DNA from: Ignatzschineria sp. RMDPL8A
GTDB lineage: Bacteria > Pseudomonadota > Gammaproteobacteria > Cardiobacteriales > Wohlfahrtiimonadaceae
Length of the DNA stretch: 64,000 nt
NCBI RefSeq assembly: GCF_029815055.1
Contig: NZ_JAPPWA010000002.1
Location: 1-64,000, forward strand
Direction of reading: 5' to 3'
Part shown: positions 1-64,000 of the stretch, piece by piece
Layout: each line of letters starts with the position of its first letter
How positions within the stretch are numbered: position 1 is the stretch's first letter
The notes under the pieces: model-generated
What the model was told of the DNA's origin: nothing
Database searches by the model: none
The model's input: only the letters and a program-made list of their open reading frames with translations
Made by a program: the position numbers and the translations under genes

Positions 1-474
1 ATGTTCGAAAATCTATCAACTTAAACCCTGTAAAACAGACCGTTTAATCAACGCCTCAAATCAATTTGAGGGGATAAAAACGAAACTGACAAACCCAATT
101 GTTAAAGTGCCAATCTTGCAAACTCCGCTAATTTCCTAAAGAAACTAACCTCGCCGCCTGGAAGATTTTTTTGTTCTCTGCCGAAACAGGTGATCAATTA
201 TAGCGAAGATTTAAGATACGTCAACCCCGATTTAAAAGAAAATCGAAAGATTGTCACAAAACCGCAATAAGACCATGATTTGGCGAGGAAAGAATTTTGA
301 GGGTTTTATGAAAAAACTTAGCCGTTAGACGAAACGGCCTGCAAACCCGCCGCTCCCAATGATTCAAATCGCCTAGAAACTGGGCAAATATTTATGAAGT
401 TTTATTCTCCGGCCATAAAAAAGGAGGCTCTTGCCTCCCTTCGTTTTATATAGATCTATATATCTATATTGGTT
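1..474. other. Gene-free stretch at left edge
   Basis: No convincing reading frame, RNA gene or repeat is visible here. It lies downstream of the dld gene on the minus strand and ends in the dld terminator. The sequence is AT-rich. Short frames in this stretch lack ribosome binding sites. Confidence 0.6.
415..441 (-). terminator. Terminator of dld
   Basis: Read on the minus strand, GGAGGC and GCCTCC form a 6-bp GC-rich stem around a 4-nt loop, followed by a run of T. It sits about 35 nt past the dld stop codon. Confidence 0.8.
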
Positions 475-3339
475 CTACCCTTTCTTCGCTTCACTGCACT
501 CATCTAATAACGCCTCAATGCTTGCAAAAGGAAGCTCGCTTGTTTCCGTAAGCCCGATCTGGCAAGTTTTGCTTGCAGATACGCCCGATGCGCACCCATC
601 ACTTTTAAGCGGAAGATGACGTAGGCTATTGCGATTGAGCTCAGGTTGCTTAAACCCTTTATCGCCGGCAAAGCCGCAGCAATCGATATCACTCATCACC
701 AATTGAGCGGTACAGCGCCCCGCAATTCGAGTCAGCGCCTCTTTCTCCCCGATCGCAGTAATCGAACACGGCACATGTAAAAACAGCGCCTCCGACCTTG
801 GTGTAATCGTTAAATTTGGCACGATATGTCTATCTATATAGGAGACCGCATCATAGAGCTTCAAGTGATCGTCTAAAAAGCCCCGTTTTTTCGCCTCAAA
901 GATGCGTTTTGCGCACGGCGCATTATCAATATAGATGGGAATCTCGCCCTTATTCGATGCGCGAAGCAGCTCTCTGTTAAGCGACAGCGTCGCCTGATCG
1001 GCCACTTGATGATTGCATTTTGATTCAAACGGCTGTCCGCAACATAACCCATCGCCGACAATGATCGGAGTAATGCCCGCTTTTTTAAAGAGACTCACGG
1101 TATGGGTAAAGGTACTCGTTCCACTACCAACTTCCGCTAGCGATCGATTCACACACGACACAAAGTAAACCACCTGCTTACCTTTTTTGTGCTCCGCACC
1201 GTCTCGAGCGGTAATCTCTTGGGTTTGATTAAAATCCGTCACGCGATGAGGAAGTGATTTCGGAATAATCGGAATCCCTTCGAATTTCCCATGAAGCGAT
1301 TCGGTGAGATTGGCGACTCGATTCACCCCGAGCGCTTGTACCGCGCCGACCGCAAGACGCGCCCCCTTTTCCACTTTACTGAAATGACGCTGCGCCATAT
1401 CCTGCAATTTACTCGAGTTTTCCCCGCGCAGTGCATGCATAAACGCGCCGGTATTGATGCCAACAGGACACCGTAACGCGCACATCCCGGTCTCCGCACA
1501 GCTCTCAATCCCTTTAAATTGATAGAGCGCTTTCATCTCATTATAGAGCGTGGGATTATTCCGAATTTCCGGCAGCGCCTCCATATTGCGATAAGCACTA
1601 ATGCGCTGGCGTGGCGTTAAGGTATAGCCATCAGACGGGCACGCCGGCTCGCAAAATCCGCACTCCATACAATCATTAATCAGATCATCCGTCTGTGGAA
1701 TCGCTTTGATCGATTCAATATGAATGTTTTTATTGTCGGTGATGAGGACATCGGGATTTAAAATCCCGGAAGGGTCGAACAGTTTTTTAATGCGGCGCAT
1801 AATCTCATAGATCTCCTCGCCCCACTCCCGCTCGACAAACGGTGCAATATTTCGCCCCGTGCCGTGTTCCCCTTTAAGTGATCCGCCAAGCTCAACCGCC
1901 ACAAGATCCGCCACCGCATTTAAAAAAGCATCGAACCGTTTCGCGGCCGCATCATCACTCATCTTTTGCACTAAGACAAAATGGAGATTTCCCTCAAGCG
2001 CGTGCCCCATAATCATCGCTTCAGGATACTCATATTCCTTAAAAAGCTCCGTCAAACGGCGAACGCCATCCACCATTTTCTCCATCGGGAAGACCACATC
2101 TTCGGTGATGACATTGGTTCCCTCTGGTCGGCCTTTTGAAACGATCGGAAGCAAACCTTTGCGCACATTCCAATAATGCTCGGTAATGGCGGGATCTTTC
2201 TGAAATCCGGTGTGATAACTATAGTGATAGGCTTTAGCAATCTCATCGATCACCGCAATCTGCTCATCGAGCGCGGCCGCCGTCTCCGCCTTAGTCTCAA
2301 TTAAAAGACACGCCGAATCTTCATTTAATTCATTGTAGAAGAAAGGCGGTAGATCCCGCGTCACATTTCCAACAAATTGGATGCTCTTCCCATCGATCAA
2401 CTCCACCGCATCGACGATCGCCCCGGCTTTAATCCCCGCAACGGCGCTACAACAATCCGCCAGCGACTCAAAATAGAGAAAGGCCGACGCTCTATTTTCA
2501 TAATCGGGCACGGTGTTATAGGTCACCTCGCTGACAAAGCCCAGCGTCCCTTCTGCCCCCACTAAAAGATGTTTTAAAATATCGATCGGATCATCGTAAT
2601 CTAACAGCGAATTAACCCCATAGCCCGTCGTATTTTTAAGGCGATATTTATGACGTACCCGCTCAGAGAGTTTCGGATCATGCTTAATCTGCTCAGCAAG
2701 CTCGGTTAATTCTGCTAAAAAGGTCTCATGTGATTTCCGAAACGCCGCAACGCTCTCAGGATCTTTGGTATCGAGCACCGTGCCATCGGTGAGTACGACC
2801 CGCAGATCGGCAAGCGTGTGATAACTATTATCTTTCGTCCCGCAACACATGCCGCTACTGTTATTCGATAAAATCCCGCCAATACGCGCCGTGTTGATCG
2901 ATGCCGGATCGGGCCCAATTTTAACGCCGTAAGGTTTAAGATAGCCATTCGCCCGCGCGCCAATCACCATCGGCCCAAGCTCGATCTGCTCGCCTTGATT
3001 TAAGATATTCCACGAGAAGAAACTATCGCCCATCAACACCAAGACCGATTTTGCCGAGGTTTGCCCTGAGAGCGAGGTGCCCGAAGCGCGAAAGGTGAGC
3101 CCGACTCGATGGACTTTCGCCGCCTGAAAGAGCTGAATAATCTCCGCTTCCGTATGTGCGCGCACCACCACCTGCGGGACGTAGCGATAAAAGCTCGCAT
3201 CGGTTCCGTAAGCAAATCGGCTCAAAAAATCGGTATATATTTGTGATGAATCCAAAAAGGCGCCCACCGCCTCTGCAAACGCGCGATGCGCGGCATCAAT
3301 CTCGTACATTTCTCTATCCAAATCTTCAGCGTAAAACAC
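475..3339 (-). CDS. dld: FAD/Fe-S D-lactate dehydrogenase, Dld-II type
   Basis: 954-residue two-part flavoprotein of the D-lactate/glycolate oxidase class, likely oxidising D-lactate to pyruvate and passing electrons to quinones at the inner membrane. The N-terminal half (about 60-530) is the FAD-binding type 4 domain, with RASGTSLSGQ and the GEHGTGRN motif. A ferredoxin-like segment near 560-640 carries CMECGFCEPACP and a second cluster motif CAETGMCALRCP. The C-terminal part has two CCG-type cysteine-rich motifs, LCCGQPFES and DCCGFAGDKG. Length and domain order fit the Dld-II/YdiJ family. The start is GTG at 3339, preceded by AAGG; an internal ATG at 3309 is possible. No lactate permease lies beside it. 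The exact 2-hydroxyacid substrate is inferred. Confidence 0.88.
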   Translation of the reverse strand: MFYAEDLDREMYEIDAAHRAFAEAVGAFLDSSQIYTDFLSRFAYGTDASFYRYVPQVVVRAHTEAEIIQLFQAAKVHRVGLTFRASGTSLSGQTSAKSVLVLMGDSFFSWNILNQGEQIELGPMVIGARANGYLKPYGVKIGPDPASINTARIGGILSNNSSGMCCGTKDNSYHTLADLRVVLTDGTVLDTKDPESVAAFRKSHETFLAELTELAEQIKHDPKLSERVRHKYRLKNTTGYGVNSLLDYDDPIDILKHLLVGAEGTLGFVSEVTYNTVPDYENRASAFLYFESLADCCSAVAGIKAGAIVDAVELIDGKSIQFVGNVTRDLPPFFYNELNEDSACLLIETKAETAAALDEQIAVIDEIAKAYHYSYHTGFQKDPAITEHYWNVRKGLLPIVSKGRPEGTNVITEDVVFPMEKMVDGVRRLTELFKEYEYPEAMIMGHALEGNLHFVLVQKMSDDAAAKRFDAFLNAVADLVAVELGGSLKGEHGTGRNIAPFVEREWGEEIYEIMRRIKKLFDPSGILNPDVLITDNKNIHIESIKAIPQTDDLINDCMECGFCEPACPSDGYTLTPRQRISAYRNMEALPEIRNNPTLYNEMKALYQFKGIESCAETGMCALRCPVGINTGAFMHALRGENSSKLQDMAQRHFSKVEKGARLAVGAVQALGVNRVANLTESLHGKFEGIPIIPKSLPHRVTDFNQTQEITARDGAEHKKGKQVVYFVSCVNRSLAEVGSGTSTFTHTVSLFKKAGITPIIVGDGLCCGQPFESKCNHQVADQATLSLNRELLRASNKGEIPIYIDNAPCAKRIFEAKKRGFLDDHLKLYDAVSYIDRHIVPNLTITPRSEALFLHVPCSITAIGEKEALTRIAGRCTAQLVMSDIDCCGFAGDKGFKQPELNRNSLRHLPLKSDGCASGVSASKTCQIGLTETSELPFASIEALLDECSEAKKG

Positions 3340-3474
3340 GATGCCTTCATTATCTGTTTGAAATGATAACTTGACAACAGTTTCCCCAAAATATCCGCTA
3401 ATTGATTTTAAAATTCCGCTTCATATTCATAAATGATATATTTATTTGATTATTAAACCGATTGAGGAGGAGTC

Positions 3475-4116
3475 ATGGAACAGGCATTAAAAGCAGAATA
3501 TCACGCAATCCGAGAGCAATTACCGCCAGAATTACGTCTGCGGGTGCATCGCGCAATCAGTTGGCTTGAAAAGGCGGCCGCTGAACGGGATGATCTTGAT
3601 ATGGGTTTTATCGCGCTCTGGATCGGGTTTAATGCCATCTACGCCAAAGAGACCCTCTTTAACTCCTCCGATAAACAGGGCTTTCGCCTCTTTATTCATT
3701 CCATTTGTCAATTTGAGCCCGAGGCCACCTACAATCTTGTCTGGAGCAAATATTCCTCGAGCATTCGTCTTTTGTTGGATAACCGCTATGTGTTCCAACC
3801 ATTTTGGGATTTCCATAACGGTCTTTATGGTGAAAATGCCTGGCTTGAAGATTTTGAAGAGGCGAAAAAACGTTCCCACCGCGCGCTCGCTAATAAAGAT
3901 ACCGCGGCGATTATTAATATTGTCTGCGAACGCCTCTACACCCTACGCAACCAAGTATTCCACGGGGGCGCGACCTATAACAGTAAAGCCAACCGCGACC
4001 AACTCCACGATGCCTACGCATTCCTGCTCGATTTTGTCGCCCTTTGCATTCGCGTCCTACTCAATCACCCCGAAACCGATTGGGGCAAACCGTTTTATCC
4101 CTATGTGCCTGACTAG
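3475..4116 (+). CDS. Solitary HEPN-domain protein
   Basis: 213 residues, largely helical, no signal peptide or membrane segment. Near the C-terminus, R158-N-Q-V-F-H163 matches the Rx4-6H motif that forms the ribonuclease active site of HEPN domains, inside a helical context (LYTLRNQVFHGG) typical of the family. A conserved-looking block FIALWIGFNAIYA lies at residues 45-57. A strong GGAGGAG ribosome site precedes the ATG. HEPN proteins are usually RNA-cleaving toxins paired with an MNT nucleotidyltransferase, or parts of defence proteins, but no partner lies beside this gene, which stands between two minus-strand genes. Function is unknown; a housekeeping or stress role is as likely as defence. 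Confidence 0.7.
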   Translation: MEQALKAEYHAIREQLPPELRLRVHRAISWLEKAAAERDDLDMGFIALWIGFNAIYAKETLFNSSDKQGFRLFIHSICQFEPEATYNLVWSKYSSSIRLLLDNRYVFQPFWDFHNGLYGENAWLEDFEEAKKRSHRALANKDTAAIINIVCERLYTLRNQVFHGGATYNSKANRDQLHDAYAFLLDFVALCIRVLLNHPETDWGKPFYPYVPD

Positions 4117-4148
4117 ATAAAGAGACGATTCCCCTCTCTCCAAATAGC

Positions 4149-4181
4149 AAAAAGCTCAGTTCCTTAGGGTCTGAGCTTTTT
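4149..4181. terminator. Bidirectional terminator
   Basis: AAAAGCTCAG and CTGAGCTTTT form a 10-bp stem with an 11-nt loop. A- and T-rich flanks allow it to serve both the HEPN gene and the facing pheC-like gene. Confidence 0.85.
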
Positions 4182-4215
4182 AATTCACTCAATAAAATAT
4201 ATAGAATATATCATT

Positions 4216-4986
4216 CTAATCAATGTGTAATTGAATGCCCCACTTCTCGGCAATCAAATTAAGATGATCATCAACGAGCCACTCATTGAGCTTATGAATC
4301 AACGCTTCATTTCCCTGTTGCGTCATATAAATTTGATGATTTTCTGTACCTGCAAATGGTTTGTCGTTTGTCACACAAAAACTCTCAGGCTCATGATGCT
4401 GATAATAGTTTCCTTCGATCATATCAGTAATCATCATATCCGCTTCTTTATCACGGATCATCTGAATATTTTTCACATTATCCGGCGTTCTCACAATGGT
4501 CGCTTGATCAAAATGAGCATTCACAAAGCGTTCATTCGTACCGCCCGGATTAACCGCTACAATCGTTGATTTTTGATTAATCGTGTCAAGCGTTTTCAAG
4601 GACGTCGCTTTTTCACACTGCGCCATCGCCACTTTTCCATCTGGAATAATGGGTTTGGTTAACTGAAAACGCTCATTACGATCGTTTGTGAATGAAATAC
4701 CGCCCATCGCGATATCAAACTTATCGGCTTCTAAATCCTCAGACAGCGTCGGCCAACTTGTGTTGACAAATTCGAGTGTTAAATTCCAATGACTAGCCAC
4801 CGCATTAGCGACATCAACATCAAATCCAACTAATGCTTCATCTTGATAAAATGCAAGTGGTGCATAATCGCCTGGCACCCCCACTTTTAAAACGCCAGAT
4901 GCCTCAATTTCACTTAAAGGACGAGCATCTGCCATACCTAGTCCCAACGCAATCACCGCCGATAGCCATAACGTCTTTTTAAACAT
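4216..4986 (-). CDS. pheC: Periplasmic cyclohexadienyl dehydratase-like protein (PheC family)
   Basis: 256-residue exported protein of the solute-binding-protein fold. The signal peptide is residues 1-21 (KK, hydrophobic core, ADA). The sequence follows Pseudomonas PheC closely: NTSWPTLSEDL, DIAMGGIS, VNPGGTNERF, DN, and the ADMMITDMIEG block, where E191 aligns with the catalytic glutamate of PheC that converts prephenate or arogenate to phenylpyruvate or phenylalanine. It could instead be a plain amino-acid binding protein; no ABC permease genes are nearby, which favours the enzyme. The start at 4986 was chosen over an upstream in-frame start because AGGAGG lies 5 nt before this ATG. Confidence 0.75.
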   Translation of the reverse strand: MFKKTLWLSAVIALGLGMADARPLSEIEASGVLKVGVPGDYAPLAFYQDEALVGFDVDVANAVASHWNLTLEFVNTSWPTLSEDLEADKFDIAMGGISFTNDRNERFQLTKPIIPDGKVAMAQCEKATSLKTLDTINQKSTIVAVNPGGTNERFVNAHFDQATIVRTPDNVKNIQMIRDKEADMMITDMIEGNYYQHHEPESFCVTNDKPFAGTENHQIYMTQQGNEALIHKLNEWLVDDHLNLIAEKWGIQLHID

Positions 4987-5097
4987 TCCAATCCTCCTAA
5001 TCAATATTGTTTTTATGTCGGTTAGAAAGATAGTGATAGCAGAAATCACCAATCAGAGGCAAATCAATATTCAATAAGTGATTTAAAAAACACAAAA

Positions 5098-5133
5098 GAA
5101 AAAGCCCTGACCAACTAAATGATCAGGGCTTTT
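5098..5133. terminator. Displaced tRNA-Ser terminator
   Basis: AAAAGCCCTGA and TCAGGGCTTTT form a strong stem with T runs on both sides. It lies just outside attL and was presumably the tRNA-Ser terminator before the element inserted; it may also serve other transcripts. Confidence 0.75.
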
Positions 5134-5135
5134 CA

Positions 5136-5152
5136 ATATGGCGGAGGTGGTG
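5136..5152. repeat. attL, 17-bp copy of tRNA-Ser 3' end
   Basis: ATATGGCGGAGGTGGTG is an exact copy of 8960-8976, which covers the encoded CCA, the acceptor strand and the edge of the T arm of tRNA-Ser. This is the far boundary of the element. Confidence 0.9.
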
Positions 5153-5282
5153 TCATTTATAACCAGTATTCAATAACCCTCTAATCCACTCTAAAACATC
5201 CTCCAAACTATAGTAATACCAATACTTTCCAGCTTCTACCCTATTCAATAGCCATCACTGGTTTTCACCTGTTACCAGAAAA

Positions 5283-5310
5283 AAGTGGTACCCTAAGTGG
5301 TACCCTAGAA
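5283..5310 (+). repeat. Paired 12-bp repeats, left copy
   Basis: Two tandem copies of AAGTGGTACCCT followed by AGAA, 18 bp before the integrase start codon. The same 28 bp recurs exactly at 8884-8911 in the same orientation. Probable arm-type integrase binding sites; the left pair may also let integrase control its own promoter. Confidence 0.7.
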
Positions 5311-5328
5311 CTACCAAAAGGTGAAGAA

Positions 5329-6591
5329 ATGAGTAGTAAACCCAAAGCGAATACGGCGCGTGGAGTAGCCGCGCTAATTAAGGACGGCAACAAAGGCGTA
5401 TACAGCGCTGGAGAAGGATTATATTTAAAAGTAAACGGCGAGAATGTAGGCTCATGGCTTTACCGTTACCAATTGGACGGCAAGCGCCGAAAAATAGGTT
5501 TAGGCTCTTATGATGGCGTTACCTTATCGGAGGCGCGTATTCTAGCCAATAACGAGCGCAACCTAGTAGCTAAAGGGATTGACCCACAAGAGCATAGAGA
5601 AGAGCAGGAACGCCTTAAACAAGCCAAGCGCGTTACCTTTGACAGCATTGCCGCCGATTACATTGAAGCACACCGCAGCAGCTGGACAAATGCAAAGCAC
5701 GCGCAGCAATGGGAAAACACGCTCAAGACATACGCCAGCCCTGTTATCGGTGATTTAACCCCGCAAGAGATTAAAACCGAGCATATCCTAGAGATACTCA
5801 AGCCGATATGGGAAACCAAAAACGAAACCGCCAGCCGTGTACGAAACCGCATTGAATTAGTTTTAAACGCCGCAAAGGTTCGCAGACTTAGAACAGGCGA
5901 GAACGTAGCCGCATGGCGTGGGCATTTAGAATTGCTACTACCCAAACGCAAGCGCAGCAGTGTAAGACATCACCCCGCGCTCTCATGGCGTGAAATAGGC
6001 GCGTTTTGGCAATCATTAATCAAAGACCAATCGGCAAGCTCTCAGGCGTTACAGCTCACCATACTAACGGCAACGCGCACAAGTGAAGTATTAAACGCGC
6101 ATTGGCGAGAGTTTGATTTAAAAAACAAGGTATGGACGATTCCAGCGGAACGTATGAAAGCAGGACGAGAGCAGCGCATACCCTTAAGCAGCGCCGCATT
6201 AACAGTATTAGAGCAGATTCCTCAAGTAGTTAGCGGATTACTCTTTGAAGGACGCACAGAGGGCAAACCGCTTAACAATATGGCGATGATTATGAAAGCC
6301 CGCCGCATGGATAAGGCAAAGACCAAAGCCGACGGCAAAGGCTGGAAGGATTCCAACGGCGAAACGATTACCCCTCATGGATTCCGCTCAACCTTTCGAG
6401 ATTGGGCAGCAGAGGCTACCAGCTTCGAAAATATCGTAGTAGAGCAAGCCCTAGCGCATACCATAGGCAATGCAGTAGAGGCAGCCTATAGGCGTGGCGA
6501 CTTACTGGAACGGCGCAGGCAATTAATGGAGGCATGGGCGCAGCATATTAATGAAACCAAAAAGAATAATGTAGTTAGTTTGCATGCTTAG
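5329..6591 (+). CDS. int: P4-type tyrosine integrase
   Basis: 420 residues, full length. The N-terminal arm-binding domain (DUF4102, about 7-95) is followed by a SAM-like core-binding domain (about 105-200) and the catalytic domain (about 215-395). The tetrad is visible: R250 (ATRTSEV), H350 and R353 (HGFRSTFRDW), H377 (ALAHTIGN) and nucleophile Y387 (AAYRRGD). It should catalyse recombination between the 17-bp att sites in tRNA-Ser. A ribosome site AAGGTGA precedes the ATG, and the gene reads inward from attL as in P4-like islands. Its upstream region carries the tandem 12-bp repeats. Confidence 0.96.
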   Translation: MSSKPKANTARGVAALIKDGNKGVYSAGEGLYLKVNGENVGSWLYRYQLDGKRRKIGLGSYDGVTLSEARILANNERNLVAKGIDPQEHREEQERLKQAKRVTFDSIAADYIEAHRSSWTNAKHAQQWENTLKTYASPVIGDLTPQEIKTEHILEILKPIWETKNETASRVRNRIELVLNAAKVRRLRTGENVAAWRGHLELLLPKRKRSSVRHHPALSWREIGAFWQSLIKDQSASSQALQLTILTATRTSEVLNAHWREFDLKNKVWTIPAERMKAGREQRIPLSSAALTVLEQIPQVVSGLLFEGRTEGKPLNNMAMIMKARRMDKAKTKADGKGWKDSNGETITPHGFRSTFRDWAAEATSFENIVVEQALAHTIGNAVEAAYRRGDLLERRRQLMEAWAQHINETKKNNVVSLHA

Positions 6592-6985
6592 CCAATCCTT
6601 CTATTTTAAATAGATAGCTTTTTATCGGTCTTAAACAAAATCCGAGTTTTTCCTATATTTTTTCTCTAAAACTTACCAAAAAGCAGATTATTTTTTCATA
6701 TACCCCAATATTATTGTATATTTTTTATACAGCATTTCCGTGTCTTAATAAATCAATTGGAGGCTTTTTACTCACGACCACTATAGCTTTCCATACTCTA
6801 TCGGGGCAAAGTGTTTCTTATAATTTAAAATTATGTAAAAAGCTTAATTTCAAAAATTAACATGTAACTTTTTGGGCAACAATTTTTGGGCAACAATATT
6901 TAAGGGCGATGTTACAATGACCCTCAAGAGATAGCATGATTATCAATGCTATTACCCACTTACTTAACATTTTAATAGGTGAAAA
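6592..6985 (+). promoter_or_regulatory. AT-rich control region before alpA-like gene
   Basis: Gene-free, AT-rich 394 bp between integrase and the AlpA-like gene. It contains a tandem 14-bp direct repeat, TTTTTGGGCAACAA, at 6869-6882 and 6883-6896, about 90 bp before the AlpA start. A TATAAT-like context lies around 6712-6732. Likely holds the promoter and operator of the regulator operon. Confidence 0.4.
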
Positions 6986-7174
6986 ATGGACGTGTTAAAA
7001 CCAAAATATGTACGAGCAAAAGACGCAGCCCTGTTTTTTTCAATCAGCCAGTCAACCTTACAACGCTGGAGGCAGCAGGACGGATTCCCCAAGCCATTGG
7101 AACGTGGCTCAACTGTTTTATATGACCCCATTGCCATTGAGGCGTGGCTAGCTAATGAGGAGCTAATACAATGA
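6986..7174 (+). CDS. AlpA-like excisionase/transcription regulator
   Basis: 62 residues. One MerR/AlpA-type helix-turn-helix spans nearly the whole protein: KYVRAKDAALFFSISQSTLQRW then FPKPLERGSTVLYDP and the closing helix AIEAWLANEEL. Members of this family act as excisionases or activate the integrase in P4-like islands. Its stop codon overlaps the start of the next gene (ATGA), so the two are translationally coupled. Confidence 0.85.
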   Translation: MDVLKPKYVRAKDAALFFSISQSTLQRWRQQDGFPKPLERGSTVLYDPIAIEAWLANEELIQ

Positions 7175-7482
7175 AACAAGCAAACAAACTAAAGAAGGAT
7201 AAAACCCAACGACTATGGGGGCTATTCCTAACGCGTGGGCGCGTAGGCCTTACTTGTTACGACGCGGTAATGTATGCAGACTATCACCGATTGGCAGCCT
7301 ATGTTCATGCCAAGATAGCCGCAGGAGTACCAATCCAATCATTATGGGAAACTGATGCCGACGGCAACCGATATAAGCGTTATTGGTTAGAGCCAGCCGC
7401 GAATGATTCAGATTTTAGGCAAAGAAAAAGCGCTGATACCGACCAAAGCAGCAGCGCTAATTCAAGGAAGCCAAAAAAATAA
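7171..7482 (+). CDS. Helix-turn-helix protein of the HTH_39 type
   Basis: 103 residues. The central part (LTCYDAVMYADYHRLAAYVH, then VPIQSLWETDADGNRYKRYWL) matches the small winged-helix domain common in prophage and island genes, where a helical DNA-binding segment is followed by a beta wing. The tail from about residue 80 is polar and probably disordered. It overlaps the AlpA-like gene by 4 nt. Likely a regulator of element functions; target unknown. Confidence 0.65.
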   Translation: MKQANKLKKDKTQRLWGLFLTRGRVGLTCYDAVMYADYHRLAAYVHAKIAAGVPIQSLWETDADGNRYKRYWLEPAANDSDFRQRKSADTDQSSSANSRKPKK

Positions 7483-7619
7483 TAGCTAATTTTTAACTAC
7501 AAGGGAGAGGATTTTATCCTCTCTCCATGGAGAATATAATAGCATGAAAAAAAACTTATGTTATAAGTTATCTTATAATGCTTTTAGTTTATTACTATTT
7601 GATTGGTTTTTATTTTCTT

Positions 7620-8138
7620 ATGGATAATCAATTAAATAGACGTAGATTCACCCAACGCAGCAGGGAAAAGGCTAAACAAAGAAACGCGCCTCTTAAACAA
7701 AGAATAGGAGATGAGCGCTTTACCGCATTGCCTTATAACTTTTTACAAAGTCAGGCGCTAACCGATTTAAGCCCCATTGCCTCAAAATTACTACTCCAAC
7801 TCATTAAGCAGTTAGGAAAAAACAACAACGGTGATTTACAAGCCGCATGGAGCGTTTTAAAAAATGAAGGCTGGAACTCACCAACCACTCTACAAAAAGC
7901 CATTAATGAGCTAAGAGAGGCGGGAGTGATTATCCTAACAAGACAAGGTGGGCGCGGGATATGTAATCTGTATGCCCTAACCTTTGTGGCTATTGATGAG
8001 TGCGAAGATAAATACGGGCGCAGGAAAATAACCAGAGAAGCAACCAGCAGGCCGTTAGGTTTTTGGCAGGAGGAACTAAAAGACCGTAGGGACTTAATAG
8101 CCAGCAATGATAATAATTTAAATGAAGGAGCGTCTTAA
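7620..8138 (+). CDS. Winged-helix protein, Rep-like
   Basis: 172 residues from the ATG at 7620; an in-frame ATG at 7578 would add 14 hydrophobic residues but sits on a TATAAT-like promoter element (7573-7578), so I prefer the inner start. The N-terminus is very basic. Residues about 35-125 form a winged-helix-like domain (LPYNFLQSQALTDLSPIASK, then a TTLQKAINELREAGVIILTR helix and wing), resembling replication-initiator and phage O-type DNA-binding domains. It immediately precedes a repeat-bearing noncoding segment, as initiator genes often do. Replication role is inferred; it could equally be a repressor. Confidence 0.55.
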   Translation: MDNQLNRRRFTQRSREKAKQRNAPLKQRIGDERFTALPYNFLQSQALTDLSPIASKLLLQLIKQLGKNNNGDLQAAWSVLKNEGWNSPTTLQKAINELREAGVIILTRQGGRGICNLYALTFVAIDECEDKYGRRKITREATSRPLGFWQEELKDRRDLIASNDNNLNEGAS

Positions 8139-8883
8139 AAGGGCGCTTTTTTTATGCCTTCAATATGGCAATTGCAGCTAATAAAAATTAGATTCCCTGA
8201 TACAGAAACTGTACTCAGAAATCCAACGAAACCAATTAGAATACAGAATCTGTACTAAGTTTTGCTGTTTTTGCCCCTTTCCTGAATACAGAATCTGTAC
8301 ACCTACTATATATAGCCATATGTATTACCAATATTGCAGGCCAAGACAAGACAGCCCGATATGGTAAAGCCCATAACGGCAAACCTTATAAAACCTGAAA
8401 CTTAATATTTGCAGACCATAAAAAAGGAATTTTTAGACTCCATAAAAAAGAGGGCTATTCCATTGGACAGGATTGCGGCCAATATCGGTATAACGATAAC
8501 GGGAAATCCCGCAACGGACTATAGGGCGATACGCTAAAAAGCGCAACGAGTGGACAGGAAGCCACGCCAATGGCTTATTATTTGAGGCGCGTTAGGAAGT
8601 GAATCAAACAAACACACACGCAGCAAAGAAAAAAATAGGGAGGTTTTGCGAGTCAACGCCACTGCATGTATAAAGCAAAAGAGAAGTACCTAAGGCTTTT
8701 TTAAGTGGTCATTAGCGCAGAAAGAGGAAAACCTAATGAGTGGCTATCGTTAAACCAATAGGCATGGCCTAGCAGTTTTTGGACACGTTAGAAGCGTAAG
8801 GCGTTAAGCCAAACAATGAGCGGCATCCATTGAGGCAGTAATAGCCAGTTTTGCGGACTCAATAAAAGGAACTAACTAAAAAC
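8139..8883. other. Noncoding segment of the element with palindromic repeats
   Basis: About 745 bp with no frame over 60 codons. It begins with three 15-bp near-palindromes (8200-8300). The rest, 8330-8880, is of ordinary base composition, not AT-rich spacer, with many short interrupted frames. It may hold a replication origin, packaging or mobilisation site, a structured RNA or decayed coding sequence. I cannot tell which. Confidence 0.45.
8200..8300. repeat. Three 15-bp dyad repeats
   Basis: ATACAGAAACTGTAC at 8200-8214, ATACAGAATCTGTAC at 8241-8255 and again at 8286-8300. Each contains the inverted halves TACAG/CTGTA. Starts are 41 and 45 bp apart, roughly four helical turns, suggesting operators or iteron-like sites for a protein of the element, probably the neighbouring winged-helix protein. 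Confidence 0.75.
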
Positions 8884-8911
8884 AAGTGGTACCCTAAGTG
8901 GTACCCTAGAA
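8884..8911 (+). repeat. Paired 12-bp repeats, right copy
   Basis: Exact 28-bp copy of 5283-5310 near attR: two tandem AAGTGGTACCCT units plus AGAA. Position at both ends fits integrase arm sites. Confidence 0.75.
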
Positions 8912-8925
8912 GAGCAGGCAAAGAA

Positions 8926-8950
8926 AAAGCCCCTGAATTATCAGAGGCTT
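8926..8950 (-). terminator. Element-borne terminator behind tRNA-Ser
   Basis: AAGCC-c-CTGA and TCAG-a-GGCTT form a stem with one mismatch and a 4-nt loop. On the minus strand it is followed by TTTTTC. It sits 12 nt past the tRNA 3' end and replaces the host terminator now at 5098-5133. Confidence 0.7.
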
Positions 8951-8959
8951 AGACTATCT

Positions 8960-8976
8960 ATATGGCGGAGGTGGTG
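8960..8976. repeat. attR within tRNA-Ser 3' end
   Basis: 17 bp identical to attL at 5136-5152. It overlaps the 3' end of the intact tRNA gene, so integration left a functional tRNA. Confidence 0.9.
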
Positions 8977-9052
8977 GGATTCGAACTCACGAACGGTTTA
9001 ACCCGTTGCCGGTTTTCAAGACCGGTGCCTTCAACCACTCGGCCACACCTCC
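8963..9052 (-). tRNA. tRNA-Ser (anticodon UGA)
   Basis: 90 nt with a 7-bp acceptor stem (GGAGGTG/CACCTCC), discriminator G and encoded CCA. The anticodon arm CCGGTCTTGAAAACCGG places TGA in the loop. The long variable arm (CAACGGGTTAAACCGTTCG) is typical of serine tRNA, and the T arm GAGTTCGAATC is canonical. It is the integration site of the 3.84-kb element. Confidence 0.97.
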
Positions 9053-9067
9053 AGTTGAGAGTTATGC

Positions 9068-9095
9068 ATTATATAGAGTAGGAAATAAAATGCAA
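9068..9095 (-). promoter_or_regulatory. tRNA-Ser promoter
   Basis: On the minus strand TTGCAT, a 16-bp spacer and a perfect TATAAT. The -10 box lies 15 bp ahead of the first base of the tRNA. Confidence 0.75.
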
Positions 9096-9152
9096 ACTCT
9101 TTTTATCATCTGGTTAAAAATTCAGCATTTCGAATCATTAACCCACAAATCC

Positions 9153-10586
9153 TTAATCAACCACCGCGATGCGAAGCGTGTTGGTGCCGCCTTCTACGTA
9201 GTTAAGAGATCCGCGAGTAATGATGATTCGATCGCCGGTTTCGACCGCGTTATGCGCTTTTAGTACGCTAATGATTTCAGCGGTCATCTCTTCATCGCTT
9301 GCGTGTTTAACATCGACGCCAATGGGGTTCACCCCGCAGCACACAGTGAGTTTATTGCAGGTTTTTGTGTGACGGGTAAAGGCGTAGATCGGCAGATTTG
9401 AGCTAATGCGACTCATTAAGAGCGCCGTGGTGCCCGTTTCGGTTAAACATGCTACTGCTTGAACGTCGTATTGGTTCGCAAGGAAGATCGATGACATTGC
9501 AATTGCTTCATCGGTGCGTTTGAATTTTTTCTTACGCTGTAACAGATCAAGATTGGAGTAGATCGGCACGATTTCACTCTCGGCCCCAATGCAGATCTCC
9601 GCCATCGCTTTCACCGTTTCAACGGGATATTTACCCGCCGCACTCTCTGCTGAAAGCATCACCGCATCCGTCCCATCGAGTACTGCGTTGGCAACGTCCA
9701 TCACTTCCGCGCGGGTTGGCGATTGGTTTTCGATCATCGATTCCATCATCTGCGTAGCGGTAATGACAAAACGGTTAAATTGACGCGCCTTTTTGATAAA
9801 GCGTTTTTGCACGCCCATCAATTTTGCATCGCCAATCTCAACCGCAAGGTCACCCCGAGCAATCATAATGCCGTCGGACACTTTTAAGATTTCATCAATA
9901 TTATCGAGCGCTTCAGTACGTTCAATTTTCGCGACGATCGAGGCATTCGAGCCCGCCGCATTTAACAGCTCGCGCGCTTCTAACATATCATCGGCAGAAC
10001 GGGGAAACGACACAGCGATAAAATCGGTATCAAATCCGGCTGCACAAATCAGGTCTTCTTTATCTTTATCGGTGAGCGCCGCCGTTGAGAGCCCGCCCCC
10101 TTTTAAGTTGATTCCTTTACGATCGGAGAGCGTACCCGGTACCACCACAATGGTATGCACCTCGTTCTCTTTAATCATCTCAACTTCAAGTACGATTTTT
10201 CCATCATCCAAGAGAAGCACATCTTTCGGCTTCACATCTTGAGTCAATTCTTTATAGGAGATACCAACGCGCTCAACGGTTCCTTCATTTTCATCAAGGG
10301 TATTATCTAGGATAAAACGCTGACCTTCTTTAAGCTCAACCGGACCCTCTTTAAAGCGATCAATTCTGATTTTAGGGCCTTGTAAATCCGATAAAACCCC
10401 TACTTGAAGATCGAGCCGTTTAGCGATTTCGCGCACCTTTTTCGCGCGAGCTATGTGTTCATCATGAGTGCCGTGAGAAAAGTTAAGGCGAACGACATTC
10501 ACCCCCGCTTTAATAAGTGCTTCCAACACGCCCTCTTTATCAGTAGATGGGCCAAGCGTTGCAACAATTTTGGTTCGGCGAAGCAT
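9153..10586 (-). CDS. pykA: Pyruvate kinase, PykA type
   Basis: 477 residues, the usual length. Catalyses phosphoenolpyruvate plus ADP to pyruvate plus ATP, the last step of glycolysis. The N-terminus LRRTKIVATLGPSTD and VNVVRLNFSHG are closest to E. coli PykA. The active-site signature IMIARGDLAVEIG and the substrate-binding block ITATQMMESM are intact. The C-terminal allosteric domain follows from about 350. AAGGAG precedes the ATG. The gene is monocistronic, upstream of tRNA-Ser on the same strand. Confidence 0.95.
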   Translation of the reverse strand: MLRRTKIVATLGPSTDKEGVLEALIKAGVNVVRLNFSHGTHDEHIARAKKVREIAKRLDLQVGVLSDLQGPKIRIDRFKEGPVELKEGQRFILDNTLDENEGTVERVGISYKELTQDVKPKDVLLLDDGKIVLEVEMIKENEVHTIVVVPGTLSDRKGINLKGGGLSTAALTDKDKEDLICAAGFDTDFIAVSFPRSADDMLEARELLNAAGSNASIVAKIERTEALDNIDEILKVSDGIMIARGDLAVEIGDAKLMGVQKRFIKKARQFNRFVITATQMMESMIENQSPTRAEVMDVANAVLDGTDAVMLSAESAAGKYPVETVKAMAEICIGAESEIVPIYSNLDLLQRKKKFKRTDEAIAMSSIFLANQYDVQAVACLTETGTTALLMSRISSNLPIYAFTRHTKTCNKLTVCCGVNPIGVDVKHASDEEMTAEIISVLKAHNAVETGDRIIITRGSLNYVEGGTNTLRIAVVD

Positions 10587-10855
10587 AGATTTCTCCTTGT
10601 TTTTATCGGTGATAAATGATGAGTGAGTTGCTCATATATTCGAGAATATCCGCCCGACCACTCCCATCGAGCGTCTTTTAAGTATAGTATAACGCTTTCA
10701 TAAACTTAGCGAGGATTATCGATTCGTCCTCACAATTGAACTCAACTGCGGTATAATGGGGGAATATAATTCAATTCCCAATACGCTCTTATCAATATGT
10801 CGATAAAGGTCTGGTCTGGGAGGTTTTCAATTCAGCAAAGCAATCGAGATCCCAT

Positions 10856-12229
10856 ATGAATAAAATTTTTAATGAAGCGCTCATCGCCAAATATGATAAA
10901 GCGGGGCCCCGTTACACCTCGTATCCTACGGCGGTTCAATTTACCGATGCCTTCACCAATGAAGATTACATCGAAGCTGCGCGCCTTTCCAATGAGAATA
11001 ACACGCCGCTATCGCTCTATTTCCACGTGCCGTTTTGCGCGACGATCTGTTTTTATTGCGGCTGTAATAAAATTATTACCAATAACCGTAAACGCTCGGA
11101 GCCCTATTTAGAGCGCCTTTTCCAAGAGATTGAGCGTCAAAGCGCCCTATTTCCCAATCGTGCGCCGGTCAAACAGCTCCACTGGGGTGGCGGTACCCCG
11201 ACCTTTTTAAGCCAAGAACAGATGCAAGCGCTGATGGATAAAACCCGCGAGCATTTCAATCTGTTGCCCGATGATGAAGGGGAATACTCCATTGAGGTTG
11301 ACCCCCGTGAAGCCAATGCCGATACGGTGCGCTTCCTTCGCTCAATCGGCTTTAACCGCTTAAGTATGGGCGTGCAAGATTTCGATCCGCAAGTGCAAAA
11401 AGCGGTGAATCGCATTCAACCTAAAGAGATCACCCTTGAAACCTTAAATGCCGCGCGCGAATGTGGCTTTAGCTCCATCTCGATCGACCTCATTTACGGG
11501 CTTCCCTTCCAAACGGTGGAAACCTTTGAGAAAACCATCGACGAGGTATTAGAACTCTCGCCCGATCGTCTCTCGGTCTTTAACTACGCGCATATGCCCC
11601 ATCTCTTTAAAACGCAAAAGCAGATGAATGAAGCGGATATGCCAACGCCTGATGAAAAACTGGCGATTCTTAAGATGATTATCGAGCGCCTCACCGAGGC
11701 CGGCTATATCTATATTGGGATGGACCATTTCGCCAAACCCACCGATACGCTCGCCATTGCGCAAAAAGAGGGGAATCTCTATCGTAACTTCCAAGGTTAC
11801 AGCACCCATTCGGACTGCGATCTCATTGGTATGGGAATCTCCTCCATCTCGCAAATTGGCCGCATCTATTCGCAAAATGCCAAAGTGATGCCAGAGTATG
11901 AAGCAATGATCGACGAGGGCACGCTCTCCATTCAGCGCGGAGTGAAACTCACGGAAGATGATGTGATCCGTCGCCACGTGATTAGCGAAATCATGTGTAA
12001 CTTAAAACTCGATCTTGATGTGATTAGCGAAAAATTCAATATCGATGCGCGCGAATACTTTAAAGACGATCTTCCTGAACTTGATGCAATGCAGGACGAT
12101 GGATTAATCCTCATTAAAGATGGCATCTACTACGTCCAAGATGCAGGGCGTCTCTTAATTCGTAACATTGGAATGGTCTTTGACGCTTATTTGAAGAAAA
12201 ATGATAATCGCTTCTCGCGAGTGATTTAA
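10856..12229 (+). CDS. hemN: Oxygen-independent coproporphyrinogen III dehydrogenase
   Basis: 457 residues, identical in length to E. coli HemN. A radical-SAM enzyme that decarboxylates two propionates of coproporphyrinogen III to give protoporphyrinogen IX in haem synthesis without oxygen. HVPFCATICFYCGCNK supplies the CX3CX2C [4Fe-4S] cysteines plus the extra cysteine of HemN; GGGTP and the N-terminal GPRYTSYPTA motif mark a true HemN, not the HemW relative. A weak promoter with TATAAT at 10752 lies 100 bp upstream. I could not find a convincing FNR box, though anaerobic control would be expected. Confidence 0.95.
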   Translation: MNKIFNEALIAKYDKAGPRYTSYPTAVQFTDAFTNEDYIEAARLSNENNTPLSLYFHVPFCATICFYCGCNKIITNNRKRSEPYLERLFQEIERQSALFPNRAPVKQLHWGGGTPTFLSQEQMQALMDKTREHFNLLPDDEGEYSIEVDPREANADTVRFLRSIGFNRLSMGVQDFDPQVQKAVNRIQPKEITLETLNAARECGFSSISIDLIYGLPFQTVETFEKTIDEVLELSPDRLSVFNYAHMPHLFKTQKQMNEADMPTPDEKLAILKMIIERLTEAGYIYIGMDHFAKPTDTLAIAQKEGNLYRNFQGYSTHSDCDLIGMGISSISQIGRIYSQNAKVMPEYEAMIDEGTLSIQRGVKLTEDDVIRRHVISEIMCNLKLDLDVISEKFNIDAREYFKDDLPELDAMQDDGLILIKDGIYYVQDAGRLLIRNIGMVFDAYLKKNDNRFSRVI

Positions 12230-12827
12230 TCATTCTCACGCTTCATTTTTGGAAAATCGCGCCGTTTTGGTAAAATTTTCCTGTATAAAAAGAATGCACG
12301 AAAACGCCCTGTCGACAATTGATCGCTCGGCGTTTTTTTATGGGTTTGTAAAATCAATTAAGCAAAATCACACAAATCGCGCACGAAAATTGCGCCACTT
12401 ATCCACACTGCGCAACGGAATGATCGTTATATAAGTCGGTGAAATTATAGCTTTTTTGAATGGATCACATTAAATTGTTCGATTTATGATCACAGGGATT
12501 TGCCAACAAAAAAAAGCTGTGATAACTTTGAATCAATATCAAATTGAGTTAAATCATTCACAAACAACAATAATTACTAATAAATCAAGGTTTAACGCGG
12601 AATTATCCGACAATACTTACCATAATCACAACAATTTAAATACCGATCCAATCATCAGAGCGATGATTAACTCAATCAACGATAGATAAATACTCATATA
12701 CAAACGAGGCGATCACAATCGCTCATGCATACTGACCTATCCGGTCGCTATGCTCGTGATACATACGTAAAAATTAATAACAATAAACCATACCAATAAT
12801 AACGATCACGCAACAAGGAGGCTTATC
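12230..12827. other. Intergenic region between hemN and yjcH
   Basis: Nearly 600 bp, AT-rich from 12430 on. It contains the hemN terminator (12301-12339) and one perfect DnaA box, TTATCCACA, at 12400-12408. It presumably holds the yjcH-actP promoter. Frames here lack ribosome sites and look spurious. Confidence 0.5.
12301..12339 (+). terminator. hemN terminator
   Basis: AAAACGCC and GGCGTTTT pair across a 20-nt loop, followed by seven T. Confidence 0.75.
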
Positions 12828-13178
12828 ATGTCAGAACGTCCAATCGAGGACCGTCAGTTTGATGAGATGGTCGATCGAATTTACAATGACCCCCGCTTTA
12901 AAGAGGTGGTCCGCAAAAAGCAACGCTTTAGTCTATGGCTACTGCTCTTTTCCCTCGGACTCTATATTTTACTCATTCTATTTGTGGGCTTTGCGCCCGA
13001 TCTTGTTGGAAAACCCATCACACCACAAATGGTGACGACCTGGGGCATTCCCGCAGGCTTCTTTTTGATTATTTGGACCATTGGACTGACGGCGTTTTAT
13101 GTGCATAAAACCAATACCGTCTACGATCCAATGACCGCGGATTTATTAAAGGAGATCGCAAATGGAAAAGAAAAATAA
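12828..13178 (+). CDS. yjcH: DUF485 membrane protein (YjcH-like)
   Basis: 116 residues with two membrane segments (about 37-58 and 76-100) in the DUF485 arrangement. The family sits directly ahead of, and probably assists, SSS-type acetate permeases. It overlaps actP by 17 nt and has a strong AAGGAGG site. Precise role is unknown in the family. Confidence 0.85.
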
Positions 13179-14892
13179 GATCAATAAATTATTATGGCTT
13201 GCGGTCACCTTAATCGGAGTCAGCTCCATTGGATCGGTTGCATTTGCCCAACACGATGTCACGGCCGAAGGGAAAAACTGGACGGCGATCATCATGTTCT
13301 TCGTCTTTGTTCTGGCAACGCTCTATATCACCTATTGGGCGGCAAACCGCACTAAATCAGCCTCAGACTTCTACACCGCAGGTGGTGGAATTTCTGGCTT
13401 TCAAAACGGTCTTGCGATCGCAGGGGATTACCTCTCATCGGCATCGTTCCTTGGGATTTCAGCACTGGTATTCCTATCGGGGTATGACGGGCTGATCTAC
13501 TCCTTCGGATTTTTTATCGGTTGGCCGGTGATTCTCTTTTTAATGGCGGAACGTTTCCGAAATCTCGGGCGCTTCACCTTTGCCGACGTTACCGCATTTA
13601 GACTTAAACAGACCCCCATTCGAATTTTAGCAGTCTTTTCAACGCTCACCATCGTCATGCTCTATCTCATTGCACAGATGGTTGGGGCTGGAAAATTGAT
13701 CGAGCTCCTCTTTGGGCTTAACTACAATATCGCGGTCTTTATCGTGGGAATTTTGATGATGCTCTACGTCCTCTTTGGCGGCATGCTCGCAACGACGTGG
13801 GTACAGATGATCAAAGCGGTTCTTATCCTTGTGGGTGCGACCTTTATGTCAATCGTTGTCTTAACGTGGGTTGGTTTTAACTTAGAAACCCTCTTTGCAA
13901 AAGCAACGGAAGTGCATCCAGCTGGAAAAGAGTTAATGAAACCCGGTCTTGCCTATCCAAACCCAATCGATTCAATCTCGCTTGGCGTAGGATTAATGCT
14001 CGGTACGGCAGGTCTACCTCACATCTTAATGCGATTCTTTACCGTAAAAGATGCGAAAGAAGCGCGTAAATCGGCACTCTATGCCTCAACCTTTATCGGT
14101 TATTTCTATCTACTGATGTTCATCATAGGATTTGGTGCGATTTTATACGTAATGAATCAACCCGCATATACCACAGCAGATGGCTCAATTATCGGTGGAA
14201 CCAACATGGTAGCAATCCACTTATCGCAAGCCGTCGGTGGCAATATGTTCTTAGGCTTTATGTCAGCGGTGACCTTCGCAACGCTGGTAGCGGTTGTAGC
14301 AGGCCTTACGCTTTCGGGTGCTTCGGCAATCAGCCATGACTTCTACGCGAACGTGATCAAAAAAGGCAAACCGGTGATGAAAACAGAGCTCTTAATCTCT
14401 CGTTTAACCACAGCGACGCTCGGAATCTTAGCGATTTTACTTGGGGTTCTCTTTGAGCATCAAAACGTTGCCTTCTTAGTGGGTCTAGCCTTTGCCATCG
14501 CATCATCGGCGAACTTCCCGCTCCTCTTCTTATCAATGTATTGGAGCAAGCTCACCACAAAAGGCGCGGTAGCAGGCGGCGCGGCGGGACTTATCACTGC
14601 CGTGACGATGATTCTCTTTAGCCCGGCGGTTTGGGTCACGGTTCTTGGCAATGAACAAGCGCTCTTCCCATACAATAACCCAGCGCTCTTCTCAATTCCG
14701 ATCGCGTTTATTGTGACCTTCTTAGTCTCAACATTCGATAACTCGGCGCAGGCTGAAAAAGAACGCTCGCTCTTTAAGGCACAATACGTACGCTCACAAA
14801 TGGGCGGGGCTGAAATCTCTGAAGCGATCCAACAATATCGCCAAGTGAATCACCCAGAGTTTTTGGAAGAACAAGCCGCAAAACATCAATAA
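13162..14892 (+). CDS. actP: Cation/acetate symporter ActP
   Basis: 576 residues, sodium:solute symporter family, slightly longer than E. coli ActP (549). A signal-like segment (residues 10-29, ending SVAFAQ) precedes about 13 membrane helices. [27 protein letters not shown] and [15 protein letters not shown] are ActP/MctP hallmarks. It should import acetate and possibly other short monocarboxylates. It is translationally coupled to yjcH. No acetyl-CoA synthetase gene is nearby. Confidence 0.9.
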
Positions 14893-14941
14893 CGAGGTTC
14901 ATGACATGATCACACCTGTTCCCTGTGATCAATGACGAAGC

Positions 14942-14975
14942 AGCGCTCAACTCCCCTAGGGTTGGGCGCTTTTTA
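14942..14975 (+). terminator. actP terminator
   Basis: AGCGCTCAAC and GTTGGGCGCT form a stem with a CTAG-containing loop, followed by TTTTTATT. Confidence 0.85.
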
Positions 14976-15117
14976 TTACCCCCCCATCCCCCCCCGTTCG
15001 CCCTTTATAATCAGCATGATTCAAAAATTCAAAGCGCAAAATGCTTGAAGTTAGGCGAATGATCCTTACAATAATGACTCTATAATTAATCCATACTGAT
15101 CGATAGAAAGGACTGAG

Positions 15118-15969
15118 ATGACATACTATATTGGCGCACATGTTAGCGCAGCAGGCGGCGTTCATAATGCCGTAAAAAATGCTCACGCCATCGGCGCAAA
15201 TGCCTTTGCCCTCTTCACGAAAAACAATCGCCGTTGGGAAGCCGCGCCGCTTAAAAAAGAGGTAATTGCCGATTATAAACGCTTCTGTAAAGTCCACGAT
15301 TACGACGCAAAGCATATTCTGCCCCACGCGAGCTATCTGATTAATCCCGGACACCACGAAGCGGAAGCGCTCGAAAAGTCACGCAATGCGCTCTTAGATG
15401 AGTTTCAGCGCTGTGAACAGCTCGGGATTGAACTCATTAATTTTCATCCCGGTAGCCATCTCAATAAGCTCTCGGAAGATGAATGCCTCACGCGCATTGC
15501 CGAGTCGATCAATCTTGTGCTTGCCGAAACTAAAGGCGTTACCGCCGTGATTGAGAATACCGCCGGACAGGGCACCAATCTTGGTTTTGATTTTGAACAT
15601 TTAGCCAAAATTATTGAGCAAATTGAGGATAAATCCCGCGTCGGCGTCTGCATCGATACCTGTCACGCCTTTGCCGCAGGCTATGATCTCCGTACCTTTG
15701 AGGCCGCTGAAGAAACCTTCCGTATCTTTGATGAGATCGTCGGTTTTGATTATCTTCGCGCCATGCACTTAAATGACTCAAAAGGTGCACTCGGCAGCCG
15801 GGTTGACCGTCACCATTCCCTTGGAAAAGGAGAGATCGGCACGGAAGCCTTTGCCTATATTATGCAAGACGACCGATTCCGCAATATTCCGATGATTTTA
15901 GAGACCATCGAGCCTGAGATTTGGGCCGATGAGATCGCGTGGTTACGCTCCTTAGAGCCGGCGAAATAG
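15118..15969 (+). CDS. nfo: Endonuclease IV
   Basis: 283 residues (E. coli Nfo has 285). An AP endonuclease of base-excision repair that cleaves 5' of abasic sites using three zinc ions. It begins [11 protein letters not shown]. Zinc ligands are visible in [38 protein letters not shown] and [14 protein letters not shown] precedes the ATG. Stands alone, convergent with cobB. Confidence 0.96.
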
Positions 15970-16014
15970 TTATAAGTTATTAGTCATGCGTTATAAATTA
16001 TAAGATAAAACAAC

Positions 16015-16066
16015 GCCTCTCAATGATTCGAACACTAACTAGGTCAAATCGTCGAGAGGCTTTTTA
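16015..16066. terminator. Terminator between nfo and cobB
   Basis: GCCTCTC and GAGAGGC pair around a long loop, followed by TTTTTATT, downstream of nfo and facing cobB. Confidence 0.65.
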
Positions 16067-16094
16067 TTGTTATCTCACCGATCTTAAAAGAGCG

Positions 16095-16829
16095 TTAAAC
16101 AAACTCACCGGTAGCCATCAGTTGATCTACCCACTCCGGCACTTTTACTGCCGCCCGTCCGTAGAGCGAATAATCAAATACACTCCGATTCGCACCCGGT
16201 TCTAAATTGATCTCAAGGGTGGGGATTCCCGCCATCTTTGCCTCTGACACAAAGCCCGCTGCCGGATAGACATTGCCGGAAGTCCCGATCGCGACAAAGA
16301 GATCCGCTTTGCCGAGATGATGATAGATCTCATTCATATAGAGCGGCATCTCTCCAAACCAAACAATGTGAGGACGAAGCGGTTGCGGCCTATCGCAACA
16401 TTCACACCGATCATCGGGAAGCACCGCACGATCCCACGGATAGACGCGCCCCGAGCGAACACAGCGCACTTTACGCAGCTCCCCATGCATCGGATAAACC
16501 GATTGTGAGCCCGCGCGCTGATGGAGATCGTCCACATTTTGCGTCACAATGGTGAGCGATCCGCCTCTTTTATTTAAATGAGCTTCAAGCTCGACAAGCG
16601 CATAATGAGCGGGATTGGGCTTGGTATCAGGGTCCATCAATTGCGTACGGCGTTCGTTATAAAAGCGGGTGACAAGGTCGGGATTTTCAGCATAGCCTTC
16701 CGGCGTTGCGACAACATCGACGGGATGGTTTTCCCATAATCCATCGCTCGCCCGAAATGTGGCAATCCCTGAATCGGCGGAAATCCCCGCACCGGTTAAA
16801 ATCACTATATTTCGAACTCTATTGACCAT
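16095..16829 (-). CDS. cobB: NAD-dependent protein deacylase, CobB type
   Basis: 244 residues. Class III sirtuin that removes lysine acyl groups using NAD. GAGISADSGIATFR binds NAD; TQNVDDLHQRAG and the catalytic His in YPMHGEL follow. Two cysteine pairs (RCVRSG missing one partner, then CECC) resemble the reduced zinc module of E. coli CobB. FYNERR provides the Tyr-x-x-Arg pair linked to desuccinylase activity. ATG at 16829 was chosen because AGAGGT lies 6 nt upstream; an upstream TTG at 16868 would add 13 residues. Confidence 0.92.
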   Translation of the reverse strand: MVNRVRNIVILTGAGISADSGIATFRASDGLWENHPVDVVATPEGYAENPDLVTRFYNERRTQLMDPDTKPNPAHYALVELEAHLNKRGGSLTIVTQNVDDLHQRAGSQSVYPMHGELRKVRCVRSGRVYPWDRAVLPDDRCECCDRPQPLRPHIVWFGEMPLYMNEIYHHLGKADLFVAIGTSGNVYPAAGFVSEAKMAGIPTLEINLEPGANRSVFDYSLYGRAAVKVPEWVDQLMATGEFV

Positions 16830-16929
16830 TTCTACCTCTTTCTTTACACTCGTAAGTGATGAAGACAAATCCTAAAGCTATTTTAACAAATATAAAAAAC
16901 TGCATGTCTCACAAAGGAGATTATTCCGC

Positions 16930-17847
16930 ATGAAAGCCTGTTTAACATGGTTTTTAGCTCTACGCCCCGCTTACTTTTTGATCTCACTCACTACCTTTTT
17001 AATGGCGACCGCGCTCCCCTTAAAAAACGGTACTTTCCAATTCGACATTGCGATCTTAACACTGCTTGTAACGCTACTATTGCAGTCAATTAGCAATCTC
17101 TCGAATGATCTTGGCGATTATCTTAAAGGCACCGATATTCAAGAGGAGCGCCTCGGCCCATCGCAATCGCTGCAAGAAGGGAAAGTCAGCATCAAAGGGA
17201 TGAAACGCGCCATTGTCATTGTAGTGATTTTAGCGATGATTGTCGGCGGTATTTTGCTCTATCGCATGGCAAAGCTCTTCCCCTCCCCGATGATTGTGGT
17301 GGCTTTTTTGCTGGGACTCGGCGGGATTATTGCGGCAATTACCTATACACTCGGAAAGAAGCCTTATGGTTACGCGGGACTTGGCGATCCCTCCGCCTTT
17401 CTCTTTTTTGGGCCCGTTGCGGTGATTGGAATCTATCTGCTTCATACCGGGGAATTTCATTTTGAACCGATTCTGCCGGCGATCTTTACCGGCGCGATTA
17501 CGGCGGCCATTTTAAATGTGAATAATATTCGCGATATTGATAATGATACCGCCTCGGGGAAGATCACCATTGCGGCGCGCTTAGGCCACTATAAGTCCAG
17601 AGGTTATCACTTTTTAATTAATGGCGTTGCGATCGTGTCGATCCTGCTCTATATCTCGCTTTACACCAATATTCAGGTACAGATGATCATTCTTCCAGCG
17701 CTCATACCACTGATGTTTTTCCCCTATAGCATTGCGCAGACAAAAAGTGAGCGCCTTGACCCGTGGCTCGCCATGACCGTTGGCTATAACACACTCTTCG
17801 CAGCGCTCTTTTTTACGCTATTGACCACCATCGAGATCCACAATTAG
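16930..17847 (+). CDS. menA: 1,4-dihydroxy-2-naphthoate prenyltransferase
   Basis: 305 residues with 8-9 membrane segments, UbiA superfamily. Attaches the polyprenyl tail to DHNA to make demethylmenaquinone. The first Asp-rich motif NLSNDLGDYLKGTD and the second NNIRDIDNDTASGK both match MenA, as does ERLGPSQSLQEG. AAAGGAG precedes the ATG. No other men gene is in the window. Menaquinone fits the low-oxygen enzymes elsewhere here. Confidence 0.9.
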   Translation: MKACLTWFLALRPAYFLISLTTFLMATALPLKNGTFQFDIAILTLLVTLLLQSISNLSNDLGDYLKGTDIQEERLGPSQSLQEGKVSIKGMKRAIVIVVILAMIVGGILLYRMAKLFPSPMIVVAFLLGLGGIIAAITYTLGKKPYGYAGLGDPSAFLFFGPVAVIGIYLLHTGEFHFEPILPAIFTGAITAAILNVNNIRDIDNDTASGKITIAARLGHYKSRGYHFLINGVAIVSILLYISLYTNIQVQMIILPALIPLMFFPYSIAQTKSERLDPWLAMTVGYNTLFAALFFTLLTTIEIHN

Positions 17848-17880
17848 AGCATCCATTGGACAATGGCACCGTTTTTCTAG

Positions 17881-18207
17881 CTATCCGATCGCCATGAGCT
17901 GTAGCGCAAACCCGATTAGCACTTGAATTACAAAGACCAGCACTAAAAAGACAAAGAACATATCCGGATCAACCCCGATATATTGCCCCATAATAAAGAT
18001 CACCACCGCCGCCGCAATAAGATGGAGAAACCATGCGTTCGGGAAGATAACTCCAATCACAGCAAGCACCAACATTCCCACCGCGGTCACGCTGAGCACA
18101 TTGATAAAATCATCCTTTTTCGCTCGCACATAGCGTGCGGCCACCATCATGACACCACTCATCAATAAAACCTGAATGGCAAACGTTAACACCATTTTTA
18201 CAAACAT
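17881..18207 (-). CDS. Small four-helix membrane protein, unknown
   Basis: 108 residues, almost entirely hydrophobic, with four predicted helices (about 3-24, 36-56, 58-77, 82-105). No family recognised. The start at 18207 follows AAAAGGAG; a longer frame extends to 18240 without support. It is convergent with menA and divergent from the AEC permease. Confidence 0.6.
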   Translation of the reverse strand: MFVKMVLTFAIQVLLMSGVMMVAARYVRAKKDDFINVLSVTAVGMLVLAVIGVIFPNAWFLHLIAAAVVIFIMGQYIGVDPDMFFVFLVLVFVIQVLIGFALQLMAIG

Positions 18208-18415
18208 ATCACTCCTTTTATTTTTTTGGTTTGAGATCAAACCGAGTCTATTACAATGTTAAAGAATCGTAAAATCAATATGTTGTGGCTGATCATTTTT
18301 TAATCAAATAATCCCCATCGACCATTCCGCTAGTAAACAATTTACGCCCCGCCCGGTTACTGCTAAGATGTAGAGTCATGCACTCTTGCATGTTTTAAAA
18401 ATAATAATAATTTCT

Positions 18416-19363
18416 ATGACCACCTTCATCACCTCCTTCTTAGCGCAACTTTACGCGTCGCTCCCCTTCTTTATTTTGGTGGGGCTCGGATACTTTTTAG
18501 TGCGCGTACGGAAATGGCCGAGTTCCTTTACCGATGGGCTCACCCGCTTTCTCTTTAATATCGCCATTCCGGTGATGCTATTTGGCATTATGGCGCGTTT
18601 TTATACGCAACCAGCGGTGGATATTCGCCTGCTCTTTGCCTACTTTGGCGGATCGTTTATTGTCTATCTAATTGCAAGAGTGATTGGGCAGAAAGGATTA
18701 AAGCTCACCGGGTCTGAGGCTTCCGTTTTTGGCGTCGGGGGGATTTTCTCCAATAATGTCATGCTCGGGATTCCGCTCGTCTCCCTTTTTATCGGGCCCG
18801 AAGCGCTTCCAGTATCGGCGCTCATTATCTCGTTTAATGCTCTTTTACTGTGGAGCCTGGTTTCTATTTCAGTGGAGTGGGCAGAACATGGTTCCCCCTC
18901 ACTGCGTGGCGTTTTCCAAACCTTTCGAGGCGTGCTGAAAAACCCCATTGTAATGGGCGTTGCCTCCGGCCTGATTGTCAGCAGTTTTCATCGTCCGCTT
19001 CCGAGTTTTATGCAGGAAACGCTCTCCATGGTCACCGATATGACCGCGCCCCTATCTCTCTTTGCACTGGGGCTTGGGCTTGCGGAATATAAGATCGCCG
19101 ATCGCTTTAAAACAAGTCTTGGCATCTGCTTTATTAAACTCTTTCTCCATCCGCTGATTATTTGGGGCTGCGCGATCCTTCTTGATCTGCCGCCGCTTGA
19201 AACGAAAGCGATTGTGCTGCTAGGGTCGATGGCGATGGGGATGAATGTCTATCTCATGGCGCGCCGTTTCCGAGTGATTGAAGGGCCGGTGGCCTCGAGT
19301 CTTGTAATCTCAACGGTGGCCTCCGCAATCACCACGCCGCTTATTTTGCTACTGATTCCTTAG
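18416..19363 (+). CDS. AEC-family transporter
   Basis: 315 residues, ten membrane segments in two halves, auxin-efflux-carrier family (bacterial members move malate, malonate or other carboxylates). The ATG at 18416 is preferred; a TTG at 18386 is in frame, and neither has a good ribosome site. Substrate cannot be told from sequence. Confidence 0.85.
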   Translation: MTTFITSFLAQLYASLPFFILVGLGYFLVRVRKWPSSFTDGLTRFLFNIAIPVMLFGIMARFYTQPAVDIRLLFAYFGGSFIVYLIARVIGQKGLKLTGSEASVFGVGGIFSNNVMLGIPLVSLFIGPEALPVSALIISFNALLLWSLVSISVEWAEHGSPSLRGVFQTFRGVLKNPIVMGVASGLIVSSFHRPLPSFMQETLSMVTDMTAPLSLFALGLGLAEYKIADRFKTSLGICFIKLFLHPLIIWGCAILLDLPPLETKAIVLLGSMAMGMNVYLMARRFRVIEGPVASSLVISTVASAITTPLILLLIP

Positions 19364-19364
19364 A

Positions 19365-19413
19365 CAAAAAAAGAGCTTACAGTCCGGCTATGAGGTTGGC
19401 CATTTCTGTAAGC
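19365..19413 (-). terminator. Terminator of the DUF922 gene
   Basis: AGCTTACAG and CTGTAAGC stem with a partly paired inner loop. On the minus strand a T7 run follows, so it ends the DUF922 transcript, but it lies only 2 bp past the AEC stop and may affect that gene too. Confidence 0.7.
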
Positions 19414-19457
19414 CCAAAGGTGGGTAGAAGGTAGAAAACATTTAATTCTGTTTAACG

Positions 19458-20147
19458 TTATTGATCTTCAATGCAGATCGATTCGCCGTGGAATTTTAAA
19501 AGTTTGCCGCTGCATTGATAAGGGCTCTCTTTTGCAACCATGCCCGGATGACGACACTCACTAAAACCGCTCGCATGACCATATTCTCTGCAATCAAATG
19601 CTCGGTTTGCCTCAGCAACCTGTTTTTCCACCGCATTTAAGCGCATCTCGACAAATTGGTTGGCCTCACCGCAACTATTAAACGGCGCATGATTAATGAG
19701 TTCTAAACGTAGATTGTTATATGCCACATAGACGATACGTTCATGCTCAAGCTCGTGCTCAGTAAGCGCATGATTAAGCTCATCAAACGCCTTCATCACT
19801 TCCGCACTATAGTACTCACGGCGATCGAGTTTGGGCATTTTCACCACCCCTTCCAATTTCGGATGATGCACAATCACATGACATTGCCGTCCATCGCGCT
19901 CATACTCAACCGAGTTACGAAAATCGATGGTGTAAGCATAAGACGCGGCGTAGTGACGGCCCTTCCGCTGATTAATCACAATTGGCGATGCTTCCACCAT
20001 GCTCTTCTCAATCAGCTCTGCGCTTTGCGGGTTGATGCGATAATATTCATACCGCCGAATAAGATCGATCCCATAGACCGGCTCAAGCAGTGTCAACGCA
20101 CAGAGCCCGACTATAGTGCGAAGAAGTCGTTGTTGCATTCCATTCAT
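19458..20147 (-). CDS. Secreted DUF922 putative zinc protease
   Basis: 229 residues. Signal peptide 1-26 (ends PVYG). The middle carries H131-E-L-E-H135, an HExxH zinc-binding motif within LTEHELEHERIVYVAYNNLR, matching DUF922, a family predicted to be secreted zinc-dependent proteases. Six cysteines in the C-terminal 65 residues suggest disulphides in the periplasm or outside. GGAGG precedes the ATG by 6-7 nt. Activity has not, to my knowledge, been shown for the family. Confidence 0.75.
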   Translation of the reverse strand: MNGMQQRLLRTIVGLCALTLLEPVYGIDLIRRYEYYRINPQSAELIEKSMVEASPIVINQRKGRHYAASYAYTIDFRNSVEYERDGRQCHVIVHHPKLEGVVKMPKLDRREYYSAEVMKAFDELNHALTEHELEHERIVYVAYNNLRLELINHAPFNSCGEANQFVEMRLNAVEKQVAEANRAFDCREYGHASGFSECRHPGMVAKESPYQCSGKLLKFHGESICIEDQ

Positions 20148-20586
20148 GATGCGCCTCCACAGTAAAGATCAATGATTAAAAGGGGTCTTTTTATTCACCT
20201 ATAGTGTAGTGGATTTTGTCGACTTTTATATTTGAAATAATAAATAAAGCACACCTGAAATTGAACGGATATTCAATAATATATCGACTTATTCGGCATA
20301 ATTCCAGCCAATAAATAATCAATATATTAGAGGTTTACATAGATGGATTTGCATATAAAATAGGCATTTCTATTTGTAAGGAGAGTGTGGATTTTTGTCG
20401 ATCTTGATTAAGAAAAAGCACACTATTTAATAATATGGATTAAATAATGTTAAACCTTTATTAATTCTCTTTATGACCCGCGATCACAAGCCCATGATTA
20501 AAATGCAGAAACGCAAAAATTCCCAATCAGCGAACGCTGTGAGATCTGTATCATTTAAATTGAAATAATATCGCGGAAAAAGATGC

Positions 20587-20627
20587 ACCATTTGCGAGGG
20601 GCCTAATTTAGACCCCTAACAAATGGT
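20587..20627 (-). terminator. Long hairpin, terminator-like on minus
   Basis: ACCATTTG/CAAATGGT outer stem (8 bp), 2-nt internal loop, then AGGGG/CCCCT inner stem. On the minus strand CTTTTT follows 6 nt later. It may end a minus-strand transcript from the island to its right. Confidence 0.55.
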
Positions 20628-20734
20628 TTGAATCGAACTACTAAACAAAACCAACGACGCGATGCGGTTTTATCTCTTAGTTTGGTTGCTTTGTGCAACT
20701 CTTCTTATTATTCATTCCCTGCCGCCGTTTATTC

Positions 20735-20986
20735 TTATTGTTCGTACAGCGTGCGGGGCGTGCGTTTGCATCTTTCTTTGTCAAGGCTTAACCATCTTGG
20801 TGTTGAATGCTCTAACGGCATTTTTCCTCCCACACTCAAAACGGGTCTCCCTTTCCAATCCTCCTTTATAATTCTGTATCCATATCCTCCCGGATATTCT
20901 TTTTGATCGCAGGGCTTATTGTTTTTATTAGGTGCCCGTTGATCAGCTCTCGTATTTGTTTTTGTTTTTCGAGATGGGTTCATCAT
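20735..20986 (-). CDS. Doubtful small basic protein
   Basis: 83 codons, rich in Lys, Arg, Asn and Pro (for example PGGYGYRIIKEDWKGRPV). No family recognised. No ribosome site at the first ATG; a strong AAAGGAGG lies inside the frame near 20863, ahead of no good start. Downstream hairpin at 20587-20627 could end its transcript. Could be noncoding RNA instead. Confidence 0.2.
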   Translation of the reverse strand: MMNPSRKTKTNTRADQRAPNKNNKPCDQKEYPGGYGYRIIKEDWKGRPVLSVGGKMPLEHSTPRWLSLDKERCKRTPRTLYEQ

Positions 20987-21356
20987 AGGGAAAAAAAATC
21001 GTTTCAGATATAGTTAAAAAAGAATATCAGTTATAACCAAATCGTATATCTCGCGGGATATTATTCCCCATTTTCCAAACTTTAGTGATTCCAAGGGCTT
21101 TCCGAAATCAAGCGCCCCATTAAAAAAACGCTGTAAAGACTCGTTTTGCGTTTTTTTTACGCAATATTTTTATTGTTTTTTTATTTATTTTAAAACTTTT
21201 TGGCAATTTACCTTGGTTTTTTGAAGACTATCCCCATATTTTACTCGTAATTTAGCCTACTTTTTAATCATTTACCGAACCGATTTTGATAATTCCGGTC
21301 GCAATCTCATCTCAATTTGCTATCCTATTTCCACTCTTTTTCCCTTTAGGATTCCC

Positions 21357-22622
21357 ATGGCAAACGTTTTTGATGTCATTATTATTGGTGCCGGCGCTGC
21401 AGGACTGATGGCTGCATCCACACTCGCTTCACAAAATCGCTCGGTTTTACTTCTCGATCATGCTAAAAAGATTGGTGAAAAAATCCGGATTTCCGGTGGC
21501 GGGCGCTGTAATTTCACCAATACCCATCTCAATGGGCTCGATTCCAGCCAATATTTTGTCTCAGAAAATCCAAAGTTTGTGCGCTATGCCCTCTCAAATT
21601 ATACGGCAAACGATTTTACTCAGCTCTTAACCGAGTACGATATTCCCTATCATGAAAAGCACCGCGGACAACTCTTTTGCGATCGTTCGGCTACCGATAT
21701 TATTCACCTATTAACCGATCGATGCACTCGCTTTGGCGCGACGATTATGATGGAAACGGAAGTAACCAATATCGCACCGCCCGCAACGCGGGCGAAGCAT
21801 AACCCGTCAGAAAAAACGCTATTTACTCTAACCACCTCGAAAGGTGCATTTCAATCAACGCATCTTATTATTGCAAGCGGCGGGCTCGCCATTCCTAAAA
21901 TTGGGGCAACGGGCTTTGGATATGAAGTAGCAAAATCTTTTGGCCATTCGATTATCCCTCCGCGTCCGGCACTCGTGCCATTACAATTTGAGCATTGGGA
22001 ACGAGATGGATTTAACACCCTTGCGGGCATTGCCCTTCCGGTTGAGATTTCCACGCAAATTGGTAAAAAGAAAACGATGGCCTTTCACGAGGATCTTCTC
22101 TTTCGCCATAAAGGCTTGAGCGGGCCGGCAATTTTACAGATCTCAAGTTACTGGGTTCCTGGCAATACCATTACCCTTAATCTTGTGCCTGACACTGATC
22201 TTGCAACTCAGCTCTGTGAAGAAAAATCCGGTAAAAAGATGCAGCTTGATACCGCTCTGGAAAAGTTAGCGCCCAATCTCCCCAAGCGGTTTGTTCAACA
22301 TTGGATGAGTCAGGCACCCTTTGCCAATTTTGCCAAACGCCCGTGGGCCGATGTTCCCAATAAAATTCTCGAAACACTCGGGAAATCGCTCAATGCGTGG
22401 GAACTCCTGCCGTCAGGCACCGATGGCCATCGCGTTGCAGAAGCGACTCGCGGCGGCGTTAATACCAAAGAGCTCAACCCCCGCACCATGGAGAGCAATC
22501 TTGCGGAAAATCTCTACTTTATTGGTGAGGTAGTGGATGTGGTGGGCTGGCTTGGCGGCTACAATTTTGGCTGGGCGTGGGCAAGTGCGGTCTGCGCGGC
22601 AAACGCCATTAGCCATAAATAG
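21357..22622 (+). CDS. HI0933/YhiN-type flavoprotein
   Basis: 421 residues. BaiN/RdsA-like NAD(P)/FAD-dependent oxidoreductase. Rossmann motif IIGAGAAGLMAA at 10-21, then KIRISGGGRCNFTN typical of the HI0933 family, and the C-terminal FAD block YFIGEVVDVVGWLGGYNFGWA. The family includes an enzyme introducing dihydrouridine in rRNA (RdsA) and bile-acid reductases; the actual reaction here is not known. AGGA precedes the ATG. Followed 80 bp later by the YbaK gene on the same strand. Confidence 0.88.
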   Translation: MANVFDVIIIGAGAAGLMAASTLASQNRSVLLLDHAKKIGEKIRISGGGRCNFTNTHLNGLDSSQYFVSENPKFVRYALSNYTANDFTQLLTEYDIPYHEKHRGQLFCDRSATDIIHLLTDRCTRFGATIMMETEVTNIAPPATRAKHNPSEKTLFTLTTSKGAFQSTHLIIASGGLAIPKIGATGFGYEVAKSFGHSIIPPRPALVPLQFEHWERDGFNTLAGIALPVEISTQIGKKKTMAFHEDLLFRHKGLSGPAILQISSYWVPGNTITLNLVPDTDLATQLCEEKSGKKMQLDTALEKLAPNLPKRFVQHWMSQAPFANFAKRPWADVPNKILETLGKSLNAWELLPSGTDGHRVAEATRGGVNTKELNPRTMESNLAENLYFIGEVVDVVGWLGGYNFGWAWASAVCAANAISHK

Positions 22623-22704
22623 GTTAGCGCGACAATCAATTCATTCCCGCAATAAATATGCTACCCTAGTGGGATACCCTACATAATTGAGTGGATTGAG
22701 TGAT

Positions 22705-23202
22705 ATGAATCGAACCCAGCTTCCCGAGCGTATTCTTCGCGTAATGCAGGCAATTAATGGCTACTCCATCGATGTGAATTTACGCATTTTTGACGAACCG
22801 GCCAAAACCGCACAAGCGGCAGCCGATCTATTGCACATTGAAATCGGACAGATTGCCAACTCGCTTATTTTTGAAGATGCGTTAAGCGGCCAATTGATCT
22901 TAATTATTACCTCCGGAGCTCATCGCGTCGATATTGATTATGTCAATCAAACCTGTGGTGTGAAACTGATCCGAGCCAACCCCGATCGCATTCGTGAAGA
23001 GACCGGATTTGTGATCGGCGGAATTCCCCCCGTTGGGCACAGCGTCCCCTTAAAAACCTATCTCGATCGCGCACTATTAAACTATGGCACTGTTTGGGCA
23101 GCGGCGGGCATTGCCGAAGCGGTCTTCTCCATTCGCCCCCATCTATTAGAGACAATTACCTCCGGCACATGGATCGATGTTTCATGTGAAACCGACGATT
23201 AA
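22705..23202 (+). CDS. YbaK/ProX-type aminoacyl-tRNA deacylase
   Basis: 165 residues, single YbaK domain (PF04073). Such proteins hydrolyse mischarged tRNA in trans. Visible blocks include AADLLHIEIGQIANSLIF, the conserved GAHRVD, and GGIPPVGH near residue 110. ATG at 22705 chosen over an in-frame TTG at 22687. The specific mischarged tRNA (Cys- or Ala-tRNA-Pro or other) is not deducible. Its 3' end contains a parS-like sequence. Confidence 0.85.
   Translation: MNRTQLPERILRVMQAINGYSIDVNLRIFDEPAKTAQAAADLLHIEIGQIANSLIFEDALSGQLILIITSGAHRVDIDYVNQTCGVKLIRANPDRIREETGFVIGGIPPVGHSVPLKTYLDRALLNYGTVWAAAGIAEAVFSIRPHLLETITSGTWIDVSCETDD
23178..23193 (+). other. parS-like site inside the ybaK-type gene
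   Basis: TGTTTCATGTGAAACC; it differs from the general ParB site TGTTTCACGTGAAACA at two positions. Identical to 54967-54982. Confidence 0.4.
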
Positions 23203-23236
23203 TCACTCCCCCTTTAATAAATTTTAGGCAAATAAA

Positions 23237-23257
23237 AAGCGCTCACTTGGAGCGCTT
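23237..23257 (-). terminator. OsmC-1 terminator
   Basis: AAGCGCT/AGCGCTT stem, 7-nt loop, T-rich tail on the minus strand. Confidence 0.75.
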
Positions 23258-23311
23258 GATCACTTAGTTATATGTCTACTCTTGGAATCCATTCTACCAT
23301 GAGTTGTCTCT

Positions 23312-23761
23312 CTATTGAGGCTTTTTCACCACTAATTTTGATTCTAATTGAGGTGTGTTAATAATTGTGTCGGCAACGGGGCATGTTTTATCCACAAACT
23401 CGATAAATGCTTCCAGTTTTTCACGGGGCGCATCGCTCTCAAAGGTGTAAACCGAACGAATCGCACTGAATCCGATCTTCGCTTCAGGATCTTTTCCAAG
23501 ATAGCCATCTGCATTAAAATCCCCTTCAAGATGCACTTCCACCGACTTCAAATCGATTCCGTGCGCCTGTGCAAACGCGCGCGATACGATGCACTTACAC
23601 GCACCAAGCGCTCCGAGCAAAGCTTCAACCGGCGTCATCCCTTCATCGGTACTGCCGGCTTCTTTCGGTTCGTCCAAAATAATCGTATGTTGACGGGCAT
23701 TCACTTCAACGCGTAAATCCCCTAATAGACGAGTAGTTGCACGATAAACTGTCTCTGCCAT
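23312..23761 (-). CDS. OsmC-family protein 1
   Basis: 149 residues. OsmC/YhfA-like fold with the two cysteine positions of the family: GALGACKCIVSRAF (about 53-66) and DKTCPVAD (about 127-134). OsmC relatives reduce organic hydroperoxides; many YhfA-like members have unproven function. ATG at 23761 follows AAAGGA. A paralogue lies at 26029-26454. Confidence 0.85.
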   Translation of the reverse strand: MAETVYRATTRLLGDLRVEVNARQHTIILDEPKEAGSTDEGMTPVEALLGALGACKCIVSRAFAQAHGIDLKSVEVHLEGDFNADGYLGKDPEAKIGFSAIRSVYTFESDAPREKLEAFIEFVDKTCPVADTIINTPQLESKLVVKKPQ

Positions 23762-23889
23762 CTTTTTTCCTTTACACAAATAAACAAAACTCTATGTTCG
23801 CATGTTTGCGATCATAAAGCACTGTTAACTCGATTATTGTTTAGTCTGAAAATGGATTAAAGAGACGATTGGCGTAAAAGCCAATCCAT

Positions 23890-24216
23890 CTACCAACTGC
23901 GCTTGCGTAGCGCCGTTTCGATATCGATATTGATACCGTAGTGATCAAGAAATGACTCCACGGTCTCCGCGATCGATTCACGGGCCACAAATTCGATATC
24001 ACTGTTATGCGCTTTAAAGTCATCTTGGAGCGCATTAATATCGCTGGTCATCTTATCAAGCATACGCTGAATTTCAGCATTTGAAGGGTGTTCTTCCTCG
24101 ATTTTACGAGTCACCTCGAGCATGCTCTCCTTGATTTTATCCACTAAAAACGTGGGGTAAAATCCATTTTGGTACATCCCTAATAAGTAGTAGGGTTTTT
24201 GGTTTTGTATCATCAT
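23890..24216 (-). CDS. DUF5713 family protein
   Basis: 108 residues. The pattern YYLLGMYQNGFYPTFLVDKIK, then DINALQDDF, DIEFVARESIAETV and a closing ALRKRSW matches DUF5713, small cytosolic proteins of unknown function. AGGAG precedes two adjacent ATG codons; the first is used. Confidence 0.75.
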   Translation of the reverse strand: MMIQNQKPYYLLGMYQNGFYPTFLVDKIKESMLEVTRKIEEEHPSNAEIQRMLDKMTSDINALQDDFKAHNSDIEFVARESIAETVESFLDHYGINIDIETALRKRSW

Positions 24217-24709
24217 AATATAACTCCTTTTTATTATTATTTATCAGGACACTTAACGATTCCCATCGTTACCTTGCGACAATTTAAGTCGTCCATAATG
24301 TTATAACATAAATATGACGGCTAAATGACGCATTTCAAGCGCTTTTTCATCAAAAAAATAAATGATAATGACACACTTGATAAATGATCAAATGGCCGGT
24401 TAAGCGCTATGGGGTTTAATACGGCAAATTCGCCGTGGTATTCGGTTTGTAAATCTATTGTTATTTTTGTTACAAAATGTTTAATTAAGTTAATTATTTG
24501 CCGAATAGAACAGTTTATTATAACAGGTCCGCGATTAAAATCAATCGTTCCTTTCAATTCCCTATCACTAGCAAAGGCGTAACCTTGCCCTTTATCGACC
24601 GATCCATCCTCGCAATTGCCAGAACATTTTCCGCCACTGCTTCAAACTCCCATCAATCCACCCTATAATGAAGCTCTATTTTTAGTTTGTTTCAACAAAA
24701 AGGTACACC
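24217..24709. other. AT-rich intergenic region
   Basis: 493 bp between the divergent DUF5713 and CvfB-like genes. Very AT-rich from 24320 to 24560. One 78-codon minus frame lacks a ribosome site and looks spurious. Presumably two promoters; no clear operator seen. Confidence 0.5.
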
Positions 24710-25579
24710 ATGACGCACGACCGCAACGGTTCGCATCTCCAAATCGGGCAATATAATCTTCTTCGCGTAATGCGCTCTAATAAATCCGGACTTTTTCTCG
24801 AAGGCCCTCGTAACGAAGAGATGTTTCTCCCGAAAAAAGAGATTCCGCGGGATCTTGACGCTAAACCGGGCGATCTGCTCGAACTCTTTGTCTATACCGA
24901 TGGTAAGGGCCGTTTTGTCGGCACGACGCATAAACCTTATGCCACCGTCGGGCAATTTGTGGATCTGGAAGTGATTGAGATTAACGATATCGGTATTTTC
25001 CTTAATTGGGGTTTGCCGAAAGATCTTATGCTCCCTTTTAGCGAAGAGGTGGGCACGCTCTATAAGGGCGATTTTGCCGTGGTGTATCTCTATCTCGATC
25101 GCCTCAATCGCATCACCGCGACGATGAAATATGAAGGGCATCTCGATCAAACGCCTTTCCCCTATCAAGAAGGCGAACCGGTTAATCTCGTCGTTGCCGA
25201 TAAAACTGGCATGGGCTTTAAGGTGATTATCGAGCATGCACACTGGGGGCTCATTCATAAAAATGAGGTCTTTATGGATCTCCATATTGGCGATGAAGTG
25301 GAAGGATTTATCAAGCGCATTCGTGAAGATGGCAAGATTGATGTCAGCCTGCAACCGACCCAAAGTAGCGCTCGCTCCGATCTTGAAAATCGCATTTTAG
25401 CGATGCTTGAAGAGAAAGATGGCGTGCTCCTTGTGAGCGATAAGAGCGATCCGGAATTGATTCATGAAACCTTTGGCGTGAGTAAAAGTAACTTCAAAAA
25501 AGCGACCGGCGCGCTCTATAAAGAGGGAAAAATCCTCATCGAACCTTATCAAATTACCCTCATTGGATTTGAAGGCTAA
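24710..25579 (+). CDS. S1 RNA-binding protein, CvfB/YitL-like
   Basis: 289 residues: tandem S1-like OB domains (about 5-60, 65-130, 145-215) and a C-terminal winged helix (about 225-285), the architecture of Staphylococcus CvfB, an RNA-binding regulator. Characteristic stretch GIFLNWGLPKDLMLPFSEE. Gammaproteobacterial homologues exist but are little studied. AAGG precedes the ATG. Confidence 0.85.
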   Translation: MTHDRNGSHLQIGQYNLLRVMRSNKSGLFLEGPRNEEMFLPKKEIPRDLDAKPGDLLELFVYTDGKGRFVGTTHKPYATVGQFVDLEVIEINDIGIFLNWGLPKDLMLPFSEEVGTLYKGDFAVVYLYLDRLNRITATMKYEGHLDQTPFPYQEGEPVNLVVADKTGMGFKVIIEHAHWGLIHKNEVFMDLHIGDEVEGFIKRIREDGKIDVSLQPTQSSARSDLENRILAMLEEKDGVLLVSDKSDPELIHETFGVSKSNFKKATGALYKEGKILIEPYQITLIGFEG

Positions 25580-25715
25580 CGCCAAAATATTCATTCAAAA
25601 AACTCATCAGAAGGCGGATCAATGCGATTCGCCTTTTCACATTCTCCCACGCAATGCTATGATATTCGAGTGACAAGGAGCATATTTGAATAATCATTTA
25701 TAAAGGAGGCGACCG

Positions 25716-25943
25716 ATGACTCAACCCATTTCACGCAGAGATTTTTTACACAAAATAGCGCATACCACAGCCGGTGCAGCGCTCTTACTCTCTCCGCTCA
25801 CAACGTTCGCATCCGTAGCATCACCTGCACAAAAAACGCAACGTTTATCAGATAATCATCCCCATTTAGAGAATCTAATAATTCCTGAGCAACGCTCTCT
25901 TGATTTTGAATCGCACCACTTCCAATTTCGCAATTGGCGTTAA
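25716..25943 (+). CDS. Tiny Tat-exported protein
   Basis: 75 residues. The N-terminus SRRDFLHK is a consensus twin-arginine motif followed by a hydrophobic stretch (HTTAGAALLLSPLTT) and ASVAS, a likely cleavage site near residue 35. The mature part would be only about 40 residues, polar, with no cysteine and no recognised motif. A strong AAAGGAGG site 7 nt ahead of ATG supports real translation. Tat export of so small a protein suggests it may be a remnant of a larger redox enzyme, a partner carried across, or a membrane-anchored peptide. Confidence 0.65.
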   Translation: MTQPISRRDFLHKIAHTTAGAALLLSPLTTFASVASPAQKTQRLSDNHPHLENLIIPEQRSLDFESHHFQFRNWR

Positions 25944-25982
25944 AAAACCGAGTCTAACATTAATAACATTCATAAACTCGGT
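25942..25982. terminator. Convergent terminator
   Basis: ACCGAGT and ACTCGGT stem, 22-nt loop, with an A run left that becomes a T run for OsmC-2. Confidence 0.65.
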
Positions 25983-26028
25983 CTTAAACATACGACTTGA
26001 TGCTTTCTATGCTTTCTTTATAGGATGA

Positions 26029-26454
26029 TTATTTGCGCTCAATGCTTGAGGTCATTGCTGGCGATTCTTTAATCGTTGCAGCGACTGGGCAAAATTGATC
26101 GATAAAGTCCGTAAACGTTTTTAACGCTTCATCGCTTGCATCACTTTCAAAAATATAACGCGTCCGAATTTCGGTAAAGCCTTGCGGGCCATCAGGATTA
26201 GCATCGCGATTAATCCCCAAATCCCCTTCAACTTCCACCTGCACACTCGTTACTTTAATGCCGTGTTTGCGCGAATAAGCCCGCACCATCATCACCTTAC
26301 AAGCACCAATTGCACTCAGTAACGCTTCAACCGGCGTAATGCCCTCATCATCGGCTTCCGGCTGATCCAAAATAAACGACATCCCCCGCGATTCAGCCGT
26401 CACCTGAATGTTTTTGTTAAATGTAATCGTCGATTTATAGGTATTACTCGCCAT
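26029..26454 (-). CDS. OsmC-family protein 2
   Basis: 141 residues, paralogue of the gene at 23312-23761. Family cysteines in SAIGACKVMMVRAY and DQFCPVAATI. The shared stretches TPVEALL and FESDA show common descent. AAGGAA precedes the ATG. Probable thiol peroxidase-like or YhfA-like role; substrate unknown. Confidence 0.85.
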   Translation of the reverse strand: MASNTYKSTITFNKNIQVTAESRGMSFILDQPEADDEGITPVEALLSAIGACKVMMVRAYSRKHGIKVTSVQVEVEGDLGINRDANPDGPQGFTEIRTRYIFESDASDEALKTFTDFIDQFCPVAATIKESPAMTSSIERK

Positions 26455-26618
26455 GTTAGTTCCTTTTTAGTATGGGTTAGCTGGGTGAAAACGAATACTG
26501 TAACAGGTTTTACCTAGAGGGCAATGCTCAAGATAGTTGCCTAAAATATCCTATTGATATATTTTCTTATATTATATATTTTATTATCACTCTAAACAGA
26601 CAAAAAAGGATCCCCGCA

Positions 26619-27083
26619 GTGCTCGTATTAAAAATTTTAGGCGTGCTTATCGCCCTTTTTCTCCTCCTTGGAAGCATTTTCGCGTTTAATGAACATTGCC
26701 AAGAAAAATTTGGACATCGCTTTTTTACCACGCCGATGTTAGTTGTATTAGGTGTTCTTGGCGGAGTGATGATGATCGGGCATTCGTGGTATGAATCCTC
26801 GCTTGAAACCTACTCCTCAGGCTACGAGCTCTTCAAAATTATTATTAATAGCGAAACCTCGAACGGTTTAGTGATGATGGCGTTATCCTTGTTTGCCTAT
26901 ATCGGCATTGCCATCTATAACTTTATCAAAACCAATTGGATCTATGGCTTTTTCGGCACCATTATTCAGTTTGGTCTACTCTCATTGATCGCCTATGTTG
27001 GAGCGGTGATACTGGTCATTGGAGGCCTTTTAGCCTTCTTCGGTTCAACCTTCTCTCAATCGGTCTATGTGGTCAATAAATAA
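26619..27083 (+). CDS. Membrane protein of unknown function
   Basis: 154 residues with four membrane helices (about 3-24, 38-58, 85-107, 113-143). Starts with GTG after AAAAAGGA. No family recognised. Separated by terminators from both neighbours. Confidence 0.6.
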   Translation: MLVLKILGVLIALFLLLGSIFAFNEHCQEKFGHRFFTTPMLVVLGVLGGVMMIGHSWYESSLETYSSGYELFKIIINSETSNGLVMMALSLFAYIGIAIYNFIKTNWIYGFFGTIIQFGLLSLIAYVGAVILVIGGLLAFFGSTFSQSVYVVNK

Positions 27084-27115
27084 TTCAGTAATCATTAAGT
27101 AAATAACACACCCAC

Positions 27116-27145
27116 AAAAAAGCCCTGCAAACACAGGGCTTTAAT
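27116..27145. terminator. Convergent terminator
   Basis: AAGCCCTG and CAGGGCTT stem flanked by A and T runs, between the membrane protein gene and clpB. Confidence 0.85.
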
Positions 27146-27169
27146 TTTATAAAAAATCGAGTAAATCGA

Positions 27170-29773
27170 TTATTCTGCTTGACCGGTGACGGTGAAGTTT
27201 AGATCGCCGTCGATATGGACGATATCTTTCGGTTTAAAGTCGCCTTTAAGAAATGCTTTGGCAAGCTCGTTCTCAAGATGCGTTTGGATCGCACGTTTGA
27301 GAGGACGCGCACCGAAGATAGGGTCGTAACCAATTTCGCCAAGTTTATCGAGGCCATCATCGCTGATGGTGAGCGTAATTTCATGCTCAGCCATGCGGGC
27401 AATCACGCGGTCAACTTGCAATTTCGCAATGGAACGAATGTGCTCTTTCGCAAGCGGATGGAAGACCACGATATCATCGATACGGTTGATAAATTCCGGT
27501 CTAAAGTGCTGTCCGACCACGGTCATCACCGACTCTTTCATCGCATCATACTGATCTTTTGAATCAAGATCTGAGAGCGCACGCGCCTGCTCTTGAATGA
27601 GATCTGAACCCAAGTTCGAGGTCATGATAATCACGGTATTTTTAAAGTCCACCGTCCGCCCTTGACCATCGGTTAAGCGCCCATCATCGAGCACCTGAAG
27701 CAGGATATTAAAGACATCGGGATGCGCTTTTTCCACCTCATCGAGCAAAATCACCGAGTAAGGACGACGACGAATCGCTTCCGTTAAATACCCGCCCTCT
27801 TCGTAACCGACATACCCCGGAGGTGCCCCAATTAAGCGCGCGACCGAGTGTTTCTCCATAAATTCCGACATATCGATACGGATCATCGCATTCTCAGAAT
27901 CAAAGAGGAAGTTCGCGAGTGTTTTGGTGAGCTCTGTTTTCCCAACTCCGGTTGGCCCTAAAAAGAGGAATGAACCGATCGGACGATTGGGATCAGATAA
28001 TCCCGCGCGCGAACGGCGAACCGCATCGGATACCGCAGTAATCGCCTCTTTCTGACCAATCACATTTTCGCCGAGTACCGCTTCCATACGAAGCAGTTTT
28101 TCACGCTCTCCTTCGAGCATACGATTCACCGGAATGCCCGTCCAGCGCGACACCACATCAGCAATTTCCGCATCGGTAACGCGAGTACGCACCAATTTAT
28201 GCGCCTCCTCCAAAGGTTTAGCTTCCTGCGCTTCTTTTAGCTGTTTTTCAAGCTCGGGAATGACCCCATATTGCAACTCACTCATGCGCGCAAGATTGCC
28301 GCGACGACCGGCATCTTCAAGCTCAATTCGGGCCTTATCCAGATCTTCTTTGATCGAGGTTGCGCCCTTCATCTCGCTCTTTTCTGCTTTCCAACGCTCT
28401 TCTAAATCGGCATACTCTTTCTCAAACTCCGCAAGCTCTGCTTCAAGCGCCGCTAAACGTTTTTTAGAGGCATCATCTTTCTCTTTTTTGATCGCTTCGC
28501 GCTCAATTTTAAGTTGGATGATTTTACGATCGAGCTTATCCATCGATTCCGGTTTCGAGTCGATCTCCATCCGAATCTGGCTGCCCGCCTCATCAATGAG
28601 GTCGATCGCTTTATCCGGCAATTGTCGATCGGTAATGTAGCGATTTGAAAGCGTTGCCGCTGCGACAATCGCGGGGTCTGTGATCTCAACGCCGTGGTGA
28701 ATTTCATAACGCTCTTTAAGCCCGCGCAAAATGGCAATGGTATCTTCCACCGAAGGCTCTTCGACCAATACCTGCTGGAAACGGCGCTCAAGGGCGGCAT
28801 CTTTTTCGATATATTCACGATATTCATTGAGCGTTGTCGCCCCGATACAGTGCAGCTCACCGCGAGAGAGGGCCGGTTTTAATAAGTTCCCCGCATCCAT
28901 CGCGCCATCGGTTTTACCCGCGCCCACTACCATGTGAATTTCATCGATAAATAAAATGATCTGCCCTTCCGCTTTTTGAAGCTCGTTGAGCACCGCTTTT
29001 AGACGCTCCTCAAACTCCCCGCGGAATTTCGCACCGGCAATGAGCGCCCCAAGGTCTAAGGATAAAACGCGTTTTCCTTTCAATCCTTCTGGCACTTCAT
29101 TATTTAAAATCCGCTGCGCTAAACCTTCCACAATCGCGGTTTTACCGACGCCCGGCTCACCAATTAAGACCGGATTATTTTTAGTACGGCGAGAGAGCAC
29201 TTGGATCGCGCGGCGAATCTCATCATCACGACCGATCACCGGATCCAGTTTCCCCGATTCCGCTCGCTCCGTCAGATCCACACAATATTTATTCAACGCT
29301 TCACGGTTCGATTCCGCATTGGCATCTTGCACGCTCTCTCCTCCTCGCACGGCGTCAATCGCTGTTTTAAAGGCGGCCAGCGTAATCCCGCTCTCTTTAA
29401 GCACTTTCGCTAAATCGCGATTTTCATCTAAAATCCCGAGAACAAATACCTCCGAGGAGAGATAACTATCCCCACGGCGATTCATCTCTTTTTCCGCGGC
29501 AATTAAGACGCGCTGTAAATTTTGGCTAACGTGCAGATCATTCGAGCCTTCCACTTGGGGAAACTTCGCAATGAGCGCATCAATTTTTTGATTAAGATCC
29601 GTTAAATTGGCTCGGCATTGGCGAAATAACGGCACCACCGAGCCCTCTTTTTGGCTTAGCATCGCACTTAAAACGTGCTCGGGCTCAATATATTGATTGA
29701 GATTGGCGAGCGCGAGACTCTGCGCGGCACTTAACGCATTTAAAAAGGCGGCGGTAAATTTATCTTGATTCAT
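27170..29773 (-). CDS. clpB: Protein disaggregase ClpB
   Basis: 867 residues (E. coli 857). Hexameric AAA+ chaperone that pulls proteins out of aggregates together with DnaK. N domain 1-145, first AAA with GEPGVGKTA (about 206), coiled-coil middle domain (about 410-525) that distinguishes ClpB from ClpA, second AAA with GPTGVGKTE (about 605) and [19 protein letters not shown] precedes ATG. Driven by the sigma-32 promoter at 29814-29841. Confidence 0.97.
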
Positions 29774-29813
29774 TGAAGAACCTCCTAAAACAATATTTCT
29801 TTACTGTTATTAA

Positions 29814-29841
29814 TAATGGGGATCTTTTTACGGGTTTCAAG
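29814..29841 (-). promoter_or_regulatory. Sigma-32 heat-shock promoter of clpB
   Basis: Minus strand: CTTGAAA, 13-bp spacer, CCCCATTA, matching the sigma-32 consensus (CTTGAA, 13-15 bp, CCCCATnT). It lies 41 bp ahead of the clpB start codon. Confidence 0.85.
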
Positions 29842-30095
29842 AACTATTTGATAACTTTAATAGCTCATTCATCTCACTCTAGCACGCCGCTATGACAGAA
29901 CCGATATGTTAAGAAAATGAGGCGTTCGCAGACTCTTTTCAAGGCAAGATGTCGACTTTAATCGGCAATTTATTCAAAATGCCCCCTCTAAAACTCACAA
30001 TGTGATTAATATCAATGAGTTTAGTGATTAAACAATGCATTATTGATGATAACCGTCTATTTAAATCACTATCCTTTTGAAAAGAGAGGTTTTTT

Positions 30096-30644
30096 ATGAA
30101 ATCCTCACGCGTACAGGGATTTACCCTCATTGAGCTCTTAATTGTCCTTGCCGTTCTTGGGTTATTATCGGCGTTTGCGATGTCGCTCTATCGTGATTAT
30201 GTGCGCCGTACTCATGTCGGTGAGGGCATTCAACTTGCCACAGCCGCCCGCAATGCGCTTGGCGAAACCCACGGCATCTATGGTTATATCTATAAAAATG
30301 TGGCGCAAGGTAATAATTTTGCTTACGCCCTTGCCAATCCCCGAGAGTTTACCGGCAATGCCGTCTATTCAATTACAGTTGGTGAAACCTATCCCAATGA
30401 GATTGTGATTCGCTATAACGAAAAACTCGATCTGATTAATTATCGTGAAGTGCATATGCGCGCAATCTCCGAGCATGGCTCGCTTCGCTGGTATTGCGGG
30501 GTCTATGAGAAAAATCCCCTCTCGGTGGATATTAAAGATCTTCCGGGAAATTGTCGCAACGTCTTTGATAGCACCGGATTTAATCAAAATCTAGCTTGGA
30601 GCGGCCAATTGATGGATGTTCCCAACTATACCGCAGGTCCTTAA
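30096..30644 (+). CDS. Type IV pilin-like protein
   Basis: 182 residues. Prepilin peptidase site QG|FTLIELLIVLAVLG after an 8-residue leader, with the +5 glutamate, then the N-terminal helix and a globular domain. Two cysteines (WYCGVY and NCRNVF, about 23 residues apart) form the probable D-region disulphide of major pilins. AGAGG precedes ATG. No other pil gene adjoins; whether it is the major or a minor pilin is open. Confidence 0.85.
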   Translation: MKSSRVQGFTLIELLIVLAVLGLLSAFAMSLYRDYVRRTHVGEGIQLATAARNALGETHGIYGYIYKNVAQGNNFAYALANPREFTGNAVYSITVGETYPNEIVIRYNEKLDLINYREVHMRAISEHGSLRWYCGVYEKNPLSVDIKDLPGNCRNVFDSTGFNQNLAWSGQLMDVPNYTAGP

Positions 30645-30740
30645 ACCTCATGAGTTAACGCTCAACACCTGTATTTCTCCTCTGCCTCTGACAATGCTTC
30701 ATCCTTCCTGAAATAACCTCTACTCATTGTCAAGGGCACT

Positions 30741-30779
30741 AAAAAGCCTGGCGCTCGCAAAGAACGTCAAGCTTTTTTC
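30741..30779. terminator. Terminator between pilin and permease genes
   Basis: AAAAAGC...GCTTTTTT stem with interrupted pairing (TG-CG-TC), AT-rich on both sides. Confidence 0.6.
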
Positions 30780-30831
30780 TCTTCATTTCAGGGGATGGCT
30801 AGAGCCCCCTTTTTCTGATCACTCTCGTTAT

Positions 30832-32175
30832 TTATTCGGTCTCTTCAACAATGGTACGCCCCGGAAGCACAAGGTTAAGCACGAGTGCTAAGAGCGAGCC
30901 CACCGTAATCCCTGATTTTAAAATCTCTTGGAAGAAATCAGGAAGGTTGCTTAACACTTCAGGGCGCATCGTTACCATTAGCCCGCAGCCAAGTGATACC
31001 GCAATGATTAAACCATTACGTTTACTGTTATCCACTGAACCGAGCATTTGAACGCCAGCGGTCACAATCATCGCAAACATCATCAATCCCGCACCGCCTA
31101 ATACTGGACGTGGAATTGAGAAGATGAGCGCGCCAAAGACAGGGAAGAGTCCCGCGATCACTAAAAGTACACCGGTGAGTGCGACAACGTGACGGCTCGC
31201 AACGCCGGTGAGTGAGATCACCCCGATGTTTTGTGCAAATGAAGAGAAAGGGGTTGTGGACATCACTGCCGCAAGCGCTGAGCCTAATCCATCACATAAA
31301 ATCCCGCCTTTCATATGTTTACCAGTAATTTTTGTGCCGGTCGCTTCACCGAGCGCGAGGAAGTTCCCGCTCGATTCAACAATGGTCACAAGGTAGGCAA
31401 TGCTCATACCGATAATCCCTGAGATGGGGAAGCTCAAACCAAAGTGAAGCGGTTGTGGTAAGGCAAAGAGTTCTGCATTTTGAACCGAACTCACATCCAC
31501 AAGGCCTAAGTTTAAGCCCATCACTTTATCTAAAATCGCCGCCACTAAATAGCCCACCATCATGCCGATCACAATGGCCGCCGAGGCGAAAATCCCCCGT
31601 CCCCACTGAACAAGAACGATCACCAGCGTCATCACAAAAGTGGCTAAACCGATATTGGCAATGGAAGCGTAATTGGCATCGCCCACTTGCCCGCCGGCAA
31701 ACCAGTCAACGCCCACAGGAATGAGACTGAGACCGATCATTGTAACCACTGTTCCCGTTACAACCGGTGGGAAGAGTTTACGAATCTGGGGCATAAAGAA
31801 ACTGCCGATAATCATCACCAGTGACGCCACAAGCGAAGAGCCTAAAATGCCCGACATATTCGCAGGACCATCCGGGTTATAGCCCACCGCTAGCGCTGCA
31901 GCAACGAAGGTAAAACTCGTCCCCATTACCGAAGGAAGACGAATTCCGATCGGACCAAGGCCGCGACATTGGATAAAGGTGACAACGCCGGACACTAAAA
32001 GCGCAGCATTAACAAGGGCAACGGTATCTTCACTTGGAAGCTGTAAAACGCCCCCGATGACAAGAGGCACCGCGATAATACCGCCGAGTGCGGCTAATAG
32101 ATGTTGGGCGGCAAGAAGCCATGATAAGCCGAAGGAAGGTTTATCATCTACGTTATATAACAATTGATTATTCAT
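30832..32175 (-). CDS. NCS2-family uric acid/xanthine permease
   Basis: 447 residues, about 14 membrane segments. VTIVESSGNFLALGEATG and the block STTPFSSFAQNIGVISLTGVASR mark the NCS2 family; the latter matches XanQ/UacT-type purine permeases rather than uracil permeases. A role in uric acid or xanthine uptake is inferred. ATG at 32175 chosen (MNNQ) over an upstream frame start at 32220, which would add unrelated residues. No purine catabolic genes nearby. Confidence 0.85.
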   Translation of the reverse strand: MNNQLLYNVDDKPSFGLSWLLAAQHLLAALGGIIAVPLVIGGVLQLPSEDTVALVNAALLVSGVVTFIQCRGLGPIGIRLPSVMGTSFTFVAAALAVGYNPDGPANMSGILGSSLVASLVMIIGSFFMPQIRKLFPPVVTGTVVTMIGLSLIPVGVDWFAGGQVGDANYASIANIGLATFVMTLVIVLVQWGRGIFASAAIVIGMMVGYLVAAILDKVMGLNLGLVDVSSVQNAELFALPQPLHFGLSFPISGIIGMSIAYLVTIVESSGNFLALGEATGTKITGKHMKGGILCDGLGSALAAVMSTTPFSSFAQNIGVISLTGVASRHVVALTGVLLVIAGLFPVFGALIFSIPRPVLGGAGLMMFAMIVTAGVQMLGSVDNSKRNGLIIAVSLGCGLMVTMRPEVLSNLPDFFQEILKSGITVGSLLALVLNLVLPGRTIVEETE

Positions 32176-32353
32176 ATTTGAACTTTTTGAGACAAAAGGG
32201 AGGAGGAAAATCGATATCAATTTTGCCTAAAGCGCGTCTCAAAAATAAGAGGTGAGCCATCCAATCTCAACAGAGCTTATTTTATAGATGCAGTCGTAAC
32301 TGATAGCGAAAATAAGCAAAATTCCTATCTTGCGCGGTATTGTACAGCAAAAT

Positions 32354-32386
32354 TAAAAAAAGAGGCGAAAAGGCCTCTCTTTTTTA
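32354..32386 (-). terminator. feoABC terminator
   Basis: AGAGGC/GCCTCT stem with short loop and T7 tail on the minus strand, about 30 nt past feoC. Confidence 0.8.
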
Positions 32387-32413
32387 TCTTAACTGTAAGA
32401 TACTTTAACGGCG

Positions 32414-32665
32414 TTAAAAAATCTGGCTCCACTCATAGAGCTCATCTTGAACCGCCCCTCGGCTCACCGAACAGCCACCACAGCCGCCGCTTGCCGTGCA
32501 CGAGCCACATCCACCGGCTGACACGCGCGTTACTAATCCTTTGCCGATCCAGCGCTCAACCATCTCTTTTGCCACATCCATCGGGAGATTGAAATGATTG
32601 GCAAGACGCTGCAGGCTCACGATCTCTTCGGTGCGAATATAGTCGCGAATTTGAATGAGTAACAT
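32414..32665 (-). CDS. feoC: FeoC-like winged-helix protein
   Basis: 83 residues. N-terminal winged helix (LLIQIRDYIRTEEIVSLQRL...) and a loop with four cysteines, CGSC then CGGC within GGCGSCTASGGCGGC, as in FeoC proteins that bind an oxygen-sensitive Fe-S cluster and steady FeoB. It overlaps feoB1 by one base. Regulatory or protease-protective role is known for family members. Confidence 0.85.
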   Translation of the reverse strand: MLLIQIRDYIRTEEIVSLQRLANHFNLPMDVAKEMVERWIGKGLVTRVSAGGCGSCTASGGCGGCSVSRGAVQDELYEWSQIF

Positions 32666-35022
32666 TAGCAGCAGTTCCCTTTTTTCGAGGAATCACAGCG
32701 ACGCGGCTCAACAGGCATCGATTCCGCAGATAGAACTCCGAGGCGCCCTAAAAGACGAAGAATTCCCATCATCACCACAAAACCAACGCCAATGCCGATA
32801 AGCCAATAGAGCGCACTTTGATTCCCCGCCGATCCTAAGAGCGATGCTTGGAAATAAGCCGTTGCCAATCCCCAACCGAGTACAAAGGTCCAGACCGCTA
32901 CCATCACCGTCCAGCGCGCGCCGGCTTCACGATAGACCGCCCCGAGCGCCGCAACGCACGGCGTATACAGGAGCACGAAAATTAAGTATGCCATCACCGC
33001 CGCTTTTGATCCAAAGAGCGCGCTAATGTGGCTCACCGCCGTATCGTCAATCTCGTTATTTTCTTTGACCGTATCAAGATCGCCATCGGCCATCTCATCG
33101 CGAATTCCAAGTGGATCTAAAAATTTCGCCGGAAGCTCACTTAAATTCTCACCGATCGATGCCACCGCTTCTTTCGCTGAGTCGATAAAGTTAAAGCCCT
33201 CGTCCTCATCATCACTCACGCCATCCATCTGCGCGTAGAGCGAATTGAGCGTTCCGATCACCGATTCTTTAGCAAAAATCCCGGTAAAAATCCCAACCGT
33301 TGCTGGCCAATTCTCTTCAGTGATTCCCATCGGCTCAAAGACCGGCGTAATCGCTTTACCCACGGATGAAAGCACCGAATTTTCCGAATCTTCATTGCCA
33401 AAAGTGCCATCAGTGCCCCATGTATTTAAAACGCCAAGAAGTGCAACCACTAAGATAATCGCTTTACCCGCTTTGGTGATAAAGCTTTTTAAGCGATCCC
33501 ACGAATGGAGCATTAAGCCTTTAAAGGTTGGCAAATGATAGGCCGGAAGCTCCATAATAAAGGGCGTAATCGGGCCTTTTAAGATCGAATGTTTGAGCAT
33601 AAATCCGGTAAAAATCGCCACGATGATTCCCAAGAGATAGAGCCCATAGACCACCGCTCCGCCATTTGACGGGAAAAAAATCGCCGCAAAGAGCGCATAA
33701 ACCGGAAGTCTTGCCCCACAGGACATAAAGGGAATCATCATAATCGACATCAATCGGTCGCGGTGACTTTCGAGCGTGCGCGTTCCCATAATGGCGGGAA
33801 TATTACAGCCGAAGCCGACGAGCATCGGCACAAACGCTTTCCCGGGAAGGCCGATCGCGCGCATTCCACGGTCCACCACAATGGCCGCCCGCGCAAGATA
33901 GCCGGAATCTTCCAAAAAGGAGAGACAGAGGAACATCGCCCCGATCACCGGAATAAAGGAGGCGACGGTTTGAATCCCCGCCCCGATCCCTTTCGCTAAG
34001 ATCGCCACCATCCAGTTCGGCGCGTTCACGCTCACGAGTAATTGTTCAAATCCATCCACAAAGATAGCGCCGGCTAAAATCTCAAAGAAATCGATAAAGC
34101 TTGAGCCGACGTTGATCGCCACATGGAACATTAAAAACATCACCAAGAGAAAAACAGGAATTCCCGTAATTCGTCCAAGCGCAATTTTATCGAGCCACTC
34201 ATTGACCGCAGAATTAGCAACGCCAACGGTTTTTACCACCGCTTTAGCAAGCTCATCGATCGCTTCATAGCGCGCGGAAGCAAGGGCAATATCAAGCTCC
34301 CCATCGGCTAAATTCGCAAGTGACTGACGGCAGGTCACAAGCGCCTCGCCATCCTCTTTCGTTAAAGTTGTGTGAAGGTGATTTGAACCAAAGAGCACCT
34401 CGATCAATTCCCAGCGGCTGATCGATTTTAGATTTGAACTATCTGGAAGCGCGCTAAAAAACGCCTCAACAATTGCGCTCGCACGCTCATTTAAGGTTTT
34501 AACGCTCGGCGTAGGTGTTTCAATGGTTTTGTGGGCTAAAAAAGCTTTTAACTCGCTCACCCCACGATTTTTACTCGCGCTCACCGGAATTACCGGACAA
34601 CCAAGCGCTTTAGAGAGCGTTTCGATCTGAATATCGAGCCCATTTAATTTGGCCATATCCATCATATTGAGCACCACCACCATCGGGCGCTCAAGATCGA
34701 GTAATTGATAGGTTAAATAGAGATGACGCTGCAGATTTGAGGCATCAATAATATTGACGAGGATCGAGTCTGAATCCTCATTTAAAAAGTGGCGCACCAC
34801 CAATTCATCTTGCGAAATATCATCGCCCGACGCTTCAAAGGCATAGGTTCCGGGAAGGTCGATCACCTTGACGGTATCGCCCTCGTAGGTAAATTCACCG
34901 CTCTTTTTATCAACCGTGACGCCCGCCCAGTTGCCGACGCGCTGTTTACTGCCGGTTAACGCATTAAAAACCGTGGTCTTTCCACAGTTAGGATTTCCAA
35001 TTAGAGCAATTTGTCGCGACAT
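32665..35022 (-). CDS. feoB: Ferrous iron transporter FeoB (system 1)
   Basis: 785 residues, close to E. coli FeoB (773). The N-terminal G domain has GNPNCGKTT (G1), DLPGTYAF (G3) and NMMD (G4); a helical GDI domain precedes two Gate-type membrane repeats with GFGCNIPAIMGTRTLE and the conserved AKESVIGTL. The C-terminus SSKKGNCC resembles the cysteine tail of many FeoB. Imports Fe2+ across the inner membrane. Order feoA-feoB-feoC, 3 bp from feoA. Confidence 0.96.
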   Translation of the reverse strand: MSRQIALIGNPNCGKTTVFNALTGSKQRVGNWAGVTVDKKSGEFTYEGDTVKVIDLPGTYAFEASGDDISQDELVVRHFLNEDSDSILVNIIDASNLQRHLYLTYQLLDLERPMVVVLNMMDMAKLNGLDIQIETLSKALGCPVIPVSASKNRGVSELKAFLAHKTIETPTPSVKTLNERASAIVEAFFSALPDSSNLKSISRWELIEVLFGSNHLHTTLTKEDGEALVTCRQSLANLADGELDIALASARYEAIDELAKAVVKTVGVANSAVNEWLDKIALGRITGIPVFLLVMFLMFHVAINVGSSFIDFFEILAGAIFVDGFEQLLVSVNAPNWMVAILAKGIGAGIQTVASFIPVIGAMFLCLSFLEDSGYLARAAIVVDRGMRAIGLPGKAFVPMLVGFGCNIPAIMGTRTLESHRDRLMSIMMIPFMSCGARLPVYALFAAIFFPSNGGAVVYGLYLLGIIVAIFTGFMLKHSILKGPITPFIMELPAYHLPTFKGLMLHSWDRLKSFITKAGKAIILVVALLGVLNTWGTDGTFGNEDSENSVLSSVGKAITPVFEPMGITEENWPATVGIFTGIFAKESVIGTLNSLYAQMDGVSDDEDEGFNFIDSAKEAVASIGENLSELPAKFLDPLGIRDEMADGDLDTVKENNEIDDTAVSHISALFGSKAAVMAYLIFVLLYTPCVAALGAVYREAGARWTVMVAVWTFVLGWGLATAYFQASLLGSAGNQSALYWLIGIGVGFVVMMGILRLLGRLGVLSAESMPVEPRRCDSSKKGNCC

Positions 35023-35025
35023 CGA

Positions 35026-35259
35026 TTAATCCACCTGTTTAATGTGGATCGCTTTCGCTTCACTTTTACGAAGACAGAGTTGAAAGCCACGAATCGAAAT
35101 CTGAATCGGGTCGCCCATCGGCGCAACACGCACCACCGACACTTCAGAGCCGGGAGTCACACCCATTGCCAATAATTTACGGCGAAACGGTTTAGCTTCA
35201 TCCAAAAATGAATGAATGGTAGCTTTTACCCCAAATGGCAGTTGATTTAGCGTCGTCAT
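35026..35259 (-). CDS. feoA: FeoA (system 1)
   Basis: 77 residues, SH3-like beta-barrel protein that helps FeoB. LLAMGVTPGSEVSVVRVAPMGDPIQI is diagnostic. Start at 35259 follows AAGGATGATGAA and gives the normal family length; the longer frame to 35331 would run through the promoter and Fur box and is rejected. Confidence 0.93.
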   Translation of the reverse strand: MTTLNQLPFGVKATIHSFLDEAKPFRRKLLAMGVTPGSEVSVVRVAPMGDPIQISIRGFQLCLRKSEAKAIHIKQVD

Positions 35260-35302
35260 TTCATCATCCTTCTTATGAGAAATAGATAAGTTTGTGATTG
35301 TA

Positions 35303-35331
35303 AATATAGTATGTTTGAGAATCATTCTCAA
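35303..35331 (-). promoter_or_regulatory. Fur-controlled promoter of feoABC
   Basis: A perfect 7-1-7 inverted repeat TGAGAATCATTCTCA (35316-35330) overlaps the -35 region TTGAGA (35331-35326); a 17-bp spacer leads to TATATT (35308-35303). Such an overlap would let Fe-Fur block RNA polymerase. Confidence 0.85.
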
Positions 35332-35488
35332 TACATTTTAATTATCACATTCGATAATTTGATAGAAAATGACAAAGATCAAACCTTATTGACGCAATCA
35401 ACTCGTTATCGGTTTTTTGAGACGTCAATCCCAATCCAACGAAAACGCGCGATTTCAGCCTAAATCGGGGCTAAAAAGCATTCAATTG

Positions 35489-35562
35489 CCCCTCTTTTTG
35501 CCTATTTTTATGAAGAAGAATTCCGCTAAAAATTCCTCATGACGACGCGGCAAAAAGAGAGG
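35489..35562. repeat. Inverted repeat between the feo units
   Basis: CCTCTTTTTGCC near 35491-35502 and GGCAAAAAGAGAGG at 35549-35562 can pair with one bulge, looping out about 46 nt. May end the transcript of the second feo unit. Confidence 0.4.
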
Positions 35563-35619
35563 TCTTATCCTATTTATTGATCTACATCAGCATTAGCTGA
35601 TCCCGATATTGGATCCACA

Positions 35620-35874
35620 CTAATTGAGCTGTTTAATGACGCTCGCATCACTTTGTGACGCAGGAGCATCATTGGGTTCATCGCTTGCTTCATGCTCCGC
35701 TTGGTAGATCTCCTGATAGACTGTTTTCGATTTGCAACTTGCAGCACCTTTTGCGCCGCTCATGCAGCCTCCTTTAGATTGACTGCAGCCGCTGCAGCCC
35801 TTCTTTTTCACTAATTTAATATAGAGATAGAAGAGCGCAACGCCGAAAAGGGCCAGTACAATGATCGTATCCAT
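35620..35874 (-). CDS. FeoB-associated Cys-rich membrane protein
   Basis: 84 residues: one N-terminal membrane helix (1-20), then KKKGCSGCSQSKGGCMSG and a further cysteine, followed by an acidic tail. This matches the FeoB-associated Cys-rich family (PF12669). It starts 2 nt after the DUF4198 stop codon and so is in the second feo unit. It may bind iron on the cytosolic side; function unproven. Confidence 0.8.
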   Translation of the reverse strand: MDTIIVLALFGVALFYLYIKLVKKKGCSGCSQSKGGCMSGAKGAASCKSKTVYQEIYQAEHEASDEPNDAPASQSDASVIKQLN

Positions 35875-35876
35875 GG

Positions 35877-36671
35877 CTATTTCATATCTTTCACTTGCAC
35901 CCAGATCACCGCATCTTGGCTCAATTCTTTGCCTTGATACTGATCATCGGGACCAACGCCCACCGCGGCAAAGCCCCACCAGCCCGCTTTCGGAATCCCG
36001 AAGGTAAACGTGCCATTGGCATCGGCTTTAATCACCAGCGTCACAAAACTATCTTGCGGCGCTTCAATGTTGGTGGGGCCTGTTTTATTGCCGGTAATAT
36101 CGATCTCAGAATTTAAATATTCAATCTCAATTTCCGCAAAGGGCACCGGTTTTCCTTCACTCATCACAACGCCTGAAAAGGTGGAATTGGTCCAGATCGC
36201 ATAGGGTTTTGTGAGCGGGATAATCTCAGTTTTTAGCCCAAGCTCGCTCTCCCAATCGGTTGGCATGCCCGCCACATTCACCACCACTTTAGTGATCTGC
36301 TGAATGTAGGTATCTTCATTTTTCTCAAAATAGGGCGCCGGCGTTAACACAAAGAGATGATCCCCCATCCCGCGGGCTTTATAATCGGTCTCAAAAGCAT
36401 TTGCACGATTGTTAGTGCCCTGCCATGTGATCGATTTAAGCGTCCCTTTCAGGTCGGTTTTTTTCTCTTTATGCACCACATAAAACTCTTCCGGCTCGCC
36501 CATATCCATCGTATGTTCATCGGCAAACGGGTGGGTAAAGACGAGCTTTAATGGAATGGTCGCCCCTTGATTGAGCGCCGATTCCGGCGTATAGAGCATC
36601 TGAAAGTGAGCGTTAGCACTGCCGCCAAGCATGGCAAAGAGTAACGTGGAAAGCGTAAATAACTTTTTCAT
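35877..36671 (-). CDS. Periplasmic DUF4198 protein
   Basis: 264 residues. Signal peptide ends SANA, so the mature protein would begin HFQMLYTP. The domain is DUF4198, a periplasmic family often beside nickel, cobalt or other metal importers; the part around residues 160-250 looks like an Ig-like/carboxypeptidase-regulatory fold (GKPVPFAEIEIEY, ANGTFTFGIPKAGWWGF). Placement behind feoAB suggests it captures a divalent metal for FeoB2. Inferred, not shown. Confidence 0.75.
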   Translation of the reverse strand: MKKLFTLSTLLFAMLGGSANAHFQMLYTPESALNQGATIPLKLVFTHPFADEHTMDMGEPEEFYVVHKEKKTDLKGTLKSITWQGTNNRANAFETDYKARGMGDHLFVLTPAPYFEKNEDTYIQQITKVVVNVAGMPTDWESELGLKTEIIPLTKPYAIWTNSTFSGVVMSEGKPVPFAEIEIEYLNSEIDITGNKTGPTNIEAPQDSFVTLVIKADANGTFTFGIPKAGWWGFAAVGVGPDDQYQGKELSQDAVIWVQVKDMK

Positions 36672-36736
36672 GGAGATCCTTTTAATTAAATTTAATTGAA
36701 TTGAATCGAACTATTTAAATAGGGAATGAGGCAAAA

Positions 36737-37039
36737 TTAATTAATCTGACTGCCTTTTAAGATCACTTGGTGCCCGTCGCCGGCATCAAATACCGCGCTG
36801 TAATCGCCCTCTGGCTTCTCAAAATTGACGCTATTGAGCGCATCAAATTTCATCTCGATCACTTTTTTGCCTGCTTGTTCCACATAAAAATTGACGCCGC
36901 TTGCGCTACTGCCATCGCTAAATCCGCCTTCGCAGGTGATGGTTTCATCGCCCTCATCAAAGCAAGAAAGGAGCGCGGTGTGGGAAAATGCCGCAGGTGA
37001 AAAGACTAAAAGAGCGACGGTTAGGAGTGTTTTTTTCAT
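36737..37039 (-). CDS. Small periplasmic protein of the feo locus
   Basis: 100 residues. Signal peptide ends AAFS, giving a mature N-terminus HTALLSCFDEGDE. Two cysteines (LSCF and ITCEG) could form a disulphide. Predicted beta-rich. GAGGA precedes ATG. Lies between feoB2 and the DUF4198 gene, both on its strand. No named family recognised, though its partner position with DUF4198 suggests joint metal binding. Confidence 0.7.
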   Translation of the reverse strand: MKKTLLTVALLVFSPAAFSHTALLSCFDEGDETITCEGGFSDGSSASGVNFYVEQAGKKVIEMKFDALNSVNFEKPEGDYSAVFDAGDGHQVILKGSQIN

Positions 37040-37094
37040 AATAAAGTCCTCGTTAATGGATAAAATGAATCAATACAACAATGAATAAAAATCG

Positions 37095-39638
37095 TTACGA
37101 ATGTCTGTAGGTATATTGGGCGTCCTCACTCTCGGGGAAACGGCGTTTTAGAGGCCGGCGCATAAAGCCCAGCAAGAGGGTAATTCCCACAATGGTGCTG
37201 TAGAAATAACCCATCATCTCCGTCCCACTCCAAGCAAAATAATTGCCGAGAGTAAAAAAGAGCGACGCAAAGAGAAGCCCTAGCCCAAAGGGCATAAAGA
37301 TCGCTAGCAACATTAATTTATAGGAGTTCACATTGAGCTTTACCACCACCATCGAGGCAATGCACGGAGGCGTAAAGATCATGAAGATCAGCATTGCTGC
37401 CGCATGAAGGGCGCTATATCCCACCGCATCACTGCTAAAAGCCTCTTCAGCGCGCTCGGCGTTACCCGACTCGTAGATCGATCCGATGGTGGCCACCGCA
37501 CTTTCCCGCGCGGCAAAGGAGCTTAAAAATGCTACGTTAATGCGCCAATCAAAGCCCGCCCATTCGGTGACCGGCTCTAAAAATCGGCCAAACATTCCTA
37601 AAAAGGAGTTACTAATGCGCTCGTTTTTAATCTCATTTTGCAGTAATTGCCCTTGTTGCGAGAGTTTACGAATCTCCCTGTTAATCGCGCGGGCTTCTTT
37701 ATCGGCAGGCTTAATAAATTTATAAAACTCCGGTGAATTTTGAGCGTATTTAGTATCCACTGCCGCGGCTTTTTCCGGTGATTGGGAGGCGGCCATCCGA
37801 TCGGCGCGATAGCGATTATTAAGATTAATCAGCGCGTAGATCGCTTTTTTATCGTTCACTTCCGCATAATAAGGCGAGTTTTGAATCGCCTCGTCATACT
37901 CCATCAGCATCACATCAACACGATGATCGATCTCAAGCTGTTTCTCTTTTGAAATCCCGGGAAATTGGAGGAGCACAAAGAGCACTACCGCCACCGCCAT
38001 CACAATCGTTCCCACTTTATGAATGTAGAGCCAAATGCGTTGAATCGCGCGGAGCATCACCCCTTTTAGCGTCGGCAAATGATACGGCGGCAGCTCCATA
38101 ATAAAGGGCGTACGCTCCCGATGTTTTAAGATGGTGAGCGTTAAAATCCGCGCTATGCTCAGCGCAATAAAGAAAGTAATTGTCGAGATAAAAAACATCA
38201 TCAGCGACATTGTGCTCGCAAAAAATGCACCCAAAATCAGCGTATAAAAAGGCACTTTCGCCAAGCAATTCATATAGGGCACCGTCATAATGGTCGCAAT
38301 GCGCGCCTGCTCATCGGCAATGCCTTTCGTTGCCATAATCCCCGGCACCGCGCACCCCCCAACAAACGCACCGCCAAGCACTAACGGAAGCGTCGATTGG
38401 CCATGAAGCCCGTAACGATTAAAGACGCGATCGAGCACAAAGGCGATTCGCGGCATATAACCGGTATCTTCCAAAATCGCGATAATCATAAATAAGATAA
38501 GGAATATCGGCACATAATTAAGGAGTGCGAGCGCACTGTTCACCAGCCAAATGCCAAGCTCGGTGACAAGCGGTACCTCGATAAAATTAGGCTCAGGAAG
38601 GAGCGAGACAATAAAGTTTTTTAAGGTCGCAAGATAGGGCCACGTATAATTGGTGAGCGCATAGCCTTTGACGATGGAGAGCTCGTAGGTGCCATAGATC
38701 ACCAGCCCCAAAATAAGAAAGGAGAGCCAACGATTGAGCACGACTTTATCAATAAGATTCGTGAGCGTCGGCTTTTTGTCTAAAGGTTCTGACACGCACG
38801 CCTCATAGATCAAATTCGCTGCTCGATAACGCTCCGCCGCCACAATCGAATCGATCGTTTGAGCCGTTTTGTTTAGATCTTTATCGTGAACACCCTGATT
38901 GTCCCGATCGTCTTGATTGTCAGTCACCGGATGCAACTGCTCCATAAACGCGGGCACACGGTCTTCAATTCGTTCGATTACCGTCTGATTATTTTCTAAG
39001 ACTTTTAACGCAAGCCAGCGGGGATCAATTTGATTGCACAGTTCAGAAAGTAACGGTTCGGCGGTTAAGAGCGATTCCACTTGATTGAGCTCTGTCTCAA
39101 TTTCTGAGTAAGTATGGGGGCGCTTTTGAGGCGAAGTATCAACTGCCCCATCGGTTTTCGCCGCTAACATCGCCGTTAAAATCGCTTCTTTGCCGATCCC
39201 TTTTGAGCCCACCGCTTCAATGACTGGGACGCCTAGCGCCCCCTCAAGGGCGGCCCGATCAAGGGTTAAGCCGCGGCGTTTTGCGATATCCATCATATTG
39301 AGCACCACGATCACCGGTTTACCGATCTCAAGGAGCTGAAAGGTGAGATAAAGACTCCGCTTTAGGCACGAGGCATCAATCACGTTGATAATCACGTCCG
39401 GATCATCATCTAAAAGATAGGCCACCGTCGCTTTCTCTTCCATGGAAAAGGCGCTAAAGGAGTAGGTTCCGGGAAGATCGACGAGCTCGATCATCTCCCC
39501 TTTGTAACTAAGTCGCGTGCTCTTTTTCTCCACCGTTACGCCGGGATAGTTAGCAACGCGCTGATTGACGCCACTCATCATGGTGAAAATGGTGGATTTC
39601 CCGCAGTTTGGTTGCCCCGCTAATGCTGCTTTAATCAT
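37095..39638 (-). CDS. feoB2: FeoB-like transporter (system 2) with large insertion
   Basis: 847 residues. G domain with GQPNCGKST, DLPGTYSF, NMMD; Gate repeats with GGCAVPGIMATK and FAARESAVATIGS. Compared with FeoB1 it differs in the Gate motif (GGCAVPGIMATKGI in place of GCNIPAIMGTRTLE) and carries a hydrophilic, helical insertion at about residues 561-678 (from GISKEKQLEI to KNERISNS) between membrane segments. It overlaps feoA2 by 8 nt. A different metal (for example Mn2+) or different regulation is possible. Confidence 0.9.
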   Translation of the reverse strand: MIKAALAGQPNCGKSTIFTMMSGVNQRVANYPGVTVEKKSTRLSYKGEMIELVDLPGTYSFSAFSMEEKATVAYLLDDDPDVIINVIDASCLKRSLYLTFQLLEIGKPVIVVLNMMDIAKRRGLTLDRAALEGALGVPVIEAVGSKGIGKEAILTAMLAAKTDGAVDTSPQKRPHTYSEIETELNQVESLLTAEPLLSELCNQIDPRWLALKVLENNQTVIERIEDRVPAFMEQLHPVTDNQDDRDNQGVHDKDLNKTAQTIDSIVAAERYRAANLIYEACVSEPLDKKPTLTNLIDKVVLNRWLSFLILGLVIYGTYELSIVKGYALTNYTWPYLATLKNFIVSLLPEPNFIEVPLVTELGIWLVNSALALLNYVPIFLILFMIIAILEDTGYMPRIAFVLDRVFNRYGLHGQSTLPLVLGGAFVGGCAVPGIMATKGIADEQARIATIMTVPYMNCLAKVPFYTLILGAFFASTMSLMMFFISTITFFIALSIARILTLTILKHRERTPFIMELPPYHLPTLKGVMLRAIQRIWLYIHKVGTIVMAVAVVLFVLLQFPGISKEKQLEIDHRVDVMLMEYDEAIQNSPYYAEVNDKKAIYALINLNNRYRADRMAASQSPEKAAAVDTKYAQNSPEFYKFIKPADKEARAINREIRKLSQQGQLLQNEIKNERISNSFLGMFGRFLEPVTEWAGFDWRINVAFLSSFAARESAVATIGSIYESGNAERAEEAFSSDAVGYSALHAAAMLIFMIFTPPCIASMVVVKLNVNSYKLMLLAIFMPFGLGLLFASLFFTLGNYFAWSGTEMMGYFYSTIVGITLLLGFMRRPLKRRFPESEDAQYTYRHS

Positions 39639-39882
39639 GCGCCACCCGATCGATCTCGATCATGCGCGCTTCATCACGACGAAGGGTGACAAAATAGCCC
39701 AAAATTTCCACCTCAAGCGGATCGAGCAGCGGCGCTGAACGCACCATCGCCACCTCAGCCCCCGGGATAAATCCCATGTTAAACAGCTTCTGGCGCAATA
39801 CCCCATCGCTGTGAACGGCTTTAATCACCGCCCGTTGGTTACTCTGTAATCGATCGAGCGCTAGCGGAATCTCTTGGAACAT
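39631..39882 (-). CDS. feoA2: FeoA-like protein (system 2)
   Basis: 83 residues. KLFNMGFIPGAEVAMVRSAPLLDPLEVEILGYFVTLRRDEA is FeoA-like with an AAGG ribosome site. Leads the second operon and overlaps feoB2, so the two should be made together. Confidence 0.9.
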   Translation of the reverse strand: MFQEIPLALDRLQSNQRAVIKAVHSDGVLRQKLFNMGFIPGAEVAMVRSAPLLDPLEVEILGYFVTLRRDEARMIEIDRVAHD

Positions 39883-39919
39883 CTCGCACCTTTTATTTAA
39901 TTCAAAAATATAATGACAA

Positions 39920-39934
39920 TGAGAAGCATTATCA
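39920..39934 (-). promoter_or_regulatory. Fur box of feoA2B2
   Basis: TGAGAAGCATTATCA, near-palindromic 7-1-7, 38 bp ahead of the feoA2 start, inside a longer row of GATAAT-like hexamers. Confidence 0.7.
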
Positions 39935-40129
39935 ATGAGAGCTTTTAAAAATGCAAACGACTCTCATTAAACGCTAAACCAATTGATATTATGATGTTTT
40001 ATCCGGTTTTAATTATTTTAGGCGGGATCGGTTCTTGCCATTTATCGCTGATTTTAAGGAATCTTTCTTTGACGAAACCCATTGATTTTATCGTCTTGAG
40101 CCACGTTGTAATTGAACTCTATTTTTGTT

Positions 40130-40144
40130 TGAGAATTATTCTCA
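40130..40144. promoter_or_regulatory. Distal Fur box
   Basis: TGAGAATTATTCTCA is a perfect 7-1-7 inverted repeat, about 250 bp from feoA2 and 218 bp from the gene at 40362; flanks match the feoA1 promoter. Confidence 0.75.
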
Positions 40145-40361
40145 ATATATTTTATCTATCACTATTCTGGATTTGATAAGGAAAAGTAAAGAAGGTTCAA
40201 TCTTTTTAAATCAGGGGCTTGCAAAAAGTCGACACAATTTATTATAGTGTGATTTACAGATCATAATATAGATCAAAGTTTAGGGGACCGATTTAAATAT
40301 AATAATAAAAACATGGCTCACCGCCTCGATTTTTGTGGGCCATAAAGGTAAGGATAGAATC

Positions 40362-41375
40362 ATGATTCACAATGTGCACTTTTTCTGGCAACGCTTTAAA
40401 GCGCTCGAATCCTCGTTACAGACACTTCCGGTGAAAACGCGTATGGCGCGCGTCAATCGTCTGCTTAAAGAGTGTGGGATTGAGCTGATTGCAGAGATCT
40501 ATAAAGAGGCGCCGAATGAGATTATTTTTACCGCCGATGGGGATGTTACCCTCTTTGAAAAGGTGCTTAAGATGGCAGCTTCTGCCCCGCGCTTGCAATA
40601 CTTTACCATCTACCCGTTTCGCCAAGCCTGCGATGTGACCGATCTCTATCTCGATTGGGATAATGGGCTTCGCCTTGGTCACGATGATATTTTGCTCGAT
40701 TACAGTTTTGAAAAACGCCGTTTTGCACTCACCATTGCCACCCATAAAACCATTCCCGAAGCGATTTTAGAAGAAGCACAATACCTGGTGTTTTTACTCT
40801 TAGATTACGCGCTCGGCGAGTATGAATTTGAGACGAAAGTGGGCCGTGTCGCGTTTGAAAAAAGCCCGGTTCATTTAACAAAAACGCTCTCAATTTCGGA
40901 GTTTAGCCAATGCTATAAAGAGTTTTGGCATCAACATTTAGGCCACAGCGGAGTCTATCCTGAGATCGATCATCAAGCGTGGGATTGGTCCTCCTTTGAG
41001 CTTATCGATCCTTACGATTCAGTGCCTTTTTTAATGCGCCGGAATGAGACTGCGAACGCCCTTGTGGGCGATCCAAACTACCCCTATTATGTGGAGATCA
41101 CCCTGCCAGAATCCCACGAAAAAAGCGAAACCTTTGACCGAATTCGCGTTCTCGAAGAGCAGGTCGATGAGGCGCTTCACCGCCTTCGTTACGCCATTCA
41201 TACCCATAGTATGCGTCATCACATAAATACTCCTCGGCAGACTTTAGGGTATTACGTCAGCGATGTGGAGTGCATTAACAGTTTGCAACAAAAGTTTGTG
41301 GAATTTGGCCCAAATCTCGCCATCGATTACCACTACGATCCGGGCTGGAGTCACTATTTGCAATTTGTAGAATAG
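40362..41375 (+). CDS. Unknown cytosolic protein
   Basis: 337 residues, acidic, no signal peptide or membrane helix. N-terminal part looks alpha-beta (IIFTADGDVTLFEKVLKMAA). I do not recognise the family. ATG at 40362 follows AAGGA by 7 nt; an upstream GTG at 40335 is not needed. Downstream of a Fur box region, but no link to iron is otherwise visible. Confidence 0.7.
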   Translation: MIHNVHFFWQRFKALESSLQTLPVKTRMARVNRLLKECGIELIAEIYKEAPNEIIFTADGDVTLFEKVLKMAASAPRLQYFTIYPFRQACDVTDLYLDWDNGLRLGHDDILLDYSFEKRRFALTIATHKTIPEAILEEAQYLVFLLLDYALGEYEFETKVGRVAFEKSPVHLTKTLSISEFSQCYKEFWHQHLGHSGVYPEIDHQAWDWSSFELIDPYDSVPFLMRRNETANALVGDPNYPYYVEITLPESHEKSETFDRIRVLEEQVDEALHRLRYAIHTHSMRHHINTPRQTLGYYVSDVECINSLQQKFVEFGPNLAIDYHYDPGWSHYLQFVE

Positions 41376-41392
41376 GGCTTATTTCAAAAGTA

Positions 41393-41441
41393 GAGCGATT
41401 ATCATTAAGGTTATTTTAATGCCTTTAATAATCGCTCTTTT
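41393..41441 (+). terminator. Terminator
   Basis: GAGCGATTAT and ATAATCGCTC form a 10-bp stem, with a second AT-rich inner pairing, followed by TTTT. Confidence 0.75.
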
Positions 41442-41528
41442 GATTATTTTAATAATCTGAAAATCGACTATTATTCATACCATTAATAATCAATTCAATC
41501 GATTAGATAGCATCGACACATAAGCCGA

Positions 41529-42635
41529 TCAATTAAGATGCTCAGTTAAACGCGCCACAATGTCATGCTCATTTCGATATTTTGCTAAATCAAGAGCCGT
41601 ATAACCTTTCGCCACAATCGATGGATCGGCCTGTTGACTTAAAAGGTATTCCACAATCTCCGTTAAGCCCATCTCAGCGGCGCGGTGGAGTGCAGTAAAG
41701 CCATTATGATCGGTCGCATTGACGCGGGCATCATGCTCAATTAGCATCTTCACAAGATCCAGCTCTCGAAGCTGTACAGCGTCCATTAGCGGTGTTGTTC
41801 CTGCGAGGCTCAATCCTTCCACATCAGCGCCTTTTTCAAGCAGCAGTTCCGCCATTTTTTGATCCTTCGCATAGAGCGACCAATGAAGGGGGCGAAAACC
41901 ATCTTGCGCCAAAAGCTCAATATCCATGCCCTGCTCTAACTGCGTTTCCACCTCTTCATATTCACCATTGGCGATCGAGATATGGAGCGCCGTGGTTGAG
42001 CGAAGTTCCGCGTCCGTTTCATTACGATATTCTTCATCAAAAACGCCCACAATGGCCTTATAACCAAAAAGCACAAACGCCCACACGGCGGCTTCATTGG
42101 GCGTGGTTTCCAAAGATTTTGGAAGAGGCACGGGGGTAATATCATTGAGCGCATGGCTTCGCATTAAATAATGGAAAATCGCTTCGGTATAGCGCTCCGT
42201 TTCAAGGCTTGCATCATCCAAAAACGCGCCCTCAATCCATTTAACATAGAGCGTATCGCCCTCTTGAGAGACCCGCGCACGCACCACCACTTCCCGTGTC
42301 CAACTGCGCACCATATAGATAAACGCGCCATCATAAAAGATCGCCCATTTATGCTCCATCTGCGTCGGGATAAAGAGCGAACCGGGATAGAGTTTATCGG
42401 CCACTTTATAGCTCAGTGTGCTCTCAATTTTTCGTTTATTGTCTGGCTGATTACCACTAAAAGATGAGCCATCTTCAATGCCGTACGAACGCGCATGAAT
42501 CGACGCTTGCGGATCTTTTGACGAGCCGATCATCTGCAGCGTGATGGGGCGAAGATCGATTAACTGTACGCCAAAGGGATTTTTTTCAGCCACGATGGTG
42601 GGAAGATGGTCAACTTCAACCGCTTTTTGCGTCAT
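41529..42635 (-). CDS. Ankyrin-repeat protein
   Basis: 368 residues, no signal peptide. C-terminal half (about 215-365) has five ankyrin repeats, with TALHISIANGEYEEV, FRPLHWSLYAKDQKMAELLLEKGADV, GTTPLMDAV, GFTALHRAAEMGLTEIVEYLL and YTALDLAKYRNEHDIV. The N-terminal part (1-200) is an unrecognised globular region rich in beta strands (YDGAFIYMVRSWTREVVV). Probably a protein-binding module. AAAAGGAG precedes the ATG. Confidence 0.8.
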   Translation of the reverse strand: MTQKAVEVDHLPTIVAEKNPFGVQLIDLRPITLQMIGSSKDPQASIHARSYGIEDGSSFSGNQPDNKRKIESTLSYKVADKLYPGSLFIPTQMEHKWAIFYDGAFIYMVRSWTREVVVRARVSQEGDTLYVKWIEGAFLDDASLETERYTEAIFHYLMRSHALNDITPVPLPKSLETTPNEAAVWAFVLFGYKAIVGVFDEEYRNETDAELRSTTALHISIANGEYEEVETQLEQGMDIELLAQDGFRPLHWSLYAKDQKMAELLLEKGADVEGLSLAGTTPLMDAVQLRELDLVKMLIEHDARVNATDHNGFTALHRAAEMGLTEIVEYLLSQQADPSIVAKGYTALDLAKYRNEHDIVARLTEHLN

Positions 42636-42778
42636 AACGCGCTCCTTTTAAGGTGAATATTTCAATCCAATAACAAGCCCTCTATCTTACCAAACCTTCT
42701 ATCGTCATAGGGACAAGAGTGATAAAATACTCCCTCATTTTTCGTTCTTTTCGCCCCAATTTCCCCGATTTAATGCCT

Positions 42779-43522
42779 ATGTTTGAGATTCTCTACCACG
42801 ATGATGCGCTCGTTGCGATCACTAAACCCGCCGGTTATTTTGTGCACCGCTCCATGCTCGATCCCCGCAATAAACAGATCATTTTGCAAAAGTTGCGTCA
42901 GCAGATCGGCCAATATCTCTACCCGGTTCATAGGCTCGATCGGCCTACCTCGGGCGTCCTTATTTTTGCACTCAATGAGGATTCCGTTCGCCACATTGCC
43001 CATCAATTTACTCACAATACGCCCACCAAAATCTATCATGCGGTGGTGCGCGGCTTTGTTGGTTCAGAGATTAAGAAAATGGATGCCCCGCTCAAGCATG
43101 AGCTTGAAGACCCTGATGCTGAGGAGCCGATTGTCTATCAAGAATCGCTCACCTACTGTCGCGGCCTTGCCCAATGTGAACTTCCGCTTCCTGTCGGGCG
43201 ATATGAGACTTCGCGCTACTCCCTTGTGGAACTGCAACCGATCACCGGACGTACCCATCAATTGCGCCGGCATCTCAATTATGCCGCTCACCCCATCGTT
43301 GGCGATTCAAAACATGGAGATCTGCGCCACAATAAGTCGATTCAGACCCATTTCCACAACGAACGGTTAATGCTGCACGCCTCCTATTTAACCCTCAATC
43401 ACCCTGAAACGAATCAGCTGCTCACGCTCCATTCCCCCTTTCCCGAAGAATTTCGCACGCTGTTAACCGCGATGAATCTTCCAAGTGATAATCCGCCCCT
43501 TATTCCGCTCCATAGCCGGTGA
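42779..43522 (+). CDS. truC: tRNA pseudouridine-65 synthase
   Basis: 247 residues, RluA family. FEILYHDDALVAITKPAGYFVHRS and HRLDRPTSGV (catalytic D54) match TruC, which modifies U65 of tRNA-Ile and tRNA-Asp. GRTHQLRRH near 174 is the second family motif. Start at 42779 agrees with E. coli TruC; an ATG 6 nt upstream is equally possible. Confidence 0.88.
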   Translation: MFEILYHDDALVAITKPAGYFVHRSMLDPRNKQIILQKLRQQIGQYLYPVHRLDRPTSGVLIFALNEDSVRHIAHQFTHNTPTKIYHAVVRGFVGSEIKKMDAPLKHELEDPDAEEPIVYQESLTYCRGLAQCELPLPVGRYETSRYSLVELQPITGRTHQLRRHLNYAAHPIVGDSKHGDLRHNKSIQTHFHNERLMLHASYLTLNHPETNQLLTLHSPFPEEFRTLLTAMNLPSDNPPLIPLHSR

Positions 43523-43590
43523 GAATCAACGCCAATTTCCCGGCGACTTTGCTATGATGAGGACTTACGAATTAATCGAGGTGACTCACC

Positions 43591-44340
43591 ATGCTAAAAC
43601 AGATTCCCCCCGTAACCCGGGCCCTGCTTTTCATTAATATCGGCCTCTATGTAGTGACGCAGTTACTCAGCGCAAACGATGTTTCGCTCACGATTTTGCT
43701 CGGCAGTTACTATCCTGAATCGCTCAATTTTAAGTTCTGGCAACCGCTCACCCACATGTTTATGCACGGTGGTACGGGACATATCTTTTTTAATATGTTC
43801 GCGCTATTTATGTTTGGCTCATCGGTGGAAACCCATCTCGGGCAAAAACGCTTTCTCATCCTCTACTTTTTAGCAGGCATCGGCGCTTTTTTACTCTTTA
43901 ACGCGCAGAGTTTTCTCCATGTCGCAAACTATAAAGCGGAACTTTTACAGCTTGACCTCGATCCTGAGCTCATTCGCAAGCGCATGCATTTTATCGATCT
44001 TAAAGGGACACTGCTCAATCCGATGATCCCCAATTTAGAGATCGCCCGCGATCTTGCCTATAGTTACATCACCCCGATGGTGGGCGCATCCGGTGCGATC
44101 TATGGCATTTTAGTGGCCTATGGATTGATGTTCCCAAACTCAAGCCTCATGCTGGTATTTCTCCCCTTTCCCATTAAGGCAAAATATTTTATTCCCGGCA
44201 TTATGATCCTTGAGATCATTTTAGGTTTAATGAATTTTTCATGGAATCCGGTGGCGCACTTTGCCCACATTGGCGGCGCGATTGCTGGGCTCATCATCAT
44301 GCTCTACTGGCGCTCTCAAGCGAAAAAACGCCGTTATTAA
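43591..44340 (+). CDS. Rhomboid intramembrane protease
   Basis: 249 residues with six membrane helices. Catalytic dyad S167 (GASGAIYG) and H226 (HFAHIGG); HMFMHGGTGHIFFNMFALF gives the N-terminal His-rich motif. A hydrophilic segment of about 50 residues (about 110-160) separates the third and fourth helices, longer than in GlpG. GAGGTGA precedes ATG. Confidence 0.92.
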   Translation: MLKQIPPVTRALLFINIGLYVVTQLLSANDVSLTILLGSYYPESLNFKFWQPLTHMFMHGGTGHIFFNMFALFMFGSSVETHLGQKRFLILYFLAGIGAFLLFNAQSFLHVANYKAELLQLDLDPELIRKRMHFIDLKGTLLNPMIPNLEIARDLAYSYITPMVGASGAIYGILVAYGLMFPNSSLMLVFLPFPIKAKYFIPGIMILEIILGLMNFSWNPVAHFAHIGGAIAGLIIMLYWRSQAKKRRY

Positions 44341-44363
44341 CGATCACATATAAGGAGATTGAT

Positions 44364-45155
44364 TTGATTCAAACGCTAAAAAATGCCCTGCTCACGTTTT
44401 TATTTATCATCATTAACCCCTTTACCTTTGCAGGCGAAACGCTCTCAATTACCGATCACGAATTGATGCAGGTGGCCGATAAAATCTTTATGAATGAAGC
44501 GAGTGGCAATCCCGATAAACTGATTACATGGAACCAAGGGGAAAACTTCCCATCGCTCGGGATCGGGCATTTTATCTGGTATAAAGCGGACGAAGTGGAA
44601 CGCTTTGAGGAGACCTTTCCCGGGCTTGTCACTTTTTTAGAACAAAAAGGAGCGAAACTTCCCTTTATTTTAGTGCGCCATAAAACCGCTCCGTGGCCCA
44701 ATCGCGAGCATTTTCTTACCAATCAAAATAATGCCTCCGCCACGGCGCTCAAAGAGTTTTTATACCAAACTCGCGATCTACAAATTCTCTATATTTTTAA
44801 GCGTCTACAAACGGCGCTCCCGAAAATGGAGGCCGCCTCCCGATCTCCGCAAAAAGTGCGCGATAATTTCTACGCCGTTGCGAATGCCAAAAATGGGCTC
44901 TACGCACTGATCGATTATGTTAATTTTAAAGGGGAAGGCATCAATCCCAATGAGCGCTATAAGGGTAAAGGTTGGGGGCTTTTGCAAGTGTTAGAAGGGA
45001 TGCCCCATCTTCCACAAAACGCCTCCACCGCTCTCTCTCATTTCCGCGAATCGAGTAAAGCGCGCCTCTCTGAACGGGTGCAAAATGCCGATCCCGCCCG
45101 CAATGAAAATCGCTGGCTTCAAGGCTGGCACAACCGTTGCGATACCTATCGTTAG
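44364..45155 (+). CDS. Secreted protein of unknown function
   Basis: 263 residues starting with TTG at 44364, 6 nt after AAGGAG. Signal peptide to about residue 23 (PFTFAG). Conserved-looking motifs: WNQGENFPSLGIGHFIWY and GEGINPNERYKGKGWGLLQVL. These suggest an extracellular enzyme fold (lysozyme/chitosanase-like is a guess). It lies 23 nt behind the rhomboid gene, so the two probably share a transcript. Confidence 0.75.
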   Translation: MIQTLKNALLTFLFIIINPFTFAGETLSITDHELMQVADKIFMNEASGNPDKLITWNQGENFPSLGIGHFIWYKADEVERFEETFPGLVTFLEQKGAKLPFILVRHKTAPWPNREHFLTNQNNASATALKEFLYQTRDLQILYIFKRLQTALPKMEAASRSPQKVRDNFYAVANAKNGLYALIDYVNFKGEGINPNERYKGKGWGLLQVLEGMPHLPQNASTALSHFRESSKARLSERVQNADPARNENRWLQGWHNRCDTYR

Positions 45156-45194
45156 GTTCAATTAATGAATAAGAAGCTTTAACGAATCAGGGTT

Positions 45195-45215
45195 TGTGGA
45201 TAACTCTGTGAATAA
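45195..45215 (-). other. DnaA box pair
   Basis: TGTGGATAA at 45195-45203 and TGTGAATAA at 45207-45215, in the gap before mnmC. Confidence 0.6.
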
Positions 45216-45335
45216 TCCCTGTATAACACAGGGATTTTTTATGGATAACCGATCGATCTCCATCAATCAAGCGCTCTACCAATGGCGTATAATTAGCCCA
45301 TCATTGCATAAAAAATTTAATTAAAAGGAGAGATT

Positions 45336-47453
45336 ATGACGACCTCAATGACACACGCTTCCATTTCCTGGAATGAGGCGGGAGAGCCGATGTCTGAGCA
45401 TTTTGAGGATCGTTATTTCTCCTCCGATGATGGGCTTTTGGAAGCGCGTTATGTCTTTCTCGCTCATAATAATTTAGCTAAACGTTTTTCAGAACTTGCG
45501 CCCTATGAAACCATCACCATTGCTGAAACCGGCTTTGGCACCGGGCTCAATTTTTTAGCTACCTGGGAACTCTTTTGTAAAAATGCGCCCGCAACATCCC
45601 ATCTTCATTTTTTAAGCGCCGAACTCTACCCGCTCTCCCACACCGATATGAGCCAAGCGCTCTCCCGCTGGCCAGAGCTTACCCCGCTGATTGAGGAATT
45701 TCTCAGTGTTTATCACGGCATTCATGAGGGCTTTCAAACGCTCTCATTGATGGAAGGACGCATCACGCTCACCTTAATGATTGGCGATGTGAAACAGGTG
45801 ATTCCCAAGATCAAAGGAGAAGTCGACGCGTGGTTTTTAGATGGTTTTGCCCCGTCAAAAAATCCTGAGATGTGGAGCGAGGAGCTCTTTACTTTACTTG
45901 CGCAAAAATCCCGAATTGGCGCGACCTTAGCGACCTTCACCTCCGCCGGATTTGTACGGCGCGGCCTCATTCGCGCTGGGTTTGAGATGCAAAAAGATCA
46001 AGGCTTTGGCATTAAACGCGAGATGCTGTTTGGATTTTATGCGCCCGATGAGGACTATCTTAATCGGCGCCTCACCCGTAAAGAACGGACGGAAAACGCG
46101 CCGTGGTTTCGCCATAGCGACCATCTCATTAAAATGCGCAGCGCCATTGTCGTCGGAGGCGGAATTACAGGTGCAGCCAGTGCCTATCTCTTGGCAAAGC
46201 GGGGCTTTAAGGTTACATTACTTGAAAAAAACGGCGAGATTGCGCGGGAAGGCTCGGGCAATCCTCAAGGCATTTTATATCTGAAACTCTCCGCTCATCG
46301 CACCGATCAGACGCGCTTTTTAATTGAAGGATTTGGCTATACGCTTCGGCTCTTAAAAACGCTGACCACAGAGGGGAAACTCGTGGAAGGCATCGACTGG
46401 GCGCAAAGTGGCGTACTTCAGCTCTCCTACTCCGAAAAAGAGGTGAAACGCAATCATCATCTCGATGAAGCCTTTAATGATGCGCTTTTATATGGCGTTT
46501 CTAGCGACAAAGGGAGCGCAATTACGAACATTGAGGTTAATCATGAAGGGCTCTTTTTCCCTGAATCGGGCTGGGTTAAACCGCGCCGTTTTTGTGAAGC
46601 GCTGCTCGATCATCCCAATATCACCCTAATCACCGATTGTGAGGTGCTCTCCCTTTCCAAAATACCCTCCAAGGAGACTTCCCAAGACACTTCTAGGGCG
46701 ACATCGAAATCAAGTCAGCATCACTGGAAGGTGATTACTCAAAGCGCGCACAGTGAGAACACTTTTGAAGCGGAAACGGTGATATTAGCCAATGCCACCG
46801 AGAGCACAATGCTCTATCAAACCGCGGAATTACCACTTAAAAATATTCGCGGACAGGTGACCTATTTGCCTGAAACGCCTGAGAGCCAATCCCTTAAAAG
46901 CGTGATCTGCAGCGATGGCTATATCTCCCCTGCAGCCGATGGAATGCACTGCATTGGTGCCACCTTTAATTTTGAGCGAAGCGATCGCGCACTCTCAAAT
47001 GAGGAACACGCGCAAAATCTTACCATGCTCAAAACCGCCTCAGAGCCGCTCTATCATGCACTCAATGCAGATCATTACCCGCTTGAAACGCTCCAAGGGC
47101 GCACCGCCTTTCGCTCAACAAGCCCTGACTATCTCCCCATTGTCGGCCCGGTCCCACACTTTGAGCGCTTTATGATCGATTATGCAGTGATTGAGAAAGA
47201 TGCCAATAATATCCCCAATACCCTCTGCACCTTCCATAAAGGGCTCTTTATTAATGCTGGCCACGGTTCCCGCGGGCTGATTACTGCGCCCCTTTCCGCC
47301 AAACTCCTCCTTGATCATATTGAAAAAAACACCTTTAGCGTTGAGCGAGATCTCATTGAAGCGTGCCATCCCGCGCGTTTTTATATTCGCATGCTCCGCT
47401 TTCCAAAACGCCATGACAATTCCTTAAAAAATCATCAAAATAAAGAAATGTAA
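45336..47453 (+). CDS. mnmC: tRNA mnm5s2U biosynthesis bifunctional protein MnmC
   Basis: 705 residues. N-terminal SAM-dependent methyltransferase MnmD (FGTGLNFLATWE, DAWFLDGFAPSKNPEMW) and C-terminal FAD-dependent oxidoreductase MnmC(o) (AIVVGGGITGAASAYLLAKRG split site near 265-285, NAGHGSRGLITAPLSA near the end). It finishes mnm5(s2)U at the wobble base of tRNA. AAAAGGAG precedes ATG. A Ser/Thr-rich low-complexity patch lies at about 445-465. Confidence 0.95.
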   Translation: MTTSMTHASISWNEAGEPMSEHFEDRYFSSDDGLLEARYVFLAHNNLAKRFSELAPYETITIAETGFGTGLNFLATWELFCKNAPATSHLHFLSAELYPLSHTDMSQALSRWPELTPLIEEFLSVYHGIHEGFQTLSLMEGRITLTLMIGDVKQVIPKIKGEVDAWFLDGFAPSKNPEMWSEELFTLLAQKSRIGATLATFTSAGFVRRGLIRAGFEMQKDQGFGIKREMLFGFYAPDEDYLNRRLTRKERTENAPWFRHSDHLIKMRSAIVVGGGITGAASAYLLAKRGFKVTLLEKNGEIAREGSGNPQGILYLKLSAHRTDQTRFLIEGFGYTLRLLKTLTTEGKLVEGIDWAQSGVLQLSYSEKEVKRNHHLDEAFNDALLYGVSSDKGSAITNIEVNHEGLFFPESGWVKPRRFCEALLDHPNITLITDCEVLSLSKIPSKETSQDTSRATSKSSQHHWKVITQSAHSENTFEAETVILANATESTMLYQTAELPLKNIRGQVTYLPETPESQSLKSVICSDGYISPAADGMHCIGATFNFERSDRALSNEEHAQNLTMLKTASEPLYHALNADHYPLETLQGRTAFRSTSPDYLPIVGPVPHFERFMIDYAVIEKDANNIPNTLCTFHKGLFINAGHGSRGLITAPLSAKLLLDHIEKNTFSVERDLIEACHPARFYIRMLRFPKRHDNSLKNHQNKEM

Positions 47454-47574
47454 AACTTCTGGATTTTCCGTGACAGCTGGCATTTATTTACAAATATAGG
47501 TCTATACTAAAATCATGAAAGAACGGAATATAACCCTTAATCTATGATTCTTAATTTAATCAAAGGAGATATCT

Positions 47575-47967
47575 ATGAAACGTCTACTCATGGTTTCAGC
47601 ACTTGCAGTTGGTTTAGCGAGCCCCTTTGCGGTGGCACAATTTAAAGACCCATCCACGGTGATGATCAGTAACACTCAAGGCGGATTCCAAGGCCCATCG
47701 GCGGTGGATAATGTCACCATCTCGGACGCGAAAACAATGCGCGACGATAGCTACATTGCGCTTGAGGGGAAAATTACTAAACACCTGCGCAAAGATAAAT
47801 ACCTCTTTACCGATGGCACCGATGAAATTGTCGTTGAGATCGATAAAGATAAATGGCGCGGCGTCATCATCACCCCGAACGATACCGTTCGCTTAGAAGG
47901 GGAGATTGATGCGGGCCGTGGCGGAAAAGTTGAGATTGATGTGGATCGCATTCAACTGGCGAAATAA
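47575..47967 (+). CDS. BOF/YgiW-YdeI family periplasmic protein
   Basis: 130 residues. Signal peptide to AVA|QF. One bacterial OB-fold domain with GGFQGPS, HLRKDKYLFTDGTDEIVVEID and VRLEGEID. Family members (YgiW, YdeI) contribute to stress tolerance and have been reported in hydrogen peroxide and peptide resistance. AAAGGAG precedes ATG. Confidence 0.9.
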   Translation: MKRLLMVSALAVGLASPFAVAQFKDPSTVMISNTQGGFQGPSAVDNVTISDAKTMRDDSYIALEGKITKHLRKDKYLFTDGTDEIVVEIDKDKWRGVIITPNDTVRLEGEIDAGRGGKVEIDVDRIQLAK

Positions 47968-48049
47968 CTCGATCAACGCCGCCCTATAAAAGACAATTAA
48001 ACCGGTCTTCACTCCTCATACGATCATGAAACGTGATAAGTAAGACCGT

Positions 48050-48080
48050 AAAAAAAGCGCCTCCGTGGCGCTTTTTATTT
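48050..48080. terminator. Convergent terminator
   Basis: AGCGCC/GGCGCT stem with 5-nt loop, A7 run left and T5 right. Confidence 0.85.
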
Positions 48081-48103
48081 TTGTGAGTCAGTATGTAATG
48101 AGA

Positions 48104-48934
48104 TTATAGGGCATCTAAAACTTCATCAAGCTGGCGCTCAATGCTTTGCAATCCCTGCCCTGAGAGATACCAAAGTTTCGGAGTAAGATAGATCACTTTG
48201 CCATCCTTAACCGCGTTCACCGCGGCAAATTCAGCCTTAGTAAAATGTTGCGGATCCATCGGCGTTTGCCCAATCGCAGCGCTTCGATCCACAATAAAGA
48301 TGAGATCAGGATTTTTAAGCTCTAAATAGGCCGAGGTGGCTGATAATCCCTTCTCTTGGGCATCGGTATCGGCTTTTTTGACACCGGCCACATTGTGGAT
48401 AAAGTTGGCGTAACCATTACTGTTTGACGCCCAAAACTTACCATCATTATGGAGAATCACCACCGCGCTTTTCCCAGATGCTCGGGCTCTCTCTTGAGCT
48501 TTTGTAATCTTTTCCTCTAAGCGATTCCACGCTTCAAGCGCTTCCGGCTCTTTTTCCACCGCTTTTCCAACGGCTAAAATATTTTGTTTCGTTGAGGTTA
48601 AATACTCTCCCTCCACCGAGAAATTAATTACCGGCGCAATCTCCGATAATTCCTCTAAAAATGCGCCTTGCCGTCCTGAAATCACAATAAAGTCGGGCGA
48701 TTTTTCCCGAATAAGCGCCATATCCGGCTCTTTCATCGTCCCGCTAGAGGCATAGGAATCGGTATTAAATTTCGCTAAATATTCTGGGGTATTGGCCTTC
48801 GGGAGCGCCAATACTCTCGCTTCCGCGCCGAGCGCTTCAATGGTATCAAGTGCGCCAAAATCCATCACCACCCCTTTCGGACCCGCCACCGCAACGCCGA
48901 GAGTGAGTGCTACCGCCATCCATAATTTCTTCAT
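48104..48934 (-). CDS. Siderophore ABC transporter binding protein
   Basis: 276 residues. Signal peptide to about 18. Helical-backbone binding protein of the FatB/CeuE/YclQ group (VVMDFGALDTIEALG, SPDFIVISGRQGAFLEELSEIAP, DGKVIYLTPKLWYLSGQGLQS). No permease or ATPase gene adjoins, so it must work with distant components or be an orphan. A Fur box lies just upstream. Substrate (catecholate siderophore or haem) unknown. Confidence 0.85.
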   Translation of the reverse strand: MKKLWMAVALTLGVAVAGPKGVVMDFGALDTIEALGAEARVLALPKANTPEYLAKFNTDSYASSGTMKEPDMALIREKSPDFIVISGRQGAFLEELSEIAPVINFSVEGEYLTSTKQNILAVGKAVEKEPEALEAWNRLEEKITKAQERARASGKSAVVILHNDGKFWASNSNGYANFIHNVAGVKKADTDAQEKGLSATSAYLELKNPDLIFIVDRSAAIGQTPMDPQHFTKAEFAAVNAVKDGKVIYLTPKLWYLSGQGLQSIERQLDEVLDAL

Positions 48935-48987
48935 GATCGATCCTTTATCTACTGTTTTCTGCTATTTTTATAATATCGACTATCAAA

Positions 48988-49002
48988 TGATAATGATTAT
49001 TA
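48988..49002 (-). promoter_or_regulatory. Fur box of the siderophore binding protein
   Basis: TGATAATGATTATTA matches the 7-1-7 consensus TGATAATnATTATCA at 14 of 15 positions; 54 bp ahead of the binding protein start. Confidence 0.85.
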
Positions 49003-49109
49003 TTAGCATAAATTAGGAAAAAGTCTATGTTTTTATGGCACTCCTAAAAAAGCTTGCTATGATATCGATGGAAACGCTGATTTTTACACTACTTAACCGA
49101 GAGGCACCC

Positions 49110-50138
49110 ATGTCAGATATCACACAACCGGTTCGTATTTTGATCTCCACCTCCCACTCTGCCCACTTTAATCTTGCGGTGGAAGAGGTGATTTTCCGTA
49201 ACATGGATCCCCGTCAAACAGTGCTATTTCTCTGGCGTAACGACAATGTGGTCGTGATTGGTCGCGGGCAAAATCCATGGAAAGAGTGCAATACGCGCCT
49301 GATGGAAGAGGATGATATTATGCTCGCGCGCCGTCACAGTGGCGGGGGTGCGGTGTTTCAAGATCTTGGCAATAGCTGTTTCACTTTTATGGCCGGTAAG
49401 CCGGGGTATGACCGAAAAATCTCAACAAAAATTGTACTCGATGCGCTCAATTCTCTAGAGATTCCCGCCATCGATTTTGGACGCAATGATATTGTGATTG
49501 AACAAGGCGATGAGGTGCGTAAAATTTCAGGCTCGGCCTTTCGTGAGCGCCCCGATCGCGGCTTTCATCACGGCACATTGCTATTAGATGTTAATCTCGA
49601 TTCGCTCGCAAAATATTTAAATCCCGACCCGAAAAAGCTCAAAGCAAAAGGCATTACCTCGGTGCGTTCCCGAGTGGAAAACTTAAAAAATCTCTACCCA
49701 AATCTCACTCACGAGGATCTCTTTGAAGCGCTCGTGCAAGCGTTTTGCAATCATTACGGGGTTGAGGTGACGCCTGAATATATCTCGCCCGACAATACCC
49801 CGAATCTCCCCGGATTTGAGAAGCAATATGCGCTACAACAAGCGTGGGATTGGAATTTTGGCTCAGTGATGGAGTTTAGCCATCATCTCTCCGAGCGTTT
49901 TACTTGGGGCGGAATTGATCTCCATCTCAACGTCAATCGCGGAGTAATTACAGAGGCGAAACTTTTTACCGATAGTTTAGTGCTCGATCCGCTCGAGGTG
50001 CTTGAAAATGCCCTCCCAGGAAAACGCTATGAACCAAGCGAAATTGAAGCGATGTTTCCCCCTCTTCAAATTGCCGCGCCTGAATTTAAAGCGCCGCTCG
50101 AAGAGCTGAAAACTTGGCTCGTCAATGCGATTAAATAA
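49110..50138 (+). CDS. lplA: Lipoate-protein ligase A
   Basis: 342 residues (E. coli 338). Activates exogenous lipoate with ATP and attaches it to 2-oxoacid dehydrogenases and GcvH. VLFLWRNDNVVVIGRGQNPWKECNTR, ARRHSGGGAVFQDLGN and RKISGSAFRE follow E. coli LplA closely, and the C-terminal domain is present. ATG at 49110 after GAGAGG was preferred to the earlier frame start at 49035. Confidence 0.95.
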   Translation: MSDITQPVRILISTSHSAHFNLAVEEVIFRNMDPRQTVLFLWRNDNVVVIGRGQNPWKECNTRLMEEDDIMLARRHSGGGAVFQDLGNSCFTFMAGKPGYDRKISTKIVLDALNSLEIPAIDFGRNDIVIEQGDEVRKISGSAFRERPDRGFHHGTLLLDVNLDSLAKYLNPDPKKLKAKGITSVRSRVENLKNLYPNLTHEDLFEALVQAFCNHYGVEVTPEYISPDNTPNLPGFEKQYALQQAWDWNFGSVMEFSHHLSERFTWGGIDLHLNVNRGVITEAKLFTDSLVLDPLEVLENALPGKRYEPSEIEAMFPPLQIAAPEFKAPLEELKTWLVNAIK

Positions 50139-50151
50139 TATTTCAAACCAC

Positions 50152-50187
50152 AAAAAAACCGCAGGGATTTAAATTCTCTGCGGTTTT
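50152..50187. terminator. Convergent terminator
   Basis: AAAACCGCAG and CTGCGGTTTT stem with AT-rich loop between lplA and kdoO. Confidence 0.85.
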
Positions 50188-50207
50188 ACCATTAAAGACC
50201 TAATCAA

Positions 50208-51107
50208 TTAAAGCAGCGCTTCGCCGGTTAACCGTTCGAGCACTTTAAGCGGTGCCAGCTCTGGATTTTTAAGCCCATTCACATCAATTAAGTAGGTCTG
50301 CTCAAGCATATATTGCCCGCTCATCGCCGCATGCGGCACCTGATCGGCGTAACAGACCCACGTCGCGCCGGGGAAGAAATCCACATCCCACTGCACGCCA
50401 TTTTTCTGATACTCAAGATCCGCCTTCATCGCATCGTGCATCGCGAGCATCAGATGATCGTAATGCGTGCGGCGGCTTTTCGTGATGTGCAATTTATCTT
50501 GAATCCAACTCGCCATCGGTGAGTAAGGTTTTAACCCCGGAAGTACGCGCTTTGCAAGCGTTTCAAAGGATTCCCCCACACGCCACGATCTCGGCACACC
50601 ATGGGGATTAATATTGTTAAAAATCCGTAAAATACGATTGCCATGGATCGGACGCGATGGAAAGGCATCCACATGAAGTCGCGTATCATCTTTGCGCCAG
50701 GAGTTTTTATCCTGCCACTTAGCAATCTCATGCACGCGAAGACTATTTACCGGCTCAATAAGATGGCCTTTATAGTTCGGTAACAGCGTTTCCACCAATG
50801 CTTTTGTGGACGCATAGTAACGCTCAAGGAGTGCCTTAATTACCGGCTCATTGGCAGGATCGACCACACCGCGAAGCTGATCTTTCTCCACATTAAAACT
50901 GATATTTTTACGCTTAGGATCCACAAGTTCTGGGCCAAGTAACGCCGCTTCCGTCTCGGTCAAATCAAACTTTAAATTGGGAAAAAAGAGGACATTTCCC
51001 GCCTCAAGCGTATCGATAATCTCACTTGTTTCCGGCGCTTCAAAATCCCATGAAGTGTGCGGTAATTCTAAAATGGGGGCGCTTAACGCCGCTCTGTCCG
51101 TCATCAT
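50208..51107 (-). CDS. kdoO: Kdo 3-hydroxylase
   Basis: 299 residues. Fe(II)/2-oxoglutarate dioxygenase that turns Kdo of lipid A inner core into Ko. The HxD pair H145/D147 (RLHVDAFPSRP) and H259 (DQVPHAAMSGQ) form the iron site. Length and KNISFN and SWRVGESFE blocks match known KdoO. AAGGAG precedes two adjacent ATG codons (51107 and 51104). Confidence 0.88.
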   Translation of the reverse strand: MMTDRAALSAPILELPHTSWDFEAPETSEIIDTLEAGNVLFFPNLKFDLTETEAALLGPELVDPKRKNISFNVEKDQLRGVVDPANEPVIKALLERYYASTKALVETLLPNYKGHLIEPVNSLRVHEIAKWQDKNSWRKDDTRLHVDAFPSRPIHGNRILRIFNNINPHGVPRSWRVGESFETLAKRVLPGLKPYSPMASWIQDKLHITKSRRTHYDHLMLAMHDAMKADLEYQKNGVQWDVDFFPGATWVCYADQVPHAAMSGQYMLEQTYLIDVNGLKNPELAPLKVLERLTGEALL

Positions 51108-51519
51108 TTACTCCTTGCTACCGGCATCGGCAGCCGCCATCCCATCTGAATCCCGCTGATTGGCATATTGTTCATTTAACGATAATAACAAGCAGATTCA
51201 AATGGTAATCGTTTACAATTAAGTAATTAATTATACAAAAATAATCCAAAATGTCATCTAATTGTCATGATTTTATGATATAGAGCGTAAAAATCGTCGG
51301 GCATAAGGCTTATCTACCCATTATCCTTGGATTATCCATTCGTTATTCACAAGGTTATCCACATTCTAAAGTTGCCGATCCCCCTAAAATCGGCTACTAT
51401 TTGATCATCTTCAATCTGCATAAAAAGCGTCCATCTGCCGATTAAATTTGCCCAATGCCTTTTTAATCTGTATAATGCTACGCGTTTTGTGTGTAACAAC
51501 TTTATGGATAGAGGAAACG
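51108..51519. other. Intergenic region before the pyr leader
   Basis: 412 bp. AT-rich. Contains DnaA-type boxes TTATTCACA (51343-51351) and TTATCCACA (51355-51363). The pyr promoter should lie in 51450-51505, with TATAAT at 51471-51476 as its likely -10 box; TATTTGATCA-rich sequence occurs further upstream. Confidence 0.45.
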
Positions 51520-51597
51520 ATGCAAAAAATGATCATCACCTGCCCTCAAGGCACTGCTTTTCAAGCAGTTCTTTCTCTATTTATTAGATTTTTTTGA
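51520..51597 (+). CDS. pyr operon leader peptide
   Basis: 25 codons with a good GAGGA ribosome site 4-5 nt ahead of ATG. It begins MQKMIITC and ends LFIRFF before TGA. It spans the pause hairpin and a T-rich tract, and its stop codon touches the terminator stem. The peptide itself is probably only a device for transcription-translation coupling. Confidence 0.75.
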   Translation: MQKMIITCPQGTAFQAVLSLFIRFF

Positions 51598-51625
51598 AAA
51601 CCGACAATGAAGTCGGTTTTTTTTT
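51553..51625 (+). promoter_or_regulatory. UTP-sensing attenuator of pyrFE
   Basis: Pause hairpin ACTGCTT/AAGCAGT (51553-51569), then a T-rich tract (51569-51595) inside the leader gene, then the terminator AAAACCGAC/GTCGGTTTT with nine T (51597-51625). This is the E. coli pyrBI arrangement: when UTP is low, polymerase pauses at the U tract, the ribosome catches up to the stop codon and blocks the terminator. No PyrR binding-loop sequence is visible. Confidence 0.75.
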
Positions 51626-51663
51626 GAGCCAAAATTTTTTTAACTTAAAAAAAGAGAGCATTT

Positions 51664-52380
51664 ATGACGCGCCCAACAAAACCCATTATCGCCCTAGACT
51701 TCCCGAACTATCTCGAGACCAAAGCCTTTTTAGAATTGATGCCGGCCGATGAAAAACTCTATATCAAAATTGGTATGGAACTTTTCTATAACGAAGGCCC
51801 GATGTTAGTTGAAACCTTAAAGGCTCGCGGATACGAAGTATTCCTCGATTTAAAACTCTACGATATTCCCAATACGGTTAAAAGCGCGATGATTGGCCTT
51901 GCAAAACTTGGCGTTGATATGGTGAATGTTCACGCAGCCGGCGGAAAACGCATGATGGAAGCGGCGCTCGAAGGCCTTGATATCGGCACTCGTGCGGGGA
52001 AAACGCGCCCGCATCTTATCTCAATCACCCAGCTCACCTCGATGACGGAAGCGGAGATGCAGCGGGAGCAAGGCGTGCAAATGTCACTCCTTGAATCGGT
52101 CATTAACTACAGTCAGCTCACTCATGAAGCGGGACTTGATGGGGTGGTCTGTTCGGCTCAAGAAGCGCAAAAAGTAAAAGAAAATACTCATGGAGAATTT
52201 CTCTGCGTCACCCCGGGGATTCGTCTTGCCTCCGATGCGGCCGACGATCAGCGCCGTATTATGACCCCGCATCAAGCGCGCCTCAATGGCTCAAGTTATA
52301 TCGTGGTCGGTCGCTCGATTACGCAAGCGACGGATCCTCTACAAGCGTATTACACTGTTAAATCTGAATGGGAAAAATAA
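51664..52380 (+). CDS. pyrF: Orotidine-5'-phosphate decarboxylase
   Basis: 238 residues. Decarboxylates OMP to [28 protein letters not shown] with catalytic lysines, [15 protein letters not shown] and TPGIR are intact. The overall wording ([44 protein letters not shown]) is nearer to Bacillus PyrF than to E. coli PyrF. Overlap-like spacing (2 bp) with pyrE. Confidence 0.95.
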
Positions 52381-52382
52381 TT

Positions 52383-53015
52383 ATGAACGTTGCAAAAGAA
52401 GTGGCAAAACGCCTTATCTCAATCGATGCGGTTTCACTCTCACCGGATGCGCCTTTTACTTGGGCATCGGGCATCAAATCACCCATCTACTGCGATAACC
52501 GCTTAATTGTGAGTTATCCTGCGGTACGTAAATTTATCTCAAAACGTTTAATTGAGATGATCGAACGCGAATTTCCTGAAGTTGAGGTGATCGCGGGAAC
52601 GGCAACCGCCGGGATTCCGCACGCTTCATGGGTCTCAGCGGTTCTTGAAAAACCGATGGTCTATGTGCGCAGCTCACCGAAAAAACATGGCCGCGGCAAC
52701 ATGATCGAAGGCATTGTGGAAAAAGGTAAAAAAGTGGTGATCGTTGAAGATTTAATCTCAACGGGCGGCAGCTCCATCACCTGCGCAAAAGCTTTAGAAG
52801 AAGCAGGATGCGAGGTTATTGGCGTTGCGGCGATCTTCTCTTATGAGCTCCCCGCGGCAACGAAAAACTTTGCCGAACAAGGCAATTTAAAACATGTGAC
52901 GTTAAGCAACTACCCCGCACTTTTAGAGGTGGCGCTTGACGAAAAAATGATTACCGAAGCACAGCTCGGCGTCATTACCGAATGGAATAAAGATCCTGAG
53001 AACTGGGGCAAATAG
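52383..53015 (+). CDS. pyrE: Orotate phosphoribosyltransferase
   Basis: 210 residues. Converts orotate and PRPP to OMP. APFTWASGIKSPIYCDNRL, IAGTATAGIPHA, VYVRSSPKKHGRGNMIEG and the PRPP motif VVIVEDLISTGGSS are of Bacillus type, unlike E. coli PyrE. ATG at 52383 is used; an ATG at 52368 overlapping pyrF is also open. Followed 3 nt later by an MFS gene. Confidence 0.94.
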   Translation: MNVAKEVAKRLISIDAVSLSPDAPFTWASGIKSPIYCDNRLIVSYPAVRKFISKRLIEMIEREFPEVEVIAGTATAGIPHASWVSAVLEKPMVYVRSSPKKHGRGNMIEGIVEKGKKVVIVEDLISTGGSSITCAKALEEAGCEVIGVAAIFSYELPAATKNFAEQGNLKHVTLSNYPALLEVALDEKMITEAQLGVITEWNKDPENWGK

Positions 53016-53018
53016 AGC

Positions 53019-54230
53019 ATGAGTGCGGAAAAAATTATCATTGAAAAAGGCGATAAGAAAACCCTTCTCGCCTCCACGATGGGCTATGCAATGGATGGCC
53101 TCGACATTATGATCCTCGGCTTTGCGATGGTGCTGATTCGAAATGAATTTGGCCTATCCCACGCTGAGGGCGGTATGATTCAGACCTTAACCCTAATCGG
53201 GACGGTGCTTGGCGGCATTATCTTTGGTATGCTCGCCGATAAATATGGTCGCGTTCGCGTCTTTAACTGGACCATTTTGCTCTTCTCGCTCTTTACAGGG
53301 CTTGCGGCCTTTGCCCCGAATGCTGAAAGTTTTGTAGTGTTGCGCTTTATTGCAGGGCTTGGACTGGGTGGCGAATTTGGGATCGGAATGACACTGGTGG
53401 CGGAAACTTGGCCGGCGAAAAAACGCTCACGAGCCACTTCAGTTGTGGCGATTGGATTCCAGATCGGTATTGTCCTTGCGGCGCTGACAAATCTCTTTGT
53501 CTCCCCTCATTTTGGCTGGCGCGGAATGTTCTTAGTGGGCGCACTTCCCGCTCTACTTGTGTGGTGGGTTCGCCATAATCTTGATGAGCCGGAGATGTGG
53601 AAAGCGGTCAAACGTCAAAACAAAAACAAGATCTCCATCAAACCGCTCTTTAAAGATCGCCGTACCACGATTACAACACTTGGCCTCATTATCGCAACGA
53701 GTGTGCAAAACTTTGGCTTCCACGGCATTATGGTGTGGATGCCATCGGTCCTTCTTGAAGAGCATGGCCTTAAACTCTCGGACATCACCTTCTGGACCTT
53801 TATTACCGCTGCCGGCATGATCGTCGGAACGCTGATTTTCGGACAAGCGGCAGACCGATATGGTCGTCGCCCTACCTATATCTTCTTCCTGTTAGTAAGC
53901 GCGGGCTTTGTCTGGATCTACTTCCAACAAACAAACCTTGCGTTAATTATCGGGCTTGCAGCGCTATTAGGATTCTTTGTCAACGGCATGATGGGCGGCT
54001 ATGGTGCGCTCTTATCGGAGCATTATCCCACTGAGGTTCGCTCCTCGGCACAAAACATTATCTTTAATGTGGGCCGTGGTGTAGCAGGATTTGCTCCCTT
54101 TATCATCGGGTCACTCTCGAAAGATCATTCGTTAAGCGTAGCGCTTGGCGCAATCTCAGGGGTCTATCTTCTCTCAGCCGCTGCCTTTGTCTTTATGATT
54201 CCAGAAACCAAAGGTAAAGCACTCGAATAA
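53019..54230 (+). CDS. MFS transporter in the pyr operon
   Basis: 403 residues, 12 membrane helices. Major facilitator motifs GMLADKYGRVR (after TM2) and FGQAADRYGRRP (after TM8); resembles the aromatic-acid:H+ symporter branch. Placement 3 bp behind pyrE suggests import of orotate or dihydroorotate, aromatic-like carboxylates that PyrE could use directly. That substrate is inferred from position only. Confidence 0.85.
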   Translation: MSAEKIIIEKGDKKTLLASTMGYAMDGLDIMILGFAMVLIRNEFGLSHAEGGMIQTLTLIGTVLGGIIFGMLADKYGRVRVFNWTILLFSLFTGLAAFAPNAESFVVLRFIAGLGLGGEFGIGMTLVAETWPAKKRSRATSVVAIGFQIGIVLAALTNLFVSPHFGWRGMFLVGALPALLVWWVRHNLDEPEMWKAVKRQNKNKISIKPLFKDRRTTITTLGLIIATSVQNFGFHGIMVWMPSVLLEEHGLKLSDITFWTFITAAGMIVGTLIFGQAADRYGRRPTYIFFLLVSAGFVWIYFQQTNLALIIGLAALLGFFVNGMMGGYGALLSEHYPTEVRSSAQNIIFNVGRGVAGFAPFIIGSLSKDHSLSVALGAISGVYLLSAAAFVFMIPETKGKALE

Positions 54231-54290
54231 CGATGAGTATCGCTTCAAACCTACAAAAGTTGTCTTAAGAACCACAACTTTATAATTATC

Positions 54291-54315
54291 GCCTCTCCTC
54301 GGAGAGGCTTTTTTA
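54291..54315 (+). terminator. pyr operon terminator
   Basis: GCCTCTCC/GGAGAGGC 8-bp stem with a 2-nt spacer, then TTTTTT. A second hairpin, AAAGTTGT/ACAACTTT, precedes it at 54256-54281. Confidence 0.9.
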
Positions 54316-54966
54316 TGCTTCAAAATCAAGGATATCAATCCATTCACTTAAGTTTCAGCACGCCATTAAAATCTCCCATGGCGCACTTCAAAATGATTGA
54401 TCCATTATCCCACTCTTATCCTCAAGTTATCAAATGGCTTATCCACAAGGTTATCCACATTTACCATTCAAACGAGCATAAACACAAAAAAGTTATCCCC
54501 GAAGTTATCCACAACCCTTTCCCATGAAATTGTGGATATCCCCATCTTTTATCCAAAAAGTGTCCGTTAACGGATAACTATGTCTCCCTTTAAAAACACA
54601 ATGTTTTTTTAAACACCTTTTTAGGTCATTTTAGATTTACATGTGTGCTTCAATTACGATCAAAAACTTATTCACTGATACGCTTTTTCCACATCGTGCA
54701 TCACAACAAAAAAGATTTTATTCCCCGTTTGGGTCACTCAATTTTTAAAATGCGATTAAATAGACCCATTGAATGATCGAGTTTCACTCGCGTCCGCAAA
54801 TAGATGCGGATGACTGTATGGACTTATCCAGAGGTTATCTCGTAATTATCCAAAGAATTATAAAAGGGTTATTCACAATGTTATCCACAAGCCTACAAAA
54901 GTCTTCAAATTAGTGCGGTGGCTGTTGAGTGGAGTTCTTCTAAACATATTTGAAATTGACTAAAAA

Positions 54967-54982
54967 TGTTTCATGTGAAACC
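54967..54982 (+). other. parS-like site
   Basis: TGTTTCATGTGAAACC, identical to 23178-23193 and two changes from the general ParB site. Confidence 0.5.
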
Positions 54983-55163
54983 GTAACATTAATGGATTTT
55001 TAATGTGTTAGTGGAAGTGTAGGATTAAAGACTGAAAAAGTTCCCCACAACTTATCCACATTACGCCAATATAAAAAGCGTCTTTTGTATACTTTTTATT
55101 CAAAAGATGCGTTGTTTATTAGAGATTATGAAGAAGAGACCTGTGTAACCGTAAAAAATGTGA

Positions 55164-55179
55164 GGTTTCACATGGAACA
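55164..55179 (-). other. parS-like site, opposite orientation
   Basis: Minus strand TGTTCCATGTGAAACC; same as the site at 54967 except one base, 197 bp away. Confidence 0.5.
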
Positions 55180-55212
55180 ATTGATCGAGCTACTGTTTTT
55201 ATTAAAGAGTTA

Positions 55213-55683
55213 TTAATTCGTTTCAAGTGGAAGGATTTGCCGAGTTAAACTGATATCTTCATTGAGATGGGTGCCGCCCTCTTTACCGTCCGCGCCTAAG
55301 GTGTAGAGACGATAGTGCGATGGCGTACGCTCATAATAGTAGGGGCGATTCCACGGATCAGACAGCAGATCATCACGAAGATAGGGGCCTTGCCAATCTG
55401 GTGTCGATTGCGCCTCAATTAAGACCGTAAGTCCTTCCTCATTGCTCGGATAATCGCCAAGTTCTTTACGATATACACTGAGCGCCCCTTCAATGGAGCG
55501 CAGATTTTGGTTCACTTCAATGACGCGGGATTCATTATTAATGCCGAAAATATTTTGCGCCACCATAGTAATTAAGATGGCAAAAATCGCCGAGAGCACC
55601 ATCAGCTCAACAAGCGTGACCCCACGTGAGCGAGTCATCTGGTTCACCGTTTTATAGTGAGTCAATCGACGTTTATGATCCAT
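55213..55683 (-). CDS. GspG-like type II secretion pseudopilin
   Basis: 156 residues from ATG 55683 (AGGAG/AGGGG upstream); ATG 55638 would give the more usual 6-residue leader. Cleavage site SRG|VTLVELMVLSAIFAIL, with V instead of F at +1 and E at +5. The C-terminal domain DYPSNEEGLTVLIEAQ and WQGPYLRDDLLSDPWNRPYYY is typical of GspG. No other gsp gene is in view. Confidence 0.85.
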   Translation of the reverse strand: MDHKRRLTHYKTVNQMTRSRGVTLVELMVLSAIFAILITMVAQNIFGINNESRVIEVNQNLRSIEGALSVYRKELGDYPSNEEGLTVLIEAQSTPDWQGPYLRDDLLSDPWNRPYYYERTPSHYRLYTLGADGKEGGTHLNEDISLTRQILPLETN

Positions 55684-55704
55684 TCCCCTGCTCCTCATCA
55701 CTTT

Positions 55705-56988
55705 TTAACGCTCGGAGATCGACTCAAAGAGCTCAAAATAGGTAGGGAAGGTTTTATTCACGCAGGCAGGGTCTAAAATAATAAGATCGGTCTTAAACGC
55801 GCAGAGCGAAAAACACATAGCAATGCGATGATCATCATAGGTTTCGATCGCAACATTTGGCGTTAACGTCGCTTGTGGGGTAATCTCAATAAAATCAGGG
55901 CCGGTCTCAACGGTTACGCCAAGTTTACGGAGCTCGGTCGCCATCGCATCAATGCGATCGGTCTCTTTTACGCGCCAGCTGGCAATATTCCGTAGGCGAG
56001 TCTTACCGTTAGCGTAGAGTGCAAGCGTCGCGAGCGTCATCGCGGCATCGGGAATATCATTGCAATCAAGATCAAGACCTTTGAGTTCGCCATTTCTCGG
56101 CGGTTTCACGGTAATCGAATGATCATTCCAGGTAACCTCTGCCCCCATCATTTCAAGCACGTGGGCAAATTTCACATCCCCTTGAATCGATGATTTTCCC
56201 ACGCCCTTTACCGTCACCTCTCCGGCAATGGCGCCGGCGGCTAAAAAGTAGGACGCGCTTGAGGCATCGCCTTCCACAAAGAGATGGTTTGGAGATAGAT
56301 ACCGAGACCCCGCGGGAATGGTAAAAGATTGAAAATTATGATTGATGACTCGAATGCCAAATTGTTCTAAAGCTTTGAGGGTGATGGTGATGTAGGGTTT
56401 GGAAATCAGCTCACCATCGATCTGAATAGTAAATTCTCGCCCAATCATCGGCAGCGCCATCAAAAGTGCAGTGAGATATTGGCTCGAAACATCGCCCTTT
56501 ACCGTTACTCTATCGCCGGTAATATTTCCCGCTTTAATCGCAAGCGGTGGGTAGCCCTCATTTTCAAGATAATCGATCTTCGCGCCAATCGTATTAAGTG
56601 CGGTCACAAGATCTTTAATCGGGCGTTCGTGCATGCGCGGAATCCCACGAAGCTGATAATCCCCGCCATTTAACGCAAGCGCCGCGGTTAAGGAGCGAAA
56701 GGCGGTGCCGGCATTGCCTAAAAAGAGATCCCCGTTTTTCCCCGGGAGCGAGCCTTTTCCACCTTCAACCGTAACTCCACTCAAAGAATCGCCGGACAGC
56801 ATGATTCCGAGAGCTAATAGCGCTTCTTGCATACGCTCAGTATCATCGCTTTCAAGCAGATTTTCGATCACCGTTGTGCCATGTGCGAGCGCACTTAATA
56901 ACAGATAACGATTGGAAATACTTTTCGATCCCGGTACGGTCACCGTGCCGTTTAATCGATCGCGTTTAGTTAAGGTTAACTGCTCCAT
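55705..56988 (-). CDS. aroA: EPSP synthase
   Basis: 427 residues. Transfers enolpyruvyl from PEP to shikimate-3-phosphate. [31 protein letters not shown], and [19 protein letters not shown] are intact and class I in style. GGGAG precedes ATG. Ends 4 bp before the pseudopilin frame, so they may be cotranscribed. Confidence 0.95.
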
Positions 56989-57030
56989 AGCTCCCTTTTA
57001 ATCTCTCTTGTCGATAGTTATTTTTTTGGT

Positions 57031-57720
57031 TTAACCACAATTGGATTCACCACAATTGAGACAGGTTAAACAGCCATCCATCACGATCGCCGCTTTCACC
57101 ATGCATTTTTTACAGACGATCGCGCTCTCGGGAAAATCGCCAGAGGCTTGCTCAGCGGCCGCCAATTCAGCCCGTTTTTCCGCAATCATCGCCTGTTTTG
57201 TGCCATCGAGTTTCGGTGCATCAATCAGCCCAATAATCTCTAAATGACGTTGCAATACATCGCCAATTTCAGCAACGAGCGAGGGCATATATTTGCCGCC
57301 CTGCTTAAAATAGCCACCTTGGGGATCAAATACCGATCCGAGTTCTTCGGCCAAAAAGGTGATGTCTCCCCCTTTTCGAAACACCGCAGAAACAATTCGC
57401 GTCAGCGCCACAATCCACTGGAAATGCTCCATGTTTTTGGAATTGATAAACATCTCAAAAGGGCGACGCTGCTCATGCTCGGTGCCTTCATTTAAGATCA
57501 TATCATTAATCGTGATATACATCGCATGTTCTGAGAGCGGCGTTTTCACTTTATAAGTGGACCCAACAAGGCGATCCGGGCGCTCGATCGCTTCATTCAT
57601 CGAATCGATCCCAAGGGGCAATGAACTTTGCACCGGCTCGCGAAGTGTATCGTCAGACTCACTTCCTTTCTGTTTGACCTGATAGCCGATAATTTTTTGA
57701 TTAATTTTGGTAATACTCAT
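57031..57720 (-). CDS. nrdJb: Class II ribonucleotide reductase, C-terminal subunit
   Basis: 229 residues. TSCPD-type domain (about 50-165: KTPLSEHAMYITIND, RRPFEMFINSKN, VALTRIVSAVFRKG) and the C-terminal cysteine cluster CKKCMVKAAIVMDGCLTCLNCG. Matches NrdJb of Pseudomonas, which completes the split cobalamin-dependent reductase. 12 bp after nrdJa. Confidence 0.9.
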   Translation of the reverse strand: MSITKINQKIIGYQVKQKGSESDDTLREPVQSSLPLGIDSMNEAIERPDRLVGSTYKVKTPLSEHAMYITINDMILNEGTEHEQRRPFEMFINSKNMEHFQWIVALTRIVSAVFRKGGDITFLAEELGSVFDPQGGYFKQGGKYMPSLVAEIGDVLQRHLEIIGLIDAPKLDGTKQAMIAEKRAELAAAEQASGDFPESAIVCKKCMVKAAIVMDGCLTCLNCGESNCG

Positions 57721-57732
57721 CCTGATTCTCTC

Positions 57733-59850
57733 CTAGAATTTTCCGTAATAACCCTCTTTTAACGCCTCAAAGAGATTGGCCGCCGTATGAATCTCCCCAT
57801 CGTACTCAATGCGCTCATTTCCCTTAAGCGTCACCTCCGAACCATCGTCAAGATTGAAGGTGTAGAGCGTATTTTCAAGATCTTTCTCTTTCACCAACAC
57901 CCCTTGGAATACCTCAGGATTAAAGCGGAAAGTTGTGCACCCTTTTAAGCCCTTTTTATAAGCGTACAGATAGATATCTTTGAATTTTTCATAGGGATAT
58001 TCGGTCGGAATATTAGCGGTTTTTGAGATGGAGGAATCCACCCAAATTTGCGCGGCGGCTTGCATATCAACATGCTCTTTTGGCGAGACGCTATCGGCAC
58101 TAATAAAGTACTCAGGCAGCGCATTTTCAGGCTCTTTCGCGTGAGGCATCGCGTTTTCATTAATAAGTTGACGATAGAGCAGTAACTCATAAGAAAAGAC
58201 ATCAACGCTCTCTTTGGTTTTACGCCCCTCTTTAATGATATTGCGAGTGTAATGGTGGGCAAAACTGGGTTCAATGCCGTTAGAGACATTGTTCGCGAGC
58301 GAGAGTGAAATCGTCCCCGTTGGCGCAATGGAACTGTGATGGGTAAAACGTGCGCCAATCTCGGCAAGTTCAGCGATCAGTTCGGGGCGTTCCGCACCAA
58401 TTTTTTGCATATAGCGTGAATATTTCGCGTGAAGCACTGAGCCTTTAATGGTGTCGCCAACGTGATAGCCATCGTTCACCATTTCAGGACGCTTGTTAAG
58501 CATCGCTTGGGTAACGGTAAATTCTTCCGCTAATAACGGCGCCGGCCCCTTCTCTTTGGCAAGCTCAAGGGCGATCTCCCAACCGCGGATTGCCATGCGT
58601 TTGGTTACCGCTTCGGTAAAGGCCACCGCTTCTTCAGAGCCATAGGCAATGCCCATCATGGTGAGCGCGGATCCAAGACCTAAATAGCCCATGCCGTGAC
58701 GGCGTTTATGAAAGATTTCATGTTGCTGTTTTTTAAGCGGCAAGCCATTAATCTCCACCACATTATCGAGCATACGGGTAAAGATCCCCACAATCTCATC
58801 AAAACTCTCCCAATCAAACGCGGCATTTTCGGTAAAGGGATCCCTCACAAAGCGCGTTAAATTGATCGAACCGAGAAGGCACGATCCATACGGAGGAAGC
58901 GGCTGTTCGCCACAGGGATTGGTCGCGCGGATATGCTCACACCACCAATTATTGTTCTGCTCATTGACCTTGTCGATCAAAATAAAGCCCGGTTCCGCGT
59001 AATCATAGGTCGAGCTCATCACCACGTCCCATAACCGGCGCGCTTTGATGGTTTTATAGATGCGACACGCTACCTCGCCCGCTTCATTAACGATTAAGTT
59101 TTCCGTGGTAGGCCACTCTTTCCAAAGGATATCCTCGCCTTTGAGAGTTTCCGGATCGTCAATCTCTTTGGCTTGAATGGGGAAAATCAGCTCCCAATCG
59201 AGATCCTTTTCCACTGCTTCCATAAAATCCGATGTGATAAGAAGCGAGAGGTTAAATTGACGCAGACGGCCATCCTCGCGCTTAGCATGGATAAATTCGA
59301 CAACATCCGGGTGCTCGACACTAAATGTTGCCATCTGCGCACCACGGCGTCCTCCGGCGGAACTAACGGTAAAACACATTTTATCGAAAATATCCATAAA
59401 GGAGAGCGGCCCTGAGGTATAAGCTCCCGCTCCCGATACATACGCCCCTTTTGGGCGAAGCGTCGAGAAATCATAACCGATCCCGCATCCGGCTTTGAGC
59501 GTCAGCCCCGCTTCATGGACTTTGCCTAAAATATCATCCATTGAATCTTCAATGGTGCCCGAAACGGTACAGTTAATGGTGGATGTGGCCGGTTTATGGG
59601 ATTCTGCGCCCGCATTGGAAATAATACGTCCCGCGGGAATCGCTCCATGTTGCAGCGCTTTAAGAAAACGCTCATACCAGATCTCTTTGAGCTCATTACT
59701 CGTCTCAACCTCGGCAATGGCGCGCGCAACGCGCTTGAAGGTATCGTCAATCGTTTGATCAATCGGGATGCCCTCTTTGCTGATAAGGCGATATTTTTGC
59801 TTCCAAATATCAAATGATGCGTCTTGTAGAGGAATCGTGTGAGTCGTCAT
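57733..59850 (-). CDS. nrdJa: Class II ribonucleotide reductase, catalytic subunit
   Basis: 705 residues. Adenosylcobalamin-dependent reduction of ribonucleotides, working with or without oxygen. GCGIGYDFSTLRPKGA, NPCGEQPLPPYGSCLLGSINL (catalytic cysteine and glutamate) and APTGTISL are visible. Split from NrdJb as in Pseudomonas. No cobalamin riboswitch is seen in the 220-bp upstream gap. Confidence 0.93.
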   Translation of the reverse strand: MTTHTIPLQDASFDIWKQKYRLISKEGIPIDQTIDDTFKRVARAIAEVETSNELKEIWYERFLKALQHGAIPAGRIISNAGAESHKPATSTINCTVSGTIEDSMDDILGKVHEAGLTLKAGCGIGYDFSTLRPKGAYVSGAGAYTSGPLSFMDIFDKMCFTVSSAGGRRGAQMATFSVEHPDVVEFIHAKREDGRLRQFNLSLLITSDFMEAVEKDLDWELIFPIQAKEIDDPETLKGEDILWKEWPTTENLIVNEAGEVACRIYKTIKARRLWDVVMSSTYDYAEPGFILIDKVNEQNNNWWCEHIRATNPCGEQPLPPYGSCLLGSINLTRFVRDPFTENAAFDWESFDEIVGIFTRMLDNVVEINGLPLKKQQHEIFHKRRHGMGYLGLGSALTMMGIAYGSEEAVAFTEAVTKRMAIRGWEIALELAKEKGPAPLLAEEFTVTQAMLNKRPEMVNDGYHVGDTIKGSVLHAKYSRYMQKIGAERPELIAELAEIGARFTHHSSIAPTGTISLSLANNVSNGIEPSFAHHYTRNIIKEGRKTKESVDVFSYELLLYRQLINENAMPHAKEPENALPEYFISADSVSPKEHVDMQAAAQIWVDSSISKTANIPTEYPYEKFKDIYLYAYKKGLKGCTTFRFNPEVFQGVLVKEKDLENTLYTFNLDDGSEVTLKGNERIEYDGEIHTAANLFEALKEGYYGKF

Positions 59851-60011
59851 GAAGAAATCCGTCCTTTTCCAATGAGATAGAAATCGATTACCGCACTCAT
59901 TATACAGATTTTAATGAGAATAAGGCCTACTTTGGTTAAGTTTCGCTGTGCAAATTAAGGATCGAAGCTGAGTGCATTTTTCCGCTTTGAATTCCATAAA
60001 ACGGAATAAAA

Positions 60012-60037
60012 AAGCCCTGTCACCGGACAGAGCTTCC
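60012..60037 (-). terminator. Terminator of the binding protein gene
   Basis: AAAGC-CTGT and ACAG-GCTT stem; T6 run on the minus strand. Confidence 0.7.
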
Positions 60038-60071
60038 ATTCAGTATAGTACGTTATTAGGCCCTAATTTGC

Positions 60072-60836
60072 CTATTCTTTACCGTACACATCATAGCTGA
60101 AATATTTTGTCTCAACTTCTTTGTACGATCCATCGTCACGGCTTGCTTTAATGGCTTTTTCAAAGGATTCACGCAGCTCGTTTTCCCCTTTACGGATTCC
60201 AACGCCGACCCCTTCACCAAACCATTTTTCATCCATAAAATCAGGGCCCACAAACTCAATGCGCTCACCATAGCCTTTTTGTAAATAACCGGTATCAAGA
60301 GGAACCACGTCCGCAAATACAAGATCAATACGGCCGGTTTCAAGGTCGATCATCGCTTCGTCTAAGTTACGATAGCTACGGATTTTAGCAATTTTACGGA
60401 ATTCATCATTGAGATAGATTTCATGAATGGTACCGCTTTGAACCCCAATGCGTTTTTTCTTTAAGCCTTCTTTGGTGATGTCATAGTTTTTCCCTTTAGG
60501 AGCCACAAAACGAGCGGGGGTTTGATAATACTTTTTAGTAAAGTCGATCGCTTTTTTACGATCATCGGTAATGGACATTGACGCTAAGATTGCATCGATG
60601 CGTTTGGTGTTAAGCGATGGAATCAGCGCATCAAAGTCCACTTGAACGATTTCACATTTACGTTCCATCTTTTCACAAAAGAGACGCGCTAGATCGGGCT
60701 CAAAGCCTTCAATTGTCCGTTCTGGAGAGATATAGCTAAAGGGAGGATAGGATCCTTCAATTCCAATTTTAATTGTCTCTTGAGCAAAGGCTGCTGATAA
60801 GAGAAGCGTTGCTGCAGTTAAGGTTTTTTTAATCAT
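60072..60836 (-). CDS. Basic amino-acid binding protein (HisJ/ArtJ type)
   Basis: 254 residues. Signal peptide to AAFA|QE. IKIGIEGSYPPFSYISPE, GFEPDLARLFCEKM, and DAILASMSITDDRKKAIDFT place it with lysine/arginine/ornithine/histidine binding proteins. No permease genes adjoin, so partners lie elsewhere. GAGGAG precedes ATG. Confidence 0.88.
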   Translation of the reverse strand: MIKKTLTAATLLLSAAFAQETIKIGIEGSYPPFSYISPERTIEGFEPDLARLFCEKMERKCEIVQVDFDALIPSLNTKRIDAILASMSITDDRKKAIDFTKKYYQTPARFVAPKGKNYDITKEGLKKKRIGVQSGTIHEIYLNDEFRKIAKIRSYRNLDEAMIDLETGRIDLVFADVVPLDTGYLQKGYGERIEFVGPDFMDEKWFGEGVGVGIRKGENELRESFEKAIKASRDDGSYKEVETKYFSYDVYGKE

Positions 60837-61215
60837 TTTTATAACTCCTCTATGAGTATTTGTTTAAGCTGACCTTTTTTATATTATCATGTCTTTATAA
60901 ATAATAAATGATGATGAGCGGCTGAAGTTATCCACAGGTTTAGGCCAAAAACTGTGAATAACGCCCCTTTCGAGCTTTTTTTGATGTGGATAACATTTTC
61001 CATAACTCTGCCAAGCATCCGTTGATAAAAAACAGGGTATTTTTCTCCACACGTTATCCACAGGTTATGAAGAGGCCTCTCCGCTGAGTTTTTAATATTT
61101 CAATCAAATCAATAGGTTAGTTTTAGCGATAAAAAAGCCAAAATGAAATGAATTTCACTTTGGCTCTCTTTTGTTGATGATGCGTTACTTAAGTGACGCA
61201 AACGGTTAGAACAGG
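60837..61215. other. Intergenic DnaA-box cluster
   Basis: 379 bp. TTATCCACA at 60928-60936 and 61054-61062, TGTGGATAA at 60985-60993, TGTGAATAA at 60953-60961, i.e. four boxes in 135 bp. Ends with the brnQ terminator. Confidence 0.6.
61130..61165 (-). terminator. brnQ terminator
   Basis: AGCCAAA/TTTGGCT stem with further AT pairing, T6 on the minus strand. Confidence 0.8.
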
Positions 61216-62550
61216 TTAGCCGCGTTTTGTTTTAAACAGGTAGCCTAAACTTAAACCTAAGGCAAACATTACCACCGCCGGTACCATCCACTCCATGTCA
61301 GCGCCGTGGAACGGAAGATAGCTAAGGATCGCCTCTAAGTTGCCTCCAAGGGGCGACTTTTCCCCGAGCTGTGATTTTACAACGGACAATACGCTGATAA
61401 TCACGGTGCTGTAGATCGGTAATTGAAGCGCAAGGTTCGGCATCCCTTTGAGGGCTTTATCGATAAAGACCAGCGCAATTAACACAATGGTGATCGGGTA
61501 GATGATCATCAATACCGGTACTGCGCCTGAAATGATGCTGTTTAAGCCTTGGCTTGCAATCACAAAGCTGATTAAGGTGAAGATCACCGCGTAGATACGA
61601 TAGCTTAAGATCGGTAAGATCTCATTGAAGTAGCTACTGATCGCTACAATCAGACCGATCGCGGTGGTTAAACAAGCAAGGGTCACGATTCCACTCAAGA
61701 GCATGCGTCCCGCTTCCCCATAGGTTAAACGCGCTACCGCCGTTAAGATCGACGCGCCCATGTTGCCGCCCGCGGCTTCCGCTTCGCTTAACAGATAGTT
61801 GTTTCCAATCCAGCCTAACGATAAATAAACCGCGCCAAGTCCAACGCCGGCAATGACAGCCGCAATCGACGCTTGTTTGAAGATCTGTTTTTGATTGGTA
61901 ATGCCGGTTGCTTTCACTGCATTTAAGACAATGATCGCAAAGGCCACCGCCGCAATGGTATCCATGGTTTGATAGCCTTCAAAGAACCCTTTAAAAAATG
62001 GGGTTGTGGCATACGCGGAATCACTCGCTTCGGTAATTGGCGTATCAAGGAGCATAAAGGAACGCACAATCAAAAGAATAATCGTCACTAATAAAAGCGG
62101 CGTCAAGATTTGGCCAACGCGATCCACGAGTTTATGGGGATTGAGGGCTAGGAAAAATACAATTAAGAAGTAGACACCGGCAAAGAGAGTAATCGAAGCG
62201 GTTGTCTGCTCGCCACCAGCTAAGAATGGCAAAATTCCCATCTCATAGGATACGGTCGCGGTTCTTGGAATCGCAAAGAATGGTCCGATCGTTAGATAGA
62301 TCGTAATCATAAATAATAGAGAGAAGATCGGGTGCACGCGTTTTGCTTCAGCACGATAGCCTTCCTCTGAGAATGATCCCCCAATAACACCTACAAGAGG
62401 TAGACCAACTCCCGTCACAACGAAGCCTAGAATCGCGAGTACGAAATTTGATCCACTTAATTGCCCAACCGATGGGGGGAAAATTAAGTTCCCTGCTCCG
62501 AAGAAGAGAGCAAACAACATAAATCCAATAAATAATGTCCGTTTATACAT
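61216..62550 (-). CDS. brnQ: Branched-chain amino-acid transporter BrnQ
   Basis: 444 residues, 12 membrane helices. LCVS-family sodium-coupled carrier for Leu, Ile and Val. FGAGNLIFPPSVGQLSG at the N-terminus, AIPRTATVSYE and FFEGYQTMDTIAAVAFAIIV are typical. GAGA-type ribosome site. Confidence 0.93.
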   Translation of the reverse strand: MYKRTLFIGFMLFALFFGAGNLIFPPSVGQLSGSNFVLAILGFVVTGVGLPLVGVIGGSFSEEGYRAEAKRVHPIFSLLFMITIYLTIGPFFAIPRTATVSYEMGILPFLAGGEQTTASITLFAGVYFLIVFFLALNPHKLVDRVGQILTPLLLVTIILLIVRSFMLLDTPITEASDSAYATTPFFKGFFEGYQTMDTIAAVAFAIIVLNAVKATGITNQKQIFKQASIAAVIAGVGLGAVYLSLGWIGNNYLLSEAEAAGGNMGASILTAVARLTYGEAGRMLLSGIVTLACLTTAIGLIVAISSYFNEILPILSYRIYAVIFTLISFVIASQGLNSIISGAVPVLMIIYPITIVLIALVFIDKALKGMPNLALQLPIYSTVIISVLSVVKSQLGEKSPLGGNLEAILSYLPFHGADMEWMVPAVVMFALGLSLGYLFKTKRG

Positions 62551-63437
62551 ACTAATTCTCTTTGAAATCCAAAAAAATTGACTTACGAAAAGCGCACTTT
62601 TGTTGTTATGAAAAATGCGGCGCTTTATGTCAAATAAGCGGTGAGCTTATTGAGGGTGAGTGTATTAAACGTGGGGTCTGTTTATTTAAAAATCGTGAAG
62701 GTTTTGCCTTTGGGATTTATCACTCAGATACATAATCGATAATAAAGCCCTTTTGGGGCACGTTTATAATTATCAATAAATTTCATTCTAGGCAAATTTT
62801 TAAAATAAAACTAGGTTAAAACGGAATATATTGAAATTTTTCTTGTATATATCTTTATCTCTTTATATTAATTTGATGATGATGAGTTTTGTGAGTTATC
62901 CACAGGTTGTGCACAGAATCCCATAAAAATGCTCCTTTTCGACGTTTTTTGCTGTGAATAAGATTGCTGAAAAACGATATTACAAAATATTGATAAGTCG
63001 AGCCCTGATTTCTCCACAAGTTATCCACAGTTTTAAGCCGTTTTTATCCCCAAAGTTGTGCATAACGGTTAATCGATTGAATGTTAAATTAAAAAATTCC
63101 CTAAAAAAGCCCCGAAAATGTGAAAACTGGGGCGAAAATTTGGGTTAAGCGGGTCCCAATGGCAAAGTTATCCACAGAAAATGCTTAAAAAACGTGGAAA
63201 AGATGTGGATAAGTTGTGGAAAATTTTTTTGATGAAGTGTGTGGAAAAATCAATAAAAAATAAAAAACGCGCTGCGCGCGTTCGTTAACAGAATCAAGAT
63301 GATTAAAAAATAGACAGTTGAGATAAAAAATGAAAACGAAAAAGCTCGCGCGATGCGCGAGCTTTTTAATCTCGATCGGAAAGAACGCTTTCTTTTTAAA
63401 GGATTATCCGGCGCTCTCTTCGTTGATAAATCGTGGT
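62551..63437. other. Candidate replication origin or DnaA-binding region
   Basis: Nearly 900 bp without a credible gene. A very AT-rich stretch at 62780-62890 (TTTTTCTTGTATATATCTTT and neighbours) is followed by TTATCCACA at 62896-62904, TGTGAATAA at 62953-62961, TTATCCACA at 63021-63029 and 63168-63176 and TGTGGATAA at 63204-63212. AT-rich unwinding element plus spaced DnaA boxes is the plan of a bacterial oriC. Neighbours (brnQ, rdgB) are not the usual origin genes, so this is a hypothesis. Confidence 0.4.
63256..63367 (-). terminator. Tandem terminators of rdgB
   Basis: GCTCGCGC/GCGCGAGC stem (63344-63362) flanked by A and T runs, and AACGCGC/GCGCGTT (63266-63282) with T run on minus. Confidence 0.8.
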
Positions 63438-64000
63438 TCAACCAAACCGTTGGTTTAATTTGGCAATTAAATCCATCAGGGCTTTTCCGCGGTGTGAATT
63501 GCGATTTTTCTCATCAGGCGTCACTTCGGCAAAACTCTTATTTAACGGCGGGAAGAAGAAGAGCGGGTCATAGCCAAAGCCATTTTCTCCGGACGGCGCG
63601 TCTAAAATCGTGCCGTAGACCTCGCCCTCGCTAATAATGGGTACGGGGTCGTTCGCGTGCTGTAGCAGGACAAGAACGCATTTAAAGTGAGCGCGTCGCT
63701 CGGTATCTCCTGTTTCGGAGAGGTTTTTAAGTAAAAGAGCGTTATTGGCAGCATCGGTCTTTTCAGCGCTATAACGTGCAGAATAGATGCCCGGAGCCCC
63801 GCCGAGTGCGTCAACCACTAACCCAGAATCATCGGCAAGAGTGGGAAGATGAGTAATCTCGGCAATGTGGCGCGCTTTAAGGAGGGCATTTTCTACAAAG
63901 GTGAGTCCGGTTTCCTCCGCCTCGCTCTCAATATTAAGATCAGAGAGCGATAACACCTCAATCCCGAGGGGCGCGAGCAGCGTTTTAAATTCAGCGACTT
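63438..64000 (-). CDS. rdgB: RdgB/HAM1 non-canonical purine NTP pyrophosphatase, 5' end cut
   Basis: Partial: the frame runs off the right edge of the window, so about the first ten residues are missing. Hydrolyses dITP, dITP-like and XTP to monophosphates, keeping deaminated purines out of DNA. KVAEFKTLLAPLGIEV, ETGLTFVENALLKARH, PTLADDSGLVVDALGGAPGIYSARY and GENGFGYDPLFF are family blocks. The GTG at 63956 is an internal valine, not the start. Confidence 0.92.
   Translation of the reverse strand, partial: VAEFKTLLAPLGIEVLSLSDLNIESEAEETGLTFVENALLKARHIAEITHLPTLADDSGLVVDALGGAPGIYSARYSAEKTDAANNALLLKNLSETGDTERRAHFKCVLVLLQHANDPVPIISEGEVYGTILDAPSGENGFGYDPLFFFPPLNKSFAEVTPDEKNRNSHRGKALMDLIAKLNQRFG

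Follow-up and report, generated by a model that had tools for sequence, protein, structure and literature searches.

The pyrF-pyrE locus and its leader

The window, the whole 64,000-nt stretch of DNA analysed, comprises positions 1-64000 of a contig in a 2.18-Mb gammaproteobacterial genome that is 99% complete (G000). This genome falls in the same family as Ignatzschineria, is treated here as a separate genus, and is not that of a Firmicute. On its forward strand the window carries an operon in which pyrF, encoding a Bacilli-type OMP decarboxylase (51664..52380; NCBIfam NF001273/TIGR01740 and phylogenetic tree), is followed by pyrE, encoding a Bacilli-type orotate phosphoribosyltransferase (52383..53015; TIGR00336, above the cut-off). 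The gene of an MFS transporter begins 3 nt past pyrE (53019..54230), and a role as orotate (or dihydroorotate) importer is proposed for it from a TIGR00895 match below the cut-off and the context of its homologues. A terminator scan placed the operon terminator at 54291..54308.

Upstream of pyrF, on the same strand, a consensus scan found a promoter (TTGCCC-17-TATAAT, 51448..51476, scoring 10/12), at the position occupied by the TAGAAT/TAAAAT -10 boxes in the Ignatzschineria leaders. The predicted transcription start is a T-run, GTTTTG (51484..51489), 7 nt past the -10 box. Direct reading of the sequence gives a Shine-Dalgarno (SD)-like AGAGGAA (51510-51516) in front of a 25-codon leader ORF (51520..51597, ATG at 51520, TGA at 51595-51597) with the putative peptide MQKMIITCPQGTAFQAVLSLFIRFF. 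Folding places an intrinsic terminator, the candidate attenuator, at 51596..51625, with a 10-bp stem (arms 51596-51605/51612-51621), a 6-nt loop, and nine T at 51617-51625; TGA and stem share two bases, and the ATG of pyrF (51664) lies 38 nt past the terminator. The 25-codon frame with its ribosome site, and the TGA touching a terminator stem with nine T, were all found where a preliminary description of this DNA had placed them, and the position of pyrF 38 bp past the T-rich terminator was borne out base for base. The search against Rfam at the locus returned no family match.

DnaA-box-like sites (TTATCCACA/TTATTCACA) flank the operon on both sides (51343-51363 and 54439-54513), and similar sites precede pyrF in several Ignatzschineria leaders. 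The window contains 33 such sites (TTWTNCACA) vs 5.4 expected, eight of them within ~350 bp near 63 kb (62896-63248) and more at 60928-61062 and 54439-55060. The minimum of the cumulative GC skew, also near 63 kb, coincides with the cluster, which makes this a probable oriC region.

Origin of pyrF and pyrE

The PyrF of the window is 82-83% identical to Ignatzschineria PyrF and 64% identical to that of Listeria; against the other Gammaproteobacteria, two further genera of its family among them, identity does not exceed about 50%. In the IQ-TREE phylogeny of PyrF, the window and Ignatzschineria form a clade (100/98) nested in Bacilli (99/98), and the remaining genera of the family fall with Gammaproteobacteria. 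The topology indicates that the PyrF of the window lineage and Ignatzschineria was acquired from Bacilli. The tree was built for PyrF, and the origin of PyrE was judged by identity and gene order: PyrE is 47-58% identical to Bacilli PyrE (58% to that of Listeria), where pyrF and pyrE are likewise neighbours. Identity thus suggests a Bacilli origin for PyrE as well, and, together with gene order, a joint transfer of the pair.

Bacilli pyr operons carry PyrR RNA sites, and a PyrR-dependent attenuation could have been retained with the genes. The PyrR element RF00515, which detected all its positive controls (B. subtilis and two others), had no match in the window genome or in 30 relatives; PyrR control was rejected on this basis, and we give it a negligible probability. 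The locus shares with the PyrR-regulated operons of Bacilli the source of its pyrF-pyrE pair, and the PyrR RNA element is missing from it. The preliminary description had remarked that pyr genes of Firmicutes use PyrR and that no site was visible here: the search agrees on the missing site and the genes do come from Bacilli, although they now reside in a gammaproteobacterium, in which no PyrR sites were found.

Pyrimidine pathway of the host and the MFS transporter

No recognisable aspartate carbamoyltransferase (pyrB) was found in the window genome. It has two carbamoyltransferase matches, one of them ornithine carbamoyltransferase and the second with a score in that range; the nine Ignatzschineria genomes have carbamoyltransferase scores in that sub-cut-off range only, and all the other family and order members searched pass the aspartate carbamoyltransferase cut-off. 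Dihydroorotase (pyrC) of either type was likewise not found in the window genome; Ignatzschineria lack the dimeric type, and in the genomes searched for the other type the best matches remain below the cut-off. A quinone-type PyrD (class 2) and Upp are present in the window genome. The early part of pyrimidine synthesis appears to have been lost from this lineage, which carries the candidate switch on pyrF-pyrE.

The MFS protein is nearest to the aromatic acid:H+ symport (AAHS) family, with a TIGR00895 score below the family cut-off. All the Ignatzschineria genomes examined have it on the contig that carries pyrFE, 2-12 kb downstream of pyrF-pyrE and with its own start region, so that only in the window genus does it stand third in the operon; it is absent from six g2 genomes and from the order mates searched. 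The sole other homologue (48% identity) belongs to G002, of genus g3, where it heads an operon (L203 683-6123) that continues with a PyrK-like gene, a class 1 PyrD and a carbamoylase-family amidase, and is followed by a helix-turn-helix gene. This gene set looks like one for orotate breakdown, which makes the import of orotate the likeliest role of the transporter. Our literature search on orotate transport by AAHS proteins found nothing relevant, and the MFS protein would represent a family of candidate orotate importers about whose biology little is known.

In all nine Ignatzschineria genomes, a conserved gene for a 119-133-aa membrane protein (L159-L167) lies right after pyrE, in the place taken by the MFS gene in the window.

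Conservation of the leader ORF, stop codon, and terminator

We compared 11 leaders: those of the nine Ignatzschineria genomes with this pyrF, that of the window genome, and that of a near-identical MAG of the window lineage. Each contains a promoter-like -10 box and an SD, then an ORF of 15-25 codons and a terminator 25-38 nt before pyrF, with CCGAC-loop-GTCGG and the T run invariant throughout. The end of the stop codon lies 0-9 nt before the CCGAC core in 9/11 leaders and 10 nt inside it in the other two. The leader peptides diverge freely, with no obvious shared sequence, while the position of the ORF and its stop are kept. The conservation of the leader frame and of the stop-terminator overlap in relatives, on which the preliminary description had made its reading depend, was found for both.

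Between close species, the substitutions in the first 75 nt past the start codon all fall within the first ~33 nt of the ORF (8/8 for G003/G007, 14/14 for G014/G015, 3/3 for G005/G013). The next 40 nt have no substitutions in the three pairs, and none fall in the anti-SD arm described below, the stop codon or the terminator. The peptide diverges and the 3' half of the ORF, its stop and the terminator are fixed; therefore, selection acts on the RNA of these parts, not on the peptide.

An SD-led ORF near the stem is present in all seven leaders subjected to a shuffle test (ATG with SD, at least 10 codons, end within 15 nt of the stem). The chance of such an ORF was 2.2% in shuffled window leaders and 0.6-5.1% for each of the six others. 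For the window sequence, the fold of leader plus terminator reached z = -3.0, which shrank to z = -1.4 once the terminator was left out, so the fold of one sequence alone is weak evidence.

The comparison strongly supports a translated-leader attenuator ahead of pyrF-pyrE. A plainer explanation is that a short leader RNA, or a small peptide gene, ends here in an intrinsic terminator that just lowers pyrF-pyrE expression, with no regulated readthrough. The promoter-to-terminator unit of ~140 nt could act alone, and an untranslated RNA would form the terminator and the long helix described below too. We regard this explanation as quite unlikely, since it does not account for diverging peptides whose ORFs all end at -10 to +9 nt from the stem, for the chance values of 0.6-5.1% in the shuffles, or for the T-run start.

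A helix between the leader Shine-Dalgarno and the end of the ORF

In the minimum-energy folds of 9/11 leaders, the SD is paired to a pyrimidine tract where the ORF ends, just before the terminator. In the window, the 5' arm, which includes the SD (51504..51516), forms 13 bp with the 3' arm (51572..51584; p = 0.006 vs shuffles). Fold, helix score and covariation identify this 3' arm, a pyrimidine tract, as an anti-SD; given the T content of the region (below), it is also the probable UTP-sensitive stretch. The helix score exceeded the shuffles in all seven tested leaders having the helix (p 0.0005-0.009).

Whole-leader MAFFT alignments lost the register of both arms, and therefore no covariance model was built and the arms were aligned separately; 96% of the cells of the arm alignment are paired. 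With seven distinct rows of related sequences and arms set around the SD by hand, 6/11 base pairs show changes on both sides, vs 1-3 in slid versions, and 2/500 shuffles reach 6. The covariation score was 0.455 vs 0.308 in shuffles. G005 and G013 lack the SD helix (helix score p 0.30 and 1.0) and have instead an 8-bp helix, ATGAATGA/TCATTCAT, the 5' arm of which lies upstream of the SD.

The conserved structure is thus, with the exception of one sublineage, the longer helix joining the leader SD to the end of the ORF, and not the 7-bp hairpin at 51553..51569 that the preliminary description had taken as the pause hairpin. This hairpin is a perfect 7-bp one and is nested within the long helix, but it is absent from 9/9 Ignatzschineria leaders and found only in the two genomes of the window genus, and was rejected as a conserved element. 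Alone it is unremarkable, with six terminator-like sites in the stretch vs 4.8 expected; it is incidental.

A short leader peptide before a terminator, with Phe at 4/25 residues in the window, is also what an amino-acid attenuator of the trp/his type would have. No residue is enriched or clustered across the leaders, and the conserved helix and the terminator stem do not overlap, so there is no antiterminator alternative. Lacking both codon bias and antiterminator, this explanation was rejected, and we hold it to be very improbable.

Folding of known pyrBI leaders, taken from plasmid records, brought the SD region onto the pause tract in E. coli, Klebsiella, Proteus and Photobacterium; the helix score was not individually significant in 4/5 leaders (it was so in Proteus only, p 0.03, and in Aeromonas not at all). 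A class-wide and order-wide search for an E. coli-like pyrBI found it in one genome only. To our knowledge, and within a limited literature search, an SD helix in pyrBI-type leaders has not been described before.

Predicted start sites and the candidate signal

The predicted starts of all leaders fit a run of at least three T after a purine, a feature of UTP-dependent reiterative initiation: AATTT or AATTTT(T) stands at the expected start in 9/9 Ignatzschineria leaders, and the window reads GTTTTG. The pyrBI starts are AATTTG in E. coli, Proteus and Photobacterium and GTTTTG, read as TATAAT-N7-GTTTTG, in Klebsiella and Aeromonas. UTP-dependent reiterative transcription is established at the pyrBI, codBA, upp and carAB P1 starts, and E. 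coli carAB P1 starts GUUUGC (PMC6245113). Reiterative initiation may likewise take place at the start of the leaders studied here.

Over the 33 nt that precede the stem, T content is 58% in the window, 42-45% in most leaders, and 27-30% in G005, G013 and G011, in which a purely U-sensing tract is therefore weak. UTP as the signal is supported only indirectly, by the T-run starts, the pyrimidine-rich end of the ORF, and the target genes.

The range of U content (27-58%), and the standing of the SD helix as the structural element with the best support, would also suit a translation-coupled attenuator in which this helix is an initiation gate and the cue is not UTP but ribosome supply or growth rate, or CTP via C-rich tracts. 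We consider such a cue rather unlikely: the target genes produce UMP, the T-run starts match UTP-regulated promoters, and the nearest analogue, pyrBI, responds to UTP.

Proposed mechanism

On the whole, we find it fairly probable that transcription of a pyrF-pyrE(-MFS) orotate-salvage operon is attenuated in this leader by a ribosome-coupled, probably UTP-sensitive mechanism of the pyrBI/pyrE kind. RNA polymerase would start at the T-run promoter and transcribe the SD and the short ORF, then the pyrimidine-rich stretch, and then the terminator. With ample UTP, a fast polymerase would complete the pyrimidine stretch, which would pair with the leader SD and close ribosome entry; with no ribosome behind the polymerase, the terminator would fold and transcription would end. 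At low UTP, the polymerase would slow in the U-requiring stretch before the SD is closed, and a ribosome could load and reach the stop codon touching, or inside, the terminator stem, where its footprint would block terminator folding and allow the expression of pyrF, pyrE and the transporter gene. In line with this, termination falls from ~90% to <10% when a ribosome occupies a stop codon situated a few nt ahead of the terminator, with no effect at >27 nt (PMC4824070), and the pyrL terminator is suppressed in vitro by low UTP, pausing, and a coupled ribosome (PMC10135430).

Under this mechanism, pyrF-pyrE and the likely orotate importer are probably switched on only at low pyrimidine nucleotides, and the operon would convert imported orotate to UMP in bacteria that appear to lack aspartate carbamoyltransferase and dihydroorotase. 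A nucleotide-sensing attenuator would have been fitted to genes that are under protein (PyrR) control in the donor group.

More generally, we advance, as a tentative idea that is somewhat less probable than not to hold, that the pyrimidine tract of UTP-sensing attenuators plays a double part, slowing the polymerase at low UTP and shutting the leader SD, so that the outcome depends on whether a ribosome loads before the tract is complete. The SD/anti-SD helix would be a simple, mutable answer to how the leader ribosome avoids late loading in pyrBI-type attenuation. If the tract does have this dual role, the mechanism was reinvented or re-used here on Bacilli-derived genes for orotate salvage; and if the similar, weaker pyrBI folds of E. 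coli, Klebsiella, Proteus and Photobacterium are real, it is a general and overlooked part of the textbook mechanism.

Comparison with known pyrimidine attenuators

The literature search on pyrF attenuation and on Ignatzschineria pyrimidine biology found nothing relevant. With the pyrBI (pyrL) leader of E. coli and its relatives, the locus has in common a leader ORF that would be translated, a stretch before the terminator that is U-rich at least in the window, a T-run start, and pyrimidine genes as targets. Conversely, the genes here are pyrF-pyrE; the leader has 15-25 codons vs 44; its stop is at or in the stem, whereas the pyrBI leader ORF continues through the terminator and stops beyond it; and the SD helix is longer and backed by covariation.

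In E. coli rph-pyrE, the stop codon precedes the terminator, again that of a pyr gene, by a few nt. This stop-before-terminator layout is shared with the locus, although the leader there is the whole gene rph and here a dedicated short ORF. The preliminary description, which had called the element a pyrBI-like attenuator, was right about its kind, but the stop position is closer to the layout of E. coli pyrE than to that of pyrBI.

In E. coli pyrC, the SD is closed by pairing with a pyrimidine stretch; there, the closure acts on the SD of pyrC itself, via start-site choice, and here it would act on the leader ORF of the attenuator. Nucleotide control of pyrC translation is described in PMC4491880. 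The leader before pyrF-pyrE is best read as a variant of the pyrBI/pyrE-type control on other genes.

In the sister genus g2, pyrB lies after an apparent gltA (L104-L109) and pyrE after another gene (L061, L063-L067). Both have a terminator within ~20 nt of the upstream stop codon, and may be rph-pyrE-like attenuators.
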